A stretch of DNA of 64,000 bases, from assembly GCA_937928045.1 (NCBI GenBank), contig CALFWO010000027.1, positions 1 through 64,000 of the forward strand, read 5' to 3'. The stretch is from an uncultured Saprospiraceae bacterium (GTDB lineage Bacteria > Bacteroidota > Bacteroidia > Chitinophagales > Saprospiraceae). Below the pieces are notes generated by a model, which was given only the letters and a program-made list of their open reading frames with translations, had not been told where the DNA came from and ran no database searches. Position 1 is the stretch's first letter. Each line of letters starts with the position of its first letter. Positions 1 to 64,000 of the stretch are shown here, in pieces. The position numbers and the translations under genes were made by a program.

Positions 1-81
1 TGTTGGTTGTCTTGCATTCCGCAAATGTACAGTTCTGATTCATTTAGTAATCCATTATCTCGAACTAATTCAATGTTAATT

Positions 82-114
82 TTTTAGCTCAATTAAAATA
101 TTTAAATACCTTTA
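82..114 (+). promoter_or_regulatory. possible promoter of the small membrane protein gene
   Basis: TACCTTTA at 107-114 is one base from the Bacteroidota -7 box TAnnTTTG. A T-rich stretch about 21 bases upstream could serve as the -33 element. The start codon at 137 would then have a leader of roughly 15-20 bases. This is a weak, motif-only call. Confidence 0.3.
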
Positions 115-136
115 CTTGTAACCAAAAATTTAATCA

Positions 137-535
137 ATGAGGTATATTATTTTCATCCTTGCATTAGGGTTTTTTTCAGGAATACAAAATCAAGCTTTGG
201 CAGTTGTTACTCCTGTGGAATCAGAAGTAAATCATGAAAAGAACAACTTGCAAGTTGTTAGCGCAGCGGATAAAAAGGAATTAAAAAAACAAAAGAAACT
301 GAATAAGTTTCAAAAGCGACTTGATAAAATAAATGCCAAAAGAGTTAAAAAAGGTAAGAAGGCTATTGAAATAGATTTCTCAGATCCTACTGAAAAGTGG
401 TTGTGGTTTGGATTGGTATTACTGGCAGCGGCTATCATCTTAGGAGTCTTGCCAATCGTTTGGGCACTAGCGGGTCTAGTTGGATTGGCTGGTTTTGTCT
501 GTTTACTAATATGGGCCGTTAAAAAATTCGCCTAA
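137..535 (+). CDS. small lysine-rich membrane protein, function unknown
   Basis: I do not recognise a named family. The 132-residue protein starts with a signal peptide-like segment (residues 1-23, ending around ALA). A strongly basic, charged stretch follows (about 45-80, many KK and KR pairs). The C-terminal 45 residues are hydrophobic, enough for one long or two short membrane spans, and end in KKFA. Small proteins with a charged middle and two C-terminal spans are common in Bacteroidota and mostly uncharacterised. It stands alone, followed by a strong terminator shared with the convergent DHFR gene. Coding is supported by the clean frame, the signal peptide and the charge pattern. Confidence 0.7.
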   Translation: MRYIIFILALGFFSGIQNQALAVVTPVESEVNHEKNNLQVVSAADKKELKKQKKLNKFQKRLDKINAKRVKKGKKAIEIDFSDPTEKWLWFGLVLLAAAIILGVLPIVWALAGLVGLAGFVCLLIWAVKKFA

Positions 536-551
536 TCGACTTTTATAAATA

Positions 552-589
552 AAAAAAGGCTTGATGAAATTCATCAAGCCTTTTTTTTA
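552..589. terminator. bidirectional intrinsic terminator
   Basis: An inverted repeat with arms AAAGGCTTGATGAA and TTCATCAAGCCTTT is flanked by A and T runs. It sits between the convergent genes ending at 535 (+) and 587 (-), so it can end transcripts from both sides. Confidence 0.85.
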
Positions 590-1084
590 TTTCCTGTGGT
601 ATTCCAGAAAGCGGTGATTCAATTTATTTTTTTCATCCAAGACCCCTTCAGTTGAGTTTTTTAGTTCCCATTCTTCTTTCTTCCATTCCGGAAATAAAAT
701 TAAATCTTCTCCTTCTATATCAACTTCAACTTCTGTAATATATAACCTATCTGTTTGCGGCAAGGCGGCTTTATATATTTCTCCTCCTCCGATAATAAAG
801 GCTTCCTCTTCCTTATTGTCGAAAGCAATTTCTAGTGCTTGTTCTAATTCATGTGTAACTATACAATTTGAAGCAATGTAATATGGGTTTCGGGTAAGAA
901 TAATATTCGTTCTCTTTGGAAGAGGTTTACCAATGGATTCAAAACACTTTCGGCCCATGATAATATGGTGGCCTGAAGTAATTTTTTTGAAATGTTTTAA
1001 GTCTGCAGGAAGATACCAAGGTAAGTCATTATCTTTTCCAATTACTTGTCCGTTAGCCATTGCCACGATTGCAGATACTATCAT
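587..1084 (-). CDS. folA: dihydrofolate reductase
   Basis: Reduces dihydrofolate to tetrahydrofolate with NADPH, feeding thymidylate, purine and methionine synthesis in the cytosol. The 165-residue length is normal for chromosomal DHFR. Family signatures are visible in order: the N-terminal strand with A-MA-N-IG, the DLPW loop, the FKKITSGH helix with the MGRKCFESIG cofactor motif, and IIGGGEIY near residue 100, followed by the TEV strand. The start is the ATG at 1084. A CGAAGCTA element on the plus strand at 1100-1107 reads TAGCTTCG on the coding strand, close to the -7 promoter box, giving a short leader. It appears monocistronic; in many bacteria folA follows thyA, which is not seen here. 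Confidence 0.95.
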   Translation of the reverse strand: MIVSAIVAMANGQVIGKDNDLPWYLPADLKHFKKITSGHHIIMGRKCFESIGKPLPKRTNIILTRNPYYIASNCIVTHELEQALEIAFDNKEEEAFIIGGGEIYKAALPQTDRLYITEVEVDIEGEDLILFPEWKKEEWELKNSTEGVLDEKNKLNHRFLEYHRK

Positions 1085-1136
1085 GATAGAAAATTTCTGC
1101 GAAGCTAAATATAAATTTCTTTAAGAGGAATAATTC

Positions 1137-2309
1137 CTAAGAATTATCAGCCTGGATCGTGGCCAGTAAAGCTTCCAAAGAAGATGTATCTTCATTCACA
1201 AGTTTGGAAGCTTGAATTCCTTGGTTGATTATAACCAAGGCTTTATCTTTTTGACCTGTCTTGTTGTAAAGAGAAGCCAGTGTTTCAAAGGCATATCCTT
1301 TTGGCGCTAATGCAATTGATTTTTTAGCCCACTTAATTGCAGACTTCAAAAGTTTGGGATCATCAATAACCTGATAAAAAGTCCAAGCAATATCATTTAG
1401 TTCTGGCGCATTAGCTTCTTTATTTTTTTTCATGAACGTTTTAGCTGCTAGACCAAAATTCTGACGATCTCCTTTCTGTCTAAAATAAGCCATTCTAAAA
1501 TTGGCTGATTCCTTCTTTGCTGTTTTTGGGTTTGCTTTTTTAAACAATGCGTCCAACTTTGCCAATTCTTCTGGCTTCATATCTAGATTAGATTCCAAAT
1601 ATATTAAGTCACTGATTTTAGCTTCTACGGACTCTTCACCGAACTTTTGTATAAATGCAGATTTATTTTTTAGTAAAAAATCAAAAAGTTTGGTATCTGT
1701 ATCCGAAGTATACATATATACGAACTCCATTTTTTCATCAAGAGAAAGGTCTTTTGCTGATTCCAAATAAGCTTCTGCAACAGGTAGGTGAGAACCATTT
1801 TGCATGGAATAGTTTTTATCAATATAGTCTAACAAAAACTCTGGATCTCTGTTTCCCGCCGCAAACTTTTGGGCCATTGCATCATTTGTTTGAGATCCTT
1901 CCTGAGCAACATTTGCCAACTCTATCAAAGCGCTTTCATCGTGGTATCCAAGTCCTCTGTGAACCGCTTTTCCATCGCCATTAATAAAAAGCAATGTGGG
2001 ATAAGCTGATACTCCATACTTTCGAGCCAATTCTGGTCCTTCTCCTTTTTCCATATCAATCTTGGCATTGATAAATGTTTCATTGAAGTAAGAAGCGACT
2101 AGTTCATTAGTAAAAATATTTTTATCCATTGCTTTGCAAGGTCCGCACCATGTTGTATAAGCATCAACAAAAACCATTTTTTTCTCAGCGCTAGCCTTGG
2201 CCAAAATAGCACTCCAATCTTCTTTGATGAAATCAATCTTTGTTGCTCCTTGACCAAAAAGTGTAAACGCTGCAAAGATTAGTAAGGGTAGAAAAAGGAA
2301 TTTTTTCAT
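1137..2309 (-). CDS. secreted thioredoxin-fold protein with C-terminal helical repeats
   Basis: A 390-residue protein with a signal peptide (1-20, ending FGQ). A thioredoxin-like domain covers about residues 25-130, with the redox motif WCGPCK (Cys55, Cys58) and the cis-Pro strand YPTLLF. About 250 helical residues follow, with TPR-like character near the C-terminus (around 330-380, AKKSIALAPKGYAFETLASLYNKTGQ). It is probably periplasmic and either reduces or forms disulfides in exported proteins. The partner is unknown. A paralogue of the same build lies immediately upstream (2349-3515), 39 bases away, so the two form a tandem duplicate pair, probably cotranscribed with the paralogue first. 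DUF255-like proteins are an alternative, but the WCGPCK motif and length fit a thioredoxin family protein better. Confidence 0.88.
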   Translation of the reverse strand: MKKFLFLPLLIFAAFTLFGQGATKIDFIKEDWSAILAKASAEKKMVFVDAYTTWCGPCKAMDKNIFTNELVASYFNETFINAKIDMEKGEGPELARKYGVSAYPTLLFINGDGKAVHRGLGYHDESALIELANVAQEGSQTNDAMAQKFAAGNRDPEFLLDYIDKNYSMQNGSHLPVAEAYLESAKDLSLDEKMEFVYMYTSDTDTKLFDFLLKNKSAFIQKFGEESVEAKISDLIYLESNLDMKPEELAKLDALFKKANPKTAKKESANFRMAYFRQKGDRQNFGLAAKTFMKKNKEANAPELNDIAWTFYQVIDDPKLLKSAIKWAKKSIALAPKGYAFETLASLYNKTGQKDKALVIINQGIQASKLVNEDTSSLEALLATIQADNS

Positions 2310-2348
2310 TTACTTTTATTTATAATTGTAGCAATGCTCGGGCCAGAA

Positions 2349-3515
2349 TTATGCGCTTTCGTATTTCTTAAGAAATCTAATAGCCATAGACTCTTTCTGT
2401 CGATCTCCTTTGGATAATTCTATTGCTTTTTTCGCCTCCGCAATCGCCAACATCTTTTCATTATTATTAAATAACATCTCGGCATAGTGCAAGTGATATT
2501 CTGGCAGATCTCCCAATTCTGAAGCCATTTTTGCCAACTTCAAAGACTCGGTTTGCAATTTTGCATGATCTGGAAACCCTGAATTAATTTGAGCACTCAT
2601 GTTGAATAACTTTGAAGGGTCACTACTTGCAAATTTCTTTTTAAAAGTTTTTATCGCTTTTGAAAAGCCATCTGCGTCTTTCATTGCAAATGTAAAATCC
2701 ATTTCTGCTTTAACATTAAACTGTTCACTCAACGCAGGGTGGTGAGTCTTCATTTTCGCCATCGCTTCTTCCTTTAGATCTATAGAAGAATACTCAATAG
2801 ATTTTTTCAAAGTTCGCTCACATGCCTTTTTTATCTTCACCAAATAAACTTCTTTGCCAACCAGTGGAACAATCTTTTTTTCTCTATCCGTTACTTGCGA
2901 AAAAATTCTTGAATCTGCTTCTACCAATGCGTCAAACATAAACTGAAGGTTGGCTGAAGAATTCAGATTGTCTTGACTTTTCAAATAGCTATTCGCAATC
3001 TTTCCGCTGGATTTTCCCGACTTGATTAAAGCCTTTACATATTTGTGAACCAACTCTGGACTACGATCTCCTGCTTCGTACAAAGCTGCATATTCTGAAC
3101 TATAATCTACCTTAGACAAAATTGAAGCTCCCAGACTTAAGAAATTATCAACATTTTGTGCTCCCTTGACTTTTTGAACAACTTTACCTTTCCCATCGAT
3201 GAAATATAATGTGGGATATGCCTGTACTGGATATTTCTGTTGAAATTTTATTCCATCCTTTTTTTCCATGTCTATCTTCATAGAGACAAACTTCTCATTA
3301 AAGAAGTCGCCAACTTTTTGGTCCGTAAAAACAGTCTTTGCCATTCTTTTGCAAGGGCCACACCAAGTAGTATACGCATCTACAAAAATCACTTTTTCTT
3401 CTACTGCGGCTTTTTCAAGTGCGTCTTCCCAAGTTCCCTCGAAAAATTCAATGCCGGTGGCCGAAGAAACTGTATTCATCGAGATAAAGAGCAGACCAAT
3501 TAAGAAATATTTCAT
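2349..3515 (-). CDS. secreted thioredoxin-fold protein, paralogue of the downstream gene
   Basis: 388 residues from the ATG at 3515; a GTG one codon upstream is also in frame. It has a signal peptide (about 1-19). The thioredoxin-like domain carries FVDAYTTWCGPCKRM (Cys52, Cys55) and the YPTLYF cis-Pro strand, and a long helical C-terminal half follows with a TPR-like end. The segment around the CxxC is nearly identical to that of the downstream protein (same VDAYTTWCGPCK core), while the C-terminal halves have diverged strongly. That pattern suggests duplication followed by specialisation of the non-catalytic part, perhaps for different client proteins. It should be the first gene of a two-gene unit. 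Confidence 0.87.
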   Translation of the reverse strand: MKYFLIGLLFISMNTVSSATGIEFFEGTWEDALEKAAVEEKVIFVDAYTTWCGPCKRMAKTVFTDQKVGDFFNEKFVSMKIDMEKKDGIKFQQKYPVQAYPTLYFIDGKGKVVQKVKGAQNVDNFLSLGASILSKVDYSSEYAALYEAGDRSPELVHKYVKALIKSGKSSGKIANSYLKSQDNLNSSANLQFMFDALVEADSRIFSQVTDREKKIVPLVGKEVYLVKIKKACERTLKKSIEYSSIDLKEEAMAKMKTHHPALSEQFNVKAEMDFTFAMKDADGFSKAIKTFKKKFASSDPSKLFNMSAQINSGFPDHAKLQTESLKLAKMASELGDLPEYHLHYAEMLFNNNEKMLAIAEAKKAIELSKGDRQKESMAIRFLKKYESA

Positions 3516-3661
3516 CACAAATTTTTTGTTGTCAAGATAATGGTATTCACATTCTTATGCATTGCTAACCAGTGAACTCAGCACATAATGATGCAAGTTT
3601 AAGGGATATTTAACCCTTGAAACGAAAAATGAATCTTATAGTTGTTGTTTTGGAAGCTTGT

Positions 3662-4576
3662 TTAAAGCTTAAAGGCAGCTAGTTTCTGAAATTCCTTCAC
3701 TCGCTTATTAATCTGAGCCTTATTGAGTGATTTCAATCTAGTGATACCAAATTCTTCGACACAGAATGAAGCCATGGCAGAACCATAAATCATTGCTCGC
3801 TTGAAATTCTCAAAACTGAGTGAACTTGTAGAAGCTAAATATCCCATAAATCCACCCGCGAAGGTGTCACCTGCTCCTGTTGGGTCAAAAACCTCAGCCA
3901 AAGGCATTGCTGGTGCATAAAACATTTTACCATCCATAAAAAGAAGTGCTCCATGCTCACCTTTTTTGATCACTAAAACCTTAGGTCCCATCTTATGGAT
4001 GACTTTGGCCGCTTTAACAAGGGAGTATTCTCCTGACAATTGTCTGGCTTCTTCGTCATTGATTGTTAAAAGATCTACTTTCTTCAGTACTTTTTTTAAA
4101 CTCGGCATGGCAACATCCATCCAAAAGTTCATAGTATCCAAAGCAATCAACTTTGGCTTTTTAGCCATTTGCTTAACAACTTTCATTTGAATTTCAGGCG
4201 TGAGATTACCTAGCATAACAAATTTTGCATCCCTATAATGCTTAGGAAGTTTCGGGTTGAAGGTGGCCAACACATTCAGCTCTGTTGCCAAAGTGTCTCT
4301 AGAATTCATGTTATTGTGGTACTTTCCAGCCCAAAAAAATGATTTTTCGCCTTCTTTGATTTCCAAACCGGCCAAATCAATTCCTCTTTTGGTCATATAT
4401 TTCATCTCAGCCTCGGGAAAATCATCTCCAACGACGGAAACCAATCGGATATCTTTAACAAAATACGAAGCTGCAATACTTGCATAAGTGGCTGCTCCTC
4501 CGACAATTCGGTCGGCTTTTCCATAAGGGGTTTCAATAGAATCAAAGGCAACGGTACCAACAGTAACTAAACTCAT
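3662..4576 (-). CDS. PfkB-family sugar or nucleoside kinase
   Basis: Transfers phosphate from ATP to a sugar or nucleoside hydroxyl in the cytosol; the substrate cannot be read from the sequence. The 304-residue ribokinase fold is complete. It has a substrate-side GG motif (VGGAATYASIAA, 26-36), the SVVGDDFP strand (47-54) and the C-terminal signature DPTGAGDTFAGGF (231-243), with the GAGD anion hole and catalytic base Asp237. Bacteroidota carry a conserved single-copy PfkB protein of this length beginning with VGTVAFDSIETP, which this matches. There is no neighbouring sugar transporter or catabolic operon, so a housekeeping role is more likely than use of an exotic sugar. Confidence 0.88.
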   Translation of the reverse strand: MSLVTVGTVAFDSIETPYGKADRIVGGAATYASIAASYFVKDIRLVSVVGDDFPEAEMKYMTKRGIDLAGLEIKEGEKSFFWAGKYHNNMNSRDTLATELNVLATFNPKLPKHYRDAKFVMLGNLTPEIQMKVVKQMAKKPKLIALDTMNFWMDVAMPSLKKVLKKVDLLTINDEEARQLSGEYSLVKAAKVIHKMGPKVLVIKKGEHGALLFMDGKMFYAPAMPLAEVFDPTGAGDTFAGGFMGYLASTSSLSFENFKRAMIYGSAMASFCVEEFGITRLKSLNKAQINKRVKEFQKLAAFKL

Positions 4577-4606
4577 AAAAAAAATTAAATTTATTTGCCC
4601 GTAAAG

Positions 4607-4638
4607 ATTGCACTTTTTGATTGAAGTACGTAGATTTG
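4607..4638 (+). promoter_or_regulatory. likely promoter of tRNA-Asn
   Basis: TAGATTTG at 4631-4638 matches the Bacteroidota -7 box TAnnTTTG exactly. ATTG at 4607-4610, one base from TTTG, lies 20 bases upstream, which is the expected spacing. The tRNA starts 28 bases after the box. Confidence 0.55.
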
Positions 4639-4666
4639 CGTCCGCTTAAATAAAAAAGCGATAAAA

Positions 4667-4740
4667 GCTCCCTTAGCTCAGCTGGTTAGAGCATCTGACT
4701 GTTAATCAGAGGGTCCAAGGTTCGAGTCCTTGAGGGAGCG
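4667..4740 (+). tRNA. tRNA-Asn(GTT)
   Basis: The 74 bases fold into a full cloverleaf. The acceptor arms are GCTCCCT and AGGGAGC with discriminator G. The D arm is GCTC/GAGC with an AGCTGGTTA loop. The anticodon arm is TCTGA/TCAGA with loop CTGTTAA, so the anticodon is GTT. The T arm is CAAGG/CCTTG with loop TTCGAGT. CCA is not encoded, as is usual in this phylum. A terminator follows directly. Confidence 0.97.
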
Positions 4741-4748
4741 CAAAATAA

Positions 4749-4779
4749 AGGTCTTATTCTTCGGAATGAGGCCTTTTTT
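4749..4779 (+). terminator. terminator of tRNA-Asn
   Basis: GGTCTTATTC and GAATGAGGCC pair across a TTCG tetraloop, with two G-T wobbles, followed by TTTTTTG. It lies nine bases after the tRNA. Confidence 0.8.
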
Positions 4780-4982
4780 GTTTTAAAGACTTTTCCTTCA
4801 TTTAATTTAACAAAATATTAGGATTTCTATAATTCAATCTGCCTTGCGAATCCCGCCAAACAAGGCTATTTTCCAAACTGGTTTGTTTTGGAACAATAAC
4901 AGTTGTTTTTTCGTATTAATAGGTTGATTGCCAAAGCATTTGGAGTCTCTTTTTTGAGATCGATTTTTAAAGATATTCAAGC
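4780..4982. other. intergenic stretch between the tRNA-Asn terminator and the DUF4175 gene
   Basis: About 200 AT-rich bases without a convincing ORF. A small inverted repeat AACAA-taacag-TTGTT lies near 4893-4908 and is followed by Ts, but its stem is only five pairs. The DUF4175 promoter must lie here, yet I see no clear TAnnTTTG box. Confidence 0.4.
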
Positions 4983-7900
4983 ATGAGTCAGCAGAATAAT
5001 TACAGTGCATTAATTCAAAAACTAGATACTTTCATTCGGAAGTATTATTTGAACCAACTCATCAGAGGTCTGATGTATAGCATCGGACTGGTCGGCTTGC
5101 TATTCTTGTTGATAACACTTTTGGAGTCATACTACTTCTTTGGACAATCCGGACGAAAGGTTTTGTTCTTTTCTTTTATTGGTATCAGCTTCTTGGCAAT
5201 TGCTAAATGGATTTTACTTCCACTAATGCACTTTTTCAATTTGGGTAAAGTTATTTCTCATGAAAAAGCAGCCAACATTATTGGAGATCACTTTGGGGAT
5301 GTCAAAGATAAATTGCTAAATATTTTGCAGTTGAAAAAACAAGCTGGAAACTCTAGCTTAGCAATGGCGGGTATTAATCAAAAGACAGAGGAAATCAAAT
5401 TGGTTTCTTTTCCAAAGGCAATCGACTTGGGAAAAAATAAAAAGTATTTGCGTTACGCTATTCCACCTCTAATGCTTTTGTTTGCAATTTTTTGGATGGC
5501 ACCCAGTCTGATCAAAGATTCGACAGCAAGATTAATAAATAATGGAACTGACTTCGAAAGAGCTGATGCTTTTGCTTTTGCTTTAGTAGATGACCAGCCA
5601 ACTGTTGTTCAATACGACGACTATGATTTGGTGGTAAAAATTGAAGGTGATCAATTGCCAAACGAAGTCTTTATCGATGTTGATAATTATCAATATAGAT
5701 TAACTAAAGATGAAAATGATATTTTCTCTTATCGCTTTTCAAATGTTCAAAAAGACACCAAATTTAAATTATTTGCAGCTGGAGACAGAGGAAGAAAAGT
5801 AGAAAGTAAAGCTTACGATCTTTCCGTATTAAAAAAACCAAATATTACTGGTTTTGATATAGAGTTAGATTATCCATCTTATACCAATCGTAAAGATGAA
5901 ACTTTGCAAAATATTGGAGACCTAGTCGTTCCTCAAGGCACTAAGTTAAAATGGATTTTTAATTCACTCCACACAGATGAGGTTGCAATAAAATTTTCTA
6001 ATACAAAAGAAATTGCTTCTGCAGAAAGATTCTCCAACAATCTTTTCTCTTTCAAAAAAAGAGCTTTGTATGATGAACTCTATAAACTATACATTTCTAA
6101 TGCTGCTTTACCTAAAGCAGATTCTATCAGTTATTCGCTAAATGTTATTCCAGACTTAAAGCCATCTATACAAGTTGAAAAATTTGTAGACAGCTTAGAT
6201 AGTAAACTCTTTTTCTTTGCCGGAGAAGCTGGAGATGACTATGGTTTAAGAAGTTTGACTTTTAACTATCGTGTTTCTAATACAAAAGGTCTACAAGGTG
6301 AATTAGTAAGTGTTCCATTAGAAAAACCAGCTGCCAAGAATATTCAATATACACACAAGTGGGATATTAATGAATTAGAATTGAAGCCCGGTGATAACTT
6401 GAGTTATTACTTTGAAGTTTATGACAACGATGGAATAAATGGCGCCAAATTTTCTCGAACAGAAATTATGAGTTTTGAAGTTCCAACGATAGAAGAGTTT
6501 GAAAAACAAGAATCGGATAACAACGAAGATATAAAGGAAGATCTTAAACAATCGATGGAGGAGTCTAAGAAGATTCAAAAGGAAATGAAAAAACTCCGCG
6601 ATAAGGTTTTGCAGAAAAAAGATTTGGACTGGCAAACCAAAAAAGATCTAGAGAAACTTTTAGAACGTCAAAAAGAATTAGAAAAGAAAATTGAAGAAGC
6701 AAAAAAGAAGTTTGAGGAAAATTTAAAGAACCAAGAACAGTTTGATGAAAAGTCAGAAGATATATTAAAAAAGCAAGAGAAGTTACAAGAACTTTTTGAA
6801 GAAGTAATGAGTGATGAAATGAAAGAACTCATGAAACAGATTGAAGATCTTATGGAAGAAATGAATAAAGACAATGCGCTCGAGATGATGGAGCAAATGG
6901 AAATGAATGATGAGGAATTAGAAATGGAATTGGATCGTCTTACTGAGTTGTTCAAAAATTTAGAGGTAGAAGCCGATATGGAAAAGGCCATTGAAAAATT
7001 AGAAGAACTGGCCAAAGAACAGGAAGAGCTTTCAGAGGAAACAGAAAAAGGAGAAACACCGCAAGAAGAGTTAGAAAAAAAGCAGGAAGAAATAAATGAA
7101 GAGTTTGAAAAACTAGAGGAGAAGATGGAAGAGATCGAAAAGAAAAATGAAGCGTTAGAAAGACCAAAAGATCTTGGAGAAAATAACGAAGAAAAAATGG
7201 ATGAAATCTCTGAGGAAATGAAAGAGAGTAGCGAACAATTGGAACAACAAGAAAATAAAAAAGCTTCTGAATCCCAGAAAAATGCATCGGAAAAGATGCA
7301 GGAAATGGCCGACCAAATGAAAGGTTCAATGGAATCTGGAGAAATGGAGCAGATGGAAGAGGATATGGAAGCTCTGCGTCAACTGCTGGAAAATCTAGTA
7401 AATCTTTCTTTTGATCAAGAAGATGTCATGGACGATGTTGGATCCTCAACGATTAATACGCCGATTTACATTGATCTTGTTCAGCAACAATACAAATTAA
7501 AGGATGATTTCAAGCTGGTAGAAGACAGCTTACAAGCATTAGCTAAGCGGGTTTTTCAGATAGAATCTTTTGTAACGGAAAAAGTAGGTCTAATTAAAAA
7601 GAACTTGGATGAAGGTTTAGACTTGTTAGAGGATCGTAAAAAACCTCAGGCCGCCAACAATCAGCAGCGAACAATGAAAAATGTTAACGATCTAGCGTTA
7701 ATGTTAAATGAAGTGATGCAGCAAATGCAAGAACAGATGTCCAGCATGATGCCTGGAAACCAGAATTGTAGCAAACCTGGCGGAAAGGGTAGTAAACCTG
7801 GAAGTAGTGGACCTGCAGATAAGCTTTCTAAAGGTCAACAGGGATTGAAGGAGATGATGGAAAAAATGAAAGAAGGAGCAAAGAATGGTAAAGGCCCGGG

Positions 7901-8324
7901 GTCAAAAGAATTCGCAAAAATGGCGGCAAAGCAAGCGGCCTTGCAAAAAGCGCTTCGCGAAATGAAAAAAGCGAAGCAAGAACAGGGGCAGGGTGGTCAA
8001 GAGCTTCAGGAAATCATTGATCAAATGAATCAGAATGAAATCGATTTGGTGAATAAACGCTTAACCAATGAGATGATGAAGCGACAACAAGACATCTTAA
8101 CTAAGCTGCTTAAAGCTGAAAATGCCGATCGTCAAAGGGAATATGATAACAAAAGGAAAGCACAAGTAGCGGAGCAAAAAGAAAGAAAAATGCCTCCGAC
8201 AATGGAAGAATACATTAAAAAGCGAGAATCTGAAATTGAACTTTACAAGACTGTAAACCCTGCTTTGCGCCCTTATTACAAGAATTTGGTAGAAGAATAC
8301 ATCAATCAGCTGAAGACTGATTAA
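4983..8324 (+). CDS. DUF4175-family membrane-anchored coiled-coil protein
   Basis: A very large (1113-residue) protein. The N-terminal part has three hydrophobic segments (about 28-48, 58-80 and 155-173), and a folded, probably extracytoplasmic region follows (about 180-500). Residues 500-800 are an extreme glutamate/lysine/methionine-rich coiled coil. A helical C-terminal part contains a glycine/lysine-rich linker (around 920-950). This layout matches the DUF4175 family that is widespread in Bacteroidota, whose function is unknown. A structural or envelope-tethered scaffold role is my inference from the coiled coil. It is followed 60 bases later by an RsbW-like ATPase gene and may share its transcript. 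Antisense ORFs across 6375-7329 are artefacts of the repetitive codons. Confidence 0.85.
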   Translation: MSQQNNYSALIQKLDTFIRKYYLNQLIRGLMYSIGLVGLLFLLITLLESYYFFGQSGRKVLFFSFIGISFLAIAKWILLPLMHFFNLGKVISHEKAANIIGDHFGDVKDKLLNILQLKKQAGNSSLAMAGINQKTEEIKLVSFPKAIDLGKNKKYLRYAIPPLMLLFAIFWMAPSLIKDSTARLINNGTDFERADAFAFALVDDQPTVVQYDDYDLVVKIEGDQLPNEVFIDVDNYQYRLTKDENDIFSYRFSNVQKDTKFKLFAAGDRGRKVESKAYDLSVLKKPNITGFDIELDYPSYTNRKDETLQNIGDLVVPQGTKLKWIFNSLHTDEVAIKFSNTKEIASAERFSNNLFSFKKRALYDELYKLYISNAALPKADSISYSLNVIPDLKPSIQVEKFVDSLDSKLFFFAGEAGDDYGLRSLTFNYRVSNTKGLQGELVSVPLEKPAAKNIQYTHKWDINELELKPGDNLSYYFEVYDNDGINGAKFSRTEIMSFEVPTIEEFEKQESDNNEDIKEDLKQSMEESKKIQKEMKKLRDKVLQKKDLDWQTKKDLEKLLERQKELEKKIEEAKKKFEENLKNQEQFDEKSEDILKKQEKLQELFEEVMSDEMKELMKQIEDLMEEMNKDNALEMMEQMEMNDEELEMELDRLTELFKNLEVEADMEKAIEKLEELAKEQEELSEETEKGETPQEELEKKQEEINEEFEKLEEKMEEIEKKNEALERPKDLGENNEEKMDEISEEMKESSEQLEQQENKKASESQKNASEKMQEMADQMKGSMESGEMEQMEEDMEALRQLLENLVNLSFDQEDVMDDVGSSTINTPIYIDLVQQQYKLKDDFKLVEDSLQALAKRVFQIESFVTEKVGLIKKNLDEGLDLLEDRKKPQAANNQQRTMKNVNDLALMLNEVMQQMQEQMSSMMPGNQNCSKPGGKGSKPGSSGPADKLSKGQQGLKEMMEKMKEGAKNGKGPGSKEFAKMAAKQAALQKALREMKKAKQEQGQGGQELQEIIDQMNQNEIDLVNKRLTNEMMKRQQDILTKLLKAENADRQREYDNKRKAQVAEQKERKMPPTMEEYIKKRESEIELYKTVNPALRPYYKNLVEEYINQLKTD

Positions 8325-8384
8325 TTTTTGGAACCATTTTAGTCTTATTTACGTATTGTATATTGTGCAATCCAGTTTTAATTT

Positions 8385-8792
8385 ATGATCAGTAGTCAAC
8401 AAGAACAGCTTATTTTAGTTTCCGACCCTAAAAATGTCGCTCAGGTAGAGACATTCGTAGAGAAGGTAGCTAAGAAATATGCCATTAGTCCAAATGTCTA
8501 TGGCAACATACTTATTAGTTTAACTGAAGCTGTGACTAACGCAATTAAGCATGGTAACTGTAATGATTCTGAAAAAAATGTAACATTAAACTTAGAATAT
8601 AAGCCGCAAGTATTGTCATTTATCGTTTCTGACCAAGGCCCTGGTTTTGATTTTGAAAACCTACCTGATCCTACCTCTCCAGAAAATCTGCTAAGAATTG
8701 GCGGACGTGGCGTATTTCTTATGCGTCAATTATCTGATGGAGTTAGTTTTCACGACGATGGCCGAACTGTTGAAATTCGATTTCAGCTCTAA
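8385..8792 (+). CDS. RsbW-like anti-sigma regulatory factor / histidine kinase-type ATPase
   Basis: A 135-residue single-domain GHKL ATPase of the HATPase_c_2 type. Visible motifs are the N box (LTEAVTNAIKHGN, about 46-58), the G1 box DQGPGFDFENLPDP (about 85-98) and the G2 region IGGRGVFLMRQLSD. Such proteins act as serine kinases or anti-sigma/anti-anti-sigma switch components and partner with STAS proteins and PP2C (SpoIIE-type) phosphatases. No STAS or sigma gene is adjacent. A SpoIIE-type phosphatase is encoded at 62271-63521, 53 kb away, and could belong to the same switch, which is speculative. The closest visible link is to the DUF4175 gene upstream. Confidence 0.88.
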   Translation: MISSQQEQLILVSDPKNVAQVETFVEKVAKKYAISPNVYGNILISLTEAVTNAIKHGNCNDSEKNVTLNLEYKPQVLSFIVSDQGPGFDFENLPDPTSPENLLRIGGRGVFLMRQLSDGVSFHDDGRTVEIRFQL

Positions 8793-8826
8793 TCCATTTT
8801 TTTATTTCACCCTCTCTTTTTATACC

Positions 8827-8834
8827 TAACTTTA
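8827..8834 (+). promoter_or_regulatory. possible -7 promoter box for ybeY
   Basis: TAACTTTA, one base from TAnnTTTG, sits 16 bases before the ybeY start at 8851, in the 58-base gap after the ATPase gene. Confidence 0.35.
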
Positions 8835-8850
8835 CAACAAGTTTATAGGT

Positions 8851-9282
8851 ATGACTAATCTAGATTCCGAAATTTTATTTCATTCCGAGTCCATCGACTT
8901 TTTACTAACGGATGAGTCCAATGTTATCAAATGGATAATGGCTACTGTGTCGAATGAAAACAAAGACCAAGGGAATCTCAATTTCATTTTTTGCGATGAT
9001 GAGTATTTGCACCGCATCAATCTCGAATATCTCAATCATGATACCTATACAGACATTATTACTTTTCCTTTACGAACTGACCGAATTGAAGGTGACATCT
9101 TTATAAGTATTGAAAGAGTAAAAGAAAACGCAAAAGTTTTTAAAGTTGAGTTTCGAAAGGAATTATTAAGAGTGATAATCCATGGTGTTTTACATTTGAT
9201 TGGTTATAAAGACAAAACTGAAAACGAACAGAACCTGATGCGAAATAAAGAAGATTTTTATCTGTCTAAATACATCATTTAA
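8851..9282 (+). CDS. ybeY: endoribonuclease YbeY (rRNA maturation)
   Basis: A metal-dependent single-strand RNase acting in 16S rRNA 3' end maturation and ribosome quality control. It is 143 residues, with the family order intact: LNF-F-CDDEYLHRINLEYLNHD (about 43-64), TDIITFPL (67-74), GDIFIS (81-86) and the metal site HGVLHLIGYKDKTENE (111-126). His111 and His115 are present, but the usual third ligand in HGxLHLxGYDH is replaced by a Lys-Asp pair (Lys120, Asp121). I recall the same KDK variant from other Bacteroidota YbeY proteins, so it is probably a lineage trait rather than a defect. A box upstream suggests its own promoter. Confidence 0.93.
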   Translation: MTNLDSEILFHSESIDFLLTDESNVIKWIMATVSNENKDQGNLNFIFCDDEYLHRINLEYLNHDTYTDIITFPLRTDRIEGDIFISIERVKENAKVFKVEFRKELLRVIIHGVLHLIGYKDKTENEQNLMRNKEDFYLSKYII

Positions 9283-9486
9283 AACCTTTGTAGAATAGTA
9301 TTTTTTATCCTGTTATGAGGTTAATTATTGGCTAGAATATTGACGTTAATCCTTGACAAATAGCTAACTATTCTAACAAAGTCTCGTTAAATATTATTAC
9401 TAAATAGTAAAAGATAAAACCTTGTATATTACTATTGTCCTTTAATTCGGAGATAAAATTAGATCTCAAAAAGAAAGTACCCAAAA
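9283..9486 (+). promoter_or_regulatory. threonine operon control region with inverted repeats
   Basis: This 204-base gap precedes thrA. TAGAATAGT (9291-9299) is repeated as its exact reverse complement ACTATTCTA (9367-9375), and TAGAATA occurs a third time at 9333-9339. A 14-base palindrome TTACTAAATAGTAA lies at 9397-9410. I see no leader peptide with runs of Thr or Ile codons, so classical attenuation of the E. coli kind is unlikely. The repeats could be operator sites or alternative RNA stems. No convincing TAnnTTTG box was found. Confidence 0.4.
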
Positions 9487-11943
9487 ATGAAAGTTTTAAA
9501 GTTTGGTGGTTCTTCGGTAGCTAAGTCGGAAAGAATCGAACAAGTCATCGATATTCTAAAAAAGTATTACAGCGAAGGTCAAAGGTTTACCGTTGTCTTT
9601 TCTGCATTCGGGGGAGTTACAGATTCCTTAATTGAGATGAGCAATTTAGCTGCTGAAGGTAATGAAGGGTATAAAGAAGTTTTTGAGGGTTTTTCGAAAA
9701 GACATTTCGACGCTGTTGAAGATTTAGTTGCAGATGAATACATCGATCAAGTCAAAAAGGATCTTTCAGAAAATCATAATGTCCTTCAAAGTTTGCTAAA
9801 AGGAATCTTTCTTGTTCGAGAAGCTTCGAAAAGAACAATGGATTATGTCTTAAGTTTTGGAGAGAGAAACTCTTGTTACATTATTGCAAATGCATTAAAA
9901 AGCAAAGGGGTAGCTGCCGAGTATTTAGACGCTCGTACTATCGTTAAAACAGATAAATCTTTCAGTTCTGCAAAAGTTAATTTTGAAAAAACGTTTGAAC
10001 TCGTTAAAACACACTACAAAAACCACCCAAACCTGCAAATCGTTACTGGTTTTATTGCCACAGCAATGGGAGGTTTAACTACAACGCTTGGAAGAGGTGG
10101 TTCTGACTATACCGCATCAATATTAGCGGCTGGTTTAGCAGCAGAAGTGATTGAAATTTGGACAGATGTAAACGGAGTACTAACTGCTGATCCTCGAAAA
10201 GTAAAATCCGCTTTTACAATTCCAACACTGACTTATGCAGAAGCGATGGAAATGAGTCATTTTGGTGCAAAAGTTATTTATCCGCCAACCTTACAACCTG
10301 CGCTCAAAAAGCAGATTCCAATAATCATTAAAAACACTTTTAATCCTGATCACAAAGGATCTTTCATCTCTCATAAAGGTGATAATAATGGTAATACTGT
10401 TAAAGGTATTAGTTCCATTGGAGAAATTGCGTTGCTTACTTTGGAAGGTTCTGGCCTCTTTGGAGTACCTGGAATTTCAGCAAGACTTTTTAGCGCTTTG
10501 GCCAATGGCGGAGTTAATGTGATTATGATCACTCAGGGAAGTTCTGAGCATAGTATAAGTTTTGCCATTGATCCTAAAAAAGCTACACTAGCAGCTCAAC
10601 TTGTAGAGAATGCATTTGAGTATGAAATGCTCAATGGAGTTGTCGAACCAGTAAAGGTGGAAAAAGAATTATCTGTTATCGCCATCATTGGAGAGAACAT
10701 GAGATTCCAACCGGGGATTGCAGGTCGTCTTTTTCAAGCATTGGGCAAGAACGGAATTAATTGCGTTGCTATTGCCCAAGGAAGTTCTGAATTAAATGTT
10801 TCTGTTGTTGTTCCTAAAGCTGATGAAGCCAAGTCTCTAAATGCACTTCATGAATCTTTCTTTTTATCAGATACTCAAGACTTGCATTTATTTATGGTCG
10901 GAGTTGGTTTGATTGGAAGTACATTAATTAATCAAATAAAATCTCAAGCTAAATATCTTAAAGACAAACATAATCTAACCATAAAATTAGTTGGTATTGC
11001 CAACTCTAAAAAAATGATTTTTGATGTTGAAGGTTTAGATTTAGAAAACTGGAAAGATCAGTTACTCAAATCTGAGGACAGAATGAGTATGGCTGGTTTT
11101 ACTGATCGAATGAGTGGTCTTAATTTATCCAATTCTATTTTCATGGATAATACGGCTAGTGAAGAAATAGCAAACTACTACGAACATATTCTTGAGAAAA
11201 GTATTAGCATTTCTACTCCTAATAAAATTGCCACGTCTTCTGGATTTTTACAATATCAGCGGCTAAAAACAATTGCCAAAAAAAGGGGAGTGAAATTTTT
11301 ATACGAAACAAATGTTGGAGCTGGTCTTCCCGTTATTTCTACCATGACAGATTTGATCAATAGCGGAGATGAAGTTTTAAAAATAGAAGGAGTTCTTTCT
11401 GGTTCTCTTAGTTTCATATTCAATAGTTTTAATGCTGATAAGAAATTCAGTGAAGTGGTAAAAGAAGCTGGAGAAAAGGGATATACAGAACCTGATCCTC
11501 GAATTGATATTAACGGCGTTGACGTTCGAAGAAAACTGATTATCCTCGCCAGAGAAACCGGACTTCCGATGGATGCACACGAGGTGGAGATAGAAAATAT
11601 TCTTTCGAAGGAATGCCAGAATGCAAGTACGGTCGAAGAATTTATGAAACTATTACCATCAGAAGATGAGCGCTTTGAAAAAATGAGAGCTGATGCCGAA
11701 GCAGAAGGAAAGGTTTTAAGAATGATTGCCAAATTAGACGAAGGTATGGCAACTATAAAATTAGAAGCCGTTGGTATGGATCACCCTTTCGCTAGTTTGA
11801 ATGGTAGTGACAACATGATTGTATTCACAACTAAAAGATATAATGATCGACCTTTAGTTATTCGCGGTCCTGGTGCTGGTGCAGAGGTTACAGCGGCTGG
11901 TGTATTCGCCGAAGTAATATCAATTGGTCATTTTTTATCTTAA
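9487..11943 (+). CDS. thrA: bifunctional aspartokinase / homoserine dehydrogenase
   Basis: Catalyses the first and third steps from aspartate to threonine: phosphorylation of aspartate and NAD(P)H reduction of aspartate semialdehyde to homoserine. At 818 residues it has the usual length of the fused enzyme. The aspartokinase domain (about 1-295) opens with KFGGSSVAKS and contains TTTLGRGGSDYTA. Two ACT-type allosteric segments follow (about 310-460), each with a VPGISARLF or QPGIAGRLF motif. The homoserine dehydrogenase domain (about 465-818) starts with the Rossmann GVGLIGS and contains the catalytic-core segment GYTEPDPRIDINGVDVRRK. It heads thrA-thrB-thrC. Feedback by threonine through the ACT part is expected from family knowledge. 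Confidence 0.97.
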   Translation: MKVLKFGGSSVAKSERIEQVIDILKKYYSEGQRFTVVFSAFGGVTDSLIEMSNLAAEGNEGYKEVFEGFSKRHFDAVEDLVADEYIDQVKKDLSENHNVLQSLLKGIFLVREASKRTMDYVLSFGERNSCYIIANALKSKGVAAEYLDARTIVKTDKSFSSAKVNFEKTFELVKTHYKNHPNLQIVTGFIATAMGGLTTTLGRGGSDYTASILAAGLAAEVIEIWTDVNGVLTADPRKVKSAFTIPTLTYAEAMEMSHFGAKVIYPPTLQPALKKQIPIIIKNTFNPDHKGSFISHKGDNNGNTVKGISSIGEIALLTLEGSGLFGVPGISARLFSALANGGVNVIMITQGSSEHSISFAIDPKKATLAAQLVENAFEYEMLNGVVEPVKVEKELSVIAIIGENMRFQPGIAGRLFQALGKNGINCVAIAQGSSELNVSVVVPKADEAKSLNALHESFFLSDTQDLHLFMVGVGLIGSTLINQIKSQAKYLKDKHNLTIKLVGIANSKKMIFDVEGLDLENWKDQLLKSEDRMSMAGFTDRMSGLNLSNSIFMDNTASEEIANYYEHILEKSISISTPNKIATSSGFLQYQRLKTIAKKRGVKFLYETNVGAGLPVISTMTDLINSGDEVLKIEGVLSGSLSFIFNSFNADKKFSEVVKEAGEKGYTEPDPRIDINGVDVRRKLIILARETGLPMDAHEVEIENILSKECQNASTVEEFMKLLPSEDERFEKMRADAEAEGKVLRMIAKLDEGMATIKLEAVGMDHPFASLNGSDNMIVFTTKRYNDRPLVIRGPGAGAEVTAAGVFAEVISIGHFLS

Positions 11944-11964
11944 TTAACTGATTATCAATATATT

Positions 11965-12894
11965 ATGCATCCTGGTATAAAAGTTTTTGCTCCAGCATCT
12001 GTTGCCAATATAGCCGTAGGATATGACATTCTAGGTTTTGCATTGGATAAACCTGGAGATGAAATATTAGCTAAATTTAAAGATCGCAAAGGATTGGTCA
12101 TAAAGACTATTACTGGCGGTAAGGGACTTCCTTTGGAAGTAGAAAAGAACACTGCGGGATTTGCTGCTCAGAGATTTTTGGAGCATATAGGAGAAGCTGA
12201 TCGAGGTATAGAATTTGAGATTAGAAAAAAGATGCCTTTTGGCTCAGGGCTAGGATCAAGTGCTGCTTCTGCTGTAGCGGGTGTAATGGCTGTTAATGAG
12301 CTATTAGATTGTCCTTTGGAAAAAAGAGATTTACTGCCTTTTGCTGTTCAGGGGGAACAAATTGCAGATGGTTCCTACCATGCGGATAACGTAGCTCCTT
12401 CTTTGATAGGAGGAATGGTTTTGATCAGAGATAATCCCAGCTTAGATGTTCATCGACTAAATGTTCCAAAAGGACTTTACGCCACAGTTGTTTATCCCAA
12501 GATTAAAATTCTAACTCGAGATTCTAGAGCGATATTAAGTGATCAAGTTTTACTCAAGGATCATATCAAACAAAGTGGAAATCTGGCCGCATTTATGCTA
12601 GGTTTATTCAATAGTGATTTTGCACTTATTGGCAGGGCATTACAAGATGTAATAATAGAGCCTCAACGTAGGAAGCTAATTCCATATTTTGATGAAGTCC
12701 AAGAGGCCGCTTTAAAATGTGGTGCTTTAGGTTGTAGTATTTCTGGAGCTGGCCCATCAATATTTGCGCTTTCAGCAAATAGTCTAATTGCCGAAGAAGC
12801 CGGCAATGCTATGAAGAAAGTATTTACTGATCGAAAAATTAGAACAAAACTATTCTTATCTGGAATCAACCAGGAAGGAGCTATCAAATGTTAA
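11965..12894 (+). CDS. thrB: homoserine kinase
   Basis: Phosphorylates homoserine with ATP, giving the substrate of threonine synthase. The 309-residue protein is a GHMP-superfamily kinase. An N-terminal VFAPASVANIAVGYDILGFA segment is typical of homoserine kinases, the ATP loop is PFGSGLGSSAASAVAG (about 92-107), and the C-terminal GHMP motif GCSISGAGPSIFAL is around residues 255-268. It lies 21 bases after thrA and 4 bases before thrC, so it is the middle gene of one operon. Confidence 0.97.
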   Translation: MHPGIKVFAPASVANIAVGYDILGFALDKPGDEILAKFKDRKGLVIKTITGGKGLPLEVEKNTAGFAAQRFLEHIGEADRGIEFEIRKKMPFGSGLGSSAASAVAGVMAVNELLDCPLEKRDLLPFAVQGEQIADGSYHADNVAPSLIGGMVLIRDNPSLDVHRLNVPKGLYATVVYPKIKILTRDSRAILSDQVLLKDHIKQSGNLAAFMLGLFNSDFALIGRALQDVIIEPQRRKLIPYFDEVQEAALKCGALGCSISGAGPSIFALSANSLIAEEAGNAMKKVFTDRKIRTKLFLSGINQEGAIKC

Positions 12895-12898
12895 TTAA

Positions 12899-14203
12899 AT
12901 GCAGTTATACAGTACAAACAATAGATCCCATACAGTAGATCTTAAAGAGGCGGTAATGAATAGTCTTCCGCCTGATAATGGTTTGTACATGCCAGTTCGT
13001 ATTCCTCAGTTGAGCACTAATTTTATAAAAAACTTATCGGATTACACTTTCGCAGATTTAAGTTTTCAAGTAGCCAATAATATTATTGGTTCATATATTC
13101 CTAAATCAAAGTTAGAAGAGATTGTACATGGAGCTATTGATTTCCCCGCACCAGTTGTAGAGTTAACTGATAGTCTTGGTATTCTTGAATTGTATCATGG
13201 TCCTAGTTTAGCTTTTAAAGATTTCGGTGCTCGTTTCATGGCAAGAACTATGGGATATTTTAACGAGCAATCTAGTGAGGAGCTAATCATACTGGTTGCT
13301 ACTTCAGGTGATACTGGAGGTGCTGTTGCAGCTGGATTTTACAATACTCCAGGAATTAAAGTGGTAATACTCTACCCTTCAGGAAAAGTTAGTCCCCTTC
13401 AAGAAAAACAACTTACTACGCTTGGTGGTAATATTGAAGCTATTGAAATTCAAGGAACCTTTGATGATTGTCAAGCATTGGTGAAAAAGGCATTTCTTGA
13501 CCAAGAGCTAAATGATCAAATTCGATTAAGCTCAGCCAATTCAATCAACATTGCTCGATTAATACCACAAAGCTTTTATTACTTCGAAGCTTGGAAGCAA
13601 TTCCAAAAGTCAGGAGAAGCATTAAGCTTTATAGTTCCTAGTGGAAACTTTGGAAATCTGACCGCAGGTCTTTTTGCTAAAAAAATGGGATTACCAATAA
13701 AGCACATGGTTGCTGCTACGAATAACAATGATATTGTACCAGACTATTTAAGTACTGGCAAATATCAACCAAGACCATCTGTTCCTACAATATCAAATGC
13801 TATGGATGTAGGTGCTCCTAGTAATTTTTCTAGGATGATGGATTTGTATGGTTCCACGTGGAACGATGTAAAAGGAGATATCAAAGGCTATTCTTATTCT
13901 GATGCGAATACAAGATTAGCAATGAAAGAAGTTTTGGCTAAGTACAACTATGTAATGGATCCCCATGGCGCTGTTGGTTATTTAGCCGCAATAGTATATC
14001 AAAAAGAATCGATTGGAACTAAGTCTATAATTCTAGAAACTGCACATCCTTCCAAGTTTTTATCTGAAGTAGAAACTACACTTGATAAAAAGATTGAAGT
14101 GCCTGAGCGTTTAGCTGAGCTAAAAGATAAAACCAAGGTAGCGGAATTAATGCAGGTTGATTACAATGCATTCTCAAATTACTTGAAGAAAAATCACGCT
14201 TAG
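12899..14203 (+). CDS. thrC: threonine synthase
   Basis: A PLP enzyme converting O-phosphohomoserine to threonine and phosphate. The 434 residues begin with the typical YSTNNRSHTVDLKEAV segment. The PLP lysine lies in GPSLAFKDFGARF (Lys107). Further signatures are ATSGDTGGAVAAGF (about 136-149), the phosphate-loop segment VPSGNFGNLTAG and the late DPHGAVGYLA. It is the last gene of the threonine operon. Its coding sequence contains a 14-base perfect palindrome GTTCCACGTGGAAC at 13851-13864, which resembles a parS site and is listed separately. Confidence 0.97.
   Translation: MQLYSTNNRSHTVDLKEAVMNSLPPDNGLYMPVRIPQLSTNFIKNLSDYTFADLSFQVANNIIGSYIPKSKLEEIVHGAIDFPAPVVELTDSLGILELYHGPSLAFKDFGARFMARTMGYFNEQSSEELIILVATSGDTGGAVAAGFYNTPGIKVVILYPSGKVSPLQEKQLTTLGGNIEAIEIQGTFDDCQALVKKAFLDQELNDQIRLSSANSINIARLIPQSFYYFEAWKQFQKSGEALSFIVPSGNFGNLTAGLFAKKMGLPIKHMVAATNNNDIVPDYLSTGKYQPRPSVPTISNAMDVGAPSNFSRMMDLYGSTWNDVKGDIKGYSYSDANTRLAMKEVLAKYNYVMDPHGAVGYLAAIVYQKESIGTKSIILETAHPSKFLSEVETTLDKKIEVPERLAELKDKTKVAELMQVDYNAFSNYLKKNHA
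13850..13865. other. parS-like palindrome inside thrC
   Basis: GGTTCCACGTGGAACG contains the perfect palindrome GTTCCACGTGGAAC. Against the widely conserved ParB site TGTTNCACGTGAAACA it keeps the CACGTG core and both flanking GTT/AAC arms and differs at the two ends and one inner base. It is 374 bases from a second, better copy. ParB binding is inferred. Confidence 0.45.
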
Positions 14204-14223
14204 CTACCCTATCCGGTGAAGCT

Positions 14224-14239
14224 GGTTCCACGTGAAACA
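14224..14239. other. parS-like chromosome partition site
   Basis: GGTTCCACGTGAAACA matches 15 of 16 positions of the ParB-binding consensus TGTTNCACGTGAAACA; only the first base differs. It is intergenic, just after thrC, and about 2.5 kb from the putative oriC. That is where parS sites usually lie. parA and parB are not in the window. Confidence 0.65.
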
Positions 14240-14527
14240 TGTTCAATTCCTCTAACTCATAATCTCTCTACTCAATTTTCCAATCAACTGATTAAAGGAA
14301 TTAATAAAAATTTCATAAGTCAACTATAAACAGATTTTAAACTATCTAAACATAACCTAAGCACTTTTCTTAGCTTTTTACTGCAATTAGCTTTTCAATT
14401 AATTCATCATGTCTCAGCTTGGTAACTATTGAATAAACCTTCGCATTAATTACAATAAATGTTTTCCCAGAATAAACAAATGTATTCTAACAGATAATCC
14501 AATTTATACAGTCCTATTCCAAATAAA

Positions 14528-14556
14528 AAAGGCCGTTTCGCGAAGAAACAGCCTTT
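14528..14556. terminator. bidirectional terminator between thrC and the hydrolase gene
   Basis: AAAGGCCGTTTC and GAAACAGCCTTT pair around GCGAA with one C-A mismatch. A runs precede and T-rich sequence follows, so it can serve both convergent genes. Confidence 0.7.
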
Positions 14557-14584
14557 GTATTATATCTATTTGAATTACAGATAG

Positions 14585-15346
14585 TTAAGTGTTTATCTCA
14601 AGAAAATCTGCTAAATGATTATTGAATATATCAGAACGTTCCATCATCGGTGCATGCCCACACTCTGGAACCAAATGAAGCTGAGAATTTTCAATCAGTT
14701 CATTAAATTTCTCTCCTACGAAGGCTGGAGTTATCGTATCATGTTCTCCCCAAATCAATAATGTAGGGGCTTTGATCTGATGTAATTTATCAGATAGATT
14801 ATGTCTAACGGCTGACTTTGCCGTAGCGATCACTCTGATCGCCTTACCTCTATCATTTACGATATCAAAAACCTCATCTACCAATTCTTTGGTAGCTACT
14901 GTTGGATCATAGAATGTTGCTTCAGTCTTTTCTTTAATAAACTCATAGTTCCCTCTTTTCGGAAAAGAACTTCCAAGACTGTTTTCGAATAGTCCTGAAC
15001 TACCAGTCAAAGTAATACTCTTGATCCAATCTGGATTCGCCAAGCTAAATAGCAAAGTAATATGTCCTCCAAGTGAATTACCTAATACATGTACTTTATC
15101 AAAACCTTTGTGTTTAACAAAGGCGCCGACATGATCAACTAGCCCACTTACAGATACTTTAATGATCGGCAATTCAAAAATAGGTAGCATTGGAACAACA
15201 ACATTGTACTTATCACCAAAGCGATCAATTATCCCTTGAAAATTACTCAAGGCTCCAAAAAGTCCATGCAATAGTAATAGATTTTCAGGGCCACCTTTAG
15301 TTTCTATATACTTAAATCCTTCTTCTTCTATTAGGTCGTAATTCAT
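14585..15346 (-). CDS. alpha/beta hydrolase
   Basis: A 253-residue cytosolic alpha/beta hydrolase of unknown substrate. The nucleophile elbow is GNSLGG (Ser91), the acid is Asp203 in WGEHDTITP, and the histidine is His231 in CGHAPMME, giving a complete triad. The oxyanion-side motif LLLHGLFG is at about 24-31. Overall it resembles the MhpC/BphD-like C-C hydrolase and esterase group, but small hydrolases of this type cannot be assigned by eye. It ends at a bidirectional terminator. Its start has a TACCTTTG box on the coding strand 22-29 bases upstream. It reads leftward, away from the putative origin. Confidence 0.85.
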   Translation of the reverse strand: MNYDLIEEEGFKYIETKGGPENLLLLHGLFGALSNFQGIIDRFGDKYNVVVPMLPIFELPIIKVSVSGLVDHVGAFVKHKGFDKVHVLGNSLGGHITLLFSLANPDWIKSITLTGSSGLFENSLGSSFPKRGNYEFIKEKTEATFYDPTVATKELVDEVFDIVNDRGKAIRVIATAKSAVRHNLSDKLHQIKAPTLLIWGEHDTITPAFVGEKFNELIENSQLHLVPECGHAPMMERSDIFNNHLADFLEINT

Positions 15347-15367
15347 TGGCTAAAACATCAATTTGCA

Positions 15368-15375
15368 CAAAGGTA
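15368..15375 (-). promoter_or_regulatory. -7 promoter box for the hydrolase gene
   Basis: The coding strand reads TACCTTTG, an exact match to the Bacteroidota -7 box TAnnTTTG, 22 bases before the ATG at 15346. No clear TTTG -33 element is seen. Confidence 0.45.
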
Positions 15376-15592
15376 TATATTTCTAAGACTTAGCTTATTT
15401 AATGATATCAACAGAGTTATTAACATTTTTACTGAAATTCAATGTTATCCTACCAATTAAGCCTTCCTCGTTTTCCACATACTAACAATAAATGTTAATA
15501 AAATGGAATAATTATAGCATAAAAACAAAACAAGTAAATATATTTATCTGATAATCAATTATTTATATGATTAATTAGACTTACACAAATTG
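15376..15592. other. AT-rich gap between the hydrolase and heme A synthase genes
   Basis: A strongly AT-rich stretch with no ORF. One DnaA box-like TTTTCCACA (one mismatch) lies at 15471-15479, isolated from the dense cluster at 16.7-17.1 kb. TGTTAATA-type short repeats occur near 15490-15500. No terminator hairpin for ctaA is evident. Confidence 0.4.
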
Positions 15593-16675
15593 TTACTCAT
15601 TGGAAGAATTTGTTGATAACCTCGGTTTAAGGTGGTAAAGAACATACAGTAAAGCGGCGAAAAGTAACAAGGCAACACATTGATGTAGGGCCCCATACCC
15701 TATTGGAATGGATCCAATAGCATTTACAATTGTTAGTATCCCTAGTATAAATTGAGTTACCAACAGAGTTATTAACAGTGTTGATCCAGCTCTAACTTTC
15801 CTATTTGTTGAATTTTTTAAATTGAGTACAAACCAAATAATAACAGCTGTTAACAAATAAGCTGTTATTCTGTGTAAGACTTGTACAATGGCCTTTACAC
15901 GGACAGAAGCCTCATAATCAAGAATACTGTCCACATCAGTTGAAACTGCAAGGGAATTCAATAAGTTATTGCCATTTACAAAGAATGGCCAATGCGCGTG
16001 AATAAGACCAGCCCGCATTCCGGCCATCAGACCGCCAAAAAGAATTTGAACCATAAGCAATCCAGCAACACCCCATCCTATACTATACCAAAGCTTATTT
16101 CCCCCATCCAACGAAATTTGACTCGACTTGAGCCAAGTCCAAAAGAGATAACAAAATAATGCAGCTGCTAATCCTAAATGTGTAATTAACTTATAGGCAC
16201 TCACCCAAGTCCGTTTGTCTGAATTCAGTCCACTTTTTACCATTATCCAACCAAAAACTGCCACAGTTGCTGCGAGTAATATAACAATACCAAGACGCAT
16301 ATTCAACCATCGTGGCATCATACCCCTTATATTGAAAATTAGAAAAGGAATAATAAATACAAATCCCATAAGCCTCGCCCATAACCGGTGAAAGTACTCC
16401 CAGAAGAAAATAAACTTAAACTCGCTTAAAGTCATATCTCCATGCAAAGACTCGTATTGCTTTCTCGCATGAATTTTATACAAATCAAAAGCTTCTTCCC
16501 ATTCCATTGTATTCATTGGTGGCAAGGTTCCTTGTATAACCGACCATTCTGTTATGGATAACCCAGAATCGGTTAACCTGGTAACCCCTCCAATCACAAC
16601 TTGAAAGAAAATCATGACCAATCCAATCACTAGCCATACCTGAATAATTTTCGCAACACCTGTCTTCTCGTTCAT
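15593..16675 (-). CDS. ctaA: heme A synthase (COX15/CtaA)
   Basis: An inner-membrane enzyme oxidising the C8 methyl of heme O to the formyl group of heme A, needed for aa3-type cytochrome oxidase. The 360 residues contain about eight hydrophobic segments. The family hallmarks are visible: FFQVVIGGVTRLTDSGLSITEW near residues 20-41, an EYFHRLWARLMG segment with a heme-ligand His (about 92-103), HAHWPFFVN with another His, and LHRITAYL and ALHQCVALLLF in the second half. The Cox15 type (GGxTRLTxSGLS plus long loops) fits better than the short Gram-positive CtaA. It reads away from the putative oriC, which begins at its 5' side. Confidence 0.94.
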   Translation of the reverse strand: MNEKTGVAKIIQVWLVIGLVMIFFQVVIGGVTRLTDSGLSITEWSVIQGTLPPMNTMEWEEAFDLYKIHARKQYESLHGDMTLSEFKFIFFWEYFHRLWARLMGFVFIIPFLIFNIRGMMPRWLNMRLGIVILLAATVAVFGWIMVKSGLNSDKRTWVSAYKLITHLGLAAALFCYLFWTWLKSSQISLDGGNKLWYSIGWGVAGLLMVQILFGGLMAGMRAGLIHAHWPFFVNGNNLLNSLAVSTDVDSILDYEASVRVKAIVQVLHRITAYLLTAVIIWFVLNLKNSTNRKVRAGSTLLITLLVTQFILGILTIVNAIGSIPIGYGALHQCVALLLFAALLYVLYHLKPRLSTNSSNE

Positions 16676-17148
16676 TTGATATTTTTTGAGTTATCCACTC
16701 ACATTCTGATCCCTATTAATAATATTATAATTTTAAAAAAAATACCCTCATCATCATAGCTGTGGAAAAGGGGATAACTTTAATTTAATAAATTTGAATA
16801 TTGAGTTATTAAGGAATTCAATGCAATTATCCACACTTAGTTCACATAATAGTAGTTTGTAAATCAATATTTTAGTCATTTTTCCACAATACTTGTCAAG
16901 TTTATCCACACAACAACTAATTCATTAATAGAACTCAACACTAGCTTAATCAACTGTGGATAAACCTGAGGTTATACACCAAAAAAGCCACAAATAAACT
17001 AATTATTATATATTAATAAAATATATTCTTAGTAACTGTGGATAACTTTGAAGATACTGACGAGTAATCCACATTATAATCCACATCATGTGTATAACTA
17101 ATGCCTATAAAAATTAACTAACTTTAGGACTCACCAGAAATACATGCT
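16676..17148. other. putative chromosomal replication origin (oriC) with a DnaA box cluster
   Basis: The 473-base non-coding gap carries four exact DnaA boxes (TTATCCACA or its complement) at 16827-16835 (+), 16902-16910 (+), 16955-16963 (-) and 17037-17045 (-). Six more have one mismatch: 16691-16699, 16761-16769 (-), 16880-16888, 17065-17073, 17077-17085 and 17089-17097 (-). A two-mismatch copy is at 16972-16980. The last three boxes are spaced exactly 12 bases apart. An almost pure A/T block at about 16991-17030 lies between boxes and could be the unwinding element; another is at 16711-16740. No other place in the window has such a cluster. dnaA is not adjacent, which is common in Bacteroidota. 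Origin function is inferred from the motif cluster and the nearby parS-like sites. Confidence 0.85.
16991..17030. other. candidate DNA unwinding element of oriC
   Basis: A block of almost only A and T (core ATTATTATATATTAATAAAA) is bracketed by a DnaA box-like site at 16972-16980 and an exact box at 17037-17045. Low-stability AT blocks next to DnaA boxes are where bacterial origins open. The exact limits are a guess. Confidence 0.5.
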
Positions 17149-17826
17149 ATGTGTGGTAGATACTCTTTAGCAACCACGAAAGCTAAGATGGAAGAAGAAT
17201 TTGGAATCGACATTGGTAATGACCAATTGTCAATAAGTTTCAATATAGCTCCAACTCATAAAGCTTATGTAATAACTAATGAAGCTCAAGATAGATTATC
17301 GACTTTAAATTGGGGACTTATTCCAGCTTGGTCTAAAGATGATAAATTAACAGGCAAACTAATCAATGCCAGAGTTGAAGGTATATCAACAAAACCAAGC
17401 TTTCGAATGGCGATTAGAAAAAGAAGGTGTTTGGTAATAGCGGATAGTTTTTATGAATGGAGGAGAGAAGGCACAAAAAAAATACCTTATCGAATATTTC
17501 CGAAAGATGGAGAACTGATGGCTTTAGCCGGTATATGGGAAACTTGGGGATCCGATAACTCTCTAAAGACCTTCTCAATCTTAACTACAGAGGCTAATGA
17601 TGATTTGAAAGATTTACATAACAGGATGCCAGTGTTTTTCTCAAGACCAAGTCAGCAAAAAAAATGGCTCTCTGATCTAACATTAGATGAAACAATAGAG
17701 ATGTTACAACAGCCAGCTTCATCTTACTTAACCAAGTATAGAGTAACAGAGCAAATGAATTTACCAATAAACAACTTCAAGCAAATACACGAAGAAGTAC
17801 CAGAACCTCCAACTTTGTTCGGATAG
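17149..17826 (+). CDS. SOS response-associated peptidase (SRAP/HMCES/YedK family)
   Basis: SRAP proteins crosslink covalently to abasic sites in single-stranded DNA through Cys2 and shield them. The 225 residues begin MCGRYS, so that Met removal exposes the catalytic Cys2. The other family residues are visible: LINARVEGISTKPSFR (Asn and Arg for DNA binding, about 64-79), the FYEWR motif with the catalytic Glu (about 100-104) and HNRMPV with the active-site His (about 158-163). The start at 17149 is fixed by the need for Cys2; an out-of-frame ATG precedes it by five bases. It is the first gene of the operon that leaves the putative oriC, a suggestive place for a single-strand DNA protector. 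Confidence 0.94.
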   Translation: MCGRYSLATTKAKMEEEFGIDIGNDQLSISFNIAPTHKAYVITNEAQDRLSTLNWGLIPAWSKDDKLTGKLINARVEGISTKPSFRMAIRKRRCLVIADSFYEWRREGTKKIPYRIFPKDGELMALAGIWETWGSDNSLKTFSILTTEANDDLKDLHNRMPVFFSRPSQQKKWLSDLTLDETIEMLQQPASSYLTKYRVTEQMNLPINNFKQIHEEVPEPPTLFG

Positions 17827-17850
17827 AAAAAGATTAATAAAATATTCTAA

Positions 17851-18303
17851 ATGCTAGTAGTTGTCCAAAGAGTAAGCGAAGCCTCAGTAACTGTCGAGAA
17901 TAAAATTACTGCCGAAATTAAAAAAGGCCTACTAATATTATTAGGTATCCTTCCTGATGATAATAAAGACGATATTGATTGGTTGGTAAGAAAGATTGTT
18001 AATCTTCGAATTTTTGCTGATGATCAAGGAGTGATGAATAAAAGTGTCTTGGATATTGATGGCGATATCATAGTTGTAAGCCAGTTTACTTTACATGCCT
18101 CAACAAAAAAGGGGAATCGCCCCAGTTATATTAAGGCAGCTAAACCAGACATTGCAATTCCATTGTATGAACAATTCAAGATGAGTATTTCAGAAGGACT
18201 TGAAAAGAAGGTACAGTCGGGAATTTTCGGCGCAGATATGAAAGTAGCTTTACTAAATGATGGACCAGTTACTATAATAATCGATTCAAAAAACAAAAAA
18301 TAA
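17851..18303 (+). CDS. dtd: D-aminoacyl-tRNA deacylase
   Basis: Hydrolyses D-amino acids and glycine mischarged on tRNA, a cytosolic proofreading enzyme. At 150 residues the length is standard. It begins with the expected VVQRVSEASVTVE strand. The substrate-site motifs SQFTLHA (about 78-84) and the Gly-cisPro motif NDGPVTI (about 137-143) are both present. It lies 24 bases after the SRAP gene and its stop is immediately followed by the ATG of the next gene, so it is in the same operon. Confidence 0.96.
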   Translation: MLVVVQRVSEASVTVENKITAEIKKGLLILLGILPDDNKDDIDWLVRKIVNLRIFADDQGVMNKSVLDIDGDIIVVSQFTLHASTKKGNRPSYIKAAKPDIAIPLYEQFKMSISEGLEKKVQSGIFGADMKVALLNDGPVTIIIDSKNKK

Positions 18304-18642
18304 ATGACCATTAAGCAAACCCAAGATGAAGTGGATCACTGGATAAAAACTATTGGTCAGCGATATTTTAATGAATTGACAAACATGGCCATTCTTACAG
18401 AAGAAGTCGGCGAACTATCCAAGATAATGGCTCGTCTATATGGTGAACAGTCATTTAAAACGAAGGAAAAAGAAAATTCTGCTATGAAAGATTTAGCAGA
18501 TGAAATGGCAGATGTCTTTTTTGTTCTGGTATGTCTGGCAAATCAAACAGGAGTAGATCTTACAACAGCATTAAAAAAGAATTTTGAGAAGAAAACAATT
18601 AGAGATAAAGATCGACATGCCAATAACCCTAAGTTGAAATGA
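18304..18642 (+). CDS. MazG-like nucleotide pyrophosphohydrolase
   Basis: A 112-residue all-helical protein with the MazG-type metal site. EEVGELSK lies near residues 35-42 and the second acidic helix DLADEMADVFFVLVCLANQTGVD near 61-83. Members split NTPs or dNTPs to the monophosphate and pyrophosphate and clean damaged nucleotides from the pool. The short single-domain form resembles the YpjD/HisE-like group more than full MazG. The start ATG follows directly on the dtd stop codon, and its end overlaps the amidase start by four bases (ATGA), so translation is probably coupled. The exact substrate is unknown. Confidence 0.88.
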   Translation: MTIKQTQDEVDHWIKTIGQRYFNELTNMAILTEEVGELSKIMARLYGEQSFKTKEKENSAMKDLADEMADVFFVLVCLANQTGVDLTTALKKNFEKKTIRDKDRHANNPKLK

Positions 18643-19922
18643 AACCATTTCTAACTTTCATTTTTTTCTTACTTACGAATGTATTTTTATTTGGTCAAAT
18701 AAGAACAACCCAAGAAGTAAAGCCACTACAATTCGAGTTGTTAGCAACCTCAAATTTAGTTACCAAATGGATAGAACCATTGAGTATTGAGAAAGAAGTT
18801 TTTTCATTTGCGGTTAAATCTAAAACAACCATTCATTTGCAATTTAGAACAAAGAAAAGTGGTAAGAAAATATCCCAGTGGAAAAATCTAGAACTGAATT
18901 CGCATCGACAAACCTATGATCAATACTGGGTAAGTGAATTGTATTTTTTATCAGTCGAAACAGAAGGAATACAATTCAGACATTTAATTAATAAAAGACC
19001 TCAAAGTCCTATTGAAATTAATTTTATATCAATTCCAATAGGATATGCTTCCGAAAAATCCATTCAATCGGATTCTTCAACTTGCGCATGTGAACAACCA
19101 GCATATTTTAATAGAGAAGATTGGTGTCCGACAAATGATTGTCCAGAAATTTCAAACCCAGCTATAACTTCGGTGACACATCTAATTGTACATCATGCGG
19201 CCTCCGCGAATACGAGTTCTAATTGGGCCGGTGTTGTGAAATCCATTTGGGAATTTCATGTCAATGTAAATGGCTGGGATGATATTGGATACAATTGGTT
19301 AGTTGATCCAGAAGGTAAAATCTACCAAGGCCGGGGAGACAATGTCAGAGGTGCTCATTTTTGTGGAACGAATTCAGGAACGATGGGCGTATGCATGTTA
19401 GGAAATTTTCAAACGCAAGCGCCACAAGATTCGGCACTAGAAATGCTCACTAAATTATTAGCTTGGAAATCCTGTGATGTAGATATTACCCCAACGGATT
19501 CTTCATTCCATAGTTCATCTGGATTAATACTAAATACAATTTCCGGTCATAAACAAGGATGCAGTACTGCATGTCCTGGAGATCTTTTTTTTCCGCTCTT
19601 TCCTGAATTAAGATTGGCAGTAGAAAGTTATATTGCTGATAGTTGTAAAACCATTTTTTCAAATATTAATAATAGAAATGAAAATTTGGAAATAAGCTTA
19701 TTTCCAAATCCGGCTATTGATAATATTACAATCACTAGTTCGCAGAAATTCACATTCTTCATTATTGATTCAAAAGGGATAATAATTCATCCTAAAACTA
19801 AAAAAGCACTTAATAAAATCAATTTGGATATTGATCAATTTTCAGAAGGTGTATATTTCTTATATATAAAGTCAGGAGAACAATTTTCTGTGGAAAAGTT
19901 TACCGTTCTTCGTGCTAATTAA
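18639..19922 (+). CDS. secreted N-acetylmuramoyl-L-alanine amidase (PGRP fold) with T9SS sorting domain
   Basis: 427 residues with a signal peptide (1-20, ending FLFGQ). An N-terminal beta-rich region of unknown function (about 25-150) is followed by an amidase_2/PGRP domain (about 175-335). Zinc-site features are HLIVHHAA, the catalytic-side YNWLVDPEGKIYQGR and the late GHKQGCSTACPGD. The last 75 residues form a Por-type C-terminal sorting domain (LFPNPAIDNITI ... GVYFLYIKSGE), so the protein should be exported through the type IX system, and attached to the surface or released. It cleaves the amide between MurNAc and the stem peptide. Location suggests action on foreign or shed peptidoglycan rather than the cell's own wall, which is an inference. 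Confidence 0.92.
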   Translation: MKPFLTFIFFLLTNVFLFGQIRTTQEVKPLQFELLATSNLVTKWIEPLSIEKEVFSFAVKSKTTIHLQFRTKKSGKKISQWKNLELNSHRQTYDQYWVSELYFLSVETEGIQFRHLINKRPQSPIEINFISIPIGYASEKSIQSDSSTCACEQPAYFNREDWCPTNDCPEISNPAITSVTHLIVHHAASANTSSNWAGVVKSIWEFHVNVNGWDDIGYNWLVDPEGKIYQGRGDNVRGAHFCGTNSGTMGVCMLGNFQTQAPQDSALEMLTKLLAWKSCDVDITPTDSSFHSSSGLILNTISGHKQGCSTACPGDLFFPLFPELRLAVESYIADSCKTIFSNINNRNENLEISLFPNPAIDNITITSSQKFTFFIIDSKGIIIHPKTKKALNKINLDIDQFSEGVYFLYIKSGEQFSVEKFTVLRAN

Positions 19923-19932
19923 AAATTTCATT

Positions 19933-21111
19933 TTGCATATAGTCACACTAAAGAAAGGAAGAGAAGCATCATTGGTGAGAAAACACCCTTGGGTTTTTTC
20001 TGGGGCCATTAAGAAAATAAATGGTAGACCAAAGGATGGAGAGATTGTCCAAGTAATTAATTACAAAGAGGAAATTCTAGGAATTGGACATTATCAAAAT
20101 GGAAGTATCATGGTTCGCGTTTGCCACTTTGGTGAAGGTTCATTAGATCAGGAATTTTGGAATAATAAGATTGTAAATGCTTTGCACTACAGAAAGCAAT
20201 GGGTGTTCCCAAATTTTGGCGAAACCAATTGTTTTAGATTAATCCATGGAGAAGGAGATGGCTTACCAGGTTTGGTGATTGACATTTATGGAAGTACTGC
20301 GGTAGTCCAGTGTCATTCGATTGGAATGCATATACAACGTCGAAGCATATCAAAAGCTTTGCAAAATTCTTTTGGCGAACAACTTCAACACATTTTTTGC
20401 AAAAGCCAAGGAAGTCTTCCAAAAAATTATGCTGAGAAAAACGAAGATGAATTTCTTTTAGGCAATGCATCAAATGAAACAGTCAAAGAACATGGCCATA
20501 ATTTTTATGTGGATTGGGAACTGGGCCAAAAGACCGGATTTTTTCTAGACCAAAGAGAAAACAGAAACCTCTTAGCCAAATTTGCACAAGGTAAATCTGT
20601 GTTGAATACTTTCTGCTATTCTGGTGGATTTTCTGTTTACGCATTGCAGGCTGGAGCCACAGAAGTATTGTCTGTAGACATCTCTCCAAAAGCAATTGAC
20701 TGGACTGATAGAAATGTCGCTCTCAATCCTGGATATATAGGTCAGCATAAGTCAAGTGCTGAAGACGTAATGGAATTCTTTAAGACGCACGATAAATTTT
20801 ATGACATCATTATAGTAGATCCACCAGCTTTTGCGAAGAGTGTAAAGAAAAGACACCAAGCTGTTCAGGGGTACAAGCGTTTGAATTCAATGGCTTTGAA
20901 AAAAGTAAAACCCGGTGGATTACTTTTCACTTATTCCTGTTCTCAAGTAGTTGATGATAAATTATTTTATCATACAATTGTTGCTGCTGCTCATGATGCA
21001 GGAAAAAACGTGAGGGTAATGCAGCGAATGAGTCAACCTGCCGATCACCCTGTGAATTTATACCATCCAGAAGGAAGCTATTTAAAAGGATTGGTAATCG
21101 AAGTCAGTTAG
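19933..21111 (+). CDS. RlmI-like class I SAM-dependent 23S rRNA methyltransferase
   Basis: A cytosolic methyltransferase of the RlmI/YccW group, which makes m5C in 23S rRNA in E. coli. It has an N-terminal PUA domain (about 1-80, with LVRKHPWVFSGAI), a middle EEHI-like domain and a C-terminal Rossmann domain. The methyltransferase motifs are VLNTFCYSGGFSVYAL, VLSVDIS, DIIIVDPPAFAKS and the GGLLFTYSCS motif. The start is uncertain because there is no ATG: a TTG at 19933 gives HIVTLKKGREASLV, which fits the family N-terminus, while a GTG at 19912 would add seven residues and overlap the amidase gene by 11 bases. It is the last gene of the origin-proximal operon and converges on PrsW with a one-base gap. 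Confidence 0.92.
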   Translation: MHIVTLKKGREASLVRKHPWVFSGAIKKINGRPKDGEIVQVINYKEEILGIGHYQNGSIMVRVCHFGEGSLDQEFWNNKIVNALHYRKQWVFPNFGETNCFRLIHGEGDGLPGLVIDIYGSTAVVQCHSIGMHIQRRSISKALQNSFGEQLQHIFCKSQGSLPKNYAEKNEDEFLLGNASNETVKEHGHNFYVDWELGQKTGFFLDQRENRNLLAKFAQGKSVLNTFCYSGGFSVYALQAGATEVLSVDISPKAIDWTDRNVALNPGYIGQHKSSAEDVMEFFKTHDKFYDIIIVDPPAFAKSVKKRHQAVQGYKRLNSMALKKVKPGGLLFTYSCSQVVDDKLFYHTIVAAAHDAGKNVRVMQRMSQPADHPVNLYHPEGSYLKGLVIEVS

Positions 21112-21112
21112 T

Positions 21113-21793
21113 TTATTCTTCTATGACTGGAGTTTTATTCCTTTCAGCATATTGTATTAACCAAAAAGCATAGAAGAAACCAAGCCCTAAAGTTGGAATG
21201 GCCATTCCTGTTAACCAATCGTAATAGGCTTGTAGAACTAACCAATCGTAAATTCCATGAAGCAAGCTGGCAAATAGAAGTCCTCTTAATGCCAATCCCC
21301 AATTTGTAGCTTTTTGACTAAAAGCCATACCAACGAAGTATCCAGTAATTATTGCAAAAACACCATGGGCAGGAACTGCCGTGAAAGTTCGCACCGCCAT
21401 GGTTGAAATTGGAAAACGAAAAGCGTATAATATATTTTCCAAAAGCGCAAATCCCATTCCTATAGCAACTGCATATAAAACTCCAGTCTTTAAATCAACA
21501 ATCTTATTAGTAAAATATGCGAAACTCAGCAAGAAAATAAACTTGAATAACTCTTCACCAAAACCTACTAGTAAAAATGCTGTTGTAAAAAGGGACCAAC
21601 CCACATTTAGCGTTTCTTGTTCGAAAAGAAACTCCAACCTTTCGACTTGAAAAGCAGGTAAAGTAGAAATAGCACCAAGAATTATACAAAGAATAAAGAA
21701 TTGTATTTCTGCTGGTCCGAATTTTCTATTTGTTAAATATAAAATTATTGCTGCCGGTAAAATTGCTAGTATGTATCCAGCTGCGGCCATCAT
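21113..21793 (-). CDS. PrsW-family intramembrane metalloprotease
   Basis: A 226-residue membrane protein with about seven hydrophobic segments and the PrsW/CAAX-protease-like conserved polar residues inside them. These are GEELFKF (Glu80, Glu81), a buried Glu119-Asn pair in FALLENILYAFR, His143 in PAHGVFAIITGYFVG and His179 in LLHGIYDW. PrsW in Bacillus subtilis cleaves an anti-sigma factor; the substrate here is unknown. The start codon overlaps the stop of the upstream hydrolase gene (ATGA), so it is the last gene of a coupled three-gene unit with a QTMAN-type glycosyltransferase and an alpha/beta hydrolase. It converges on the methyltransferase gene with no room for a terminator. Confidence 0.88.
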   Translation of the reverse strand: MMAAAGYILAILPAAIILYLTNRKFGPAEIQFFILCIILGAISTLPAFQVERLEFLFEQETLNVGWSLFTTAFLLVGFGEELFKFIFLLSFAYFTNKIVDLKTGVLYAVAIGMGFALLENILYAFRFPISTMAVRTFTAVPAHGVFAIITGYFVGMAFSQKATNWGLALRGLLFASLLHGIYDWLVLQAYYDWLTGMAIPTLGLGFFYAFWLIQYAERNKTPVIEE

Positions 21794-22581
21794 GATGCGG
21801 TATGGAATTCTGCTACAAAATTTTGAATGGCTCTGTTAATAAGTTTAGGATTTTCAAAAGGACCCATATGACCAATTTTTGTCAAGAATTCCAACTTTGT
21901 AACCTTAGCCATACTCGCTTGTTTTAAAAATCTTTCTGTTGGAATAAGGTGATCATTTTCTCCGATTATGGATAAAAAAGGAATAGACATGTTTTTCAAT
22001 ATATCAGAATGATCCTTCCTGTCGCGCATTGCGCTCAAAGCATTAGTAATTCCTAGTGCAGGATATTTATTCGCATTAAAAACCAAACGTTCCAATAAGA
22101 ATCGATTACTAGTTACAAATGATTTTGGAAAAAGACTAGGAATAATCTGCTTGATATAAAGACTTGCTCCAAATTTATTTATGAAGTCAATAGCCTTGTT
22201 TCTGTTAGATACCTGATCTTCGCTATCAGCAAAGGGATGAGAATGTATCAAGCCAAATCCGAGTAAATTACCCTCATGTTTTTTCAAAATAGAAAGACCA
22301 ACATAACCACCCATTGAATGACCAAAAAGAAAATATTTTTTAATGCCTAATGAAATGACTAAAGCATGCACAGCTTCAGCGATTTCTTCAATACTAATTG
22401 CCTTTGATATTGGCGTCTTACCAAATCCCGGCATATCCACCAGTATTATTCGTAAGCCATCATGTCCTTGTTTTATTACATCATCCCACATCGTGGAGTC
22501 TTCGCAAAAGCCGTGAATCAAAACGACGGGGATTCCGCTTCCAAAAGATCTATAAGCTAAAGATGTTATCAATTCGTTCAA
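21790..22581 (-). CDS. alpha/beta hydrolase
   Basis: A 263-residue alpha/beta hydrolase with a complete triad: Ser89 in GHSMGG, Asp209 in GENDHLIP and His237 in IGHMGPFENP. The oxyanion motif is VLIHGFCED (about 20-28). The start is a TTG at 22581 that overlaps the TGA stop of the glycosyltransferase gene (TTGA). No ATG is available early in the frame, so coupled translation is likely. Its stop overlaps the PrsW start. The substrate is unknown. Its family is the broad RsbQ/esterase-like group. Confidence 0.87.
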   Translation of the reverse strand: MNELITSLAYRSFGSGIPVVLIHGFCEDSTMWDDVIKQGHDGLRIILVDMPGFGKTPISKAISIEEIAEAVHALVISLGIKKYFLFGHSMGGYVGLSILKKHEGNLLGFGLIHSHPFADSEDQVSNRNKAIDFINKFGASLYIKQIIPSLFPKSFVTSNRFLLERLVFNANKYPALGITNALSAMRDRKDHSDILKNMSIPFLSIIGENDHLIPTERFLKQASMAKVTKLEFLTKIGHMGPFENPKLINRAIQNFVAEFHTAS

Positions 22582-23684
22582 AAAGATATATTTTCAAAGG
22601 TTCTATCGTACAATTCAATCAGAGTTTTCCAATCGTATTTTCGCACAAAATTAATCAAAGATTCGTTGGCACCTAATTTAAAATCTGGAGCTAAAATGGC
22701 TCTTAATATTTGGCCCAACTCTTCTTTGGAATTGTAAAGGTGAGCAGTGTGAAATTCCTTTGGAATATGTTCAGGATAGGCCAAACGATTCGGAAGTACC
22801 GGATAGGCTCCAGTATATATTGCTTCAACAACAGAACCACCGAAAAAATCTTGATTCGATGTTACGGGAAGAATAGTACTTTCTTTAAGGACCTTCGCAT
22901 AATTCGAGAAAGACTTTTGAAAACCAAAGTGTAAAAGGTGTTTTCCTAGTTTACTTTTTATTGCATCAAATATTTCTGGACTATTTTTATAAGATTGTCC
23001 GACCACAGAAAGTCCATAGTCAAACCCTTCTTTACTTAGTTGTATTAAGAGCTTAAAAAACATTTCGGGATTTTTATCATATTCCCAACGATGGTTCCAA
23101 AGGATGTTTTTCTGCAAAAGGGTATTAGAGACTAAGTGTCGATCAAGTTTACTCAGGTTTAACCCTAAAGGAAGGACCTTACTTTTATTAGAAAGACTTA
23201 GCACCAATTCCAATCCTTGTTCGTCGGGAAACTGAGACAAAAACTTTGGTAGCGAAGAAATAAAAGATTTTTGATGGTAATTAGAATTGAAAAAAATATG
23301 ATCTGCCGATAAAGCGGAAGTATAATTTATGAAAGCATAATGGTTGTCTCTTTTTTTATCTACATCTTGATCGCTAGGACTCCAAGGATAGGTTAATTGG
23401 TTTTCATGGAAATAAATTGCTGTAGGAATTCCGCTAGATTTAAACTTACTCAAGGAAAGGAACACAGAAAAATCTATCATATCTGTTCCTAAGATAAGGT
23501 CAGGCGTAAAGTTTAATTTCAAAAATTGCTGAGCTAAAGAAACAGCGCCACCATGCATTCTCCATTTCCAGTGTCTTCCTGGTAAACTAAGTATTCGAAT
23601 CTCATGGCTACTAAATTCGACCAACGAATCTGCCCATGTTTTATGACTGCCAGAGTAAAAAGGTTCCAACAGACAGATTTTCAT
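22578..23684 (-). CDS. tRNA-queuosine alpha-mannosyltransferase-like glycosyltransferase (DUF3524/QTMAN)
   Basis: A 368-residue GT-B glycosyltransferase. The N-terminal half shows the DUF3524 signature: EPFYSGSHKTWADSL (7-21), LPGRHWKWRMHGGA (34-47), LGTDMIDFSVFL (65-76) and YFHENQLTYPW (91-101). The C-terminal half has the group 1 donor-binding segment FFGGSVVEAIYTGAYPVLPN. The animal member of this family (QTMAN, formerly GTDC1) adds mannose to queuosine in tRNA-Asp. The bacterial reaction is inferred by homology and could use another acceptor. It heads a translationally coupled operon with an alpha/beta hydrolase and a PrsW-like protease. Its start is 39 bases from the divergent ABC permease gene. 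Confidence 0.88.
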   Translation of the reverse strand: MKICLLEPFYSGSHKTWADSLVEFSSHEIRILSLPGRHWKWRMHGGAVSLAQQFLKLNFTPDLILGTDMIDFSVFLSLSKFKSSGIPTAIYFHENQLTYPWSPSDQDVDKKRDNHYAFINYTSALSADHIFFNSNYHQKSFISSLPKFLSQFPDEQGLELVLSLSNKSKVLPLGLNLSKLDRHLVSNTLLQKNILWNHRWEYDKNPEMFFKLLIQLSKEGFDYGLSVVGQSYKNSPEIFDAIKSKLGKHLLHFGFQKSFSNYAKVLKESTILPVTSNQDFFGGSVVEAIYTGAYPVLPNRLAYPEHIPKEFHTAHLYNSKEELGQILRAILAPDFKLGANESLINFVRKYDWKTLIELYDRTFENISF

Positions 23685-23709
23685 AATTATAATTATTCAA
23701 TGAAGCGCT

Positions 23710-23717
23710 TATCTTCG
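23710..23717 (+). promoter_or_regulatory. possible -7 promoter box for the ABC permease gene
   Basis: TATCTTCG, one base from TAnnTTTG, lies only six bases before the ATG at 23723, so a transcript from it would have almost no leader. Motif-only evidence in a 38-base divergent gap. Confidence 0.3.
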
Positions 23718-23722
23718 CCATC

Positions 23723-24898
23723 ATGGCAAGTCCTACGCAATTAGTTTGGGATAAAATTAAAAAGAATAAACCAGCACTCCTTGGCTTATTCTTTATTAGC
23801 TTTTGTGTACTAATTGCTTTGCTAGGATACGGAATAACGCCGGATGACTCACCAGCAGCAAACGAACAGATGGTAGATATTCAATTGAAATCGCCAGGTT
23901 ATACTTGTCAAATTTTGCCAGTTGTTAAAAACAGGCTCGTTGAAGAAACCGACATATTTAAAAAACTGTTATTCGGACAGCAAGGAAAACACACCAATAT
24001 TCCTATTGTTTCCCATAGATTTACTACTGATTCTATTTATTTCAAAAGGCCGGAGGCATTATCAGAAGAGGCATTGCATCTAGCAGATGTGTTTTTTCCG
24101 TTGGATTATTCTAGTCAGCCAATTTTGAGGTCAGAAGGAATAATCCTTGTAAACCAACTTGGCGATTCTAAACCTACTCGCGTTGCTTTGGAGGAGCTGG
24201 TCCAAAAGATCAAACAGAAAATTTCGAAGAGAAAGTTTTTGTTGGGTACGGACGTTTTTGGTCGAGATGTGCTAAGTCGTTTGATGATTGGATTAAGGAT
24301 TTCTCTTTTTGTTGGTTTAATAGCAGTGGTGATATCATTAACAATTGGTATTTTCATCGGGGCTGTCGCAGGATATTTTGGAGGAAAGATTGATGACTTA
24401 CTGATGCTCTTGATAAACACAGTTTGGAGTATTCCAACCCTACTTTTGGTTTTTGCGATAGTACTCACTTTAGGTAAAGGAATTTCAAACATCTTTTTAG
24501 CTGTTGGATTGACGATGTGGGTAGAGGTGGCAAGAATTGTTCGAGGACAAGTAATGACTTATAGAAAACGAGCTTTTGTAGAAGCTGCAAAGACGATGGG
24601 CTTCAAAAGCGGACGAATCATATTTAATCACATATTGCCAAATATTGTTGGTCCTTTATTGGTGATAGCCGCGGCGAACTTTGCAACCGCTATTTTGATA
24701 GAGGCAGGGTTAAGTTATCTTGGTTTTGGAGTAGATCCTCCACAGCCATCTTGGGGAACTATGCTGAATGAAAATTATGGCTATGCCCTTTCAGGAAAAC
24801 CATGGATTGCAATTGTACCAGCCTTGGCGATACTTCTACTTGTGCTTTCTTTTAATCTTGTTGGAAATGGCTTAAGAGATGCTTTTGCCGAAAAATAA
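23723..24898 (+). CDS. ABC transporter permease, DppC/OppC type
   Basis: An inner-membrane subunit of a peptide/nickel-type ABC importer. In its 391 residues, one N-terminal span (about 18-38) is followed by an unusually long periplasmic loop of some 130 residues. Then comes the conserved LLGTDVFGRDVLSRLMIGLRISLFVG segment and five more spans. The EAA loop that contacts the ATPase is EAAKTMGFKSGRIIFNHILPN (about 289-309). No partner permease, ATPase or binding protein is encoded nearby, so it must pair with subunits made elsewhere. Orphan permeases with this long loop are known to me from other Bacteroidota genomes. A strong terminator follows. Confidence 0.9.
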   Translation: MASPTQLVWDKIKKNKPALLGLFFISFCVLIALLGYGITPDDSPAANEQMVDIQLKSPGYTCQILPVVKNRLVEETDIFKKLLFGQQGKHTNIPIVSHRFTTDSIYFKRPEALSEEALHLADVFFPLDYSSQPILRSEGIILVNQLGDSKPTRVALEELVQKIKQKISKRKFLLGTDVFGRDVLSRLMIGLRISLFVGLIAVVISLTIGIFIGAVAGYFGGKIDDLLMLLINTVWSIPTLLLVFAIVLTLGKGISNIFLAVGLTMWVEVARIVRGQVMTYRKRAFVEAAKTMGFKSGRIIFNHILPNIVGPLLVIAAANFATAILIEAGLSYLGFGVDPPQPSWGTMLNENYGYALSGKPWIAIVPALAILLLVLSFNLVGNGLRDAFAEK

Positions 24899-24933
24899 AA
24901 AAGCCGCTGAGTAATTTTCCCAACGGCTTTTTT
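24898..24933. terminator. bidirectional terminator
   Basis: AAAAAAGCCG and CGGCTTTTTT form a hairpin with a 17-base loop. It lies between the convergent permease (+) and M1 peptidase (-) genes. Confidence 0.8.
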
Positions 24934-24954
24934 ATTTAGCAGAATTCCTAAATA

Positions 24955-27534
24955 TTAGAATCTTCCGTAAATTCCTTTTAATTGACCGTTCGTTTCTGCC
25001 TTTTTAATCTCTTCAAAATACTGACCATAAATAGTAGATTGAGTATTGTTTCCTTTTGCCTTCATCCCATCTCTTAATGCGACAATAAGTCTAGTGGCCG
25101 AAAATCTTTTCCATTGTCCTACTCCACTATCCATGGCTAAGGCTTTCATTTTATCTGCGAGCGCTTGTCTTTCTTTGTCATCATTAATTGCCAAAGCCAA
25201 CTCTGTGTATGGTTCAAAAAATGGAAAAACATCAAAACCATTTACATTCGGCAATTTGCTTTCGAAGTAATCTAGATTTTTAGTATCTCCCAATTGGCCA
25301 TAAGCACCACCTACAGCCATAATCAAACTAAGATTGTTAGATGATTTATATTTATTGGTATATTGACTTAACTTCTCAGGTGCAAACGCAGCTACTAACT
25401 TCATACCTCCAGCAACATCTTGATAGGTCTTTTCTTGGTTGATTGCCTTTTCTCCATAACTCACAAAAGAAAGATCGTCAGAATCTAATAATAATTCCAT
25501 TGCCTCAGATCTAACTCTTACATCAGAATCGGTTGAAGCGAGTCTTGCTATTTTTTGCCAAAGTCCTTTATCAATCAAAGCCGTATTCAAACTTCTTAAT
25601 CCTTTTCTTCTAACATTCCAAAATGAATCATCTAGTGCTGCCCTAAAAATGGCATCTCCTTTTTCTAAGTTATCTTCAAAGAAATTTAGAGCTTCATATT
25701 TATCTCTATAATTTTTAGCATTGTAGTATTGAAATTCATATGCTGTTGCTGGTTGATTAACGTTTTTCTCCCAAAGCATACTTTTTCCTGGATCTACATT
25801 TACGAGGACTGGTTCTCCAGGGACGGCAAATGTGAAACTTTGCTTGCGTTTTTCTACTGAGAATGATTCCCTGACCGGCATTCTTTTTCCGATATATATA
25901 TCTACATCCAATGGCATTTTGAAAATCGCTGGAAACTTTTCAGGATCTTGTGTTTGCTCAATATTAATAGTTACCTCTCCCGCTGTAGCATCGTAACTAT
26001 GGCTAATATTTACTATTGGATGTCCAGCAGCTAAGTACCACTGGTTAAAAAACCAACTTAAGTCAAGCCCGGTTACATCTTCGAAAGCCAATCTTAAATC
26101 ATGTACTTCAACCGAAGTGTATTTATTTTTTTCCAAGTAATATTTAAGCGATGCGAAGAAAGCATCATCACCTACAAACTGTCGCAACATATGTAAAACG
26201 GCTCCACCTTTGTTGTAACTATGTGCATCGAACATGGATTCTTTGTCGCCATAGCCATAATGAATCAAAGGGTGTGCACCGCCCATCTTGGTAGATTCAA
26301 TATATCCATTTTGATCTCCTCTTAACGCATTGTCCGCCTCTTCTTTTCCATACTTGTGTTCTAACCATAAGTATTCACTGTAGTTTGCGAAGCCTTCATT
26401 CATTGTTAAATTTGCCCAACTTTCACAAGTTACTAAGTCTCCAAACCAGTGGTGAAACATTTCATGGGCAATGATTCTATCATTGGTATTGCCAATTAAT
26501 TCTTTTGTTGTTTTCTGAACAAACTCGCCATAAATTACTGCAGAAGTATTTTCCATTGCACCAGACACATAGTCACGGACAACCACCTGAGAAAATTTTG
26601 GCCAAGGATAAGTAACACCGAGTTTCTCTGAAAAGAATTCTAGCATTTCAGGAGTGTGGGCGAAAATTGCTTTTGCATCTTTTTCGAACTTTGGCTCTAC
26701 GTAGTAATTTACAGGTTTTCCATTCCAACTGTCTTCTACTTTCGCAAACTCCCCAATAGCTAACATAAACAAATATGGAGCATGAGGTAAATCCATTTTC
26801 CAATAATCTGTTCGTGTTCCGTTTCCGTTAGATTTACTATTTACCAAAATACCGTTTGACAAAGTTTTATATTTATCATTTACAGTGACATACATTTCTT
26901 GCGTACACCTTTCGTTTGGTTTATCAATAGTTGGAAACCATCTTGAATTGTGTTCTGTTTCTCCCTGTGTCCAAATCTGCATCGGTTTGTTTGGGTCAGA
27001 ACCATTGGCATTAATAAAGAACAAACCTTTGTCTGAAGAAATGGCAGCAGATCCTCCTTCCGGAAGTTTTCCTGGAAAAGCAACATAGTCAATAATGATT
27101 TCATATTCTTGCGAAGCAGAATAGGTTTTTCCTAAATCAATAATCAACTTACTAGCTTCATAGGTATAATTTAAGGACTTAGTTCTACCAACTAATCTTA
27201 CAGAGTTAATCGTAAATCCCTGAGCATCTAAAACCACTTCATTTGTTGGATAAAACCAAGGCTTTAATTTTAAGCTAGCAATTCCCTTCACGGCTTCTTG
27301 CGCCCAATCAAAGCTTAATTCCAATTTTGTGTGAAGCAGATCATTGGTCTGAGTGGCTGAAGGGTTATATACAGGTAAGCTGAAATCCTCTGGTTTTTTT
27401 AATTCAACCGGCTTTTGAGTAGTTATTTCCATTGTGTCCAGAAAAGTAACCTCTGGTGTTTTGGATAATTTCTTAGTTGGGTCACAGCTAGCCAGAAGAA
27501 CCGTGGCTAACATCAAAACGAGTATTTTTTTCAT
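24955..27534 (-). CDS. M1-family aminopeptidase, lipoprotein
   Basis: A zinc aminopeptidase removing N-terminal residues from peptides. The start is taken at the ATG at 27534, because it opens a lipoprotein signal (KKILVLMLATVLLASC, Cys17); a longer frame to 27588 would run into dapD. The protein is 859 residues: an N-terminal beta saddle, the exopeptidase motif GAMEN, the zinc site HEMFHHWFGD (His357, Glu358, His361) with Glu380 18 residues after the HExxH motif, and a C-terminal helical HEAT-like part. The lipid anchor places it in the periplasm or on the outer membrane. It is 22 bases downstream of dapD and possibly cotranscribed. A terminator follows it. Confidence 0.93.
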   Translation of the reverse strand: MKKILVLMLATVLLASCDPTKKLSKTPEVTFLDTMEITTQKPVELKKPEDFSLPVYNPSATQTNDLLHTKLELSFDWAQEAVKGIASLKLKPWFYPTNEVVLDAQGFTINSVRLVGRTKSLNYTYEASKLIIDLGKTYSASQEYEIIIDYVAFPGKLPEGGSAAISSDKGLFFINANGSDPNKPMQIWTQGETEHNSRWFPTIDKPNERCTQEMYVTVNDKYKTLSNGILVNSKSNGNGTRTDYWKMDLPHAPYLFMLAIGEFAKVEDSWNGKPVNYYVEPKFEKDAKAIFAHTPEMLEFFSEKLGVTYPWPKFSQVVVRDYVSGAMENTSAVIYGEFVQKTTKELIGNTNDRIIAHEMFHHWFGDLVTCESWANLTMNEGFANYSEYLWLEHKYGKEEADNALRGDQNGYIESTKMGGAHPLIHYGYGDKESMFDAHSYNKGGAVLHMLRQFVGDDAFFASLKYYLEKNKYTSVEVHDLRLAFEDVTGLDLSWFFNQWYLAAGHPIVNISHSYDATAGEVTINIEQTQDPEKFPAIFKMPLDVDIYIGKRMPVRESFSVEKRKQSFTFAVPGEPVLVNVDPGKSMLWEKNVNQPATAYEFQYYNAKNYRDKYEALNFFEDNLEKGDAIFRAALDDSFWNVRRKGLRSLNTALIDKGLWQKIARLASTDSDVRVRSEAMELLLDSDDLSFVSYGEKAINQEKTYQDVAGGMKLVAAFAPEKLSQYTNKYKSSNNLSLIMAVGGAYGQLGDTKNLDYFESKLPNVNGFDVFPFFEPYTELALAINDDKERQALADKMKALAMDSGVGQWKRFSATRLIVALRDGMKAKGNNTQSTIYGQYFEEIKKAETNGQLKGIYGRF

Positions 27535-27556
27535 AGAACGAATTTTATTTATTTGG

Positions 27557-28375
27557 TTAAACAGCAACGTTGTGGTCACGCAAAGCATTATTCAAAGAAA
27601 CTTTTTTATCAGTACTTTCTTTACGCTTTCCAATGATTAAAGCACAAGCAACTTGAAACTCTCCTGCAGGAAACTTCTTGGTATAAGTACCAGGGATAAC
27701 CACAGATCTTGGAGGTACTTCACCTTTATAAGTAACAGGCTCATCTCCAGTAACGTCAATTATTCTTGTACTTTTCGTTAAAACGACATTTGCGCCGAGT
27801 ACAGCTTCTGTACCTACACGAACGCCTTCAACAATTATGCAACGCGATCCAATAAAGCAGTTGTCTTCTATAATTGTGGGTGTAGCTTGCAATGGTTCAA
27901 GAACTCCACCTATACCAACTCCACCAGAGAGGTGAACATTTCTTCCAATTTGAGCACAACTTCCTACTGTAGCCCAAGTATCTACCATGGTTCCTGACCC
28001 GACCCAAGCGCCAATATTTACATAAGATGGCATCATAATAACTCCCGCTTCCAAGTAGGAGCCATGCCTTGCGATAGCATGAGGAACCACTCGAACTTTT
28101 TTATCGGCATATCCTTTCTTCAATGGAATTTTATCGTGGAATTCAAACGGACCAACTTCAATGGTCTTCATTTGAGCAATAGGAAAATAAAGAACCACTC
28201 CTTTTTTTACCCAATCGTTCACTTTCCAACCACCGGCTCCATCTGGTTCTGCTACGCGGACAGTTCCAGCATCAAGTTGGTTAATAAGTTCATGAATTGC
28301 AGATTTGGTATCATCTTGCTTTAATAATTCTCGGTCTTCCCAAGCAGCTTCTATAAGCGCTTTAATATTGGACAT
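27557..28375 (-). CDS. dapD: 2,3,4,5-tetrahydropyridine-2,6-dicarboxylate N-succinyltransferase
   Basis: The succinylase step of lysine and meso-diaminopimelate synthesis: succinyl-CoA plus tetrahydrodipicolinate. The 272 residues have the normal N-terminal helical domain (VNDWVKKGVVLYFPI, about 51-65). A left-handed beta helix of hexapeptide repeats follows (about 100-235), containing MMPSYVNIGAWVGSGTMVDTWATVGSCAQIG, here split by family knowledge into substrate loops, and GGVLEPLQATPTIIEDNCFIGSR. This implies the acylated DAP branch rather than DapL. The coding strand reads TACTTTTG 24-31 bases before the start, an exact -7 promoter box. Confidence 0.97.
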   Translation of the reverse strand: MSNIKALIEAAWEDRELLKQDDTKSAIHELINQLDAGTVRVAEPDGAGGWKVNDWVKKGVVLYFPIAQMKTIEVGPFEFHDKIPLKKGYADKKVRVVPHAIARHGSYLEAGVIMMPSYVNIGAWVGSGTMVDTWATVGSCAQIGRNVHLSGGVGIGGVLEPLQATPTIIEDNCFIGSRCIIVEGVRVGTEAVLGANVVLTKSTRIIDVTGDEPVTYKGEVPPRSVVIPGTYTKKFPAGEFQVACALIIGKRKESTDKKVSLNNALRDHNVAV

Positions 28376-28398
28376 AATGGACTTTTTAAAATGTTCTG

Positions 28399-28406
28399 CA
28401 AAAGTA
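28399..28406 (-). promoter_or_regulatory. -7 promoter box for dapD
   Basis: The coding strand reads TACTTTTG, an exact TAnnTTTG match, 24 bases before the dapD ATG. A TTTG -33 element at the right distance is not obvious. Confidence 0.45.
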
Positions 28407-28558
28407 AGAAAAGGTAAACAGAGGACGGACTACTATGAACAGATTAACCACAAGGTTACTTTTTCGATTTTTTTTCATTAACTGGTGTAAATCAAACTTT
28501 TAGACTCAGCTGACGTAAAATTGTTTGATAGAATTTTCACCCAAACAACCTTCGAAAA

Positions 28559-30622
28559 ATGGTCTCTTATACACTTGGCGGCAAAAACGGCCATCAAATT
28601 TCTTTGAAAGAAGCCAACGATCTCGTTGTAATCCGATTCAAGGATAAAGCTTGTCATAATCTAGAGGAAGCGAAATTAAGCACTCAGGCAAAATCCGTAA
28701 CGCAAGGGTTAATCATGGTTTCTTCATTTCCTGAAGCAAATGTTGCTGTTTACAAGTGTATGCCCAGTTCTGGGAAATCGTCCAAATCCATTAGAAATGA
28801 AGTTCGCAAAGTTTTAAAAAAAGAAAAGAAGTCCGTTCGTTTTGCAGGAAGGACACTCGTTGATGATCATGGTGTTTTGCATTTATACACAGAAAATCTT
28901 TTTGTAAAGTTTGAAGACAAGGTTACCAAGAAAGACTGTAAAGCGATTCTTAAGAAACATAAGTTGAAAGTTAAGAAAGCAGTGAAATATGCGAAGAACG
29001 GATACTTCGTAGAAGCAAAGGCAGGTTCTGGAATGAAAGTATTTGAAATTGCGGAGAAGTTATTGAAAGACAAAAATGTCGAAGCTTGTCATCCTGAGTT
29101 GGTCAAACAGCGAAAGATGAAAACGATTTCTCCGCGGCAATGGCATCTAAAAAAGACCAAAATAAATAATCGAACCGTAGATGCCCATGTTGATGTTTCT
29201 AAAGCTTGGGAATCAACCAAGGGAAAAAATATTGTCATTGCTGTTATTGATGATGGCGTTGATATCAAACATCCAGAATTTAAAGGTCGAAATAAAATTG
29301 TGGCACCTAGAGATATGATGGAAGGCTCGTCCGACCCGACCCCAAAGTTTAGAGATGATAATCATGGAACGGCCTGTGCTGGTGTTGCTTGTGGTTCTGG
29401 AAAAAAGGGAGCCTCTGGCGTAGCACCCGAAGCGAAATTAATGCCGATCAGATTGAGAGCAGGTCTTGGAAGCATGTTGGAAGCAGAAGCTTTTGCTTGG
29501 GCTGCAGAAAACGGTGCAGATGTTATCTCTTGCAGTTGGGGACCAACGGATGGGGCTTGGTGGGATCCAGATGATCCAAGACATACACACTTTGTACCGA
29601 TTCCAGATTCAACCAGATATGCGATTGATTATGCCTTAGAAACTGGCCGTGATGGTAAAGGGTGTGTTATTGTTTGGGCAGCTGGCAATGGTAGAGAAAA
29701 TGTAGGGTTCGATGGCTATGCTAGTTACCCAAAAGTGATTGCTGTAGCTGCTTCTAACGATACAGATCGGAGATCCGTTTACAGTGACTTTGGAGAGCAT
29801 ATTTGGTGTTGTTTTCCAAGTGGTGATTTTGGGTATTCCCTTCTAAATCACCCCGAGCCTTTGACTGCAGGAATATGGACAACGGACAGACTAGGAAATG
29901 CAGGTTATAACCCTGGCTCTTCGTATACTCGTTTTGGTGTAGGTGATAAAAATGGAGATTACACAGCTTCCTTTGGTGGAACTTCTTCGAGTACTCCCGG
30001 TGTTGCAGGAATCGCAGCATTGATGCTCTCAGTAAATAAAAAATTAAATTATTGGCAAGTTCGAGAAATAATTAAAAGCAGTTGTGATCCAATTGATCAA
30101 CAAGGTGGAAATTACAATCATGAAGGTCACAGTGTTTTTTACGGTTATGGAAAACTGAATGCTCAAAAAGCTGTAAACAATGCGGCAAACGCAAACCTTT
30201 CTGCAGCAGAACTTTCTGTTGATGGATTTGCCGAGTTTTCAAAAACGGGTAATATTCTTTTTGAAGATCAAACAAAAATATTTGCCAATAAAAAACGAGA
30301 AAAACTTATCGGACTTTCTATAAATATAAAACCATTTCATCCGGAGCTTAATATTAAATATAGATTGGCTTTTAATAATATTGGTAAAACAAACTGGGCC
30401 ACTAATGGCAAATTTATATCAGCGAATGATCGCCGCCGAAAATGTATAGGACTTGCGGTAGAACTTACAGGAGAGTCAGCAGGGCATTATAAAATCAATT
30501 ATGAAATTAAAATTGCAAATGATGATTCTTGGTATTCAAATAGCGATGGAAAATTTGTTGGCAAAGCTTCTGGAAAAGGAGCGGCTATTGAAGAGATAAG
30601 ATTTGATTTAGTCATTAAATAA
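28559..30622 (+). CDS. S8-family (subtilisin-like) serine protease without signal peptide
   Basis: A 687-residue subtilase. A basic N-terminal region (about 1-190) contains a fervidolysin-like pro-domain segment (112-185). The catalytic domain is about 205-545, with Asp231 in AVIDDGVDIKHPEF, His269 in DDNHGTACAGVACGSG, oxyanion Asn377 in WAAGNG and Ser476 in GGTSSSTPGVAG, so it should be active. The last 130 residues hold two beta repeats resembling ChW-type repeats (W and G spaced, ending in IEEIRFDLVIK). No signal peptide or membrane span is seen, so a cytosolic place or a non-classical exit is implied. A caspase-subtilase fusion gene follows 33 bases later on the same strand, evidently in one operon. 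Confidence 0.92.
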   Translation: MVSYTLGGKNGHQISLKEANDLVVIRFKDKACHNLEEAKLSTQAKSVTQGLIMVSSFPEANVAVYKCMPSSGKSSKSIRNEVRKVLKKEKKSVRFAGRTLVDDHGVLHLYTENLFVKFEDKVTKKDCKAILKKHKLKVKKAVKYAKNGYFVEAKAGSGMKVFEIAEKLLKDKNVEACHPELVKQRKMKTISPRQWHLKKTKINNRTVDAHVDVSKAWESTKGKNIVIAVIDDGVDIKHPEFKGRNKIVAPRDMMEGSSDPTPKFRDDNHGTACAGVACGSGKKGASGVAPEAKLMPIRLRAGLGSMLEAEAFAWAAENGADVISCSWGPTDGAWWDPDDPRHTHFVPIPDSTRYAIDYALETGRDGKGCVIVWAAGNGRENVGFDGYASYPKVIAVAASNDTDRRSVYSDFGEHIWCCFPSGDFGYSLLNHPEPLTAGIWTTDRLGNAGYNPGSSYTRFGVGDKNGDYTASFGGTSSSTPGVAGIAALMLSVNKKLNYWQVREIIKSSCDPIDQQGGNYNHEGHSVFYGYGKLNAQKAVNNAANANLSAAELSVDGFAEFSKTGNILFEDQTKIFANKKREKLIGLSINIKPFHPELNIKYRLAFNNIGKTNWATNGKFISANDRRRKCIGLAVELTGESAGHYKINYEIKIANDDSWYSNSDGKFVGKASGKGAAIEEIRFDLVIK

Positions 30623-30655
30623 AAACGATTTTTTATAAATATAATTCAAAAAACC

Positions 30656-33289
30656 ATGCCCCAAAAAATGTACTCTTTGCACTTTGGTGTAAACTATGTA
30701 GATCGTTCTCATTATGGAAATACACTTTCCGATCTACCCTGCTGTTCTTCGGATGCCAACTATATGATGGGCCTAATGCAAACGCTAGGATTTGATGATT
30801 CTAAAGTATTTGTTAACGAAAGGGCTACTACCAAAAATTTTATTGCTAAGGTTAAAGGCTATAGTAAGAAACTTAAAAAGGATGACTTGTTGGTCATTAC
30901 TTATTCTGGACATGGTGGACAAATGTTAGATATAAACAAAGATGAAAAAGACGGAAAAGATGATAGTACTTGGTGTTTTTATGATCGACAATTAATAGAT
31001 GATGAGTTACCTCATTTGTGGGGCTTGTTTAGGAAAGGAACAAAAATACTTTTGATTCTGGACGCCTGTCATAGTGGAACAGCCTTTAAGGCTATGCTTG
31101 GAAAAGGAATGAAAAAAACCTTTGCAGCAATTGGAGATGACTTAGATGAATTTCGGCCAATCGTAAAATCAATGGATCCTCTAAAATCATCCAGCGTTTT
31201 CAAAGGCAACATGAAAATTTACAAACCCTTTGCCAGGCGGAAGAATTTCCCTTTAGATAAAGTAAAAGCATCTGTTCAATTAATAGCCGCATGCCAAGAC
31301 AATGAACAAGCTTTGGCCGGAAGTATGATTTCCGTTTTCACTGACCTAATCATCAGTAATGTCAGTAAGACCAAAAAAATTAAAAATTACAAACAACTTT
31401 TTGATGTCGTAAAAAAGGCCTCTCAAAAAAGTATACAGGTTACCCCGAATTGGGCTTCACTTGGACAAGAGACGGACTTCTTTTTGAAGAATCGTCCCTT
31501 TATGAAAAAAGGAAAACGTTATCCAAGAGGATTTAAAAACATCTACGAAGATTTAATATTTGGGGATTTTACAGAAGAGTTCAAAGGGCTGCAAATGGAT
31601 GGCTTACTTATCGACGCCCCAAAAGGAGCGCAGAAAAGTTTACAGGAAATGACACCCGCTGTTTCAATTTCGAAAACTCGAAAATCAAAATCTTCAAAAG
31701 CGAAAAACAACGAAGATTTACTCTTTATAAATGAACCGCAGTTTAAAGGAATTACTCATCCTTGGGACAAGGCATATGCGTTTTATAAAGTCTTAGACAA
31801 ACAAACCAAGGGACTGTTTGTAGAGCCTTCTTTTTATGAAACCAAGGTAACCAAGAAAGCTGTGGGTCCAGAATCTTCCAACAAGTACATGCCCAAATGG
31901 CCCAATCCAACCGGTTACGAAGATGAATTTGTTTGGCACATGAGTGCCGATTATAGCCAGCTGGCTGCTGCCAGAGAAGCAGTTTTTAAATCGAGTAAAG
32001 CCGCTGAAAGAAAAATAAGAGTAGCTCATATTGATACGGGATATTCTCCCAAACATCCGGCGAGACCAAAGAACATTAAAGCTGGAGTAAGCTTCGTAAA
32101 AGGCGAAAGTTTAAACCCTGGGATTGAAGTTGTGGACAAAGGAACTTTTGCAGAAAACGAATACCATGGCACAGGAACGATCGCCTACTTGGCAGGAGGA
32201 ACATTAAAAACCCAGGATACTTTTGGAGGTTATGAAGGCCCTTTCGGAGGGATACCTTTTGCGGAAGTTGTTCCAATCCGCATTTCTGATACTGTGGCTT
32301 TGATAGGAATCTTAAACAATACTAAGCAGTTTGCGCAAGCGGTAGACTATGCCATTGTTAATAAATGCGAAGTGATTAGCATGTCTATGGGAGGTCAACC
32401 GCACCGGTCTTGGGCTAAAGCAATCAATAGAGCATATGAAGCTGGAATCACAATTGTTACAGCGGCCGGAAATAGTTTTAATAGCGGAGCTATGAGAATT
32501 CTTCCATGTAAATTGATTTATCCTGCCCGTTTTCAGCGAGTAATTGCAGCGACGGGAATTACATTTAATGGAGAGCCTTATAATTTCGATGTCAATAGTC
32601 ATTATCCTTCGAAAATGGCGGGAGGAGATCATATGCAAGGAAATCACGGGCCGAGCTCAGCAATGAGTACAGCAATTGCAGCTTACACCCCGAACCTTCC
32701 TTGGGCAGAAATGAAGAATGGTAAGCCAATATTTAATAAATCTGGAGGCGGTACTTCTGCTGCAACTCCCCAGGTAGCCGCTGCAGCAGCATTGTGGATA
32801 GTAAAGCACAAAAAAGAGTTGATTAAAAAAGGATATGCTGGAACATGGCGTCAGGTAGAAGCAGTAAAGCATGCCTTGTTTTCTTCTGCAGATAAATCTT
32901 ATCCCCTTTGGGAAAAGTATTACGGAAATGGTGCCCTGAAAGCCTTAGATGCACTAAGTGTTAATCCACCAGAATCTAAAAAATTAAAAATTGCGAAAAA
33001 GGCAAAAGTAACTCCTTTTGCATTATTGGAATTTATTCAACTGCTAATATTTAGAAAATCTATCGGTGCAAATGATAACCGTGATCGAAATTTAGAAGAG
33101 ATGGTGAGCCTTGAAATGTTACAAGTATTACACAAGGATGTTGCCTTACACCATTATGTTGAAGAATTAGATTTATTTGAAAAGGGAACATTAAATGAAG
33201 AACAGTTCAACTTTATATTTAATAAAGTGAAGGCCTCTCCATATGCAAGTAACTTCTTGAAGTCATTAACAAATGGAAAAAATTTCTAA
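30656..33289 (+). CDS. caspase-like (C14) protease fused to an S8 subtilase
   Basis: An 877-residue two-protease fusion. Residues 4-275 form a caspase/metacaspase domain. The dyad is His86 in TYSGHGGQ and Cys138 in LILDACHSG, with an acidic DEKDGKDD loop (96-103) typical of C14 proteins. A lysine/serine-rich linker (about 335-352) leads to a complete subtilase (about 452-770): Asp460 in HIDTGYS, His504 in YHGTGTIAYLAGG, Asn606 in AAGN and Ser701 in GGGTSAATP. A helical tail of about 95 residues ends the protein. No signal peptide is present. Together with the S8 gene 33 bases upstream it forms a two-gene proteolytic operon. A regulated cell-death, conflict or protein-processing role is inference; neither substrate nor trigger is visible. 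Confidence 0.92.
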   Translation: MPQKMYSLHFGVNYVDRSHYGNTLSDLPCCSSDANYMMGLMQTLGFDDSKVFVNERATTKNFIAKVKGYSKKLKKDDLLVITYSGHGGQMLDINKDEKDGKDDSTWCFYDRQLIDDELPHLWGLFRKGTKILLILDACHSGTAFKAMLGKGMKKTFAAIGDDLDEFRPIVKSMDPLKSSSVFKGNMKIYKPFARRKNFPLDKVKASVQLIAACQDNEQALAGSMISVFTDLIISNVSKTKKIKNYKQLFDVVKKASQKSIQVTPNWASLGQETDFFLKNRPFMKKGKRYPRGFKNIYEDLIFGDFTEEFKGLQMDGLLIDAPKGAQKSLQEMTPAVSISKTRKSKSSKAKNNEDLLFINEPQFKGITHPWDKAYAFYKVLDKQTKGLFVEPSFYETKVTKKAVGPESSNKYMPKWPNPTGYEDEFVWHMSADYSQLAAAREAVFKSSKAAERKIRVAHIDTGYSPKHPARPKNIKAGVSFVKGESLNPGIEVVDKGTFAENEYHGTGTIAYLAGGTLKTQDTFGGYEGPFGGIPFAEVVPIRISDTVALIGILNNTKQFAQAVDYAIVNKCEVISMSMGGQPHRSWAKAINRAYEAGITIVTAAGNSFNSGAMRILPCKLIYPARFQRVIAATGITFNGEPYNFDVNSHYPSKMAGGDHMQGNHGPSSAMSTAIAAYTPNLPWAEMKNGKPIFNKSGGGTSAATPQVAAAAALWIVKHKKELIKKGYAGTWRQVEAVKHALFSSADKSYPLWEKYYGNGALKALDALSVNPPESKKLKIAKKAKVTPFALLEFIQLLIFRKSIGANDNRDRNLEEMVSLEMLQVLHKDVALHHYVEELDLFEKGTLNEEQFNFIFNKVKASPYASNFLKSLTNGKNF

Positions 33290-33299
33290 ATAGCCGTTA

Positions 33300-33331
33300 G
33301 AAAAGGAAGTGGTTTAAACTGCTTCCTTTTC
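33300..33331. terminator. hairpin terminator between the caspase-subtilase and kmo genes
   Basis: AAAAGGAAG and CTTCCTTTT pair around a 12-base loop that contains the kmo stop codon. T tracts are short, so efficiency is uncertain, but the position between convergent genes fits a shared terminator. Confidence 0.5.
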
Positions 33332-34660
33332 CCATGATTCATAGATGCCTATTACCTCTTCTGTTTGCCATTCTTGGTGAATATTTTCCACCGCCAAGAT
33401 TTTTTCAAAAAGCCGATCTTGTCTCTGAGCTTCCGCTAAGGCTTTCGAATAAGGAATGTGAGAAAAAGTAACTTGACTGTACATAGGAATAAATCTTTCT
33501 GGATATTTATTCGACAACCATGCTGCTATTTTTTTTCGAAGTAGAAAATCTGGATCCCCAACTTGGTCTCGCATCTCTATGAAATTTCGCAAGGCTAAAT
33601 CTGCAATAGCATTAGCATCAGGAATTCGACTCGTATTAAATGCTTTTAAGATAGAAGGCCAATCTTCATTCATTGCTGTGACCATCTCATCAAGAACGGT
33701 GCAGTCTTCAAATCCAGAGTTCATTCCTTGCCCATAAAACGGTACGATCGCATGACTGGCATCTCCCATCAATAAAAATTTGTCATTATAGGTCCAAGGG
33801 TTACATCGAATTGTTACCAAGGTTGATGTTGGGTTTTGATTGAAATCTTCAACGAGTTCTGGAATTAATTCTAATGCGTCGTTAAAGTACTTTTTGAAGA
33901 AATTGTGGATCGCTTCGTTGTTATTCAAATTCTCAAAAGATTGCTCACCTTCGAAAGGCAGAAACAAAGTACAAGTAAAACTACCGCTAGCGTTCGGCAA
34001 TGCTATTAGCATGAAGTGGCCTCTAGGCCATATGTGTAACGCATTTTTTTCTATCAAAAAAGAACCATTTGGACCTGCAGGGATTTCTAATTCTTTATAT
34101 CCATGATCTAGGTAGTCTTGTTGATAGTCAAACCGAGGAGTTCTCTGAAGACTACTTCTAACAGATGAGAAAGCACCGTCAGTTCCAAAAATTAATGGAG
34201 CATCGACCTGAGTACTATTTCCGGATTCGGATTTTACTATCAAATTGCCAGCTCGTTTATTTACTTTTTCGACTTTGTGATCAAAGTGAAAATTTACAGA
34301 CGGATAACTATCAGCAATATTGATTAGAGCTAAGTTCAAACCTCCACGAGAAACGGAATATATTGCCTGACCTTCTTTACCATATGCTTGATAAGTCGTA
34401 GTTCCATCTACGGCATGCATCATTCTGCCATTCATTGCTACGGCATCCGCTTTTATTTGTGCTGCGACACCTGCTTTTTCCAAAGCTTTCCAACCCCTTG
34501 TGCTCATTGCGAGATTAATGGATCGACCGCCAACAAAACCATCATTGCGCATGTCACCCCTGCGCTCGTAAATATCGACTTGGTACCCCCTCTGGGCTAA
34601 AAAGATACTCCAAAGACTTCCTACTAATCCTGCTCCGACAATGATGGCTTTCTTTTCCAT
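33314..34660 (-). CDS. kmo: kynurenine 3-monooxygenase
   Basis: A FAD hydroxylase turning L-kynurenine into 3-hydroxykynurenine with NADPH and oxygen, part of tryptophan breakdown and of the aerobic route to quinolinate and NAD. The 448 residues include the FAD Rossmann motif IIVGAGLVGSLWSIFLAQRG (7-26). The KMO-typical RSINLAMSTRGWKAL (46-60) and the C-terminal FAD motif GDASHAIVPFYGQGMNSGFEDC, whose FYGQGMNxGFEDC part is characteristic of KMO, are also present. No kynureninase or tryptophan dioxygenase gene is next to it, so the pathway is scattered. It follows the PAP2-like gene by three bases and is probably cotranscribed with it. Confidence 0.94.
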   Translation of the reverse strand: MEKKAIIVGAGLVGSLWSIFLAQRGYQVDIYERRGDMRNDGFVGGRSINLAMSTRGWKALEKAGVAAQIKADAVAMNGRMMHAVDGTTTYQAYGKEGQAIYSVSRGGLNLALINIADSYPSVNFHFDHKVEKVNKRAGNLIVKSESGNSTQVDAPLIFGTDGAFSSVRSSLQRTPRFDYQQDYLDHGYKELEIPAGPNGSFLIEKNALHIWPRGHFMLIALPNASGSFTCTLFLPFEGEQSFENLNNNEAIHNFFKKYFNDALELIPELVEDFNQNPTSTLVTIRCNPWTYNDKFLLMGDASHAIVPFYGQGMNSGFEDCTVLDEMVTAMNEDWPSILKAFNTSRIPDANAIADLALRNFIEMRDQVGDPDFLLRKKIAAWLSNKYPERFIPMYSQVTFSHIPYSKALAEAQRQDRLFEKILAVENIHQEWQTEEVIGIYESWEKEAV

Positions 34661-34663
34661 AAA

Positions 34664-35323
34664 TTATATAAGTATTGCAAATGCTGCGAATTGTGCAAGC
34701 ATACCAACTAGGTAACCTCCATAAATGTCTTGTGGTTCATGAGCCTTTAATAATAATCTAGAAGTGCCCACTAGTCCTGCAACGACAAGTACAAAAAAGA
34801 TGATTATTTGAGAGTTAAATTCTACAGCATTACCAGAGGGAAGCGGTAACCAAAAAGTAGATTTACTAAAATTAAAAACAGTAATGACACTCATTGCCAA
34901 TAACCCCCCCATGCCTGTTGTATGCATACTGATCTTTGAAAAGAGGTTAATTAAAAATGCAATAAACAAACCTATAGTGGCACCAAGCAAACAAACCTTA
35001 AAACTTTCTGGCACATTAGGATTTTGTCGCAGATTGATGAATAACCAGAGATAAAAAATTCCAGTGATAATATATGGTCCGATACGTTCTTGCCTGTCTC
35101 TAAGCTGTATGCTCTCAACCATGTCTAGGGCTTTCATCATTAGAACGGACAGAGCAGGTATGAAAAAAGTAGAAACAAAAACGATAAGAATAAAACCTTT
35201 GTTGTTTACAATATTAGAATGCCCAAAGGAATAAGGATCTACTAAAGAAAGTATAACCAACATGTAGGTTACTACCAACAAGGGGTGAAAAATAACCGAG
35301 ATTATATTAGATACTACTTTCAA
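34664..35323 (-). CDS. PAP2-like integral membrane protein
   Basis: A 219-residue protein with about six membrane spans. The polar motifs match a reduced PAP2 phosphatase site: RDRQERIGPYI (about 74-84) stands where the first basic motif lies, KISMHTTGMGG (about 129-139) parallels PSGH, and SRLLLKAHEPQD fits SR-x5-H-x3-D exactly. PAP2 enzymes dephosphorylate lipid phosphates such as undecaprenyl pyrophosphate. The first two motifs are atypical, so activity is not certain. The start appears to be a TTG at 35323, since the frame has an upstream stop and no early ATG. It precedes kmo by three bases; the shared transcript has no obvious functional logic. Confidence 0.7.
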   Translation of the reverse strand: MKVVSNIISVIFHPLLVVTYMLVILSLVDPYSFGHSNIVNNKGFILIVFVSTFFIPALSVLMMKALDMVESIQLRDRQERIGPYIITGIFYLWLFINLRQNPNVPESFKVCLLGATIGLFIAFLINLFSKISMHTTGMGGLLAMSVITVFNFSKSTFWLPLPSGNAVEFNSQIIIFFVLVVAGLVGTSRLLLKAHEPQDIYGGYLVGMLAQFAAFAILI

Positions 35324-35376
35324 AAGGAAAATTTATCCAAAGGTAAGTAACCAATGAGCTAACGATCAATAAAAAG

Positions 35377-37026
35377 CTATTTTTCTTTTCCAACTGTGAA
35401 GACCTCACCAACTTCAGTGATAGATACTTCAACCCGGCGGTTTTTTACTCGACCTTCCTCGGTGCTGTTATCCGCAATTGGCTGGGCAGGGCCCATTCCT
35501 ACTGTTTTGATTCTAATCGGATGAATGTTCTTTCGAAGAATTAGATAGTTTTTAATTGCAACAGCTCGTTCTTTTGAAAGCTTTTGTAAAGATTCCGCAG
35601 GTCCTTGATTGTCTGTATGCCCTTTTATTACAATTCTTACATCTGGATATTCATTTAAGAATTCTCCTAGTTTGTCCATTGCGGCATACGATTCGTCTCG
35701 CACGACAGCTTTCGACTGTTTGAAGAAAATGGGGTCTATTGCTACTTCAGAGCCAACTTCCATTGGGTCTACAAAAAGATCCATTTCGAATTCTTTGAAA
35801 AAAACATAGTTCGCAGGAAAACTAACCTCTTCGGTCCTTCCGGTAAAACCGGTTTTTTCACTCGAAATAAATAAATTAATACCCTTTGGAATTTTTAATT
35901 TGTAATCACCATTAGAACTGACATAAAGATTGTCATAGTTTGTTCCTTGGAAATTTGAACGCACAGTTCCCGAAACCGGCTCTCCTGTTTTACTGTTTCT
36001 AATTTTGCCTTTTAATGTTACGAAGTAAGGATTCGGTCCAGCGATTTTTGCACGATAGATATCGCTTGATCCAGAACGCTTAGAAGTGAAATATAGAAAT
36101 CCGGTTTCAGCATTGAAGTAAGGTTGACTATCATCACTTTTACTATTGATTGGAGATTTATATCTAGATGGTTTTGTCCAATCAAACCAATCATCGCCTC
36201 TTCTTCTTGACATAAAAATATCATTGTTACCAGATCGGCTTGAACTAAAAAACAACATGCGTTTATCTTCAGAAAGAAAAGGAGTGGTTTCTCGAGCAGA
36301 ACTATTCACCATTCGACCAAGGTTAATCGGCGTGGTCCAAGTATCGTTGTCCATTCTTAAACATAAGTACAAATCACTACGACCATAACCATCTCTCTTT
36401 TCCAAAGATAAAATCATAACAGAGCCATCGGCGCTCATGCACATACTTACATCAGGACCAGAGTTATGATAATTATTCACAACCACGTCTTGAGGGAAAC
36501 TCCAAGTACCGTTCTCATCCTGCCTTGAAAGTGAAAATCCTTTTTTCATTCCTCCCTCTTCAACAAATTGATTAATCAATATAACTTCGTTTCCAGAAGG
36601 AGTCAAAGAACCGATACTGTTTGGTAAAGCATTGTTTAGCGGATAACCAGGATGTGTTACTCTATCGAAATTGATTTTGTCGTCAGACTCAGCAATCCAA
36701 ATATCTTGGTTGTAAGCAGAAGCAAAAGGATTCGAAACATGTTTTCCGGCAATTGTGCTATAGATTTGACTTAGATAGCGCTCATATTCGCGAGCAGATT
36801 TTATTGTAGCAAGATCACCTTCTTCTTCGATTAATGTTCTTTCAAAATCATAATATCCCAATCTTGTGAAAAACAACTTTTGACCATCTATGCTAACCAC
36901 AGGAGCAACTTCATCAAAATCCGTATTAATTCCTGTTCCTAATCTTTCTACTTTAATATTACGCTGGCCATTGATAGGAGAGTATATTGACAGCACAGCT
37001 AATAATAAATATAAAAAACGAATCAT
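35377..37026 (-). CDS. PD40-CRD-OmpA family outer-membrane protein
   Basis: 549 residues from the ATG at 37026, chosen because it opens a signal peptide (IRFLYLLLAVLSIYSPING). Several WD40-like PD40 repeats follow (DFDEVAPVVSIDGQKLFFTR, FLSEDKRMLFFSSSRSGNNDIF, YFNAETGFLYFTSKRSGSSDIY). Next come a carboxypeptidase-regulatory-like domain (KGKIRNSKTGEPVSGTV) and a C-terminal OmpA peptidoglycan-binding domain with IKGHTDNQGP and the closing NRRVEV. The WD40-CRD-OmpA order is that of PorE-like proteins of the type IX secretion system, here without the TPR part. A role anchoring an envelope complex to peptidoglycan is inferred. A paralogue lies just upstream. Confidence 0.9.
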   Translation of the reverse strand: MIRFLYLLLAVLSIYSPINGQRNIKVERLGTGINTDFDEVAPVVSIDGQKLFFTRLGYYDFERTLIEEEGDLATIKSAREYERYLSQIYSTIAGKHVSNPFASAYNQDIWIAESDDKINFDRVTHPGYPLNNALPNSIGSLTPSGNEVILINQFVEEGGMKKGFSLSRQDENGTWSFPQDVVVNNYHNSGPDVSMCMSADGSVMILSLEKRDGYGRSDLYLCLRMDNDTWTTPINLGRMVNSSARETTPFLSEDKRMLFFSSSRSGNNDIFMSRRRGDDWFDWTKPSRYKSPINSKSDDSQPYFNAETGFLYFTSKRSGSSDIYRAKIAGPNPYFVTLKGKIRNSKTGEPVSGTVRSNFQGTNYDNLYVSSNGDYKLKIPKGINLFISSEKTGFTGRTEEVSFPANYVFFKEFEMDLFVDPMEVGSEVAIDPIFFKQSKAVVRDESYAAMDKLGEFLNEYPDVRIVIKGHTDNQGPAESLQKLSKERAVAIKNYLILRKNIHPIRIKTVGMGPAQPIADNSTEEGRVKNRRVEVSITEVGEVFTVGKEK

Positions 37027-37107
37027 ATGTTGTAAAATATGGGTGTATCTAATGCTAAGGTAAGACCAACTCGTGAAACTCAGCAATAAAATGACTATAA
37101 AGAAAAC

Positions 37108-37146
37108 AAAAAAGCAGCGAAGAAAATTATTTCTTTCACTGCTTTA
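37108..37146 (-). terminator. terminator after the upstream PD40-OmpA gene
   Basis: On the minus strand GCAGTGAAAGAAA and TTTTCTTCGCTGC form a stem followed by TTTTTTG. It separates the two paralogous PD40-OmpA genes, so they are probably transcribed independently. Confidence 0.7.
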
Positions 37147-37165
37147 TTGTGACAAGGAAAGAGCG

Positions 37166-38836
37166 TTAGTTTGACCCCAGTGTATATATAGAGTTATCCT
37201 GAAGAATTTTAATTTCTACTCTTCGGTTTTTTTTCCTTTGAAGCTCGTCTTTGTTTAAATTAAGGGGCATCGTATCCCCTACTCCCGATGTCCGTAATCG
37301 GCTAGTTGAAATTCCTTTTTCAAAAACCAGATAGTTTTTTATTGCCTCAGAGCGTTCACGAGATAGTTGAAACAACTCTTCTTTGGAACCTTGGTTGTCG
37401 GTGTGGCCAATAATTTCTATGTTTAAAAAGGGATTGTTGATTAAAGTAACAGCAAGGTCTTTCAATGCCTCTTCAGAACTTGCTAATAGTTCAGAAGTGG
37501 ATCTTTTGAAATTGATATTATTCACGACAAACTGATGTCCTTCTGTGGCCGCTTCCATTTCAAAATCCATTGTAACGGCATTAAAGAAAACATGGTGGTT
37601 GTCAAATTTTACTTGCTCTGAAGCAGTTAGGTATCCATTTTTTTGTGCCTGAATTTCGAAAAGTTTTCCTTTTGGAATTTTCATCGAAAAAGCACCGTCT
37701 TTTGTTTCAACAACTTCTCTTAAATATCTAGAACCTGCAGGGCGAGAAAGTACCACAGCTTTCATTGGTTTTCTGTTGTCTGAACCTCTTACTACGCCTG
37801 CGATTTCAACGAGATTGGATTCCTTTGGTGCAATTTGAATTTTAAAAATATCAGAAGAACCATCCCGCTTGCTACTGAAATAGAGTTCACCGGTTTTTTC
37901 TATAAAGTATGGATGACTTTCATCAGCCGAAGAGTTAATTGGATCTGAAAGTAACATTGGTGAAGTCCATCTGTTCCAACCTGAGCCTATACGCTCAACA
38001 TAATAAATGTCGGAACCACCTTTTCCTCCTCTTCTGTTTGAGGAGAAAAACAATTTTGAACCACCTGCTGTGAGGAACGGTGCGGCTTCATGATAGGCTC
38101 CATTTATTGCTGGCCCTAAGTGATCAGGTTCTCCAAAAGTTGTCTCGTTGATGCGTTTGCAGGTGTATAAATCATTACTATTTGAATAACTATCACGGCG
38201 ATTCAAAGAAAGCACTAAATAATTTCCATCATCGCTTAAAGCGACATTTACATCCGGTTCAATATTTCCCAGACCATTGATAGATAGTGCAAAAGGAGAA
38301 GACCAGGAACCATCTTTCCGCTTTTTAATTATAGAAAAACCTTTTTTAATACCGCCTTCTTCAGGAAATTGATTGATGAGAATCGCTTCTTTTCCATCAG
38401 CCCGAAGGGAACACATACTATTGGGAAAAGCATTATTGATTGGAGATTCCAACGGAGAAACAGAGGAGAAACCATCTTGGTCATGTGTAAGCACCCAAAT
38501 ATCCTGGTTGAATGCAGATAAGTGCGGATCAATATTATTTTGCCCACTTAGACTGGAATAAATCTCTTTAAGTTTTGCGTTGTAAGCTTTTGTATCTAGA
38601 GTAAGCGATAAGTCTACTCCATTCTCGATTAGGCTTCTGTTAAAATTCGAAGCACCCTGGCGTGTAAAGAACATTTTTGTACCATCCGATGATAGAACAG
38701 GTCTTAACTCGTCAGTACTGGAATCGTTAACTATGGAATGTAGCTTGTTCAAAGTCCACCACTGGGCATTGGTGGTTAAAGGTGTAAGAATTATTCCTAC
38801 TAAGAAAGGTAGAAACAAAGGGGTACAAAACCTCAT
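37166..38836 (-). CDS. PD40-CRD-OmpA family outer-membrane protein, paralogue
   Basis: 556 residues with a signal peptide (about 1-24, ending TNAQ). The architecture is the same as that of the downstream gene. PD40 repeats appear (DELRPVLSSDGTKMFFTRQG, FLTAGGSKLFFSSNRRGGKGGSD, YFIEKTGELYFSSKRDGSSDIF). A CRD-like segment (IAGVVRGSDNRKPMKAVVL) follows, then an OmpA domain with IIGHTDNQGSKEELFQLSRERSEAI and a final KKNRRVEIKI. The two proteins share long matching stretches, for example the NQDIW, INQFPEEGG-KKGFS and SSKRxGSSDI segments, so they arose by duplication. It ends at its own terminator and may be expressed under different conditions from its sister. Confidence 0.9.
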   Translation of the reverse strand: MRFCTPLFLPFLVGIILTPLTTNAQWWTLNKLHSIVNDSSTDELRPVLSSDGTKMFFTRQGASNFNRSLIENGVDLSLTLDTKAYNAKLKEIYSSLSGQNNIDPHLSAFNQDIWVLTHDQDGFSSVSPLESPINNAFPNSMCSLRADGKEAILINQFPEEGGIKKGFSIIKKRKDGSWSSPFALSINGLGNIEPDVNVALSDDGNYLVLSLNRRDSYSNSNDLYTCKRINETTFGEPDHLGPAINGAYHEAAPFLTAGGSKLFFSSNRRGGKGGSDIYYVERIGSGWNRWTSPMLLSDPINSSADESHPYFIEKTGELYFSSKRDGSSDIFKIQIAPKESNLVEIAGVVRGSDNRKPMKAVVLSRPAGSRYLREVVETKDGAFSMKIPKGKLFEIQAQKNGYLTASEQVKFDNHHVFFNAVTMDFEMEAATEGHQFVVNNINFKRSTSELLASSEEALKDLAVTLINNPFLNIEIIGHTDNQGSKEELFQLSRERSEAIKNYLVFEKGISTSRLRTSGVGDTMPLNLNKDELQRKKNRRVEIKILQDNSIYTLGSN

Positions 38837-38904
38837 TGTGTTTAGTTATAGTGTTTCCTAGATGTAAAGAACCTTATTTGGGTTGTCTTTTATAATAATA
38901 AAAA

Positions 38905-39663
38905 TTACAACTCAAGTTCAATTCCTATTGGGCAATGATCAGAGTGTTTAACCTCTGATCTTATAAAAGCTTGTTTTAAGTTTGAAGAAAGGTTTTCGGT
39001 GATGGACTGGTAATCAATTCTCCAGCCTTTATTGTTAGCTCTAGCATTGGCTCGATAACTCCACCAGCTATAACCTACTTCTAAGGGGTAAAGGTAGCGA
39101 AAGGAATCAATAAAACCAGCATTAAACCACTTTGTCATCCACGTTCTTTCATCAGGAAGAAAACCAGAATTTTTGGACTTAGGGTTGTGAATATCTATCT
39201 CCTCATGAGCAACATTGTAGTCACCAACGATTACGAGTTTCTTCCTCGTTTTTTTTACTTTTTTTATCCACACAAAGAAATCATCTAAAAAGCCATATTT
39301 GAAATCCTGACGAATATCTCCACTTGTTCCACTAGGAAAATAGCAGTTTAGAATAGAGATATCTCCAAAATCCACTCTTAAAATTCGTCCCTCATTATCA
39401 TATTTGTCATTCTTCATTCCGACTACGACCTTGTCCGGCTTTATTAGAGAAAAGGTAGCGACTCCGCTATATCCTTTTTTCTCTGCGGCATGCCAATGAA
39501 CGTGATATCCTAAACTAGTCAATGGAGATAAATCTATCTGTTCCGGTAGAGCCTTTACTTCTTGGAGGCATAGGACATCAGGCCGTTCTTCCTTAACCCA
39601 ATAAAATAGTCCTTTTTTCTCTGCAGCACGGATCCCATTTACGTTGTATGATATGATTTTCAT
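38905..39663 (-). CDS. xth: exodeoxyribonuclease III
   Basis: An AP endonuclease and 3'-5' exonuclease acting in base excision repair. The 252 residues carry the exonuclease-endonuclease-phosphatase fold signatures. They include KIISYNVNGIRAAEKKG (2-18, metal-side Asn), VLCLQEVKA with the metal Glu (about 30-38), the YSGVATFS strand, VIVGDYNVAHEEIDIHNPK (Asp and Asn of the active site) and the C-terminal SDHCPIGIEL with the catalytic Asp-His pair. Length and motifs fit ExoA/XthA of the ExoIII family. The coding strand shows a TACCTTTG box 20-27 bases before the start. Confidence 0.95.
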   Translation of the reverse strand: MKIISYNVNGIRAAEKKGLFYWVKEERPDVLCLQEVKALPEQIDLSPLTSLGYHVHWHAAEKKGYSGVATFSLIKPDKVVVGMKNDKYDNEGRILRVDFGDISILNCYFPSGTSGDIRQDFKYGFLDDFFVWIKKVKKTRKKLVIVGDYNVAHEEIDIHNPKSKNSGFLPDERTWMTKWFNAGFIDSFRYLYPLEVGYSWWSYRANARANNKGWRIDYQSITENLSSNLKQAFIRSEVKHSDHCPIGIELEL

Positions 39664-39682
39664 GTTTTTAAACCTTTGACGG

Positions 39683-39690
39683 CAAAGGTA
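39683..39690 (-). promoter_or_regulatory. -7 promoter box for xth
   Basis: The coding strand reads TACCTTTG, an exact match to TAnnTTTG, 20 bases before the ATG at 39663. A TTTTTTG run lies upstream but at a short, 11-base spacing. Confidence 0.45.
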
Positions 39691-39874
39691 AAACTATGGG
39701 TCAAAAAAGGATATTTTTTGATAATCATCTTTTGGTCTTGTTTTTATGCCTGATAAAAAATTCTCATTTAAAATTTTGGAACTCTTTTTGATTTTATGGT
39801 GGAGTCTGCGTGGTACAAACCACAGAAAAGTATGCCCAAATAGATCCATTTTATTAATTTAGAAAATACTAAAG

Positions 39875-41221
39875 ATGCTACTAACACAAAACGAGAATCA
39901 GGTAAAAGATGCAGCGGTTCAATTTGATAACGTTTTCAATCGAATTGAAAATAAACTGGATAAGATTGCTCTAATCGGTCTAGGCTATGTTGGTCTACCT
40001 ATCGCGCTAGAGTTTGCTAAACACTTCAAGGTTGTTGGCTTTGACATTAATGCCAAACGAATTGGAATGATGAAGAACAACGTTGATCCTTCTGGAGAAG
40101 TCGAAGCTTCCGAATTTGAAAACAAAACGATTTCCTTTACTCACGAAATGTCAGATTTGAACGATGCTCGATTTTACATCGTTGCAGTACCCACCCCAAT
40201 TGATGCGTTCAAGCAACCTGACCTAACCATTTTGAAGGCGGCTACTAAGACTGTTGGAAAAACATTAAAAAAGGGAGATTATGTAGTTTTTGAATCAACC
40301 GTTTATCCTGGATGTACAGAAGAAGTTTGTGTTCCGATTTTGGAAAAAGAATCTGGTTTGAAATTCAATGTTGATTTTAAAGTTGGTTACTCTCCAGAAA
40401 GAATTAACCCAGGGGACAAGAAAAACACAATCGACAAAATTGTAAAAATAGTATCTGGATCTGATGATGTTTCTTTAGATCAAATTGCTCAAGTTTACGA
40501 ATCAATAATTAAGGCTGGAATTCATAGAGCACCAACAATGAAAGTAGCTGAAGCTGCGAAAATTGTGGAGAATACACAAAGAGATGTAAACATCGCTTTG
40601 ATGAACGAGTTGTCTTTGATTTTTGAAAATCTGAATGTTAATACATTTGATGTTCTTGAAGCTGCTGGAACAAAATGGAATTTCTTAAATTTCTATCCTG
40701 GTCTTGTTGGAGGTCACTGTATCGGAGTTGATCCATATTATTTAATTCAAAAAAGTATTAGAACTGGGCACAACCCAATTTTAATTTCTGCAGGTCGATC
40801 TGTGAATGATGGAATGCCAGGTAAGATTGCCAAAAGAGTTGCTACTCAACTAGAGCAAGCAGGTGTTGAAGCTAAGAAGTCAAAAGTTTTGGTAATGGGA
40901 ATTACATTTAAAGAGAATGTAACAGACATAAGAAATTCAAAGGCAGCTGATTTATACAAAGGTCTTCAACAGTATTGTGGACAAGTAGACGTAGTTGACC
41001 CTTTGGCAGACCCAGAAGATGTAAGAAACCATTATAAAATAGAAATGAGACCGGTTCCAGCAAATGATTACGATGCCGTAGTTGTTGCCGTGAGTCACGA
41101 AGAATATACAGAAATGAGCGAGTCTGATTTTCAAAACTATTGTAACGCAAATGCCCTTTTCGTAGATGTTAAAGGTATTAAGCGTGGGAAAATCAATACA
41201 ATGAAATACTGCTCACTATAG
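39875..41221 (+). CDS. nucleotide-sugar 6-dehydrogenase (WbpA/TviB-like)
   Basis: Oxidises a UDP-N-acetylhexosamine to the uronic acid with two NAD+, supplying capsule, O-antigen or exopolysaccharide. The 448 residues begin with an extra 28-residue leader. The NAD site KIALIGLGYVGLPIALEFA (30-48), the VPTP loop, ESTVYPGCTEE, the central KIVENTQRDVNIALMNEL helix and the active site GGHCIGVDPYYL with the catalytic Cys282 follow. The GxHCIGVDPYYL form and the N-terminal build favour the Vi-antigen TviB/WbpA group over UDP-glucose dehydrogenase proper. No other polysaccharide gene is adjacent, so its pathway lies elsewhere. A hairpin terminator follows. Confidence 0.9.
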   Translation: MLLTQNENQVKDAAVQFDNVFNRIENKLDKIALIGLGYVGLPIALEFAKHFKVVGFDINAKRIGMMKNNVDPSGEVEASEFENKTISFTHEMSDLNDARFYIVAVPTPIDAFKQPDLTILKAATKTVGKTLKKGDYVVFESTVYPGCTEEVCVPILEKESGLKFNVDFKVGYSPERINPGDKKNTIDKIVKIVSGSDDVSLDQIAQVYESIIKAGIHRAPTMKVAEAAKIVENTQRDVNIALMNELSLIFENLNVNTFDVLEAAGTKWNFLNFYPGLVGGHCIGVDPYYLIQKSIRTGHNPILISAGRSVNDGMPGKIAKRVATQLEQAGVEAKKSKVLVMGITFKENVTDIRNSKAADLYKGLQQYCGQVDVVDPLADPEDVRNHYKIEMRPVPANDYDAVVVAVSHEEYTEMSESDFQNYCNANALFVDVKGIKRGKINTMKYCSL

Positions 41222-41261
41222 GGGAAGTAGGCGTTTAAGATGCCTTGTTGCAAGAACCTAA

Positions 41262-41294
41262 GGGGTGTTATCTTCGGATGACATCCCTTTTTCT
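41262..41294. terminator. terminator between the dehydrogenase and rlmN genes
   Basis: GGGGTGTTATC and GATGACATCCC pair with two G-T wobbles across a TTCG loop, then TTTTTCTTTTTTT follows. It is strong for the plus-strand gene and lies between convergent genes. Confidence 0.75.
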
Positions 41295-41312
41295 TTTTTT
41301 CAAAGAAGAGCG

Positions 41313-42359
41313 CTAATCCTTATTAGCTAGTTGTCCACAAGCGGCATCAATATCTTTTCCTCGGCTTCTTCGCACAGTAACCATTACATCGTGGTCGCGC
41401 AAATATTGAGCAAAATCATCCAGTTTTTTTGCATCAGACTTTATAAAATCAAACCCATCAATTGGATTGTACTCAATGATATTTACACGTACAGGAAATC
41501 TTCGACAAAGTTTCACCAAGTTTTTTGCATCACTAATATTGTCGTTGAAATTTTGAAAAGCAATATATTCGTAGCTTATTCTATTTTTTGTTCTTAGATG
41601 GAAATCTTCTAGCGCATCCATTATCACTGCAAGATTGTTCTGTTCATTGATTGGCATGATTTCATTTCGCTTCTCGTCATCTGCGGCATGAAGGGACAAA
41701 GCAAGATTAAACTTAACTTGATCATCTGCTAATTTCCGAATCATCTTTGCGATACCTGCAGTACTAACTGTTAACCTTTTTGGACTCATATTTAGCCCAT
41801 CAACACCACAGAGTTTGTCAACAGAACTTAGGACTTCTCTGTAGGCTAAAAGTGGTTCGCCCATACCCATATATACGATGTTCGTTATTGGTTTTCCATA
41901 GGTTGCTTCACAAGCAACATTCACCTTAAAGACTTGATCAAATATTTCTCCTGCTGTCAAATTTCGTATACGCTTCATTTGTCCTGTTGCACAAAACTTA
42001 CAGGTCAAGCTGCACCCTACCTGCGAAGAAACACAGACCGTAAACCGATTATCTGAGGGAACAGGAATCAATACCGCCTCAATCTTATGTCCTTCTTCAA
42101 GTAAAAACCTAAACTTTATAGTACCATCATCACTCACTTGGCGCTTGTCTTCTGTTATCACAGGAATCTTATAGTCAGCCTTTAAGCTTTCACGAAGAAC
42201 TTTTGATAAATTTGACATGTCGTCAAAAGACTGCGCACCTTTTTGCCACAACCAACTATATATTTGTTTAGCTCGAAAAGTTGGCTGCCCCATACCTTTC
42301 ATGGTGTCGGTAAGCTGCTCTAAGCTTAACTTGCGAATATTTACTTTTTCACTTTTCAT
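41313..42359 (-). CDS. rlmN: 23S rRNA (adenine(2503)-C(2))-methyltransferase RlmN
   Basis: A radical SAM enzyme methylating A2503 in 23S rRNA and A37 in some tRNAs. The start at 42359 gives 348 residues, the usual size; a 24-residue longer frame exists, but a promoter box lies within it. Features are the N-terminal KGMGQPTFRAKQIYSWLWQKG segment, the CxxxCxxC cluster in CSLTCKFCATGQ, the GMGEPL motif, SLHAADDEKRN and the C-terminal RRSRGKDIDAACGQL with the second methyl-carrying Cys. All catalytic cysteines are present. The coding strand shows TATCTTTG 8-15 bases before the start, so the leader is nearly absent. Confidence 0.96.
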   Translation of the reverse strand: MKSEKVNIRKLSLEQLTDTMKGMGQPTFRAKQIYSWLWQKGAQSFDDMSNLSKVLRESLKADYKIPVITEDKRQVSDDGTIKFRFLLEEGHKIEAVLIPVPSDNRFTVCVSSQVGCSLTCKFCATGQMKRIRNLTAGEIFDQVFKVNVACEATYGKPITNIVYMGMGEPLLAYREVLSSVDKLCGVDGLNMSPKRLTVSTAGIAKMIRKLADDQVKFNLALSLHAADDEKRNEIMPINEQNNLAVIMDALEDFHLRTKNRISYEYIAFQNFNDNISDAKNLVKLCRRFPVRVNIIEYNPIDGFDFIKSDAKKLDDFAQYLRDHDVMVTVRRSRGKDIDAACGQLANKD

Positions 42360-42366
42360 CGAAGTG

Positions 42367-42374
42367 CAAAGATA
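42367..42374 (-). promoter_or_regulatory. -7 promoter box for rlmN
   Basis: The coding strand reads TATCTTTG, an exact TAnnTTTG match, eight bases before the ATG at 42359. Transcription would start at or next to the start codon. This supports the shorter start. Confidence 0.5.
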
Positions 42375-42481
42375 GTTAGTTTTGAATTGAAAAAATGACG
42401 TTCTATTTTCGTCGAAATTTATATCCAACATTCCCTTGGAAAGTGTCGTTAAATATCTAGTATAGAATCTGCCAAAAGAAA

Positions 42482-43516
42482 ATGAGAAAACTAATTTTTT
42501 TAATAACCGGCTTCTTTTTTGTCGGATGTTTATCCTCTAAACCCAAAGGTGCTTTTAATGCCTTGAGTGTTCCTCAAGCTCCAGATTATAGTTTGTCTGC
42601 GAATTGGGCCGCGGCGGGATTTAAAGAAGATCCGGCTGATCGCACGCCTCGCGAAGATTATATTTCCATTAAGGGTGAAAGTGAAATTGATGTTTTTTTT
42701 CTTCACCCAACAACCTATACCGGAAGCAAAGGAGAGACCGAATGGAATGGAAGTATTGACAATATGGAATTAAATACAAAAACCGACGAAGGAGCTATTC
42801 TTTATCAAGCGAGTATTTTTAATGGCGCCGGGAAAGTCTTTGCTCCAAGATATAGACAAGCTCACTACCATTCCTATTTTTCTAAAGATACCGCATCTGC
42901 AAAGAAAGCATTCAATCTAGCTTATCAAGATGTTGCATCCGCTTTTGAATATTACTTAACAAACTATAATCGCGGAAGACCAATAATATTGGCGAGTCAC
43001 AGCCAAGGAACAAACCACACCATAAGATTGATTAAGGAATATTTTGATACCAAACCCTTGCAAGAAAAATTGGTCGCTGCGTACATTGTAGGCATGCCGG
43101 TTAATAAAGATACTTTTCAATCGATAAAGCCTTGTCAAGAAGAATTCGATACAGGCTGTTTTTGTAGTTGGAGAACCTTTAAAGCCAGACATAAACCAAA
43201 AAAACATCCGCAAGGAAATCATATTGCAGTGATCAATCCGTTATCTTGGGAGTCCAATGGAAAGCTAGCACCCAAAGAATTAAATATTGGCGGGATGGCA
43301 TGGAAGTTTGATGATGGAATAATACCAGAGATCAACAATGCAAAAGTAGAGAATGGGATCCTTTGGGCTTCTAAACCGAAATTTCCAGGATCGATATTTC
43401 TGTTTAGGAAAAATTATCATATCGCGGATTTTAATTTGTTTTACACGAATATCAGAAACAATGCTAAAGAAAGAGCAGCTGCTTATCTGTTGAATCAAAA
43501 GACTTCTGAAAAATAA
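42482..43516 (+). CDS. DUF3089-family lipoprotein (alpha/beta hydrolase-like)
   Basis: 344 residues beginning with a lipoprotein signal (KLIFLITGFFFVGC, Cys16). The body matches DUF3089: VDVFFLHPTTYTGS (about 68-81), FAPRYRQAHYHSYF (about 120-133), the long helix FNLAYQDVASAFEYYL and the nucleophile elbow LASHSQGTNH (about 172-181), with DTGCFCSWRTF downstream. The fold is that of an alpha/beta hydrolase with a serine nucleophile. The substrate is unknown. It precedes a histidine kinase gene by two bases, so the two are probably cotranscribed, which could couple a cell-envelope hydrolase to a sensor. Confidence 0.88.
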   Translation: MRKLIFLITGFFFVGCLSSKPKGAFNALSVPQAPDYSLSANWAAAGFKEDPADRTPREDYISIKGESEIDVFFLHPTTYTGSKGETEWNGSIDNMELNTKTDEGAILYQASIFNGAGKVFAPRYRQAHYHSYFSKDTASAKKAFNLAYQDVASAFEYYLTNYNRGRPIILASHSQGTNHTIRLIKEYFDTKPLQEKLVAAYIVGMPVNKDTFQSIKPCQEEFDTGCFCSWRTFKARHKPKKHPQGNHIAVINPLSWESNGKLAPKELNIGGMAWKFDDGIIPEINNAKVENGILWASKPKFPGSIFLFRKNYHIADFNLFYTNIRNNAKERAAAYLLNQKTSEK

Positions 43517-43518
43517 AG

Positions 43519-44673
43519 ATGGATATATATACTCGAAAGTCAAGGTGGAAAATATATTTGGCTCTAACTGGTCTTGTCATTTTGGTCATATCAATCCTTT
43601 ACACAAATTATCTAGCAGATCGCCTTGCGCAAGGAGAACGAGATAAAGCAGAACTCTGGGTCCGATCCTATGAAGATTTGGTGAATTCTGATCTGAATGC
43701 AGATATTTCTTTACAAACAACAATTATTCAATCCAACCAAGACATTCCTGCCATCTTTGTAAATCAATTTGGAAAAGCGGAGTATGGAATCAACTTTGGA
43801 GATAAAGACCAAGACACAGATTTCTTGAATAAAGAAGTAGAAAGATTAAAATCCAATGGTCCACCACCAATAGCTGTACCCCAAAGCGGAACGATCTATT
43901 ACAAACAATCGAGAATTCTTACGTTGCTTACCTATTTCCCTGTTTTGCAACTTTTGCTGCTAGGTTCTTTCGTTTTGATAGGATATTTCTTATTCAGCTC
44001 GGCCAGAAGAAGTGAGCAAAACCAAGTTTGGGTGGGAATGGCTAAAGAGACTGCTCACCAACTTGGAACACCAATTTCTGCCATTGTTGGTTGGATAGAG
44101 CATTTAAAAAGTGCGCGGCCGGAAGACGAAGAGGTACAAGAAGTTCTTGTTGAATTGGACAATGATGTAAAAAGACTAGATTTAATAGCCGATCGATTCT
44201 CAAAAATTGGTTCAGACCCAGAGTTAAAGAAGACTAATTTGATCACAGAATTAGAAAATATAAGAGGCTATATGGAAAAAAGAGCGCCTCGAAAGGTTGT
44301 TTTTGACTTCCCTTCAGAAGATGGTGCTCCAATATATGGAATGGTGAATCAACATCTATTTGCATGGGTTTTGGAAAACCTAATGCGAAATTCTCTAGAT
44401 TCCATGGGCGGCATGGGTAAAATTTCAGCTAAAATTGAAAAATCGACTAAAGAGGTTTCGATAGAGCTGTCAGACACCGGGAAGGGAATTCCTCAGAACA
44501 AATTTAAAACTGTTTTTCAACCGGGATTTACAACTAAAAAAAGGGGGTGGGGTCTTGGGTTATCACTAGCAAAGAGGATTATTGAGGACTACCACTCTGG
44601 CAGGATTTTTGTAAAGAAGTCAAGCATAGACAAGGGAACAACCTTCTGTATAAAACTACCGATTTTACAGTAG
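43519..44673 (+). CDS. sensor histidine kinase
   Basis: A 384-residue membrane kinase. A first span (about 13-32), an extracytoplasmic sensor loop (about 35-135) and a second span (about 137-160) are followed directly by a HisKA-like dimerisation helix. The phosphoacceptor is His180 in AKETAHQLGTP, then the N box ENLMRNSLDSMGG, the G1 box DTGKGIP and the G2 box KRGWGLGLSLAKRI complete the ATPase. No response regulator gene is adjacent, so it is an orphan. The AHQLGTPISAIVGW form of the H box is common in Bacteroidota. It lies two bases after the DUF3089 gene and 27 bases before a TonB receptor gene. Confidence 0.93.
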   Translation: MDIYTRKSRWKIYLALTGLVILVISILYTNYLADRLAQGERDKAELWVRSYEDLVNSDLNADISLQTTIIQSNQDIPAIFVNQFGKAEYGINFGDKDQDTDFLNKEVERLKSNGPPPIAVPQSGTIYYKQSRILTLLTYFPVLQLLLLGSFVLIGYFLFSSARRSEQNQVWVGMAKETAHQLGTPISAIVGWIEHLKSARPEDEEVQEVLVELDNDVKRLDLIADRFSKIGSDPELKKTNLITELENIRGYMEKRAPRKVVFDFPSEDGAPIYGMVNQHLFAWVLENLMRNSLDSMGGMGKISAKIEKSTKEVSIELSDTGKGIPQNKFKTVFQPGFTTKKRGWGLGLSLAKRIIEDYHSGRIFVKKSSIDKGTTFCIKLPILQ

Positions 44674-44700
44674 TCAGTTAGGTTCATCAGCAAACACTTA

Positions 44701-47322
44701 ATGAATGATTTTCGTATAATTCGCCGAGAAAAACGCCGAATACTCTGTATTCTGGGAGTCATTCTATTTACCTCAATTCAATCATTTTCTCAATCAGCTT
44801 TTGTTCAAATTGTAGATAGCCAATCTGGTGATCCTTTGATTGGAGTGAACGTCTTTACTGACGACTATGAAACCTTCACAGGAACAACTGATTTTGACGG
44901 GAAAATAGAGATACCAACTCTTGGCCATCGTGAAGTAGTCAACTTTTCTTATATCGGCTACACAACGTTGTCCTTTCCTTATTATGAGCTTAGAACCAAA
45001 AGTGTTATCCGAATGATTACTGATCAAACAGGACTAGACACCTTGGTGATCGTTGGAAGAAAGGACGAAAAAGCGGATGAAATACCTTATCTCAACGAAA
45101 GAATTACTGCTGAACAGATTGCTTTTCAAAATCCACAAACAACTGCCGATGCTTTGGAGAAACAAGCAGGAGTTTTTATTCAACGTTCACAAATGGGAGG
45201 AGGAAGTCCAATCTTGAGAGGGTTTGAAGCTAATCGTGTTTTACTAGTGGTGGATGGCGTAAGAATGAACAACGCAATTTATAGAAATGGTCATTTACAA
45301 AATTCGATTTCTATAGACAATTCCATTCTTGAACAGATGGAAGTGATTTACGGACCGGGTTCGTTAACCTATGGCTCAGATGCGATTGGAGGTGTTGTTC
45401 ACTTCCGTACAAGAGATCCAAAATTGTTATTTGGCGAATCTGACAAGGAGTACCGAATGAATTCGAACTTTTACACCAGATTTTCTTCTGCCAATTTTGA
45501 AAACACGTTTCATTATGATTTAGACTATGGAAATAGAACTTGGGGTTCTTTAACAAGTGCTACTTTTTCAAGGTATGATGATCTTAGGGCAGGCTCTGTT
45601 CGTCCTACAGAATATCCAAATCTCGGAAAACAACCTTTTGCTTTTATTGAAAGAGATGGTGAATTTCAAGTAAATGAATCTGATCCAGATCTTCAACAAG
45701 AAACAGGTTACAATCAAATTGATTTATTACAAAAGTTTAGAATTCAGCCAAACGATAAATTATACTTTGTTTTAAATGGACAATACAGTACAACGACAGA
45801 TGTACCTCGGTATGATCGTTTAAACGATACACTCTCTTCAGCCGATAAATTAGTTTTTGCAGAATGGTATTACGGTCCGCAAGAGCGAATATTAGCCTCC
45901 TTTAAAACTAGAATTTTAGAAGGTCAATCCATTTTTTCTGATGCGACAATCATTGCGAGTTATCAAAAGATTGATGAAGATAGAATAAGCCGAAAAACAG
46001 GCCGTGATTTAAAGTCAGTAAATAGTGAAGATGTTCAAGTTGCTGCACTTACACTAGATTTTAATAAGAAAATAGGAGCTAGCGAGCAACACTTAATTTC
46101 ATATGGCGCCGAAGGAAATTATAACGATGTTAAATCATTAGTTGTAGAAGAGAATAGGATAACCGGTGTTCGTAGTATTGGTCGTGAATTGTCTCGTTAC
46201 CCCAGTGCTGGTAGTCAAATGTTAAGCTTAGGTTCTTACTTGAATTACCGCTGGACAAACAGTGCTAAAACACTTTTCTTGAATGCAGGAGCAAGGTACT
46301 CTGACATTTCGGTAAAAGCGAAATACGACCAAGACGATAGCGAGTTTATCAGTTGGCCGGAGGCTTATTATACTGGAATCAATAATAGAAATAGTGCGCT
46401 GAGTTGGGCGGCAGGTCTTACTTGGAATTCTGTTTCAAAATGGCAAGTGAGAGCAAACGCCTCAAGAGCATTTAGAGCACCAAATATTGATGATTTATTT
46501 AAAAACAGGATTAAGAATAACAAAGCTGTTTTGCCAAATGAAAACCTAGCGCCAGAAAGTTCTATCAACGGAGAATTGACACTGGCGAAGTCATTTGGAG
46601 AAATGAAAACCTCAAATAAAGTCGGAGTGAAATTTAGTGGAACAGGTTTTTATACCATCCTTGATGACGTGATTGTTCGAAGAGATAATGGGCTACAAAT
46701 TGACGGGGAGGGAGGCAATGAAATTTTCGATATTCAACAAAACATCAATGCGAATAAAGCTACCGTTTATGGTTTTTCAGCAAACACCGAGATAAGCTTA
46801 GGAAAACAATTCCAACTTTCAGGAGGAGTTAATTTCACAAAAGGAGAAACTACTTTTCAAGTAGAAGATAATGGTTTGATCTTGCTTGATACCATCGCCC
46901 CTTTAGACCATATTCCTCCTACATATGGCCGAGGAAGTTTGACCTACAATGGTAAATTTATTCGTTTAGAAGCTGTTGTTAGATTTAACGCAGCAAAGCC
47001 TGAGTCTGAATATTCTATTTCTGAAATAATACTTGACCCTGAATCTATGTCAATTATTGAAATTGATAGAACCGGAACATCTGACAATCTACTTGAGACC
47101 GGAACATGCGAAGAAGTGTTACTAAATGGGATACGACAACATCTTTGTGGAGGAAGTCCAGGATGGGTTACCTATAATTTCTACGCCAGTTTTAAATTGG
47201 GCAAAAAAATAAGCCTTGATCTTGCCGGAGAAAACCTACTAGATGTTCATTACAGAAACTTTGGATCGGGAATAAGTGCGCCTGGTAGAAACTTTATAAC
47301 CACTTTTAGAGCTAAATTCTAA
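44701..47322 (+). CDS. TonB-dependent outer-membrane receptor
   Basis: An 873-residue beta-barrel importer. A signal peptide (about 1-31) is followed by a carboxypeptidase-regulatory-like domain (about 32-105, DSQSGDPLIGVNVFTDDYETF). The plug (about 120-240) contains DALEKQAGVFIQRSQMGGGS and RVLLVVDGVRMNNAIYRNG. The barrel ends in an aromatic C-terminus (FITTFRAKF). The plug with QMGGGSPILRGFEANR resembles heme/hemoglobin, BtuB and iron-type receptors more than SusC-type sugar receptors. No SusD-like gene follows, consistent with that. The ligand cannot be named. It lies 27 bases after the histidine kinase gene, which may regulate it. Confidence 0.93.
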   Translation: MNDFRIIRREKRRILCILGVILFTSIQSFSQSAFVQIVDSQSGDPLIGVNVFTDDYETFTGTTDFDGKIEIPTLGHREVVNFSYIGYTTLSFPYYELRTKSVIRMITDQTGLDTLVIVGRKDEKADEIPYLNERITAEQIAFQNPQTTADALEKQAGVFIQRSQMGGGSPILRGFEANRVLLVVDGVRMNNAIYRNGHLQNSISIDNSILEQMEVIYGPGSLTYGSDAIGGVVHFRTRDPKLLFGESDKEYRMNSNFYTRFSSANFENTFHYDLDYGNRTWGSLTSATFSRYDDLRAGSVRPTEYPNLGKQPFAFIERDGEFQVNESDPDLQQETGYNQIDLLQKFRIQPNDKLYFVLNGQYSTTTDVPRYDRLNDTLSSADKLVFAEWYYGPQERILASFKTRILEGQSIFSDATIIASYQKIDEDRISRKTGRDLKSVNSEDVQVAALTLDFNKKIGASEQHLISYGAEGNYNDVKSLVVEENRITGVRSIGRELSRYPSAGSQMLSLGSYLNYRWTNSAKTLFLNAGARYSDISVKAKYDQDDSEFISWPEAYYTGINNRNSALSWAAGLTWNSVSKWQVRANASRAFRAPNIDDLFKNRIKNNKAVLPNENLAPESSINGELTLAKSFGEMKTSNKVGVKFSGTGFYTILDDVIVRRDNGLQIDGEGGNEIFDIQQNINANKATVYGFSANTEISLGKQFQLSGGVNFTKGETTFQVEDNGLILLDTIAPLDHIPPTYGRGSLTYNGKFIRLEAVVRFNAAKPESEYSISEIILDPESMSIIEIDRTGTSDNLLETGTCEEVLLNGIRQHLCGGSPGWVTYNFYASFKLGKKISLDLAGENLLDVHYRNFGSGISAPGRNFITTFRAKF

Positions 47323-47570
47323 AGAAAAAAGTTTAGTATCGAAATTCTGCACTTTTTTATCAAGTCATATAATTCAACAAGGTAATTCCCTTACAGCACC
47401 AAATTTTCGTCGTTCTTATCATATTCGACTCAAAAGATGGCTTCCTTAGGGTAACTTTGCCTTAGATAAGTGCAATTTTGCATTTTTTTAACCTAATTTA
47501 TGGAATCATTGCTGAGCCTATAAGCGTTTTATAGGTGAAGAGGTACTCAGAAGCACGATTTACAGATAGC
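47323..47570 (+). promoter_or_regulatory. intergenic region with promoter for the 989-residue OmpA protein gene
   Basis: TAACTTTG at 47452-47459 is an exact TAnnTTTG box. A transcript from it would have a leader of about 105 bases before the ATG at 47571. TTCG upstream is a poor -33 element. Nothing else of note is seen in the gap. Confidence 0.45.
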
Positions 47571-50540
47571 ATGCTCAGAACTAGGCTAATACTTTTATTA
47601 CTCCTTGCTGCATTGTCAACGACCGTTGAAGCGCAAGAGCGAATTCTATGGGCCAATGAGGTGATTTCTTTTTCTTCTCAATATGAATCTAAAAACTACA
47701 GCGCAGATCAAGTAATGGGGCCTCCAAATGCACTGGGCTCTTTGAACAAGAATGAAATGGCTTGGGTTCCCAAAAAGGAAACTAGTGCAACAGGAGAACA
47801 TATTGAAGTTGCCTTTGCCCAAGCCATAAGAGTAAAGCAGGTGGCAATCGGCGAGAGTAATGCTCCAGGGGCAATTGAAAGAATATATTTAATCGATACT
47901 AAAGGAATTAAGCACCAAGTTTTTTACAACAAAACACCAAAAAACATACTTCAACCTTTCAGACTTTTTAGACATACTTTTCCTAAGACAAACTATTTGG
48001 TTAAAGGGCTGAGACTAGAACTTAAAACTAAATCTGTTGCGGGATCAAACCAGATCGATGCGATTGCAATTTCGGAATCTTCAGTTCCAATCAAAGCGCA
48101 AATCAATCAAGTAAAATACGAGAAAGAAATTTCGTTGCCAATTCCGCTGGGCCCAGGAATTAATTCTCAATATCCCGAGCGACTTCCGATTATTTCTCCA
48201 GATGGGAACACCTTATTTTTTGCCAGAAAATATCACCCGCAAAACATGGGTGATGAAAACTATGATGACATTTGGGTTGCTCAAAAGAATAGATCAGGAA
48301 AGTGGAGTTATGCGACCAACGTAGGTTCCCCGCTGAACAATAAGGACCACAACTTTTCTGTGGCTTTTAACCCTACTGGCGATATGTTGTATTTAGCGAA
48401 TGATTATCGATCGAGTAAAAAAGATGGACTTTCTTTTTCGCGAAAGAAAGGAAGGGTTTGGTCTAATCCTGTCACGATGAATATCAAGGATTTATACAAC
48501 GATAGTGATTTTGTTAGTTACTATGTCAGTCAAGACGGTGCCTATTTGTTGATGGCAATTGAAAGAAAGGAAGGATTTGGAGATAGAGATATTTATGTAA
48601 GTTTTAGAGAAAACGAAAAATCTTGGGGAGCACCGATTAACTTGGGAAATGTGATCAACACTGTCGGTATGGAGAGCGGCGCATTTCTCGCAGCTGATGG
48701 TAAGACGCTTTATTTTTCAAGCAATGGACATGCTGGATTTGGAGGACTAGATATGTTTGTTTCTAGAAGATTAGACAACACTTGGAAAAACTGGAGCACT
48801 CCAATGAACATTGGAAAAGGAATCAACACGGCCAATAATGAATACAATTACACAATTCCTGCAAAAGGAGATTTTGCCTATTTTGCAAGTGACAATGCTT
48901 CTGGTCAGTCAGATATATTTAAAGTTGAATTGCCAAAAGAGATGCGCCCAGATCCTGTGGTTTTATATTCAGGAAAAATAATTGACTCCAAAACAAACGC
49001 GCCAATAAACAACGCCAAACTTGAAATAAAATCTCTGTCTACTTCTAAAACTAAAAGTAGTTTAGTCGCTTTGGGTAATTATCAGATTGCTATGCCATTC
49101 GGCGAAGACCTTGAAGTTTATGCAAACATATCTGGTTACTATACAGTAAGTCAACGGTTGAACCTTTCAGGAGAAGAATTAGAAAAATTGGATTATGATG
49201 ACACCTCGGTTGCAAACAATGCAATCGGAGATCAGGAATTAGAAGCGCTAAAAAATAAGATTAACAAAATAAACAAAGAAATAGATCGACTAGAAAGTGA
49301 AAGAGGATCATTTGTTAATGATAAATATAAAAGTAGAACTCAATTCTCAGGCGACTCTGAATTAGATGCGTTAAAAAGAAAATATCAAAACAGCCAAGGA
49401 GAACCTAAGGTGGTAAGTAATACTCCAACATCAAGCAATTCTAATGACAAAGAATTAAATAGTCTAAGAGATAAACTTAATAGTTACAATAATAGTTCGC
49501 CCGATCCAAATGCAGACTTACCAGATTTGGACAGAACAGCTTCAGACAAGTCCTTGGACGACATGAAGAAAAAATATCAACAATATTTTGAAGAAGAAAG
49601 CACAACAGATGTTGAGCAAAAACCAAAGGCCCAAACGTCTAAGAAAAAAGCGGAAACTGAAAACTTTGACTTTGTAAAAGAGAAAATCAGAGAAGAACAA
49701 CGAGCAGAGTTGTTGCCAAAAGTGATAGACGAGCTAGAAGAAACAATCAAGCCTCAGGCCATTGCAAAAGTTAAAGCCACATTGTCGCCTGAGGAAAAGA
49801 AAATTGCCGATGATCCGCAGCTACTAATTTTACTAAATGATCGTTTGCGCGCTAACCCTTTGATTAGAGATTATTCAAAACCTACTAAAACAAACTTTAG
49901 TAGCTTAGATGTGAAGCTTGAAAAAGAAATTCGATCACAAATAAAATCCTCTACAGAGGAGAGTTTGTTCGAAGAATTTGCCCCGTTAATGAGTAAGCAC
50001 ATCGAGCAAGAGTTTGCATATATTGTTAAGAAAGAAGCTGAGTCTTATTGGCAGTTACAATTGTTGGTGGAACTTGAAAAAAAGGAAAGTCAGCCACTGA
50101 AACCAAAAGCACTTGGCGCAAAAGATTTATTCAAACCTATTCCTGAAAAATACAAGGAAGAAAAAGTTGACCTCATTGCTATTCCATTGGAGGCTGGACA
50201 AACCATTCCTTTGAACAATATCTTTTTTGAAGCAAACAAGTCGGAGATTCAAGATATTTCTTCAACCGAACTGGAAAGAGTATTAACGTTTCTTAGCAAT
50301 TATTCAGAAATGGTAGTGGAGATAGGAGGACATACTAATGGCTGGTGTTCTCACCAATATGCCAATAACTTATCTACACAACGAGCTGAAGAAGTTGCTC
50401 AATTCTTTGTTGATAAAGGAATTCCCTCAAATCGAATTAAGTCTAGAGGTTACGGAAAGACTAAGCCTATTGCGGACAATGACACCTTGGTTGGTCGCAA
50501 AAAGAACCAGCGCGTAGAATTGAAGATTTTATCTATGTAA
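47571..50540 (+). CDS. large PD40-OmpA family outer-membrane protein with N-terminal discoidin-like domain
   Basis: 989 residues from the ATG at 47571, which opens a signal peptide (about 1-22); a GTG at 47535 would place extra charged residues before it. An N-terminal jelly-roll-like domain (about 30-175) with QVMGPPNALG comes first. PD40 repeats follow (about 190-475), then a CRD-like segment (about 478-555, SGKIIDSKTNAPINNAKLEI). A charged, partly disordered helical region (about 560-880) holds four copies of an xELxxLKxKY-like motif. The OmpA domain closes the protein (about 885-989) with IGGHTNGWCSHQYANNLSTQRA and KKNQRVELKI. It should link the outer membrane to peptidoglycan. It is a longer relative of the two PD40-OmpA genes at 35-39 kb. 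Confidence 0.88.
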   Translation: MLRTRLILLLLLAALSTTVEAQERILWANEVISFSSQYESKNYSADQVMGPPNALGSLNKNEMAWVPKKETSATGEHIEVAFAQAIRVKQVAIGESNAPGAIERIYLIDTKGIKHQVFYNKTPKNILQPFRLFRHTFPKTNYLVKGLRLELKTKSVAGSNQIDAIAISESSVPIKAQINQVKYEKEISLPIPLGPGINSQYPERLPIISPDGNTLFFARKYHPQNMGDENYDDIWVAQKNRSGKWSYATNVGSPLNNKDHNFSVAFNPTGDMLYLANDYRSSKKDGLSFSRKKGRVWSNPVTMNIKDLYNDSDFVSYYVSQDGAYLLMAIERKEGFGDRDIYVSFRENEKSWGAPINLGNVINTVGMESGAFLAADGKTLYFSSNGHAGFGGLDMFVSRRLDNTWKNWSTPMNIGKGINTANNEYNYTIPAKGDFAYFASDNASGQSDIFKVELPKEMRPDPVVLYSGKIIDSKTNAPINNAKLEIKSLSTSKTKSSLVALGNYQIAMPFGEDLEVYANISGYYTVSQRLNLSGEELEKLDYDDTSVANNAIGDQELEALKNKINKINKEIDRLESERGSFVNDKYKSRTQFSGDSELDALKRKYQNSQGEPKVVSNTPTSSNSNDKELNSLRDKLNSYNNSSPDPNADLPDLDRTASDKSLDDMKKKYQQYFEEESTTDVEQKPKAQTSKKKAETENFDFVKEKIREEQRAELLPKVIDELEETIKPQAIAKVKATLSPEEKKIADDPQLLILLNDRLRANPLIRDYSKPTKTNFSSLDVKLEKEIRSQIKSSTEESLFEEFAPLMSKHIEQEFAYIVKKEAESYWQLQLLVELEKKESQPLKPKALGAKDLFKPIPEKYKEEKVDLIAIPLEAGQTIPLNNIFFEANKSEIQDISSTELERVLTFLSNYSEMVVEIGGHTNGWCSHQYANNLSTQRAEEVAQFFVDKGIPSNRIKSRGYGKTKPIADNDTLVGRKKNQRVELKILSM
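49225..49600 (+). repeat. four degenerate copies of an ELxxLKxKY-type protein motif
   Basis: Within the OmpA-family gene the translated segments DQELEALKNKI, DSELDALKRKYQ, DKELNSLRDKL and DKSLDDMKKKYQ recur, separated by charged or Ser/Asn-rich linkers. They share an acidic start, alternating Leu and a basic K-x-K-Y/L end, which suggests repeated short helical binding motifs. The DNA itself is not closely repeated. Confidence 0.6.
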
Positions 50541-50598
50541 ATCACACAACCAATCTGGATTCCTCCTGTTTCATTGATAGATTTAATACATTTATATT

Positions 50599-51744
50599 AT
50601 GGAACGGACGGACGAATTACTACAAAGAGCATTACGGTTAGAGTTTCTAAGTATTGAAGAAGGTGTTTATCTTTTTGAAAATGCTTCAACGACTGCATTA
50701 ATGGCAGTAGCCAATAATATTCGTCAACAAAAAGTCCCTGGAGATACTGTTACTTGGATAATAGATCGCAACTCGAATACTACCAATGTCTGTATCGCCA
50801 ATTGTAAGTTTTGCAATTTCTACAGGAGGCCTGGCCATGAAGAATCATACATTACAACAATAGAACAATACAAGGAAAAAATAGAAGAAACATTTGCTTT
50901 CGGAGGTGAACAGTTACTACTACAAGGGGGGCATCACCCAGACTTAGGTCTAGACTATTACTGCCAATTATTCAGTGAACTAAAAGCGCTTTATCCAAAT
51001 CTAAAATTACACGCACTCGGCCCTCCGGAGATCGCGCATGTAGCGAAGTTGGAAAAGAAATCACACTTAGAAGTATTGCAAGCATTAAAAGATGCGGGCC
51101 TTGATAGTTTACCAGGAGCAGGCGCAGAGATTTTGAATGATCGTGTACGTCGGCTAATTTCAAAAGGTAAATGTGGTGGACAAGAATGGTTAGACGTTAT
51201 GCATGCGGCACATAAAGTAGGCTTGACCACTTCGGCAACAATGATGTTTGGACATATTGAAACGAACTACGAAAGAATGGAACACTTGGTAATGCTTCGT
51301 GATGTTCAGGCCAAGAAGCCAGAAGGAACAAAAGGTTTTTTGGCATTCATTCCTTGGCCTTTCATGGACGAAGGCACCATTTTGAAAAAAATTAAAAGAG
51401 CGCGTAATACTTGTAGTGGAGATGAGTATATACGAATGATTGCGATGAGCAGAATCATGTTACCGAATATTACGAATATTCAAGCCAGTTGGCTAACCGT
51501 AGGAAAACAAGTCGCTCAAGTCTGTCTGCATTCTGGAGCAAACGACTTCGGGAGTATTATGATTGAAGAAAATGTAGTCTCAGCTGCTGGGGCAGCATTT
51601 AGATTTACTGCAGATGGAATTCAACAAGCCATCAAAGACGCAGGGTTTCAACCACGACTAAGAAACCAAGAGTATGAATTCCGAGTGCTTCCTGAGCACA
51701 TCAAGCAACAAGAACTAGATTCCAAAACGCTTATTGTTGATTAA
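50599..51744 (+). CDS. mqnC: cyclic dehypoxanthinyl futalosine synthase
   Basis: A radical SAM enzyme of the futalosine route to menaquinone, cyclising dehypoxanthine futalosine. The 381 residues carry the CxxxCxxC cluster in CIANCKFCNFYRRPGHEESY (about 67-86). The family segments LLQGGHHPDLGLDYY, GLDSLPGAGAEILNDRVR, TTSATMMFGHIE, GFLAFIPWPF and LPNITNIQASWLTVGKQ are present, as is the late GANDFGSIMIEENVVSAAGA. These fit MqnC better than the related MqnE. Menaquinone made this way agrees with a Bacteroidota respiratory chain. It is 27 bases from the purine nucleoside phosphorylase gene, which may salvage the purine by-products. Confidence 0.94.
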   Translation: MERTDELLQRALRLEFLSIEEGVYLFENASTTALMAVANNIRQQKVPGDTVTWIIDRNSNTTNVCIANCKFCNFYRRPGHEESYITTIEQYKEKIEETFAFGGEQLLLQGGHHPDLGLDYYCQLFSELKALYPNLKLHALGPPEIAHVAKLEKKSHLEVLQALKDAGLDSLPGAGAEILNDRVRRLISKGKCGGQEWLDVMHAAHKVGLTTSATMMFGHIETNYERMEHLVMLRDVQAKKPEGTKGFLAFIPWPFMDEGTILKKIKRARNTCSGDEYIRMIAMSRIMLPNITNIQASWLTVGKQVAQVCLHSGANDFGSIMIEENVVSAAGAAFRFTADGIQQAIKDAGFQPRLRNQEYEFRVLPEHIKQQELDSKTLIVD

Positions 51745-51771
51745 TTAATTTAATCACTTACCTTATTGCCA

Positions 51772-52602
51772 ATGGAATTATTTGACAAAGTAATTGAAGC
51801 TAGAGATTATATTCAAAATGAAATTTCTAACAGTGCAAAAATTGGAATAGTACTTGGAACCGGCCTAGGGCCCCTTGCGGAAGAATTAAAAAACCCTAAG
51901 GAGGTATTATTTTCAGATATTCCACACTTTCCAATACCAACTGTGGTTGGCCATAAAGGAAAAATTATTTTTGGAGAAATAGCCAATACTCCTGTTTTAT
52001 TATTAGCCGGAAGATTTCACTACTATGAAGGTTTCACCATGCAAGAAGTTACCTTTCCCATAAGGGTACTTGGCGCTCTTGGTATCCAACAATTAATATT
52101 AAGCAATGTCTCTGGTGGCCTACAGGCTGACCTCTATCCTGGTAATATAGTTTTCGTAAAAGATCATATCAATTTGCAACCTGAAAACCCACTTCGAGGA
52201 GTAAATGATGAAAGATTTGGACCGAGATTTCCAGACATGCTGAACGCGTACAATCGAGACTTGAATAAACTGGCCTTGGATATTTGTGAGCGAAAAGGAA
52301 TCCCCGCAAGAGAAGGTGTTTACATTTCTTTACAAGGACCAAATTTAGAAACACCGGCAGAATACAATTATTTACACACGATCGGAGGAGATGCTGTAGG
52401 AATGTCTACGGTCCCTGAAGTTATCGTTGCGCGCCATATGAATATGAAGGTGTTTGTGGCATCTATTATTTCGAATCGGTGTTTTCCAATTGATGAAATT
52501 TCTGCTACTACCGTTGAAGAAGTTATCGCTGTTGCAAACAAGGCAAGTGATCAACTTAAGGTTTTAATGAATGAGTTGTTACCGAGGATAGAAACGTCCT
52601 AG
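51772..52602 (+). CDS. purine nucleoside phosphorylase
   Basis: Splits purine nucleosides with phosphate into base and ribose-1-phosphate. The start is taken at the ATG at 51772; a TTG two codons upstream is in frame. The 276 residues show the trimeric PNP-I/MTAP signatures: IGIVLGTGLGPLAEEL (phosphate loop, about 24-39), VGHKGKI, LAGRFHYYEGFTMQEVTFPIR (about 75-95), the NVSGGL motif, LQGPNLETPAEYN and MSTVPEVIVARHMNMKV. It follows mqnC closely. The futalosine pathway releases adenine or hypoxanthine, so a salvage link with mqnC is plausible but not proven. It converges on thiL with a one-base gap. Confidence 0.94.
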   Translation: MELFDKVIEARDYIQNEISNSAKIGIVLGTGLGPLAEELKNPKEVLFSDIPHFPIPTVVGHKGKIIFGEIANTPVLLLAGRFHYYEGFTMQEVTFPIRVLGALGIQQLILSNVSGGLQADLYPGNIVFVKDHINLQPENPLRGVNDERFGPRFPDMLNAYNRDLNKLALDICERKGIPAREGVYISLQGPNLETPAEYNYLHTIGGDAVGMSTVPEVIVARHMNMKVFVASIISNRCFPIDEISATTVEEVIAVANKASDQLKVLMNELLPRIETS

Positions 52603-52603
52603 T

Positions 52604-53650
52604 TTATGCTTCTTTTTTAAAGTGAGTCCAACCCTGAGAAGGCAATTCATGAATATTACCCCCTTTGGTATGTAATTTAATTCCATCTTTGGCATCCACA
52701 ATTTCTCCCGCAATATAAATTCCAGGGGTGTATTTTACCTTTTCTATGTCATTCGGATCAATGGTAAAAAGCAGTTCGTAATCTTCTCCGCCGCTCAATG
52801 CGCAAGTAATAGGATCCAAGTTGAACTGAATGGAAAGCATTTCAACTTCAGGATGGATTGGCACCCCTGACTCTTCTAAAAACGCACCAACGTTTGAGGC
52901 TTTACATAAGTGATGAAGTTCAGAGGAAATCCCATCGGAAACATCAATCATTGAAGTTGGTACTAATTTGTTTTTCGCAAATTCCTCAATAATATCTTTC
53001 CTTGCTTCAGGTTTTAGTTGACGACCAACGGGGTAAGATTGACCCTCTAGATCGGGTTGAATATCTGGATTAGATAGATAAATCTGTTTTTCTCGTTCCA
53101 ATAATTGAAGCCCTAAATAGGCAGCACCATAATCTCCTGTTAAACAGATTAAATCTCCAACTTTCGCTCCGTTTCGGTAGGTCAGTTTTTCTTTTTCTCC
53201 TTGTCCAATAGCGGTAACACTTATTACAAGACCAGAGGTTGAGCTTGTTGTATCTCCTCCAATTAAATCTACCTTATAACGATCGCAAGCAGCATGAATT
53301 CCGGCATACAACTGCTCAAGCGCTTCTACGGAAAATCGGTTAGACAAAGCCATTGAAAAAGTTATCTGCTTCGGGATGCCATTCATGGCGTAGATATCGG
53401 AAAGATTTGTAGTAACCGCTTTGTATCCTAGGTGTTTCAAAGGGGTGTACATCAAATCAAAATGTATTCCTTCCACCAACATGTCAGTAGAAACTAAGGA
53501 AACGAATTCACCATTGTCTATAACACCGGCATCATCTCCAACACCAACTAAAGTTGAAGGATTGTGAGGTACGATAGGACTGGTTAGGTGATCAATTAGG
53601 CCAAATTCACCGAGCGTATTGATCTCTGTTCTTTCCTGATTATCAGACAT
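52604..53650 (-). CDS. thiL: thiamine-monophosphate kinase
   Basis: Phosphorylates thiamine monophosphate to the active cofactor thiamine diphosphate. The 348 residues match the AIR synthase-related ThiL fold: GEFGLIDHL near the N-terminus, VGVGDDAGVID (about 35-45, metal-binding), VSTDMLVEGIHFDL (about 53-66) and YKAVTTNLSDIYAMNG (about 75-90). DLIGGDTTSS, MIDVSDGISSELHHLC and the C-terminal ALSGGEDYELLFT also fit. All acidic metal ligands are present. The coding strand carries TACCTTTG 19-26 bases before the start. No other thiamine gene is adjacent. Confidence 0.96.
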   Translation of the reverse strand: MSDNQERTEINTLGEFGLIDHLTSPIVPHNPSTLVGVGDDAGVIDNGEFVSLVSTDMLVEGIHFDLMYTPLKHLGYKAVTTNLSDIYAMNGIPKQITFSMALSNRFSVEALEQLYAGIHAACDRYKVDLIGGDTTSSTSGLVISVTAIGQGEKEKLTYRNGAKVGDLICLTGDYGAAYLGLQLLEREKQIYLSNPDIQPDLEGQSYPVGRQLKPEARKDIIEEFAKNKLVPTSMIDVSDGISSELHHLCKASNVGAFLEESGVPIHPEVEMLSIQFNLDPITCALSGGEDYELLFTIDPNDIEKVKYTPGIYIAGEIVDAKDGIKLHTKGGNIHELPSQGWTHFKKEA

Positions 53651-53668
53651 GTTATGAAATTTGTGCTA

Positions 53669-53676
53669 CAAAGGTA
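53669..53676 (-). promoter_or_regulatory. -7 promoter box for thiL
   Basis: The coding strand reads TACCTTTG, an exact TAnnTTTG match, 19 bases before the ATG at 53650, just inside the gap after the pseudouridine synthase gene. Confidence 0.45.
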
Positions 53677-53677
53677 A

Positions 53678-54352
53678 TTATTCTAAGCCAGCTGATAGCC
53701 ATAAACTTGAATTTGGAATTGGGGCGGTGATCGTTTGTTTTGTTCCATTTGTTGGATGGACAAATGTGATGGTTCTTGCAAATAGGTCAATCGAACGATC
53801 AGCATTGGACCTTCTTGCACCGTATTTTACGTCTCCCTTAATCGGAGAACTAATTTCAGACAATTGTGCCCTAATCTGATGAAAGCGCCCAGAGATGAGG
53901 TTTATTTCCAAAAGAGTGTAATTGTCTGATTTGAAATTTGTCTTGTAGCTCAACTCTGCAACCTTATATCCGACTTTTGGTTCATCACTACAAAAAGCTT
54001 TTTTCAGTTTTCCATTTCGCTTAATAAAGTGCTTTAATGTAGCTTTATCTGGGGATGGAGCCGCCTTTACCCAAGCCAAGTAAGTTTTACTAAATGTCCG
54101 CTCTTCCAATTGTTTGGTTAAAAAAAGAAGGGCCTTTTTATTTTTGGCGAAGACAACTATTCCCGAAGCTGGACGGTCCAACCGGTGGAGAGGATATACT
54201 TTGTGCTTACAATAGATTTCTGCGAAGTCAATCAAAGATTTATCTTCTTTGTCATCCGATTGAGTCAGCATTCCGGCCGGTTTATTAAACACAATGATTT
54301 GATTGTCCTTATAAAGAATCAAATCGCTAATTGCAAAGTTTACTTTTTCCAT
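53678..54352 (-). CDS. RluA-family pseudouridine synthase
   Basis: Isomerises uridine to pseudouridine in rRNA or tRNA. The 224 residues form a single catalytic domain with no S4 domain. It opens with ILYKDNQIIVFNKPAGML, contains the catalytic motif YPLHRLDRPASGIVVFAKNKKA (Asp in HRLDR), LLEINLISGRFHQIRAQLSEI (RFHQIR motif) and the SPIKGDVKYGA strand. The short TruC/RluC-like form prevents assigning the target base. Its start overlaps the end of the redoxin gene by 13 bases, so the M15 peptidase, redoxin and this gene form one minus-strand operon. Confidence 0.92.
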   Translation of the reverse strand: MEKVNFAISDLILYKDNQIIVFNKPAGMLTQSDDKEDKSLIDFAEIYCKHKVYPLHRLDRPASGIVVFAKNKKALLFLTKQLEERTFSKTYLAWVKAAPSPDKATLKHFIKRNGKLKKAFCSDEPKVGYKVAELSYKTNFKSDNYTLLEINLISGRFHQIRAQLSEISSPIKGDVKYGARRSNADRSIDLFARTITFVHPTNGTKQTITAPIPNSSLWLSAGLE

Positions 54353-54900
54353 TTAATGTTACATCCTCCTGATGGGTATTGTTTTTCTGTGACCGTACCT
54401 CCAGAAAGGACAGCAATTAAAGCTGATCTCATATCAGCACCGGTTAAAGGTACACCAGAATTTGGCTTTGAGTTATCTAATCGACCACGGTATTTTAATT
54501 TTAATTTTTCGTCAAAAACGTAAAAATCAGGAGTGCAGGCTGCATCATATGCTTTGGCAACATCTTGAGACTCATCGTATAAGTACGGAAAGTCATATCC
54601 AACGGCTTCGGCGTGTGTTTTCATTAACGCAGGACCATCTTGCGGATAGTTGATAACGTCGTTGGAACTGATTCCAACAAAAGCAACTCCCTTTTCCTTA
54701 AAGTCCTTGGTTAGTTGAACAATTTCTTCATTGACATGAATAACATATGGACAATGATTACAAAGGAACATGATGACCGTAGCTTTGGCATCTTTTGTAA
54801 TTTCATCCAAGGACAACACCTTCCCTGTGACGGTATCAGGTAATGAAAAACCAGGAGCAGTCGTCTCCAGTTCTATCATTTTTGATTCTATGTAAGACAT
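54340..54900 (-). CDS. redoxin/thioredoxin-family protein
   Basis: 186 residues from the ATG at 54900, preferred because an earlier in-frame ATG at 54924 would overlap the upstream gene. The AhpC/TSA-like fold has ETTAPGFSLPD near the start. The redox site FLCNHCPYVIHVNEEI has a CNHC pair, followed by GVAFVGISSNDV, the YDESQDVAKAYDAACTPDFYVFD region with cis-Pro, and LKYRGRLDNSKP. There is no signal peptide, so it is cytosolic. The CNHCPYV motif defines a common thioredoxin-like family of uncertain substrate, distinct from true peroxiredoxins. It lies between the M15 peptidase and RluA genes. Confidence 0.88.
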   Translation of the reverse strand: MSYIESKMIELETTAPGFSLPDTVTGKVLSLDEITKDAKATVIMFLCNHCPYVIHVNEEIVQLTKDFKEKGVAFVGISSNDVINYPQDGPALMKTHAEAVGYDFPYLYDESQDVAKAYDAACTPDFYVFDEKLKLKYRGRLDNSKPNSGVPLTGADMRSALIAVLSGGTVTEKQYPSGGCNIKWKK

Positions 54901-54911
54901 TTTGAAATTTT

Positions 54912-55754
54912 TTAATGTAAACAATTAGCATTGACTCCAAGGATATAGTTGTCAACTACATTCACTGCTTGAGCTGTATAATCGCCTTCAAACCCTTTTA
55001 TCATCTTATCTGTTATTCTTAACCCTGCTTGTTCCGTTAAAGTTTTTGAAAGTGGTAAAAAAGACCAATGCCATTTTTCTTCTTGATATCCTTTGGGTCG
55101 CTCTTTACCTAAAGGGGTATAGGGTTGACAGAAGCCAAAGTCACTGGCGTTGGCAACCAGCCATTCATATTCCTTAAGGCCCTGGCCATTCTCAAAGTAA
55201 CTATTTGTAAAAGCATTGAGATCAAAATCTGTCCCCCAGTGATGTCTAGAAGATCCAGGCATAGAACTATATTCTAGAATAATGCTTGCCTTGTCAGCAA
55301 CTTCTCTGGTGATATCGTTGACATCTTTTCCGTTAATTTTAGTTTTCCCCGTCCACTTTCGTTCCCAAATTCCTTTCTGATATTGAAAATTTCTAGTTGC
55401 GGATTTAATGATCAATTTGATCCCATCTTTTTTTGCAGCTGCAGTCATTTTCAAAAAAGCATCGTAGGTTTCTTTTCTTAAATATAAACCAGCCCGGTCA
55501 GCGTATTCTGCGGATACCAGAACAAAACGACCATCTTTTTTGGGCTCGAATTTTCCCATTAAATAATCTAGCGTTACGCTGGTGTCAACGCTTATTGTTT
55601 TTTGAGGAGCCGAGTCGTCATCCCAAACCTGTTGATTAGGAGTAATATTGGAATTGTTGTTTTCGTCAACCACATTTTTAGAATTCTGAGTCGTGCAGTT
55701 CGACACTAGAATAGCAAAAGCAATCAATACAAGAAAAGAATTAAAAACTTTCAT
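54912..55754 (-). CDS. M15-family D-Ala-D-Ala carboxypeptidase, lipoprotein
   Basis: 280 residues with a lipoprotein signal (FNSFLVLIAFAILVSNC, Cys20). The VanY/DacY-like zinc peptidase domain covers about 60-250. The first zinc motif is SSRHHWGTDFDLN (His and Asp ligands) and the second is EKWHWSFLP (catalytic Glu and His). The lipid anchor places it in the periplasm, where it can trim the terminal D-Ala of peptidoglycan stems. It heads an operon with the redoxin and pseudouridine synthase genes. Confidence 0.92.
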   Translation of the reverse strand: MKVFNSFLVLIAFAILVSNCTTQNSKNVVDENNNSNITPNQQVWDDDSAPQKTISVDTSVTLDYLMGKFEPKKDGRFVLVSAEYADRAGLYLRKETYDAFLKMTAAAKKDGIKLIIKSATRNFQYQKGIWERKWTGKTKINGKDVNDITREVADKASIILEYSSMPGSSRHHWGTDFDLNAFTNSYFENGQGLKEYEWLVANASDFGFCQPYTPLGKERPKGYQEEKWHWSFLPLSKTLTEQAGLRITDKMIKGFEGDYTAQAVNVVDNYILGVNANCLH

Positions 55755-55776
55755 TTATTAGCAAGACAATAATTAA

Positions 55777-57198
55777 TCAATATTCAAACTCCATTTGTTT
55801 GTACGGAAAATCAAACAGACATTTTTCACGGATCAAAATAGCAGCCTTTTCTGGTACCATTTTTTCCCAACCTTCTTCATCTGTCTTCAATAACTGAAGA
55901 ACGGTCTTGGACCAAATGTGTAGAATTTCTTTATTAAACCCTTGGATATCTTCGATTTGATGCGCATCAAGCAAGTGTTGGTAAAGAAACTTTATACCCT
56001 CTGGAACAGGCAAATTGTTAGCACACATTAAATCGCCGGAACCTTCTTGTAACGCAGGATAAACATACATTTTTACATTGGTCGTGAATAATTCACCAAA
56101 GGCAGATAATAAACGGCCATTCTGGAACGCTTTAAATTTATCATCCAATACATTGAGCAATTGCTTAACGCCAACGACAAGTCCAAGTTTTTTGACTTTA
56201 TAGTTTCCTAAATATTTAATTAATTTTTGATGCGCTTCACAATCTGAAATAACGACTGTGTGACCCATTGCGCAAAGTAGTTCCGCGCGATCAAGAAAAT
56301 CTCTTTCATCTAACTCTCCTGAAGCAAGAAGGTTATCCATTGTAATTTCGGCAAGTAAAAAACTATTGGTTGATGTAACTTCGGGCGATCTTCGAAATTG
56401 CTCGTAAGCAACTTTAATCATGTCTTCATTTACTAGAGTCGTCGGACGGAAACTACCACGAACAACCATCACATTTTTTTTGTATAAAAATTCTGAGGCA
56501 TGAAGCATATTGCCATTTGGTCCAAAAAGAGCGACATCAGTCAATTTGTTTTTTACCAACATTAATGCGACCCAGCGATTGTCTAAATCTTTAAAGTCTG
56601 GTCCCGAGATACGAACCATATCAATTGCTATTCGGCCATGTAAATTGTCTAAAAGCGATTGAAGCATGAACTCTGCATTGTCGTTGTAATAATAACAAGC
56701 ATACAGTAAGTTTACTCCAAGAATCCCTATGGCTTGTTGTTGTAAACGATTATCGTTGTCCAACATTCTTGTATGTAATACGATTTCGTTTGGAGGGCTA
56801 TTGGGGTCTAATTGAAAACGAATGCCGAGCCATCCATCACCTTTAATCGTTTTGGTGTAATTCATTGCCGCGATGGTGTCGGCAAAAACAAAGAAATTGG
56901 TATCTATCCTTTCTTTTTGTAGACGAGAATTCATCAGCTCATACTCGTGGTCCAACATTTTGTACAATCTGGATTCACAAACATAACGACCACTTTCCTC
57001 AGTACCGTAAATACTATCAGAGTATATCTTGTCGTAAGCGGACATCGTTTTTGCAATGGTCCCTGCCGCTGCACCAACTTGAAAGAAATATCTGGCGACT
57101 TCTTGACCTGCTCCGATTTCTGCAAATGTGCCATAAATCTGTTGATTAAGGTTGATTTCAAGCGCCTTTTGTTCTGTTTCTAATGCCTGCCTAGCCAT
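55777..57198 (-). CDS. conserved protein of unknown function, 473 residues
   Basis: I cannot assign a function. The protein has no signal peptide or membrane span and looks like a globular cytosolic enzyme. It contains a glycine-rich helix start GTFAEIGAGQEVARYFFQVGAAAGTIAKTMSAYD (about 23-56, read here as two parts around Gly46), a central mixed alpha/beta region with LLYACYYYNDNAEFML and VVRGSFRPTTLVNEDM, and a segment GHTVVISDCEAHQKLIKYL (about 327-345). I recall close relatives in many Bacteroidota genomes under conflicting automatic names, none of which the sequence supports to my eye. It follows no obvious operon partner; the M15 peptidase gene lies 22 bases downstream, so cotranscription is possible. 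Confidence 0.75.
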   Translation of the reverse strand: MARQALETEQKALEINLNQQIYGTFAEIGAGQEVARYFFQVGAAAGTIAKTMSAYDKIYSDSIYGTEESGRYVCESRLYKMLDHEYELMNSRLQKERIDTNFFVFADTIAAMNYTKTIKGDGWLGIRFQLDPNSPPNEIVLHTRMLDNDNRLQQQAIGILGVNLLYACYYYNDNAEFMLQSLLDNLHGRIAIDMVRISGPDFKDLDNRWVALMLVKNKLTDVALFGPNGNMLHASEFLYKKNVMVVRGSFRPTTLVNEDMIKVAYEQFRRSPEVTSTNSFLLAEITMDNLLASGELDERDFLDRAELLCAMGHTVVISDCEAHQKLIKYLGNYKVKKLGLVVGVKQLLNVLDDKFKAFQNGRLLSAFGELFTTNVKMYVYPALQEGSGDLMCANNLPVPEGIKFLYQHLLDAHQIEDIQGFNKEILHIWSKTVLQLLKTDEEGWEKMVPEKAAILIREKCLFDFPYKQMEFEY

Positions 57199-57291
57199 TA
57201 CTTATTCTGTTTTGCTATTTGAAACGCAAGTTAGCCAAAATTTAATGTTAAAGTTTAGTTCATAATAGCATGTTAACCAAGGAAGACGGCC

Positions 57292-57321
57292 TTTGAAGTT
57301 GTTAGAAATAATGTAATTTTG
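57292..57321 (+). promoter_or_regulatory. promoter of the deoC-SPOR-rodA operon
   Basis: TTTG at 57292-57295 and TAATTTTG at 57314-57321 match the Bacteroidota -33 and -7 boxes with an 18-base spacer. This is the best complete promoter match seen in the window. The deoC ATG lies 65 bases after the box. Confidence 0.65.
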
Positions 57322-57385
57322 AACCGGAGGAAAAGTTATCCCCCCTCTTCTTTTCTAATCATACCAGAAAAGATAAAACTGACAA

Positions 57386-58042
57386 ATGGAAGTTGAGAAA
57401 TATATTGATCACTCGCTTTTAAAAGCAAATATTCTGAGATCTGACATTGAGCTACTTTGTAAAGAAGCGATTGAACACCAATTCGCTGCGATATGTATTC
57501 CGCCTTTCTTTATCAGTCAAGCTGCACAATTATTGGAGCATCACACTGTTAAGATTGCAACGGTAATTGGATTTCCCTTGGGTTTTGGCTCTACCACCGC
57601 AAAGGTTGAAGAAATAAAAAGAGCTTTAGACATGGGGGTTGATGAGTTAGATGTGGTAATAAATATTGCTGCCGTGAAAAATGCAGATTGGAATTTTGTT
57701 AAAAATGACATTGAGACGGTTACACGAGCCACGCACATGAGAGGCAAAGTTGTAAAAGTAATTCTCGAAACTAGTCTTTTAGAGTACAGTGAACTTGAAA
57801 AGCTTTGTGAAATTTGTGCAGCGTTGGATGTTGATTATGTAAAAACTAGTACTGGATTTGAAGGAGGAGCAACAGTTCAGGTTGTCAAAAAAATGCGTGA
57901 ATTGTTACCTAAAGAAATTAAAATAAAGGCGTCTGGAGGAATTAGGAATTTCGAAGATGCTTTAGAGTTGATAAAAGCAGGTGCAGATCGAATTGGAACT
58001 TCTTCTGGAAAAATAATTATGGCTTCGGCTACAAATATTTGA
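57386..58042 (+). CDS. deoC: deoxyribose-phosphate aldolase
   Basis: Splits 2-deoxyribose-5-phosphate into glyceraldehyde-3-phosphate and acetaldehyde in deoxynucleoside breakdown. The 218-residue TIM barrel opens with IDHSLLKANI. The family segments are TVIGFPLGFGSTTAKVEEIKRAL (about 55-77), DELDVVINIAAVKNADW, KVILETSLL and the Schiff-base lysine in YVKTSTGFEGGAT, with KASGGIRNFEDAL and GTSSG near the end. It is first in a plus-strand run with a SPOR protein and rodA, separated by four and six bases. Confidence 0.95.
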   Translation: MEVEKYIDHSLLKANILRSDIELLCKEAIEHQFAAICIPPFFISQAAQLLEHHTVKIATVIGFPLGFGSTTAKVEEIKRALDMGVDELDVVINIAAVKNADWNFVKNDIETVTRATHMRGKVVKVILETSLLEYSELEKLCEICAALDVDYVKTSTGFEGGATVQVVKKMRELLPKEIKIKASGGIRNFEDALELIKAGADRIGTSSGKIIMASATNI

Positions 58043-58046
58043 TGTA

Positions 58047-58445
58047 ATGAAAAAAACGGTGTTTTATTTATTGCTTTTTGTTTTTAGTGGTCAATACTTG
58101 GCTGCCCAAAATGTTGTAATCAACGAGGACTACCAAGTTGCGCAAATGATTAATAGACACATTGAGGCAAACAAATCTCGAAGTGTTATGGATGGTTGGC
58201 GAATTCAAATTTTATCTACTTCTGACCGATCAAAAGTTGAAGAGATGAAAAGTAAGTTTCGTGCGACATTCCCTCAATACGTCGTTGACTGGATTCATAT
58301 CAAACCAAACTACAAACTAAGAGCAGGTGCTTTTTCAACAAAGCTTGACGCAATGGAAGCGTTGAATCAAATTAAAAAAGCATTTCCTTCTGCCTATACT
58401 GCCAAAGTACGTGATATGAACCCCCGTGAAATTGTTGGTTGGTAG
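58047..58445 (+). CDS. SPOR-domain protein
   Basis: 132 residues: a signal peptide (about 1-20, ending LAAQ), a short linker, then a SPOR peptidoglycan-binding domain (about 50-125) with GWRIQILSTSDRSKVEEMKSKF and YKLRAGAFSTKLDAMEALNQIKKAF. SPOR domains bind glycan strands stripped of stem peptides, often at division or growth sites. It sits four bases after deoC and six bases before rodA, which suits a periplasmic helper of wall growth. The export signal and the basic, aromatic SPOR face are the evidence; a partner is not shown. Confidence 0.88.
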   Translation: MKKTVFYLLLFVFSGQYLAAQNVVINEDYQVAQMINRHIEANKSRSVMDGWRIQILSTSDRSKVEEMKSKFRATFPQYVVDWIHIKPNYKLRAGAFSTKLDAMEALNQIKKAFPSAYTAKVRDMNPREIVGW

Positions 58446-58451
58446 AAAATA

Positions 58452-59864
58452 ATGAAAAGTAGAAACTCCTTTCTTACAAGTATTGATTGGCTTACCGCTT
58501 CATTATACCTCGGCTTGGTGATAATTGGGTGGCTTATGATCTACGCCGTTGGATACAACGATGAGATTTCTGCTGGGCCCTTTGATTTGAATACCAATGC
58601 AGGAAAGCAAGCTCTTTTTATCGGATTGTCCTTTGTTACAATCATTGTTTGCCTTTTAATCGATTCGAATTTTTGGCAGACTTTTGGACTTCTAGTTTTT
58701 GGAATTACAATCCTTTTGTTAATCGGTGTATTAATCTTTGGGGTGACTGTAAAAGGAGCCAATTCTTGGTACCGTATCGCCGGTTTTACTATTCAACCTT
58801 CTGAGTTCGCTAAGTTTGGAACGGCCGTTGCGATTTCAGGTTTTCTTAGTCGCTATAATACAAGCATGGATGACATTCGGTCTGTTTTGATAGCAATGGG
58901 AATGTTTCTGCTGCCCATGTTTTTGATACTTCTACAACCTGATGCTGGATCGGCTTTAGTCTTTACGGGCTTCCTAATTGTACTTTTTAGAGCAGGATTA
59001 AATCCTATGTTGTACATCATTGGCATTTCAGCTATTGTTTTGCTAATTCTTGGTTTTATAATCAACCCTTTATTCATTGTTTTGGGCTTGTTGATTATTA
59101 TCAATCTAATTTTTCTTACCAGTGTCCAGAAAAAATTACAATGGGGTTTGCTTTTGTTGGGAGCTACAGTATTTGCTGTTTTTCTTGCCTTTGTTGACAA
59201 TGTTTTGCCCGCTTTGGGAATCCAAGCATTACTGGTTTTCGTAAGTGGTTTTACCGCTTTTCAAAATAGAAAAAGCCAACTTGTTGCACAACTTGCAGGG
59301 TTTTTGGTGTTCGGTGCTTTAATTGCTTTCTCAGCCAATTACTTTTTTAATGATGTAATGAAGCCACACCAACAGGATCGACTGAATGTGTGGTTGCAAC
59401 CATCCAAATGCGATCCCAAAGGCGCACTGTATAATGTAATTCAATCTAAGATATCAATAGGTTCTGGTGGCTTACGAGGCAAAGGATTTTTACAAGGAAC
59501 TTTAACGAAGTTGAACTATGTTCCAGAACAGGATACAGATTTTATTTTTTGCACGATTGGTGAAGAGCAAGGGTTTATCGGAGTCTTTGGAATTATTCTA
59601 CTGTACCTGATTCTACTATTGAGAATCGTAAGCATTGCTGAACGACAACGAGAAGTTTTCTCTAGAAATTTTGCCTATTGCGTGGCTAGCGTATTATTTG
59701 TGCACATCTTTATTAATATAGGAATGACGATGGGCTTAATGCCAATTATTGGAATTCCTTTACCATTTATCAGCTCTGGGGGGTCTTCTATTCTTGGATT
59801 TTCACTAATGATTGGAGTACTTCTAAAATTGGATTCTGTAAGAATGAATCGGGCTAGACGTTAA
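58452..59864 (+). CDS. rodA: rod shape-determining protein RodA (SEDS glycosyltransferase)
   Basis: A SEDS-family peptidoglycan polymerase of the elongation machinery, in the inner membrane. The 470 residues have about ten to twelve spans. Family motifs visible are GANSWYRIAGFTIQPSEFAK (about 98-117), LLQPDAGSALVF (about 158-169) with the catalytic Asp, and the Bacteroidota-typical loop NVWLQPSKCDPKGALYNV followed by GSGGLRGKGFLQGT and YVPEQDTDFIFCTIGEEQGF. The last spans end with GIPLPFISSGGSSILGF. It is longer than E. coli RodA through extra central spans. The partner PBP2 and mreBCD genes are not adjacent. Its 3' end overlaps the convergent CBS gene by 11 bases. Confidence 0.95.
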   Translation: MKSRNSFLTSIDWLTASLYLGLVIIGWLMIYAVGYNDEISAGPFDLNTNAGKQALFIGLSFVTIIVCLLIDSNFWQTFGLLVFGITILLLIGVLIFGVTVKGANSWYRIAGFTIQPSEFAKFGTAVAISGFLSRYNTSMDDIRSVLIAMGMFLLPMFLILLQPDAGSALVFTGFLIVLFRAGLNPMLYIIGISAIVLLILGFIINPLFIVLGLLIIINLIFLTSVQKKLQWGLLLLGATVFAVFLAFVDNVLPALGIQALLVFVSGFTAFQNRKSQLVAQLAGFLVFGALIAFSANYFFNDVMKPHQQDRLNVWLQPSKCDPKGALYNVIQSKISIGSGGLRGKGFLQGTLTKLNYVPEQDTDFIFCTIGEEQGFIGVFGIILLYLILLLRIVSIAERQREVFSRNFAYCVASVLFVHIFINIGMTMGLMPIIGIPLPFISSGGSSILGFSLMIGVLLKLDSVRMNRARR

Positions 59865-60519
59865 GATAATTCAACAAGGAATCATATCGATCTTTGAGTG
59901 TTTCAAAGTATTCTGTTTCTTGGAAAGATGCTTTAATTCTATAGTCATATCTTTCAAATGACGCAATGATACGAGCGATTTCTTGACGATTGATTTTGAT
60001 CGTAACATCGATATTGTTATCCGCTTCTAAAAGTTGAGACGTAACATAGCAACTTAATACAGCTGCGGATTCAGACTCAACGATTCTTGAGATCTCCGCT
60101 AAAGAGTAATCTCTTCGACTCATTTCCAAAACAAGAATAGATCCTGGTTCTGTGAACGAACCCGTTTGAGCAAAAAAGCGCAACAAATCAGCTTGGGTAA
60201 TCATTCCTAAATAATTGTCCTCAGCATCGACTACTGGTACAATAGTCAACTTGAATTCGTGCAACACTCGCAGAACTTCATAGATGTGATCGCCATCCTT
60301 TACATAAGGTCTGGTCAAGGAAAGTGGATATGAACCTACCGCTTCACTTTGGTCTTGGTCAAGAATGTCTGTTTCTGAAATTAATCCAAGGAGTTGTTTA
60401 TTGTTAACAATCGGGAGGTGTTGTATGAAATAGTCCCCCATAATACCCAAAGCGGTATCTCCAGAGTCCGAAGTTCTTAAAGGCAAAACATCATGGGATA
60501 TAATATCACTTGCAGTCAT
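59854..60519 (-). CDS. CBS-domain protein
   Basis: 221 residues with two CBS domains in tandem (about 5-55 and 75-132), visible as DVLPLRTSDSGDTALGIMGDYFIQHLPIV...GLISETDIL and VLRVLHEFKLTIVPVVDAEDNYLGMITQADLLRF. A further 85 residues form an ACT-like alpha/beta segment (LVLEMSRRDYSLAEISRIVESESAAVL). CBS pairs bind adenine nucleotides and regulate attached or partner proteins; the ACT-like tail suggests small-ligand sensing. It resembles AcuB-type proteins of unknown partner. Its stop lies inside the rodA 3' end on the other strand. Confidence 0.87.
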   Translation of the reverse strand: MTASDIISHDVLPLRTSDSGDTALGIMGDYFIQHLPIVNNKQLLGLISETDILDQDQSEAVGSYPLSLTRPYVKDGDHIYEVLRVLHEFKLTIVPVVDAEDNYLGMITQADLLRFFAQTGSFTEPGSILVLEMSRRDYSLAEISRIVESESAAVLSCYVTSQLLEADNNIDVTIKINRQEIARIIASFERYDYRIKASFQETEYFETLKDRYDSLLNYLNV

Positions 60520-60624
60520 AACTTGTTTTCTTACAATTATAACGCTAAAAATAGCCTAAACGTTACAACTAATTAAGTTAACAAAGGAATAAAAAAACTA
60601 CTAACTCAGGCACTACAGTATAAT

Positions 60625-61368
60625 TTACCTCAACAACTTTTTCTTCTGTGTTAAAAACTCTTCGTCAGTTAGCAACCCTTTTTCCCTTAATTCTGCCAAT
60701 TGTTTTAATTGCTGCAGGAGCAAAGAGTTTTCAGCATTACCTGCTGGACCTGAAGGCGATTGGCCATCTAAAGGCCATTTATATCCTCCGTTTATAAACG
60801 CTTCAAACTCATCCTGTACCCGAAGAAAAGCAAGAGCATCATGGGTTTTTACTTTTTCTGTGTCATTAAATCCAAAAGAAAATGAACGCGCTAGTGCCTG
60901 AAAAGCAAGGTCTTTTTGTTCGGTCAACGAATATGCACATGCTAGATTAAAGTAAACTGAAGGATCTCTATTATCTATTTGCAATGCCTTGGTAAAATCA
61001 TCTATAGCTCCATCGTAATCGTAGTCTTTGAATTTATCTACACCAGATTTTTTGAAAGGATTTTTAGTAGAAGTCGTTCTTGCTCTGGAAGTATCTCGTT
61101 TACGTTGGGTTGAACGTGCACGTTCGTAATCTCTTCTATTGCCTCTATTGTCGGTTCTTCTGCCACGAGCCTGCTCTCTTCTTCTTCGTGTAGAATCTTT
61201 TACATGTCCTCTGCCTTCTCTGTCCTTTTTGGCCGACCTAATAGAGCTGAATACAAAAAAGAATAATATAAAAGGAAGAAACGCAAAACCGCCTCCCTTG
61301 AACATGCCGCTAAGGACAAAAAATAAAATTATAAAGAAAAATGTTTGTCCTGAATTGTTGCTCCGCAT
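60625..61368 (-). CDS. membrane protein with TPR repeats and C-terminal SHOCT domain
   Basis: 247 residues: two closely spaced hydrophobic segments (about 8-40), a highly basic Arg-rich stretch (about 45-100) and a TPR pair (about 105-165, KDYDYDGAIDDFTKALQIDNRDPSVYFNLACAYSLTEQKDLAF, cited here as one repeat unit from Asp116). A C-terminal SHOCT domain (LKQLAELREKGLLTDEEFLTQKKKLL, about 220-246) closes it. SHOCT segments are short oligomerisation or targeting modules. A paralogue with the same TPR-SHOCT part but a TM2-type membrane domain lies nine bases upstream. Function unknown. Confidence 0.82.
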   Translation of the reverse strand: MRSNNSGQTFFFIILFFVLSGMFKGGGFAFLPFILFFFVFSSIRSAKKDREGRGHVKDSTRRRREQARGRRTDNRGNRRDYERARSTQRKRDTSRARTTSTKNPFKKSGVDKFKDYDYDGAIDDFTKALQIDNRDPSVYFNLACAYSLTEQKDLAFQALARSFSFGFNDTEKVKTHDALAFLRVQDEFEAFINGGYKWPLDGQSPSGPAGNAENSLLLQQLKQLAELREKGLLTDEEFLTQKKKLLR

Positions 61369-61377
61369 AAGTTGGTT

Positions 61378-62169
61378 TTAAATCAATTTCTTTTTCTGGG
61401 CGGCGAACTCTTCTTCGGTTAAAATTCCTTGATCTCGTAACGCTCCCAGTTCTTTGAGTTGCTCTAAGATATCTTTGGTTAACAAGTTATCTTTTTCTTT
61501 TTTATCCAAGTCAATTTTCGGACTAGGTTTAGTAGATTTTAAAAGATAACCATTCGCTGCAAAATCTTCAAATCCACTCTGGATTCGCAGAAAAGCTAAG
61601 GCATCTTGGTTGTTCAACTTCTCAAAGTTATTAAAACCATATTTAACGGCCTCACTCAAATGGAAAAATGATTCTTCAGCCTGTTCAGTCAGTGAATAGG
61701 CACATGCAAGGTTATAGTGTACAGCAGCATTGCGAGGTTCAAGGTTTATCGCTTTTTGCCACTGAGAAATCGCTTCGAAATAGTCAAACTCAGCGTAATT
61801 GTCCTTTCCAGCCTTAATAAATGCCTGCGCTCTAGAATTGCTGCTAGTTGTTCTTGGTTTTCGTACAACTCTTCTCGTTCCTCTAGGGTCCGATTGTCTA
61901 TAGCTGGATTGTCTTCTATTGTACTCTTTATAAGCTTTACGATCAAAATCTTTCCGCTCTACTCCTTTGTTGTTGTAGCGATAGTCAAACTTTTCAGGAT
62001 CCATAAATAAGAAAAGTACAGCATCGATGTAGGATAGAATTACTCCAACTCCTACAAAGGTCAACAAGAAATAAGCAATTCCATTGCCTCGCTCTTCCAA
62101 GTAAAAACGATGGATTCCGAAAACGGGAAAAAAGAAAGCTAAGAATGCAGTGACGTACTTATTTTTCAT
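61378..62169 (-). CDS. TM2-domain protein with TPR repeats and C-terminal SHOCT domain
   Basis: 263 residues: an N-terminal TM2 domain (about 1-55) with KYVTAFLAFFFPVFGIHRFYLEERG and a second span ending FMDP, then a basic linker. TPR-like repeats (about 120-185) contain the phrase NLACAYSLTEQAEESF, shared almost exactly with the next gene. A SHOCT-type C-terminus (LKELGALRDQGILTEEEFAAQKKKL) ends the protein. The pair arose by duplication, with the membrane part exchanged. TM2 proteins are integral membrane proteins of unknown role. It is the first gene of the pair and has nine bases to its sister. Confidence 0.84.
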   Translation of the reverse strand: MKNKYVTAFLAFFFPVFGIHRFYLEERGNGIAYFLLTFVGVGVILSYIDAVLFLFMDPEKFDYRYNNKGVERKDFDRKAYKEYNRRQSSYRQSDPRGTRRVVRKPRTTSSNSRAQAFIKAGKDNYAEFDYFEAISQWQKAINLEPRNAAVHYNLACAYSLTEQAEESFFHLSEAVKYGFNNFEKLNNQDALAFLRIQSGFEDFAANGYLLKSTKPSPKIDLDKKEKDNLLTKDILEQLKELGALRDQGILTEEEFAAQKKKLI

Positions 62170-62270
62170 GAGAATTCTACTTCAATTAAATGTACCTAAG
62201 TGTAATATGCAATAAGCTAAAACATTGGGTTTAAAGCTATAGAATTAGGCCAAACGAAGGAAAATTTAGA

Positions 62271-63521
62271 CTAAGCGGAAATTTTGCAGGTTAAGACGGT
62301 GAAATCATCTGGATAGTCGGTATTTTCTCCTTTAAACTGCTCGACCGTTTGGAAAAGTTTTTCATTAAACTTTTCGACATCCAAATTAGAGTGAGATTGG
62401 ACGAAATCTTTCATCATTAATTGAGTGAAATATTCACCTTCTGGGTTTTGGGCATCGGTTAGTCCATCGGTGAAAGTGCAAATCAAAGCATTTTGTTCAA
62501 GCTGCTGTTCGCCTACTTCGATACTTGGCAAAGAAGACAATCCTCCTAAAATTGCACACCCCTTATCGAGTTCAATACAGTTTTCATTCATGACTAAAAA
62601 AGGAGGGTTGTGGCCTGCATTAATGTAGCTCAGTTTATTGGTCTTTTTATTATACTTCGCTACGAATAGTGTCAAAAATTTGTCACCGCCCGTAATTAGG
62701 TAAAGACTTTGGTTAAGCTGGTCGATGAAAATTTCCAAAGGATCATTCTTTCTGATCAGCGTATGAAAATTTGCCTGAAAATTTGCCATTAATAAAGCAG
62801 CAGCTACTCCTTTTCCAGAGATATCCGCTATGCAAAAGACAAAGTTGTCTTCATCTAATTCAATGAAATCAAAGTAATCTCCCCCAACACCTAGTTTCGG
62901 CTTATATATACTTGCTAGCTCAAAGCAATCAGTTTGAGGTAATGAGGTCGGAATGAGCATATGCTGCATTTCGCTGGCTAATTCCATTTCTCTTTTGAGA
63001 CGCTCCTGTTCTAATTGTCTTTTGAATAAACGTTTGTTTTCAATGGCCACAGCAATGATATTGGTAATCGTTGTGATGAATTGAATTTTGTTATACATGT
63101 CATCGTTCTCCTCAAAGCCACCAATGAATGTATAAGCGATAGGTTCTTTCTTATGTTTTACAGGAATGACTACATCGAAATCTTTAAAAAACGGAACCTT
63201 TTCGTCTTTCAGTGATTGTAGTTTTTCAAATTGTAGCAATTTTTCTCCTGCGGACTTTGGAATATAATTGCCTGAAATACCTTGATGAGTAACACAAACC
63301 CAAAGCCCTTCTTGTAAAATAAAAAGCGCCATTTTTTTAACCTCCATTTCCCAAGTCAAAAAAGATTTATACATGGCAAAGAGTTCAGGAGCTTTGACAT
63401 TGTCATTGATCGCCTGGGTGATAGACAATAGACTATTGATCTGAAGTTGCTTCAGATTTAATTCTCTTTCCAACTTTTTAGTGGATACGAGTTCTTGTTT
63501 ACGTTCTGCGAATTGCGACAT
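62271..63521 (-). CDS. SpoIIE-type PP2C serine phosphatase with GAF-like sensor domain
   Basis: 416 residues from the ATG at 63521; a TTG three codons upstream is also in frame. An N-terminal coiled coil (about 1-35) and a GAF-like domain (about 40-165) come first. A linker helix (LKREMELASEMQHMLIPTSLP) precedes the SpoIIE/PP2C domain (about 200-416), with GGDYFDFIELDEDNFVFCIADISGKGVAAALLMA carrying the metal Asp residues, then YINAGHNPPFLV and FTDGLTDAQNPEGEYF. Such phosphatases dephosphorylate STAS anti-anti-sigma factors in partner switches. No STAS protein is adjacent; an RsbW-like ATPase lies at 8385-8792. It precedes the ddl gene region on the same transcript direction, 54 bases away. 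Confidence 0.92.
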   Translation of the reverse strand: MSQFAERKQELVSTKKLERELNLKQLQINSLLSITQAINDNVKAPELFAMYKSFLTWEMEVKKMALFILQEGLWVCVTHQGISGNYIPKSAGEKLLQFEKLQSLKDEKVPFFKDFDVVIPVKHKKEPIAYTFIGGFEENDDMYNKIQFITTITNIIAVAIENKRLFKRQLEQERLKREMELASEMQHMLIPTSLPQTDCFELASIYKPKLGVGGDYFDFIELDEDNFVFCIADISGKGVAAALLMANFQANFHTLIRKNDPLEIFIDQLNQSLYLITGGDKFLTLFVAKYNKKTNKLSYINAGHNPPFLVMNENCIELDKGCAILGGLSSLPSIEVGEQQLEQNALICTFTDGLTDAQNPEGEYFTQLMMKDFVQSHSNLDVEKFNEKLFQTVEQFKGENTDYPDDFTVLTCKISA

Positions 63522-63575
63522 CTTTCTCAAGATAGGTTAAAGAATTAAATTACAACTATTCTATGCGGACACTTT

Positions 63576-64000
63576 TTAATTTAACGCTTCATTTATTACA
63601 GCCTCAAGCATAACGTTGATTGGAATATCCATTGCTTCTGCTTGTTGAGGAACTAAACTGTTTGGTGAAAAGCCAGGGATCGTATTTATTTCCAAAAAAT
63701 AAAATTCACCACCCATGAGTATATAATCAACCCTACATATCCCTCTGCAATTTAGAACCTCATAAATCTTTTTAGTTAAAGACTTACAAGACTCAGTAAG
63801 TGCTTCGGGGATTCTGGCCGGTGTAACTTCCTGACTTTTGTTTTCATACTTGGCCTTATAGTCAAAGAAAGCAACATCTTCATCTGGGATGATTTCTGTG
63901 ATCGGTAAAACGATTATTTCATCTCCCTTTCGATATGCTCCATTGCTGAATTCTGGTCCATCGAGGAATGTTTCTACCAAAACTTCATCATCAAACTGGA
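63576..64000 (-). CDS. ddl: D-alanine--D-alanine ligase, C-terminal part (runs off the window)
   Basis: ATP-dependent joining of two D-alanines for peptidoglycan. The frame is open to the window edge at 64000, so only the C-terminal 141 residues are seen. They contain FDDEVLVETFLDGPEFSNGAY, the ITEIIPDEDVAFFDYKAKYENKS loop, the CRGICRVDYILMGGEFYFLEINTIPG metal-binding strand (Asp, Glu, Asn ligands in LEINT) and the closing FSPNSLVPQQAEAMDI. These match the ATP-grasp C-terminal domain of Ddl. A TTG at 63980 is not the true start, since homologous sequence continues before it. The SpoIIE phosphatase gene follows downstream. Confidence 0.93.
   Translation of the reverse strand, partial: QFDDEVLVETFLDGPEFSNGAYRKGDEIIVLPITEIIPDEDVAFFDYKAKYENKSQEVTPARIPEALTESCKSLTKKIYEVLNCRGICRVDYILMGGEFYFLEINTIPGFSPNSLVPQQAEAMDIPINVMLEAVINEALN

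Follow-up and report, generated by a model that had tools for sequence, protein, structure and literature searches.

Where does replication begin on a chromosome on which dnaA does not mark the origin? In Bacteroidetes, oriC commonly lies far from dnaA (Prevotella intermedia paper, PMC4755523), and in the uncultured Saprospiraceae bacterium considered here a gene-free gap had been predicted, from its DnaA boxes, to be such an origin. The gap lies in the window (the whole stretch of DNA that was analysed, 64,000 nucleotides), which is part of the 178-kb contig C27 of a draft genome of 5.18 Mb in 75 contigs. We are highly confident that this 473-bp gap is a DnaA-dependent chromosomal replication origin (oriC), and propose for it the mechanism outlined below; its elements, their conservation and their coincidence with the replication-strand switch are direct observations.

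DnaA boxes and A/T tracts in the ctaA-SRAP gap

The predicted coordinates and flanks of the gap proved exact: ctaA, reading left, borders it at 16675, and the SRAP gene reads right from 17149. As had also been predicted, dnaA is not adjacent, being located on a separate contig (C74); parA-parB are likewise on a contig other than that of the gap. Rfam families searched across 14.0-18.5 kb gave no matches. The gap, its flanking genes and its main elements are:

16676-17148, no strand: gap and proposed oriC core, divergent ctaA/SRAP intergenic region, 473 bp, 10 DnaA boxes with at most one mismatch
15593-16675, minus strand: ctaA (Pfam COX15-CtaA), constant neighbour of the proposed origin
17149-17826, plus strand: SRAP gene (YedK/HMCES-like), usual right neighbour
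16691-16699, plus strand: one-mismatch DnaA box TTATCCACT
16714-16744, minus strand: proposed DNA unwinding element, pure A/T, 31 bp, longest such run in the window
16827-16835, plus strand: DnaA box, exact
16880-16888, plus strand: DnaA box TTTTCCACA, its flanks too being identical in both congeners
16902-16910, plus strand: DnaA box, exact
16955-16963, minus strand: DnaA box, exact
16992-17051, no strand: another candidate unwinding site, ranking second in the window for low stability over 60 bp
17037-17045, minus strand: DnaA box, exact
17065-17097: three one-mismatch DnaA boxes (17065 plus, 17077 plus, 17089 minus)

The gap holds four exact TTATCCACA boxes (at 16827, 16902, 16955 and 17037) and six with one mismatch (at 16691, 16761, 16880, 17065, 17077 and 17089), in both orientations. 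These counts agree with the original prediction, which had listed a single two-mismatch box where we found two, at 16769 (TTATCCCCT) and 16972 (TTATACACC). When the gap was shuffled with its dinucleotides preserved, 0.27 boxes with at most one mismatch were expected against the 10 observed (maximum 4 in 3000 shuffles), and the mean number of exact boxes was 0.011 against four (maximum 1). The gap thus carries an intergenic DnaA-box cluster well above chance, a hallmark of oriC, and its density is unmatched in the window, as had been claimed: outside the cluster, the densest other 475-bp stretch holds only 2 boxes. The longest invariant string of the gap, TTTTAGTCATTTTTCCACA at 16870-16888, is the same in all three congeners.

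A second hallmark, an A/T-rich and easily melted element, is present in the form of two pure A/T blocks, 16714-16744 (31 bp) and 17000-17027 (28 bp), which are the only A/T runs of at least 24 bp in the 64-kb window, and of the window's second least stable 60-mer. The boxes had been described as surrounding one A/T block; the A/T character stands, and the number of blocks is two. The window's 60-mer of lowest stability, 15519-15578, lies beyond ctaA.

Strand asymmetry at the gap and the position of dnaA

A likelihood scan over gene boundaries placed the best strand-asymmetry breakpoint of the 178-kb contig exactly at 16675|17148 (logLR 13.1; p = 2e-4 when genes were permuted); since only 16.7 kb lies left of the gap, this evidence is good and not final. 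At four-fold degenerate sites of the contig, the G-C skew goes from -0.074 on the left of the gap to +0.080 on its right, and the T-A skew from +0.093 to -0.035; the shift occurs separately in plus-strand and minus-strand genes with the same sign change. Plain cumulative GC skew inside the window is noisy and the switch is not visible in it, whereas the four-fold sites do show the signal. On this contig of a draft genome, the gap therefore coincides with a skew switch (p 2e-4), a third hallmark of oriC.

Dense DnaA-box clusters also occur elsewhere, and an exact-box scan of the whole draft revealed one that is comparable, with three exact boxes within 74 bp on contig C72, the other exact boxes being scattered. 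It lies upstream of nrdB, the ribonucleotide reductase small subunit gene, and we rejected it as an origin candidate for being the nrdB upstream region. At C72:16673-16746 (L034 8650-8760), one pair of its three exact boxes is palindromic, TTATCCACATTGTGGATAA. Across relatives, the nrdB upstream region holds 68 boxes against 5 expected, a sequence pattern which suggests that DnaA may control ribonucleotide reductase through this cluster. DnaA control of nrdAB is known in E. coli.

Eleven relatives assembled in few contigs, all of which carry dnaA and the SRAP gene (11/11), offered a view of the whole chromosome, with the skew of closed relatives computed from sampled stretches. In G198 (7.51 Mb, one contig), the skew origin falls at 2.32-2.40 Mb and the ctaA-SRAP gap at 2.3487-2.3494 Mb, with dnaA at 0.4 kb. 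The skew interval of G065, 0.32-0.44 Mb, includes the gap at 0.378 Mb (22 boxes), dnaA being 1.2 Mb off, and the total-skew interval of G282, 2.00-2.12 Mb, includes the gap at 2.052 Mb (18 boxes). These three relatives thus repeat the coincidence, their skew interval containing the orthologous gap with a sensible terminus, and their dnaA lies 1.2-2.35 Mb from the interval. A fourth, G100, is uninformative, because its skew is too weak and, with the gap inside the interval, implies a terminus that makes no sense; in G282 and G100, four-fold sites by themselves failed to place the origin. In closed records such as those of G198 and G100, numbering starts at dnaA, at least 2.3 Mb from the likely origin.

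These distances bear on the idea that the origin is at another box site, beside either dnaA (C74) or nrdB (C72), the ctaA-SRAP gap being merely near it. The contigs of the draft are unordered and C72 does have its three exact boxes within 74 bp; however, that site is the nrdB upstream region, the dnaA contig C74 has no exact box, and dnaA is 1.2-2.35 Mb away from the skew interval in the closed relatives. We give this explanation a negligible probability and keep to the gap as the origin.

A conserved putative unwinding module upstream of ctaA

To follow the gap across relatives, 80 loci were fetched via SRAP proteins of the family, the identifiable ones being Saprospiraceae and near kin. A divergent ctaA-SRAP gap is present in 52 of the 80, with 220 boxes against 11.9 expected. 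Over 56 gaps, TTATCCACA scores 277. Permutations of its nine letters have a mean of 12.9, and the highest-scoring of them (153) are shifted versions of TTATCCACA itself. The gap of the congener G001 measures 476 bp and has most boxes at matching offsets. Pooled over the relatives, the four-fold skew rises from -0.069 left of the gap to +0.023 on its right, the shift being in the predicted direction at 36 of 46 loci (p 1.6e-4).

From a 9-mer common to many gaps, a conserved module of about 60 bp was discovered, present in one copy and in a single orientation in 56/56 examined gaps. Scanned with a weight matrix from which close relatives were withheld when scoring each copy, the module is always on the ctaA strand and scores between 7 and 62 bits, while nothing else within about 5-6 kb on each side exceeds 0.8. 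Its order is tandem DnaA boxes, a GC spacer, three trinucleotides with a conserved middle T and an A/T tract; on the ctaA strand the consensus reads TTWTCCACA, an overlapping second box ending in ACA, GCCC, CTR-ATR-ATR, GG and the A/T tract. Among 55 aligned copies the middle T is kept in 100, 96 and 93% at the three trinucleotides, and three consecutive middle T are found in 91% (0% in other frames), the distance from the outer box to the first trinucleotide being 11 nt. In the window, the module runs on the minus strand from 16777 down to 16714:

16769-16777, minus strand: BUS box 1 TTATCCCCT, two mismatches, position conserved in 55 aligned copies
16761-16769, minus strand: BUS box 2 TTTTCCACA
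16749-16757, minus strand: DnaA-trio-like ATG-ATG-ATG, following the GCT spacer at 16758-16760
16725-16781, minus strand: hit of module model R1 (62 positions; E 1.6e-9), whose training set included the window copy

This arrangement resembles the basal unwinding system (BUS) of Bacillus subtilis and many other bacteria, in which DnaA boxes are followed, after a spacer that peaks at 10-13 nt and reaches 16 at most, by three or more trinucleotides whose middle adenine is conserved on the bound strand (PMC8287927): tandem boxes, an outer-box spacer of about 11 nt, a GC-rich link, at least three trinucleotides and an A/T tract are common to both. The general BUS pattern (PMC8287927), in which a pair of boxes is separated by 0-16 nt from three or more trinucleotides that keep their middle base, is found here, the window with its ATG-ATG-ATG included. 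The module differs from the published BUS (PMC8287927) in that its trinucleotides are CTR-ATR-ATR on the box strand (3'-TA[C/T]-5' opposite) where BUS has mainly 3'-GAT-5', and in that its boxes share one base (8-bp pitch). The trinucleotides depart from the strict trio consensus 3'-[G/A]A[T/A]-5', the first base being mostly T on the bound strand; consistently, a strict trio search (at least three YTW triplets) gave 11 against 6.5 expected, with no clear enrichment, whereas the relaxed middle-T pattern is enriched. The module suggests that a BUS-type opening mechanism, with a variant trinucleotide, operates in Bacteroidota.

A sequence model, R1, was built from 33 module copies. Searched against the whole genome at E<=0.1 it gave a single match, the gap; as the window copy was part of the training, the uniqueness of the match is the informative part. 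An R1 match lies just upstream of ctaA in 19/19 family genomes with both positions listed. These include seven (G005, G008, G011, G015, G017, G020 and G033) in which the SRAP gene is distant, on another contig or not found, and there too the match stays with ctaA. The statement that gene-order rules would miss the origin holds for the dnaA rule only; in this family, ctaA can be relied on as a neighbour. In two closed genomes of a different family of the same order, G056 and G406, module matches adjoin the quinolinate synthase gene nadA (named by sequence inspection). In G056 the skew changes sign from 1.29 to 1.37 Mb, all sampled stretches agreeing, and the module match is at 1.330 Mb; the match of G406, at 3.71 Mb, is outside the skew interval of 2.76-3.05 Mb, which, the skew being very weak, is either a miss or no information. 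The nadA neighbourhood is likely the origin address in the family of these two genomes. The module is there also near a peptidyl-prolyl isomerase-like gene (MSVIQKIR...; L273 in G056, L284 in G406).

Could the boxes instead form a DnaA-responsive promoter or a titration site (datA/DARS type) governing ctaA and the SRAP gene or the timing of initiation, with the origin elsewhere? Divergent promoters must sit in the gap, and box clusters do exist at non-origin promoters, as upstream of nrdB (68 boxes versus 5 expected). However, this contig and three closed relatives have their strand switch at the gap; the cluster upstream of nrdB, with its three exact boxes, gave no match to the R1 model; and a promoter or titration site would leave the oriented module of boxes, spacer, trinucleotides and A/T tract in every relative unexplained. 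We therefore regard this explanation as very improbable.

With the gap taken as oriC, a separate question is where the duplex opens. Opening might begin near the A/T block at 17000 or in a left sub-region beyond ctaA, and not at 16714-16757: no 60-bp stretches of the window are less stable than 15519-15578 and 16992-17051, and the minus-strand box at 17037 points into the latter. Only the 16714-16777 module, however, is conserved in sequence, spacing and orientation (56/56 gaps), so that opening at these other places appears unlikely and the primary melting site is probably 16714-16757, by ctaA, rather than the block near 17000.

A dnaA-distant origin is already known for the phylum, and the gap resembles the Bacteroidetes cases (DoriC; Prevotella intermedia OMA14, PMC4755523) in being an intergenic box cluster at a skew transition with no dnaA nearby. 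It differs from them (PMC4755523) in its ctaA/SRAP address, conserved across Saprospiraceae, and its family-wide unwinding module. A literature search for ctaA together with oriC and for Saprospiraceae origins found nothing relevant; the conserved address and the module were not found described in the literature searched, and this origin is unusually well anchored. Because both are common to the family, the origin can be located even in fragmented genomes: for draft Saprospiraceae genomes, in which the dnaA rule fails, oriC can be found from a checkable address, upstream of ctaA, and from a short sequence model.

The ctaA side of the gap and the proposed mechanism

Many relatives have a further crowd of boxes in the 3' part of ctaA and in the gap that follows it. 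Over the final 200 codons of the gene, boxes number 103, against 26 when synonymous codons were shuffled within each gene (maximum 44), shared ancestry inflating these counts, while the 5' part shows no excess (7 boxes versus 9.5 expected). Two features of the window lie on this side:

15471-15619: left sub-region beyond ctaA, boxes at 15471 (plus) and 15611 (minus) flanking the least stable stretch 15519-15578
14224-14239, plus strand: parS-like ParB site GGTTCCACGTGAAACA

In many relatives, the origin probably extends into and past ctaA. The window's own left cluster has two one-mismatch boxes only, the second cluster being clear in the pooled relatives, and judged by its sequence the left sub-region reads as a reduced counterpart of it. 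Bipartite origins such as those of Helicobacter pylori (oriC1/oriC2) and B. subtilis likewise have two DnaA-box clusters separated by a gene, as do many relatives here; the difference is that the separating gene is ctaA, that boxes reach its coding sequence and that the window's genus keeps a left remnant only. We tentatively propose, with somewhat more doubt than conviction, a Saprospiraceae extended origin comprising the module, with a lineage-specific 5'-ATR-3' trio variant, upstream of ctaA and a second box array in the ctaA 3' coding sequence and the gap beyond. If so, the body of a respiratory-enzyme gene would form part of the origin. Measured from the stop codon, the boxes inside ctaA have fixed offsets (about 146/158, 307/319 and 494) in about 50 relatives and in the window (15593-16200), with further boxes just past the stop codon (-25/-13); the ctaA boxes exceed what the protein requires.

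From the elements of the gap we infer DnaA binding, opening at the 16714-16744 tract, helicase loading and segregation. DnaA would bind the box array of the gap, and a DnaA filament would start at the tandem boxes 16761-16777 (minus strand), cross the short GC spacer onto the trinucleotides 16749-16757 and open the A/T tract 16714-16744. Helicase would load at the opened tract, and two forks would depart, one via ctaA and one via the SRAP gene, while the ParB site at 14224 would mark the origin region for segregation.

Parallel parS-like sites were found in 14 of 52 relatives (fetched stretches), all on the ctaA side and 2.5-9.1 kb from the SRAP gene. The conservation of boxes, BUS-like module and parS-like sites lends independent support to the prediction of an origin, alongside the strand-asymmetry breakpoint of the contig and the skew of G198, G065 and G282. 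In G282 (C1:2044953-2045370; L184 2953-3370), a second dense block combines 14 DnaA boxes with three interspersed parS-like sites; it lies on the ctaA side, at a distance of about 7 kb from the origin. Two more parS-like sites of the draft genome, at 38813 and 39574 on contig C26, may be origin-proximal.
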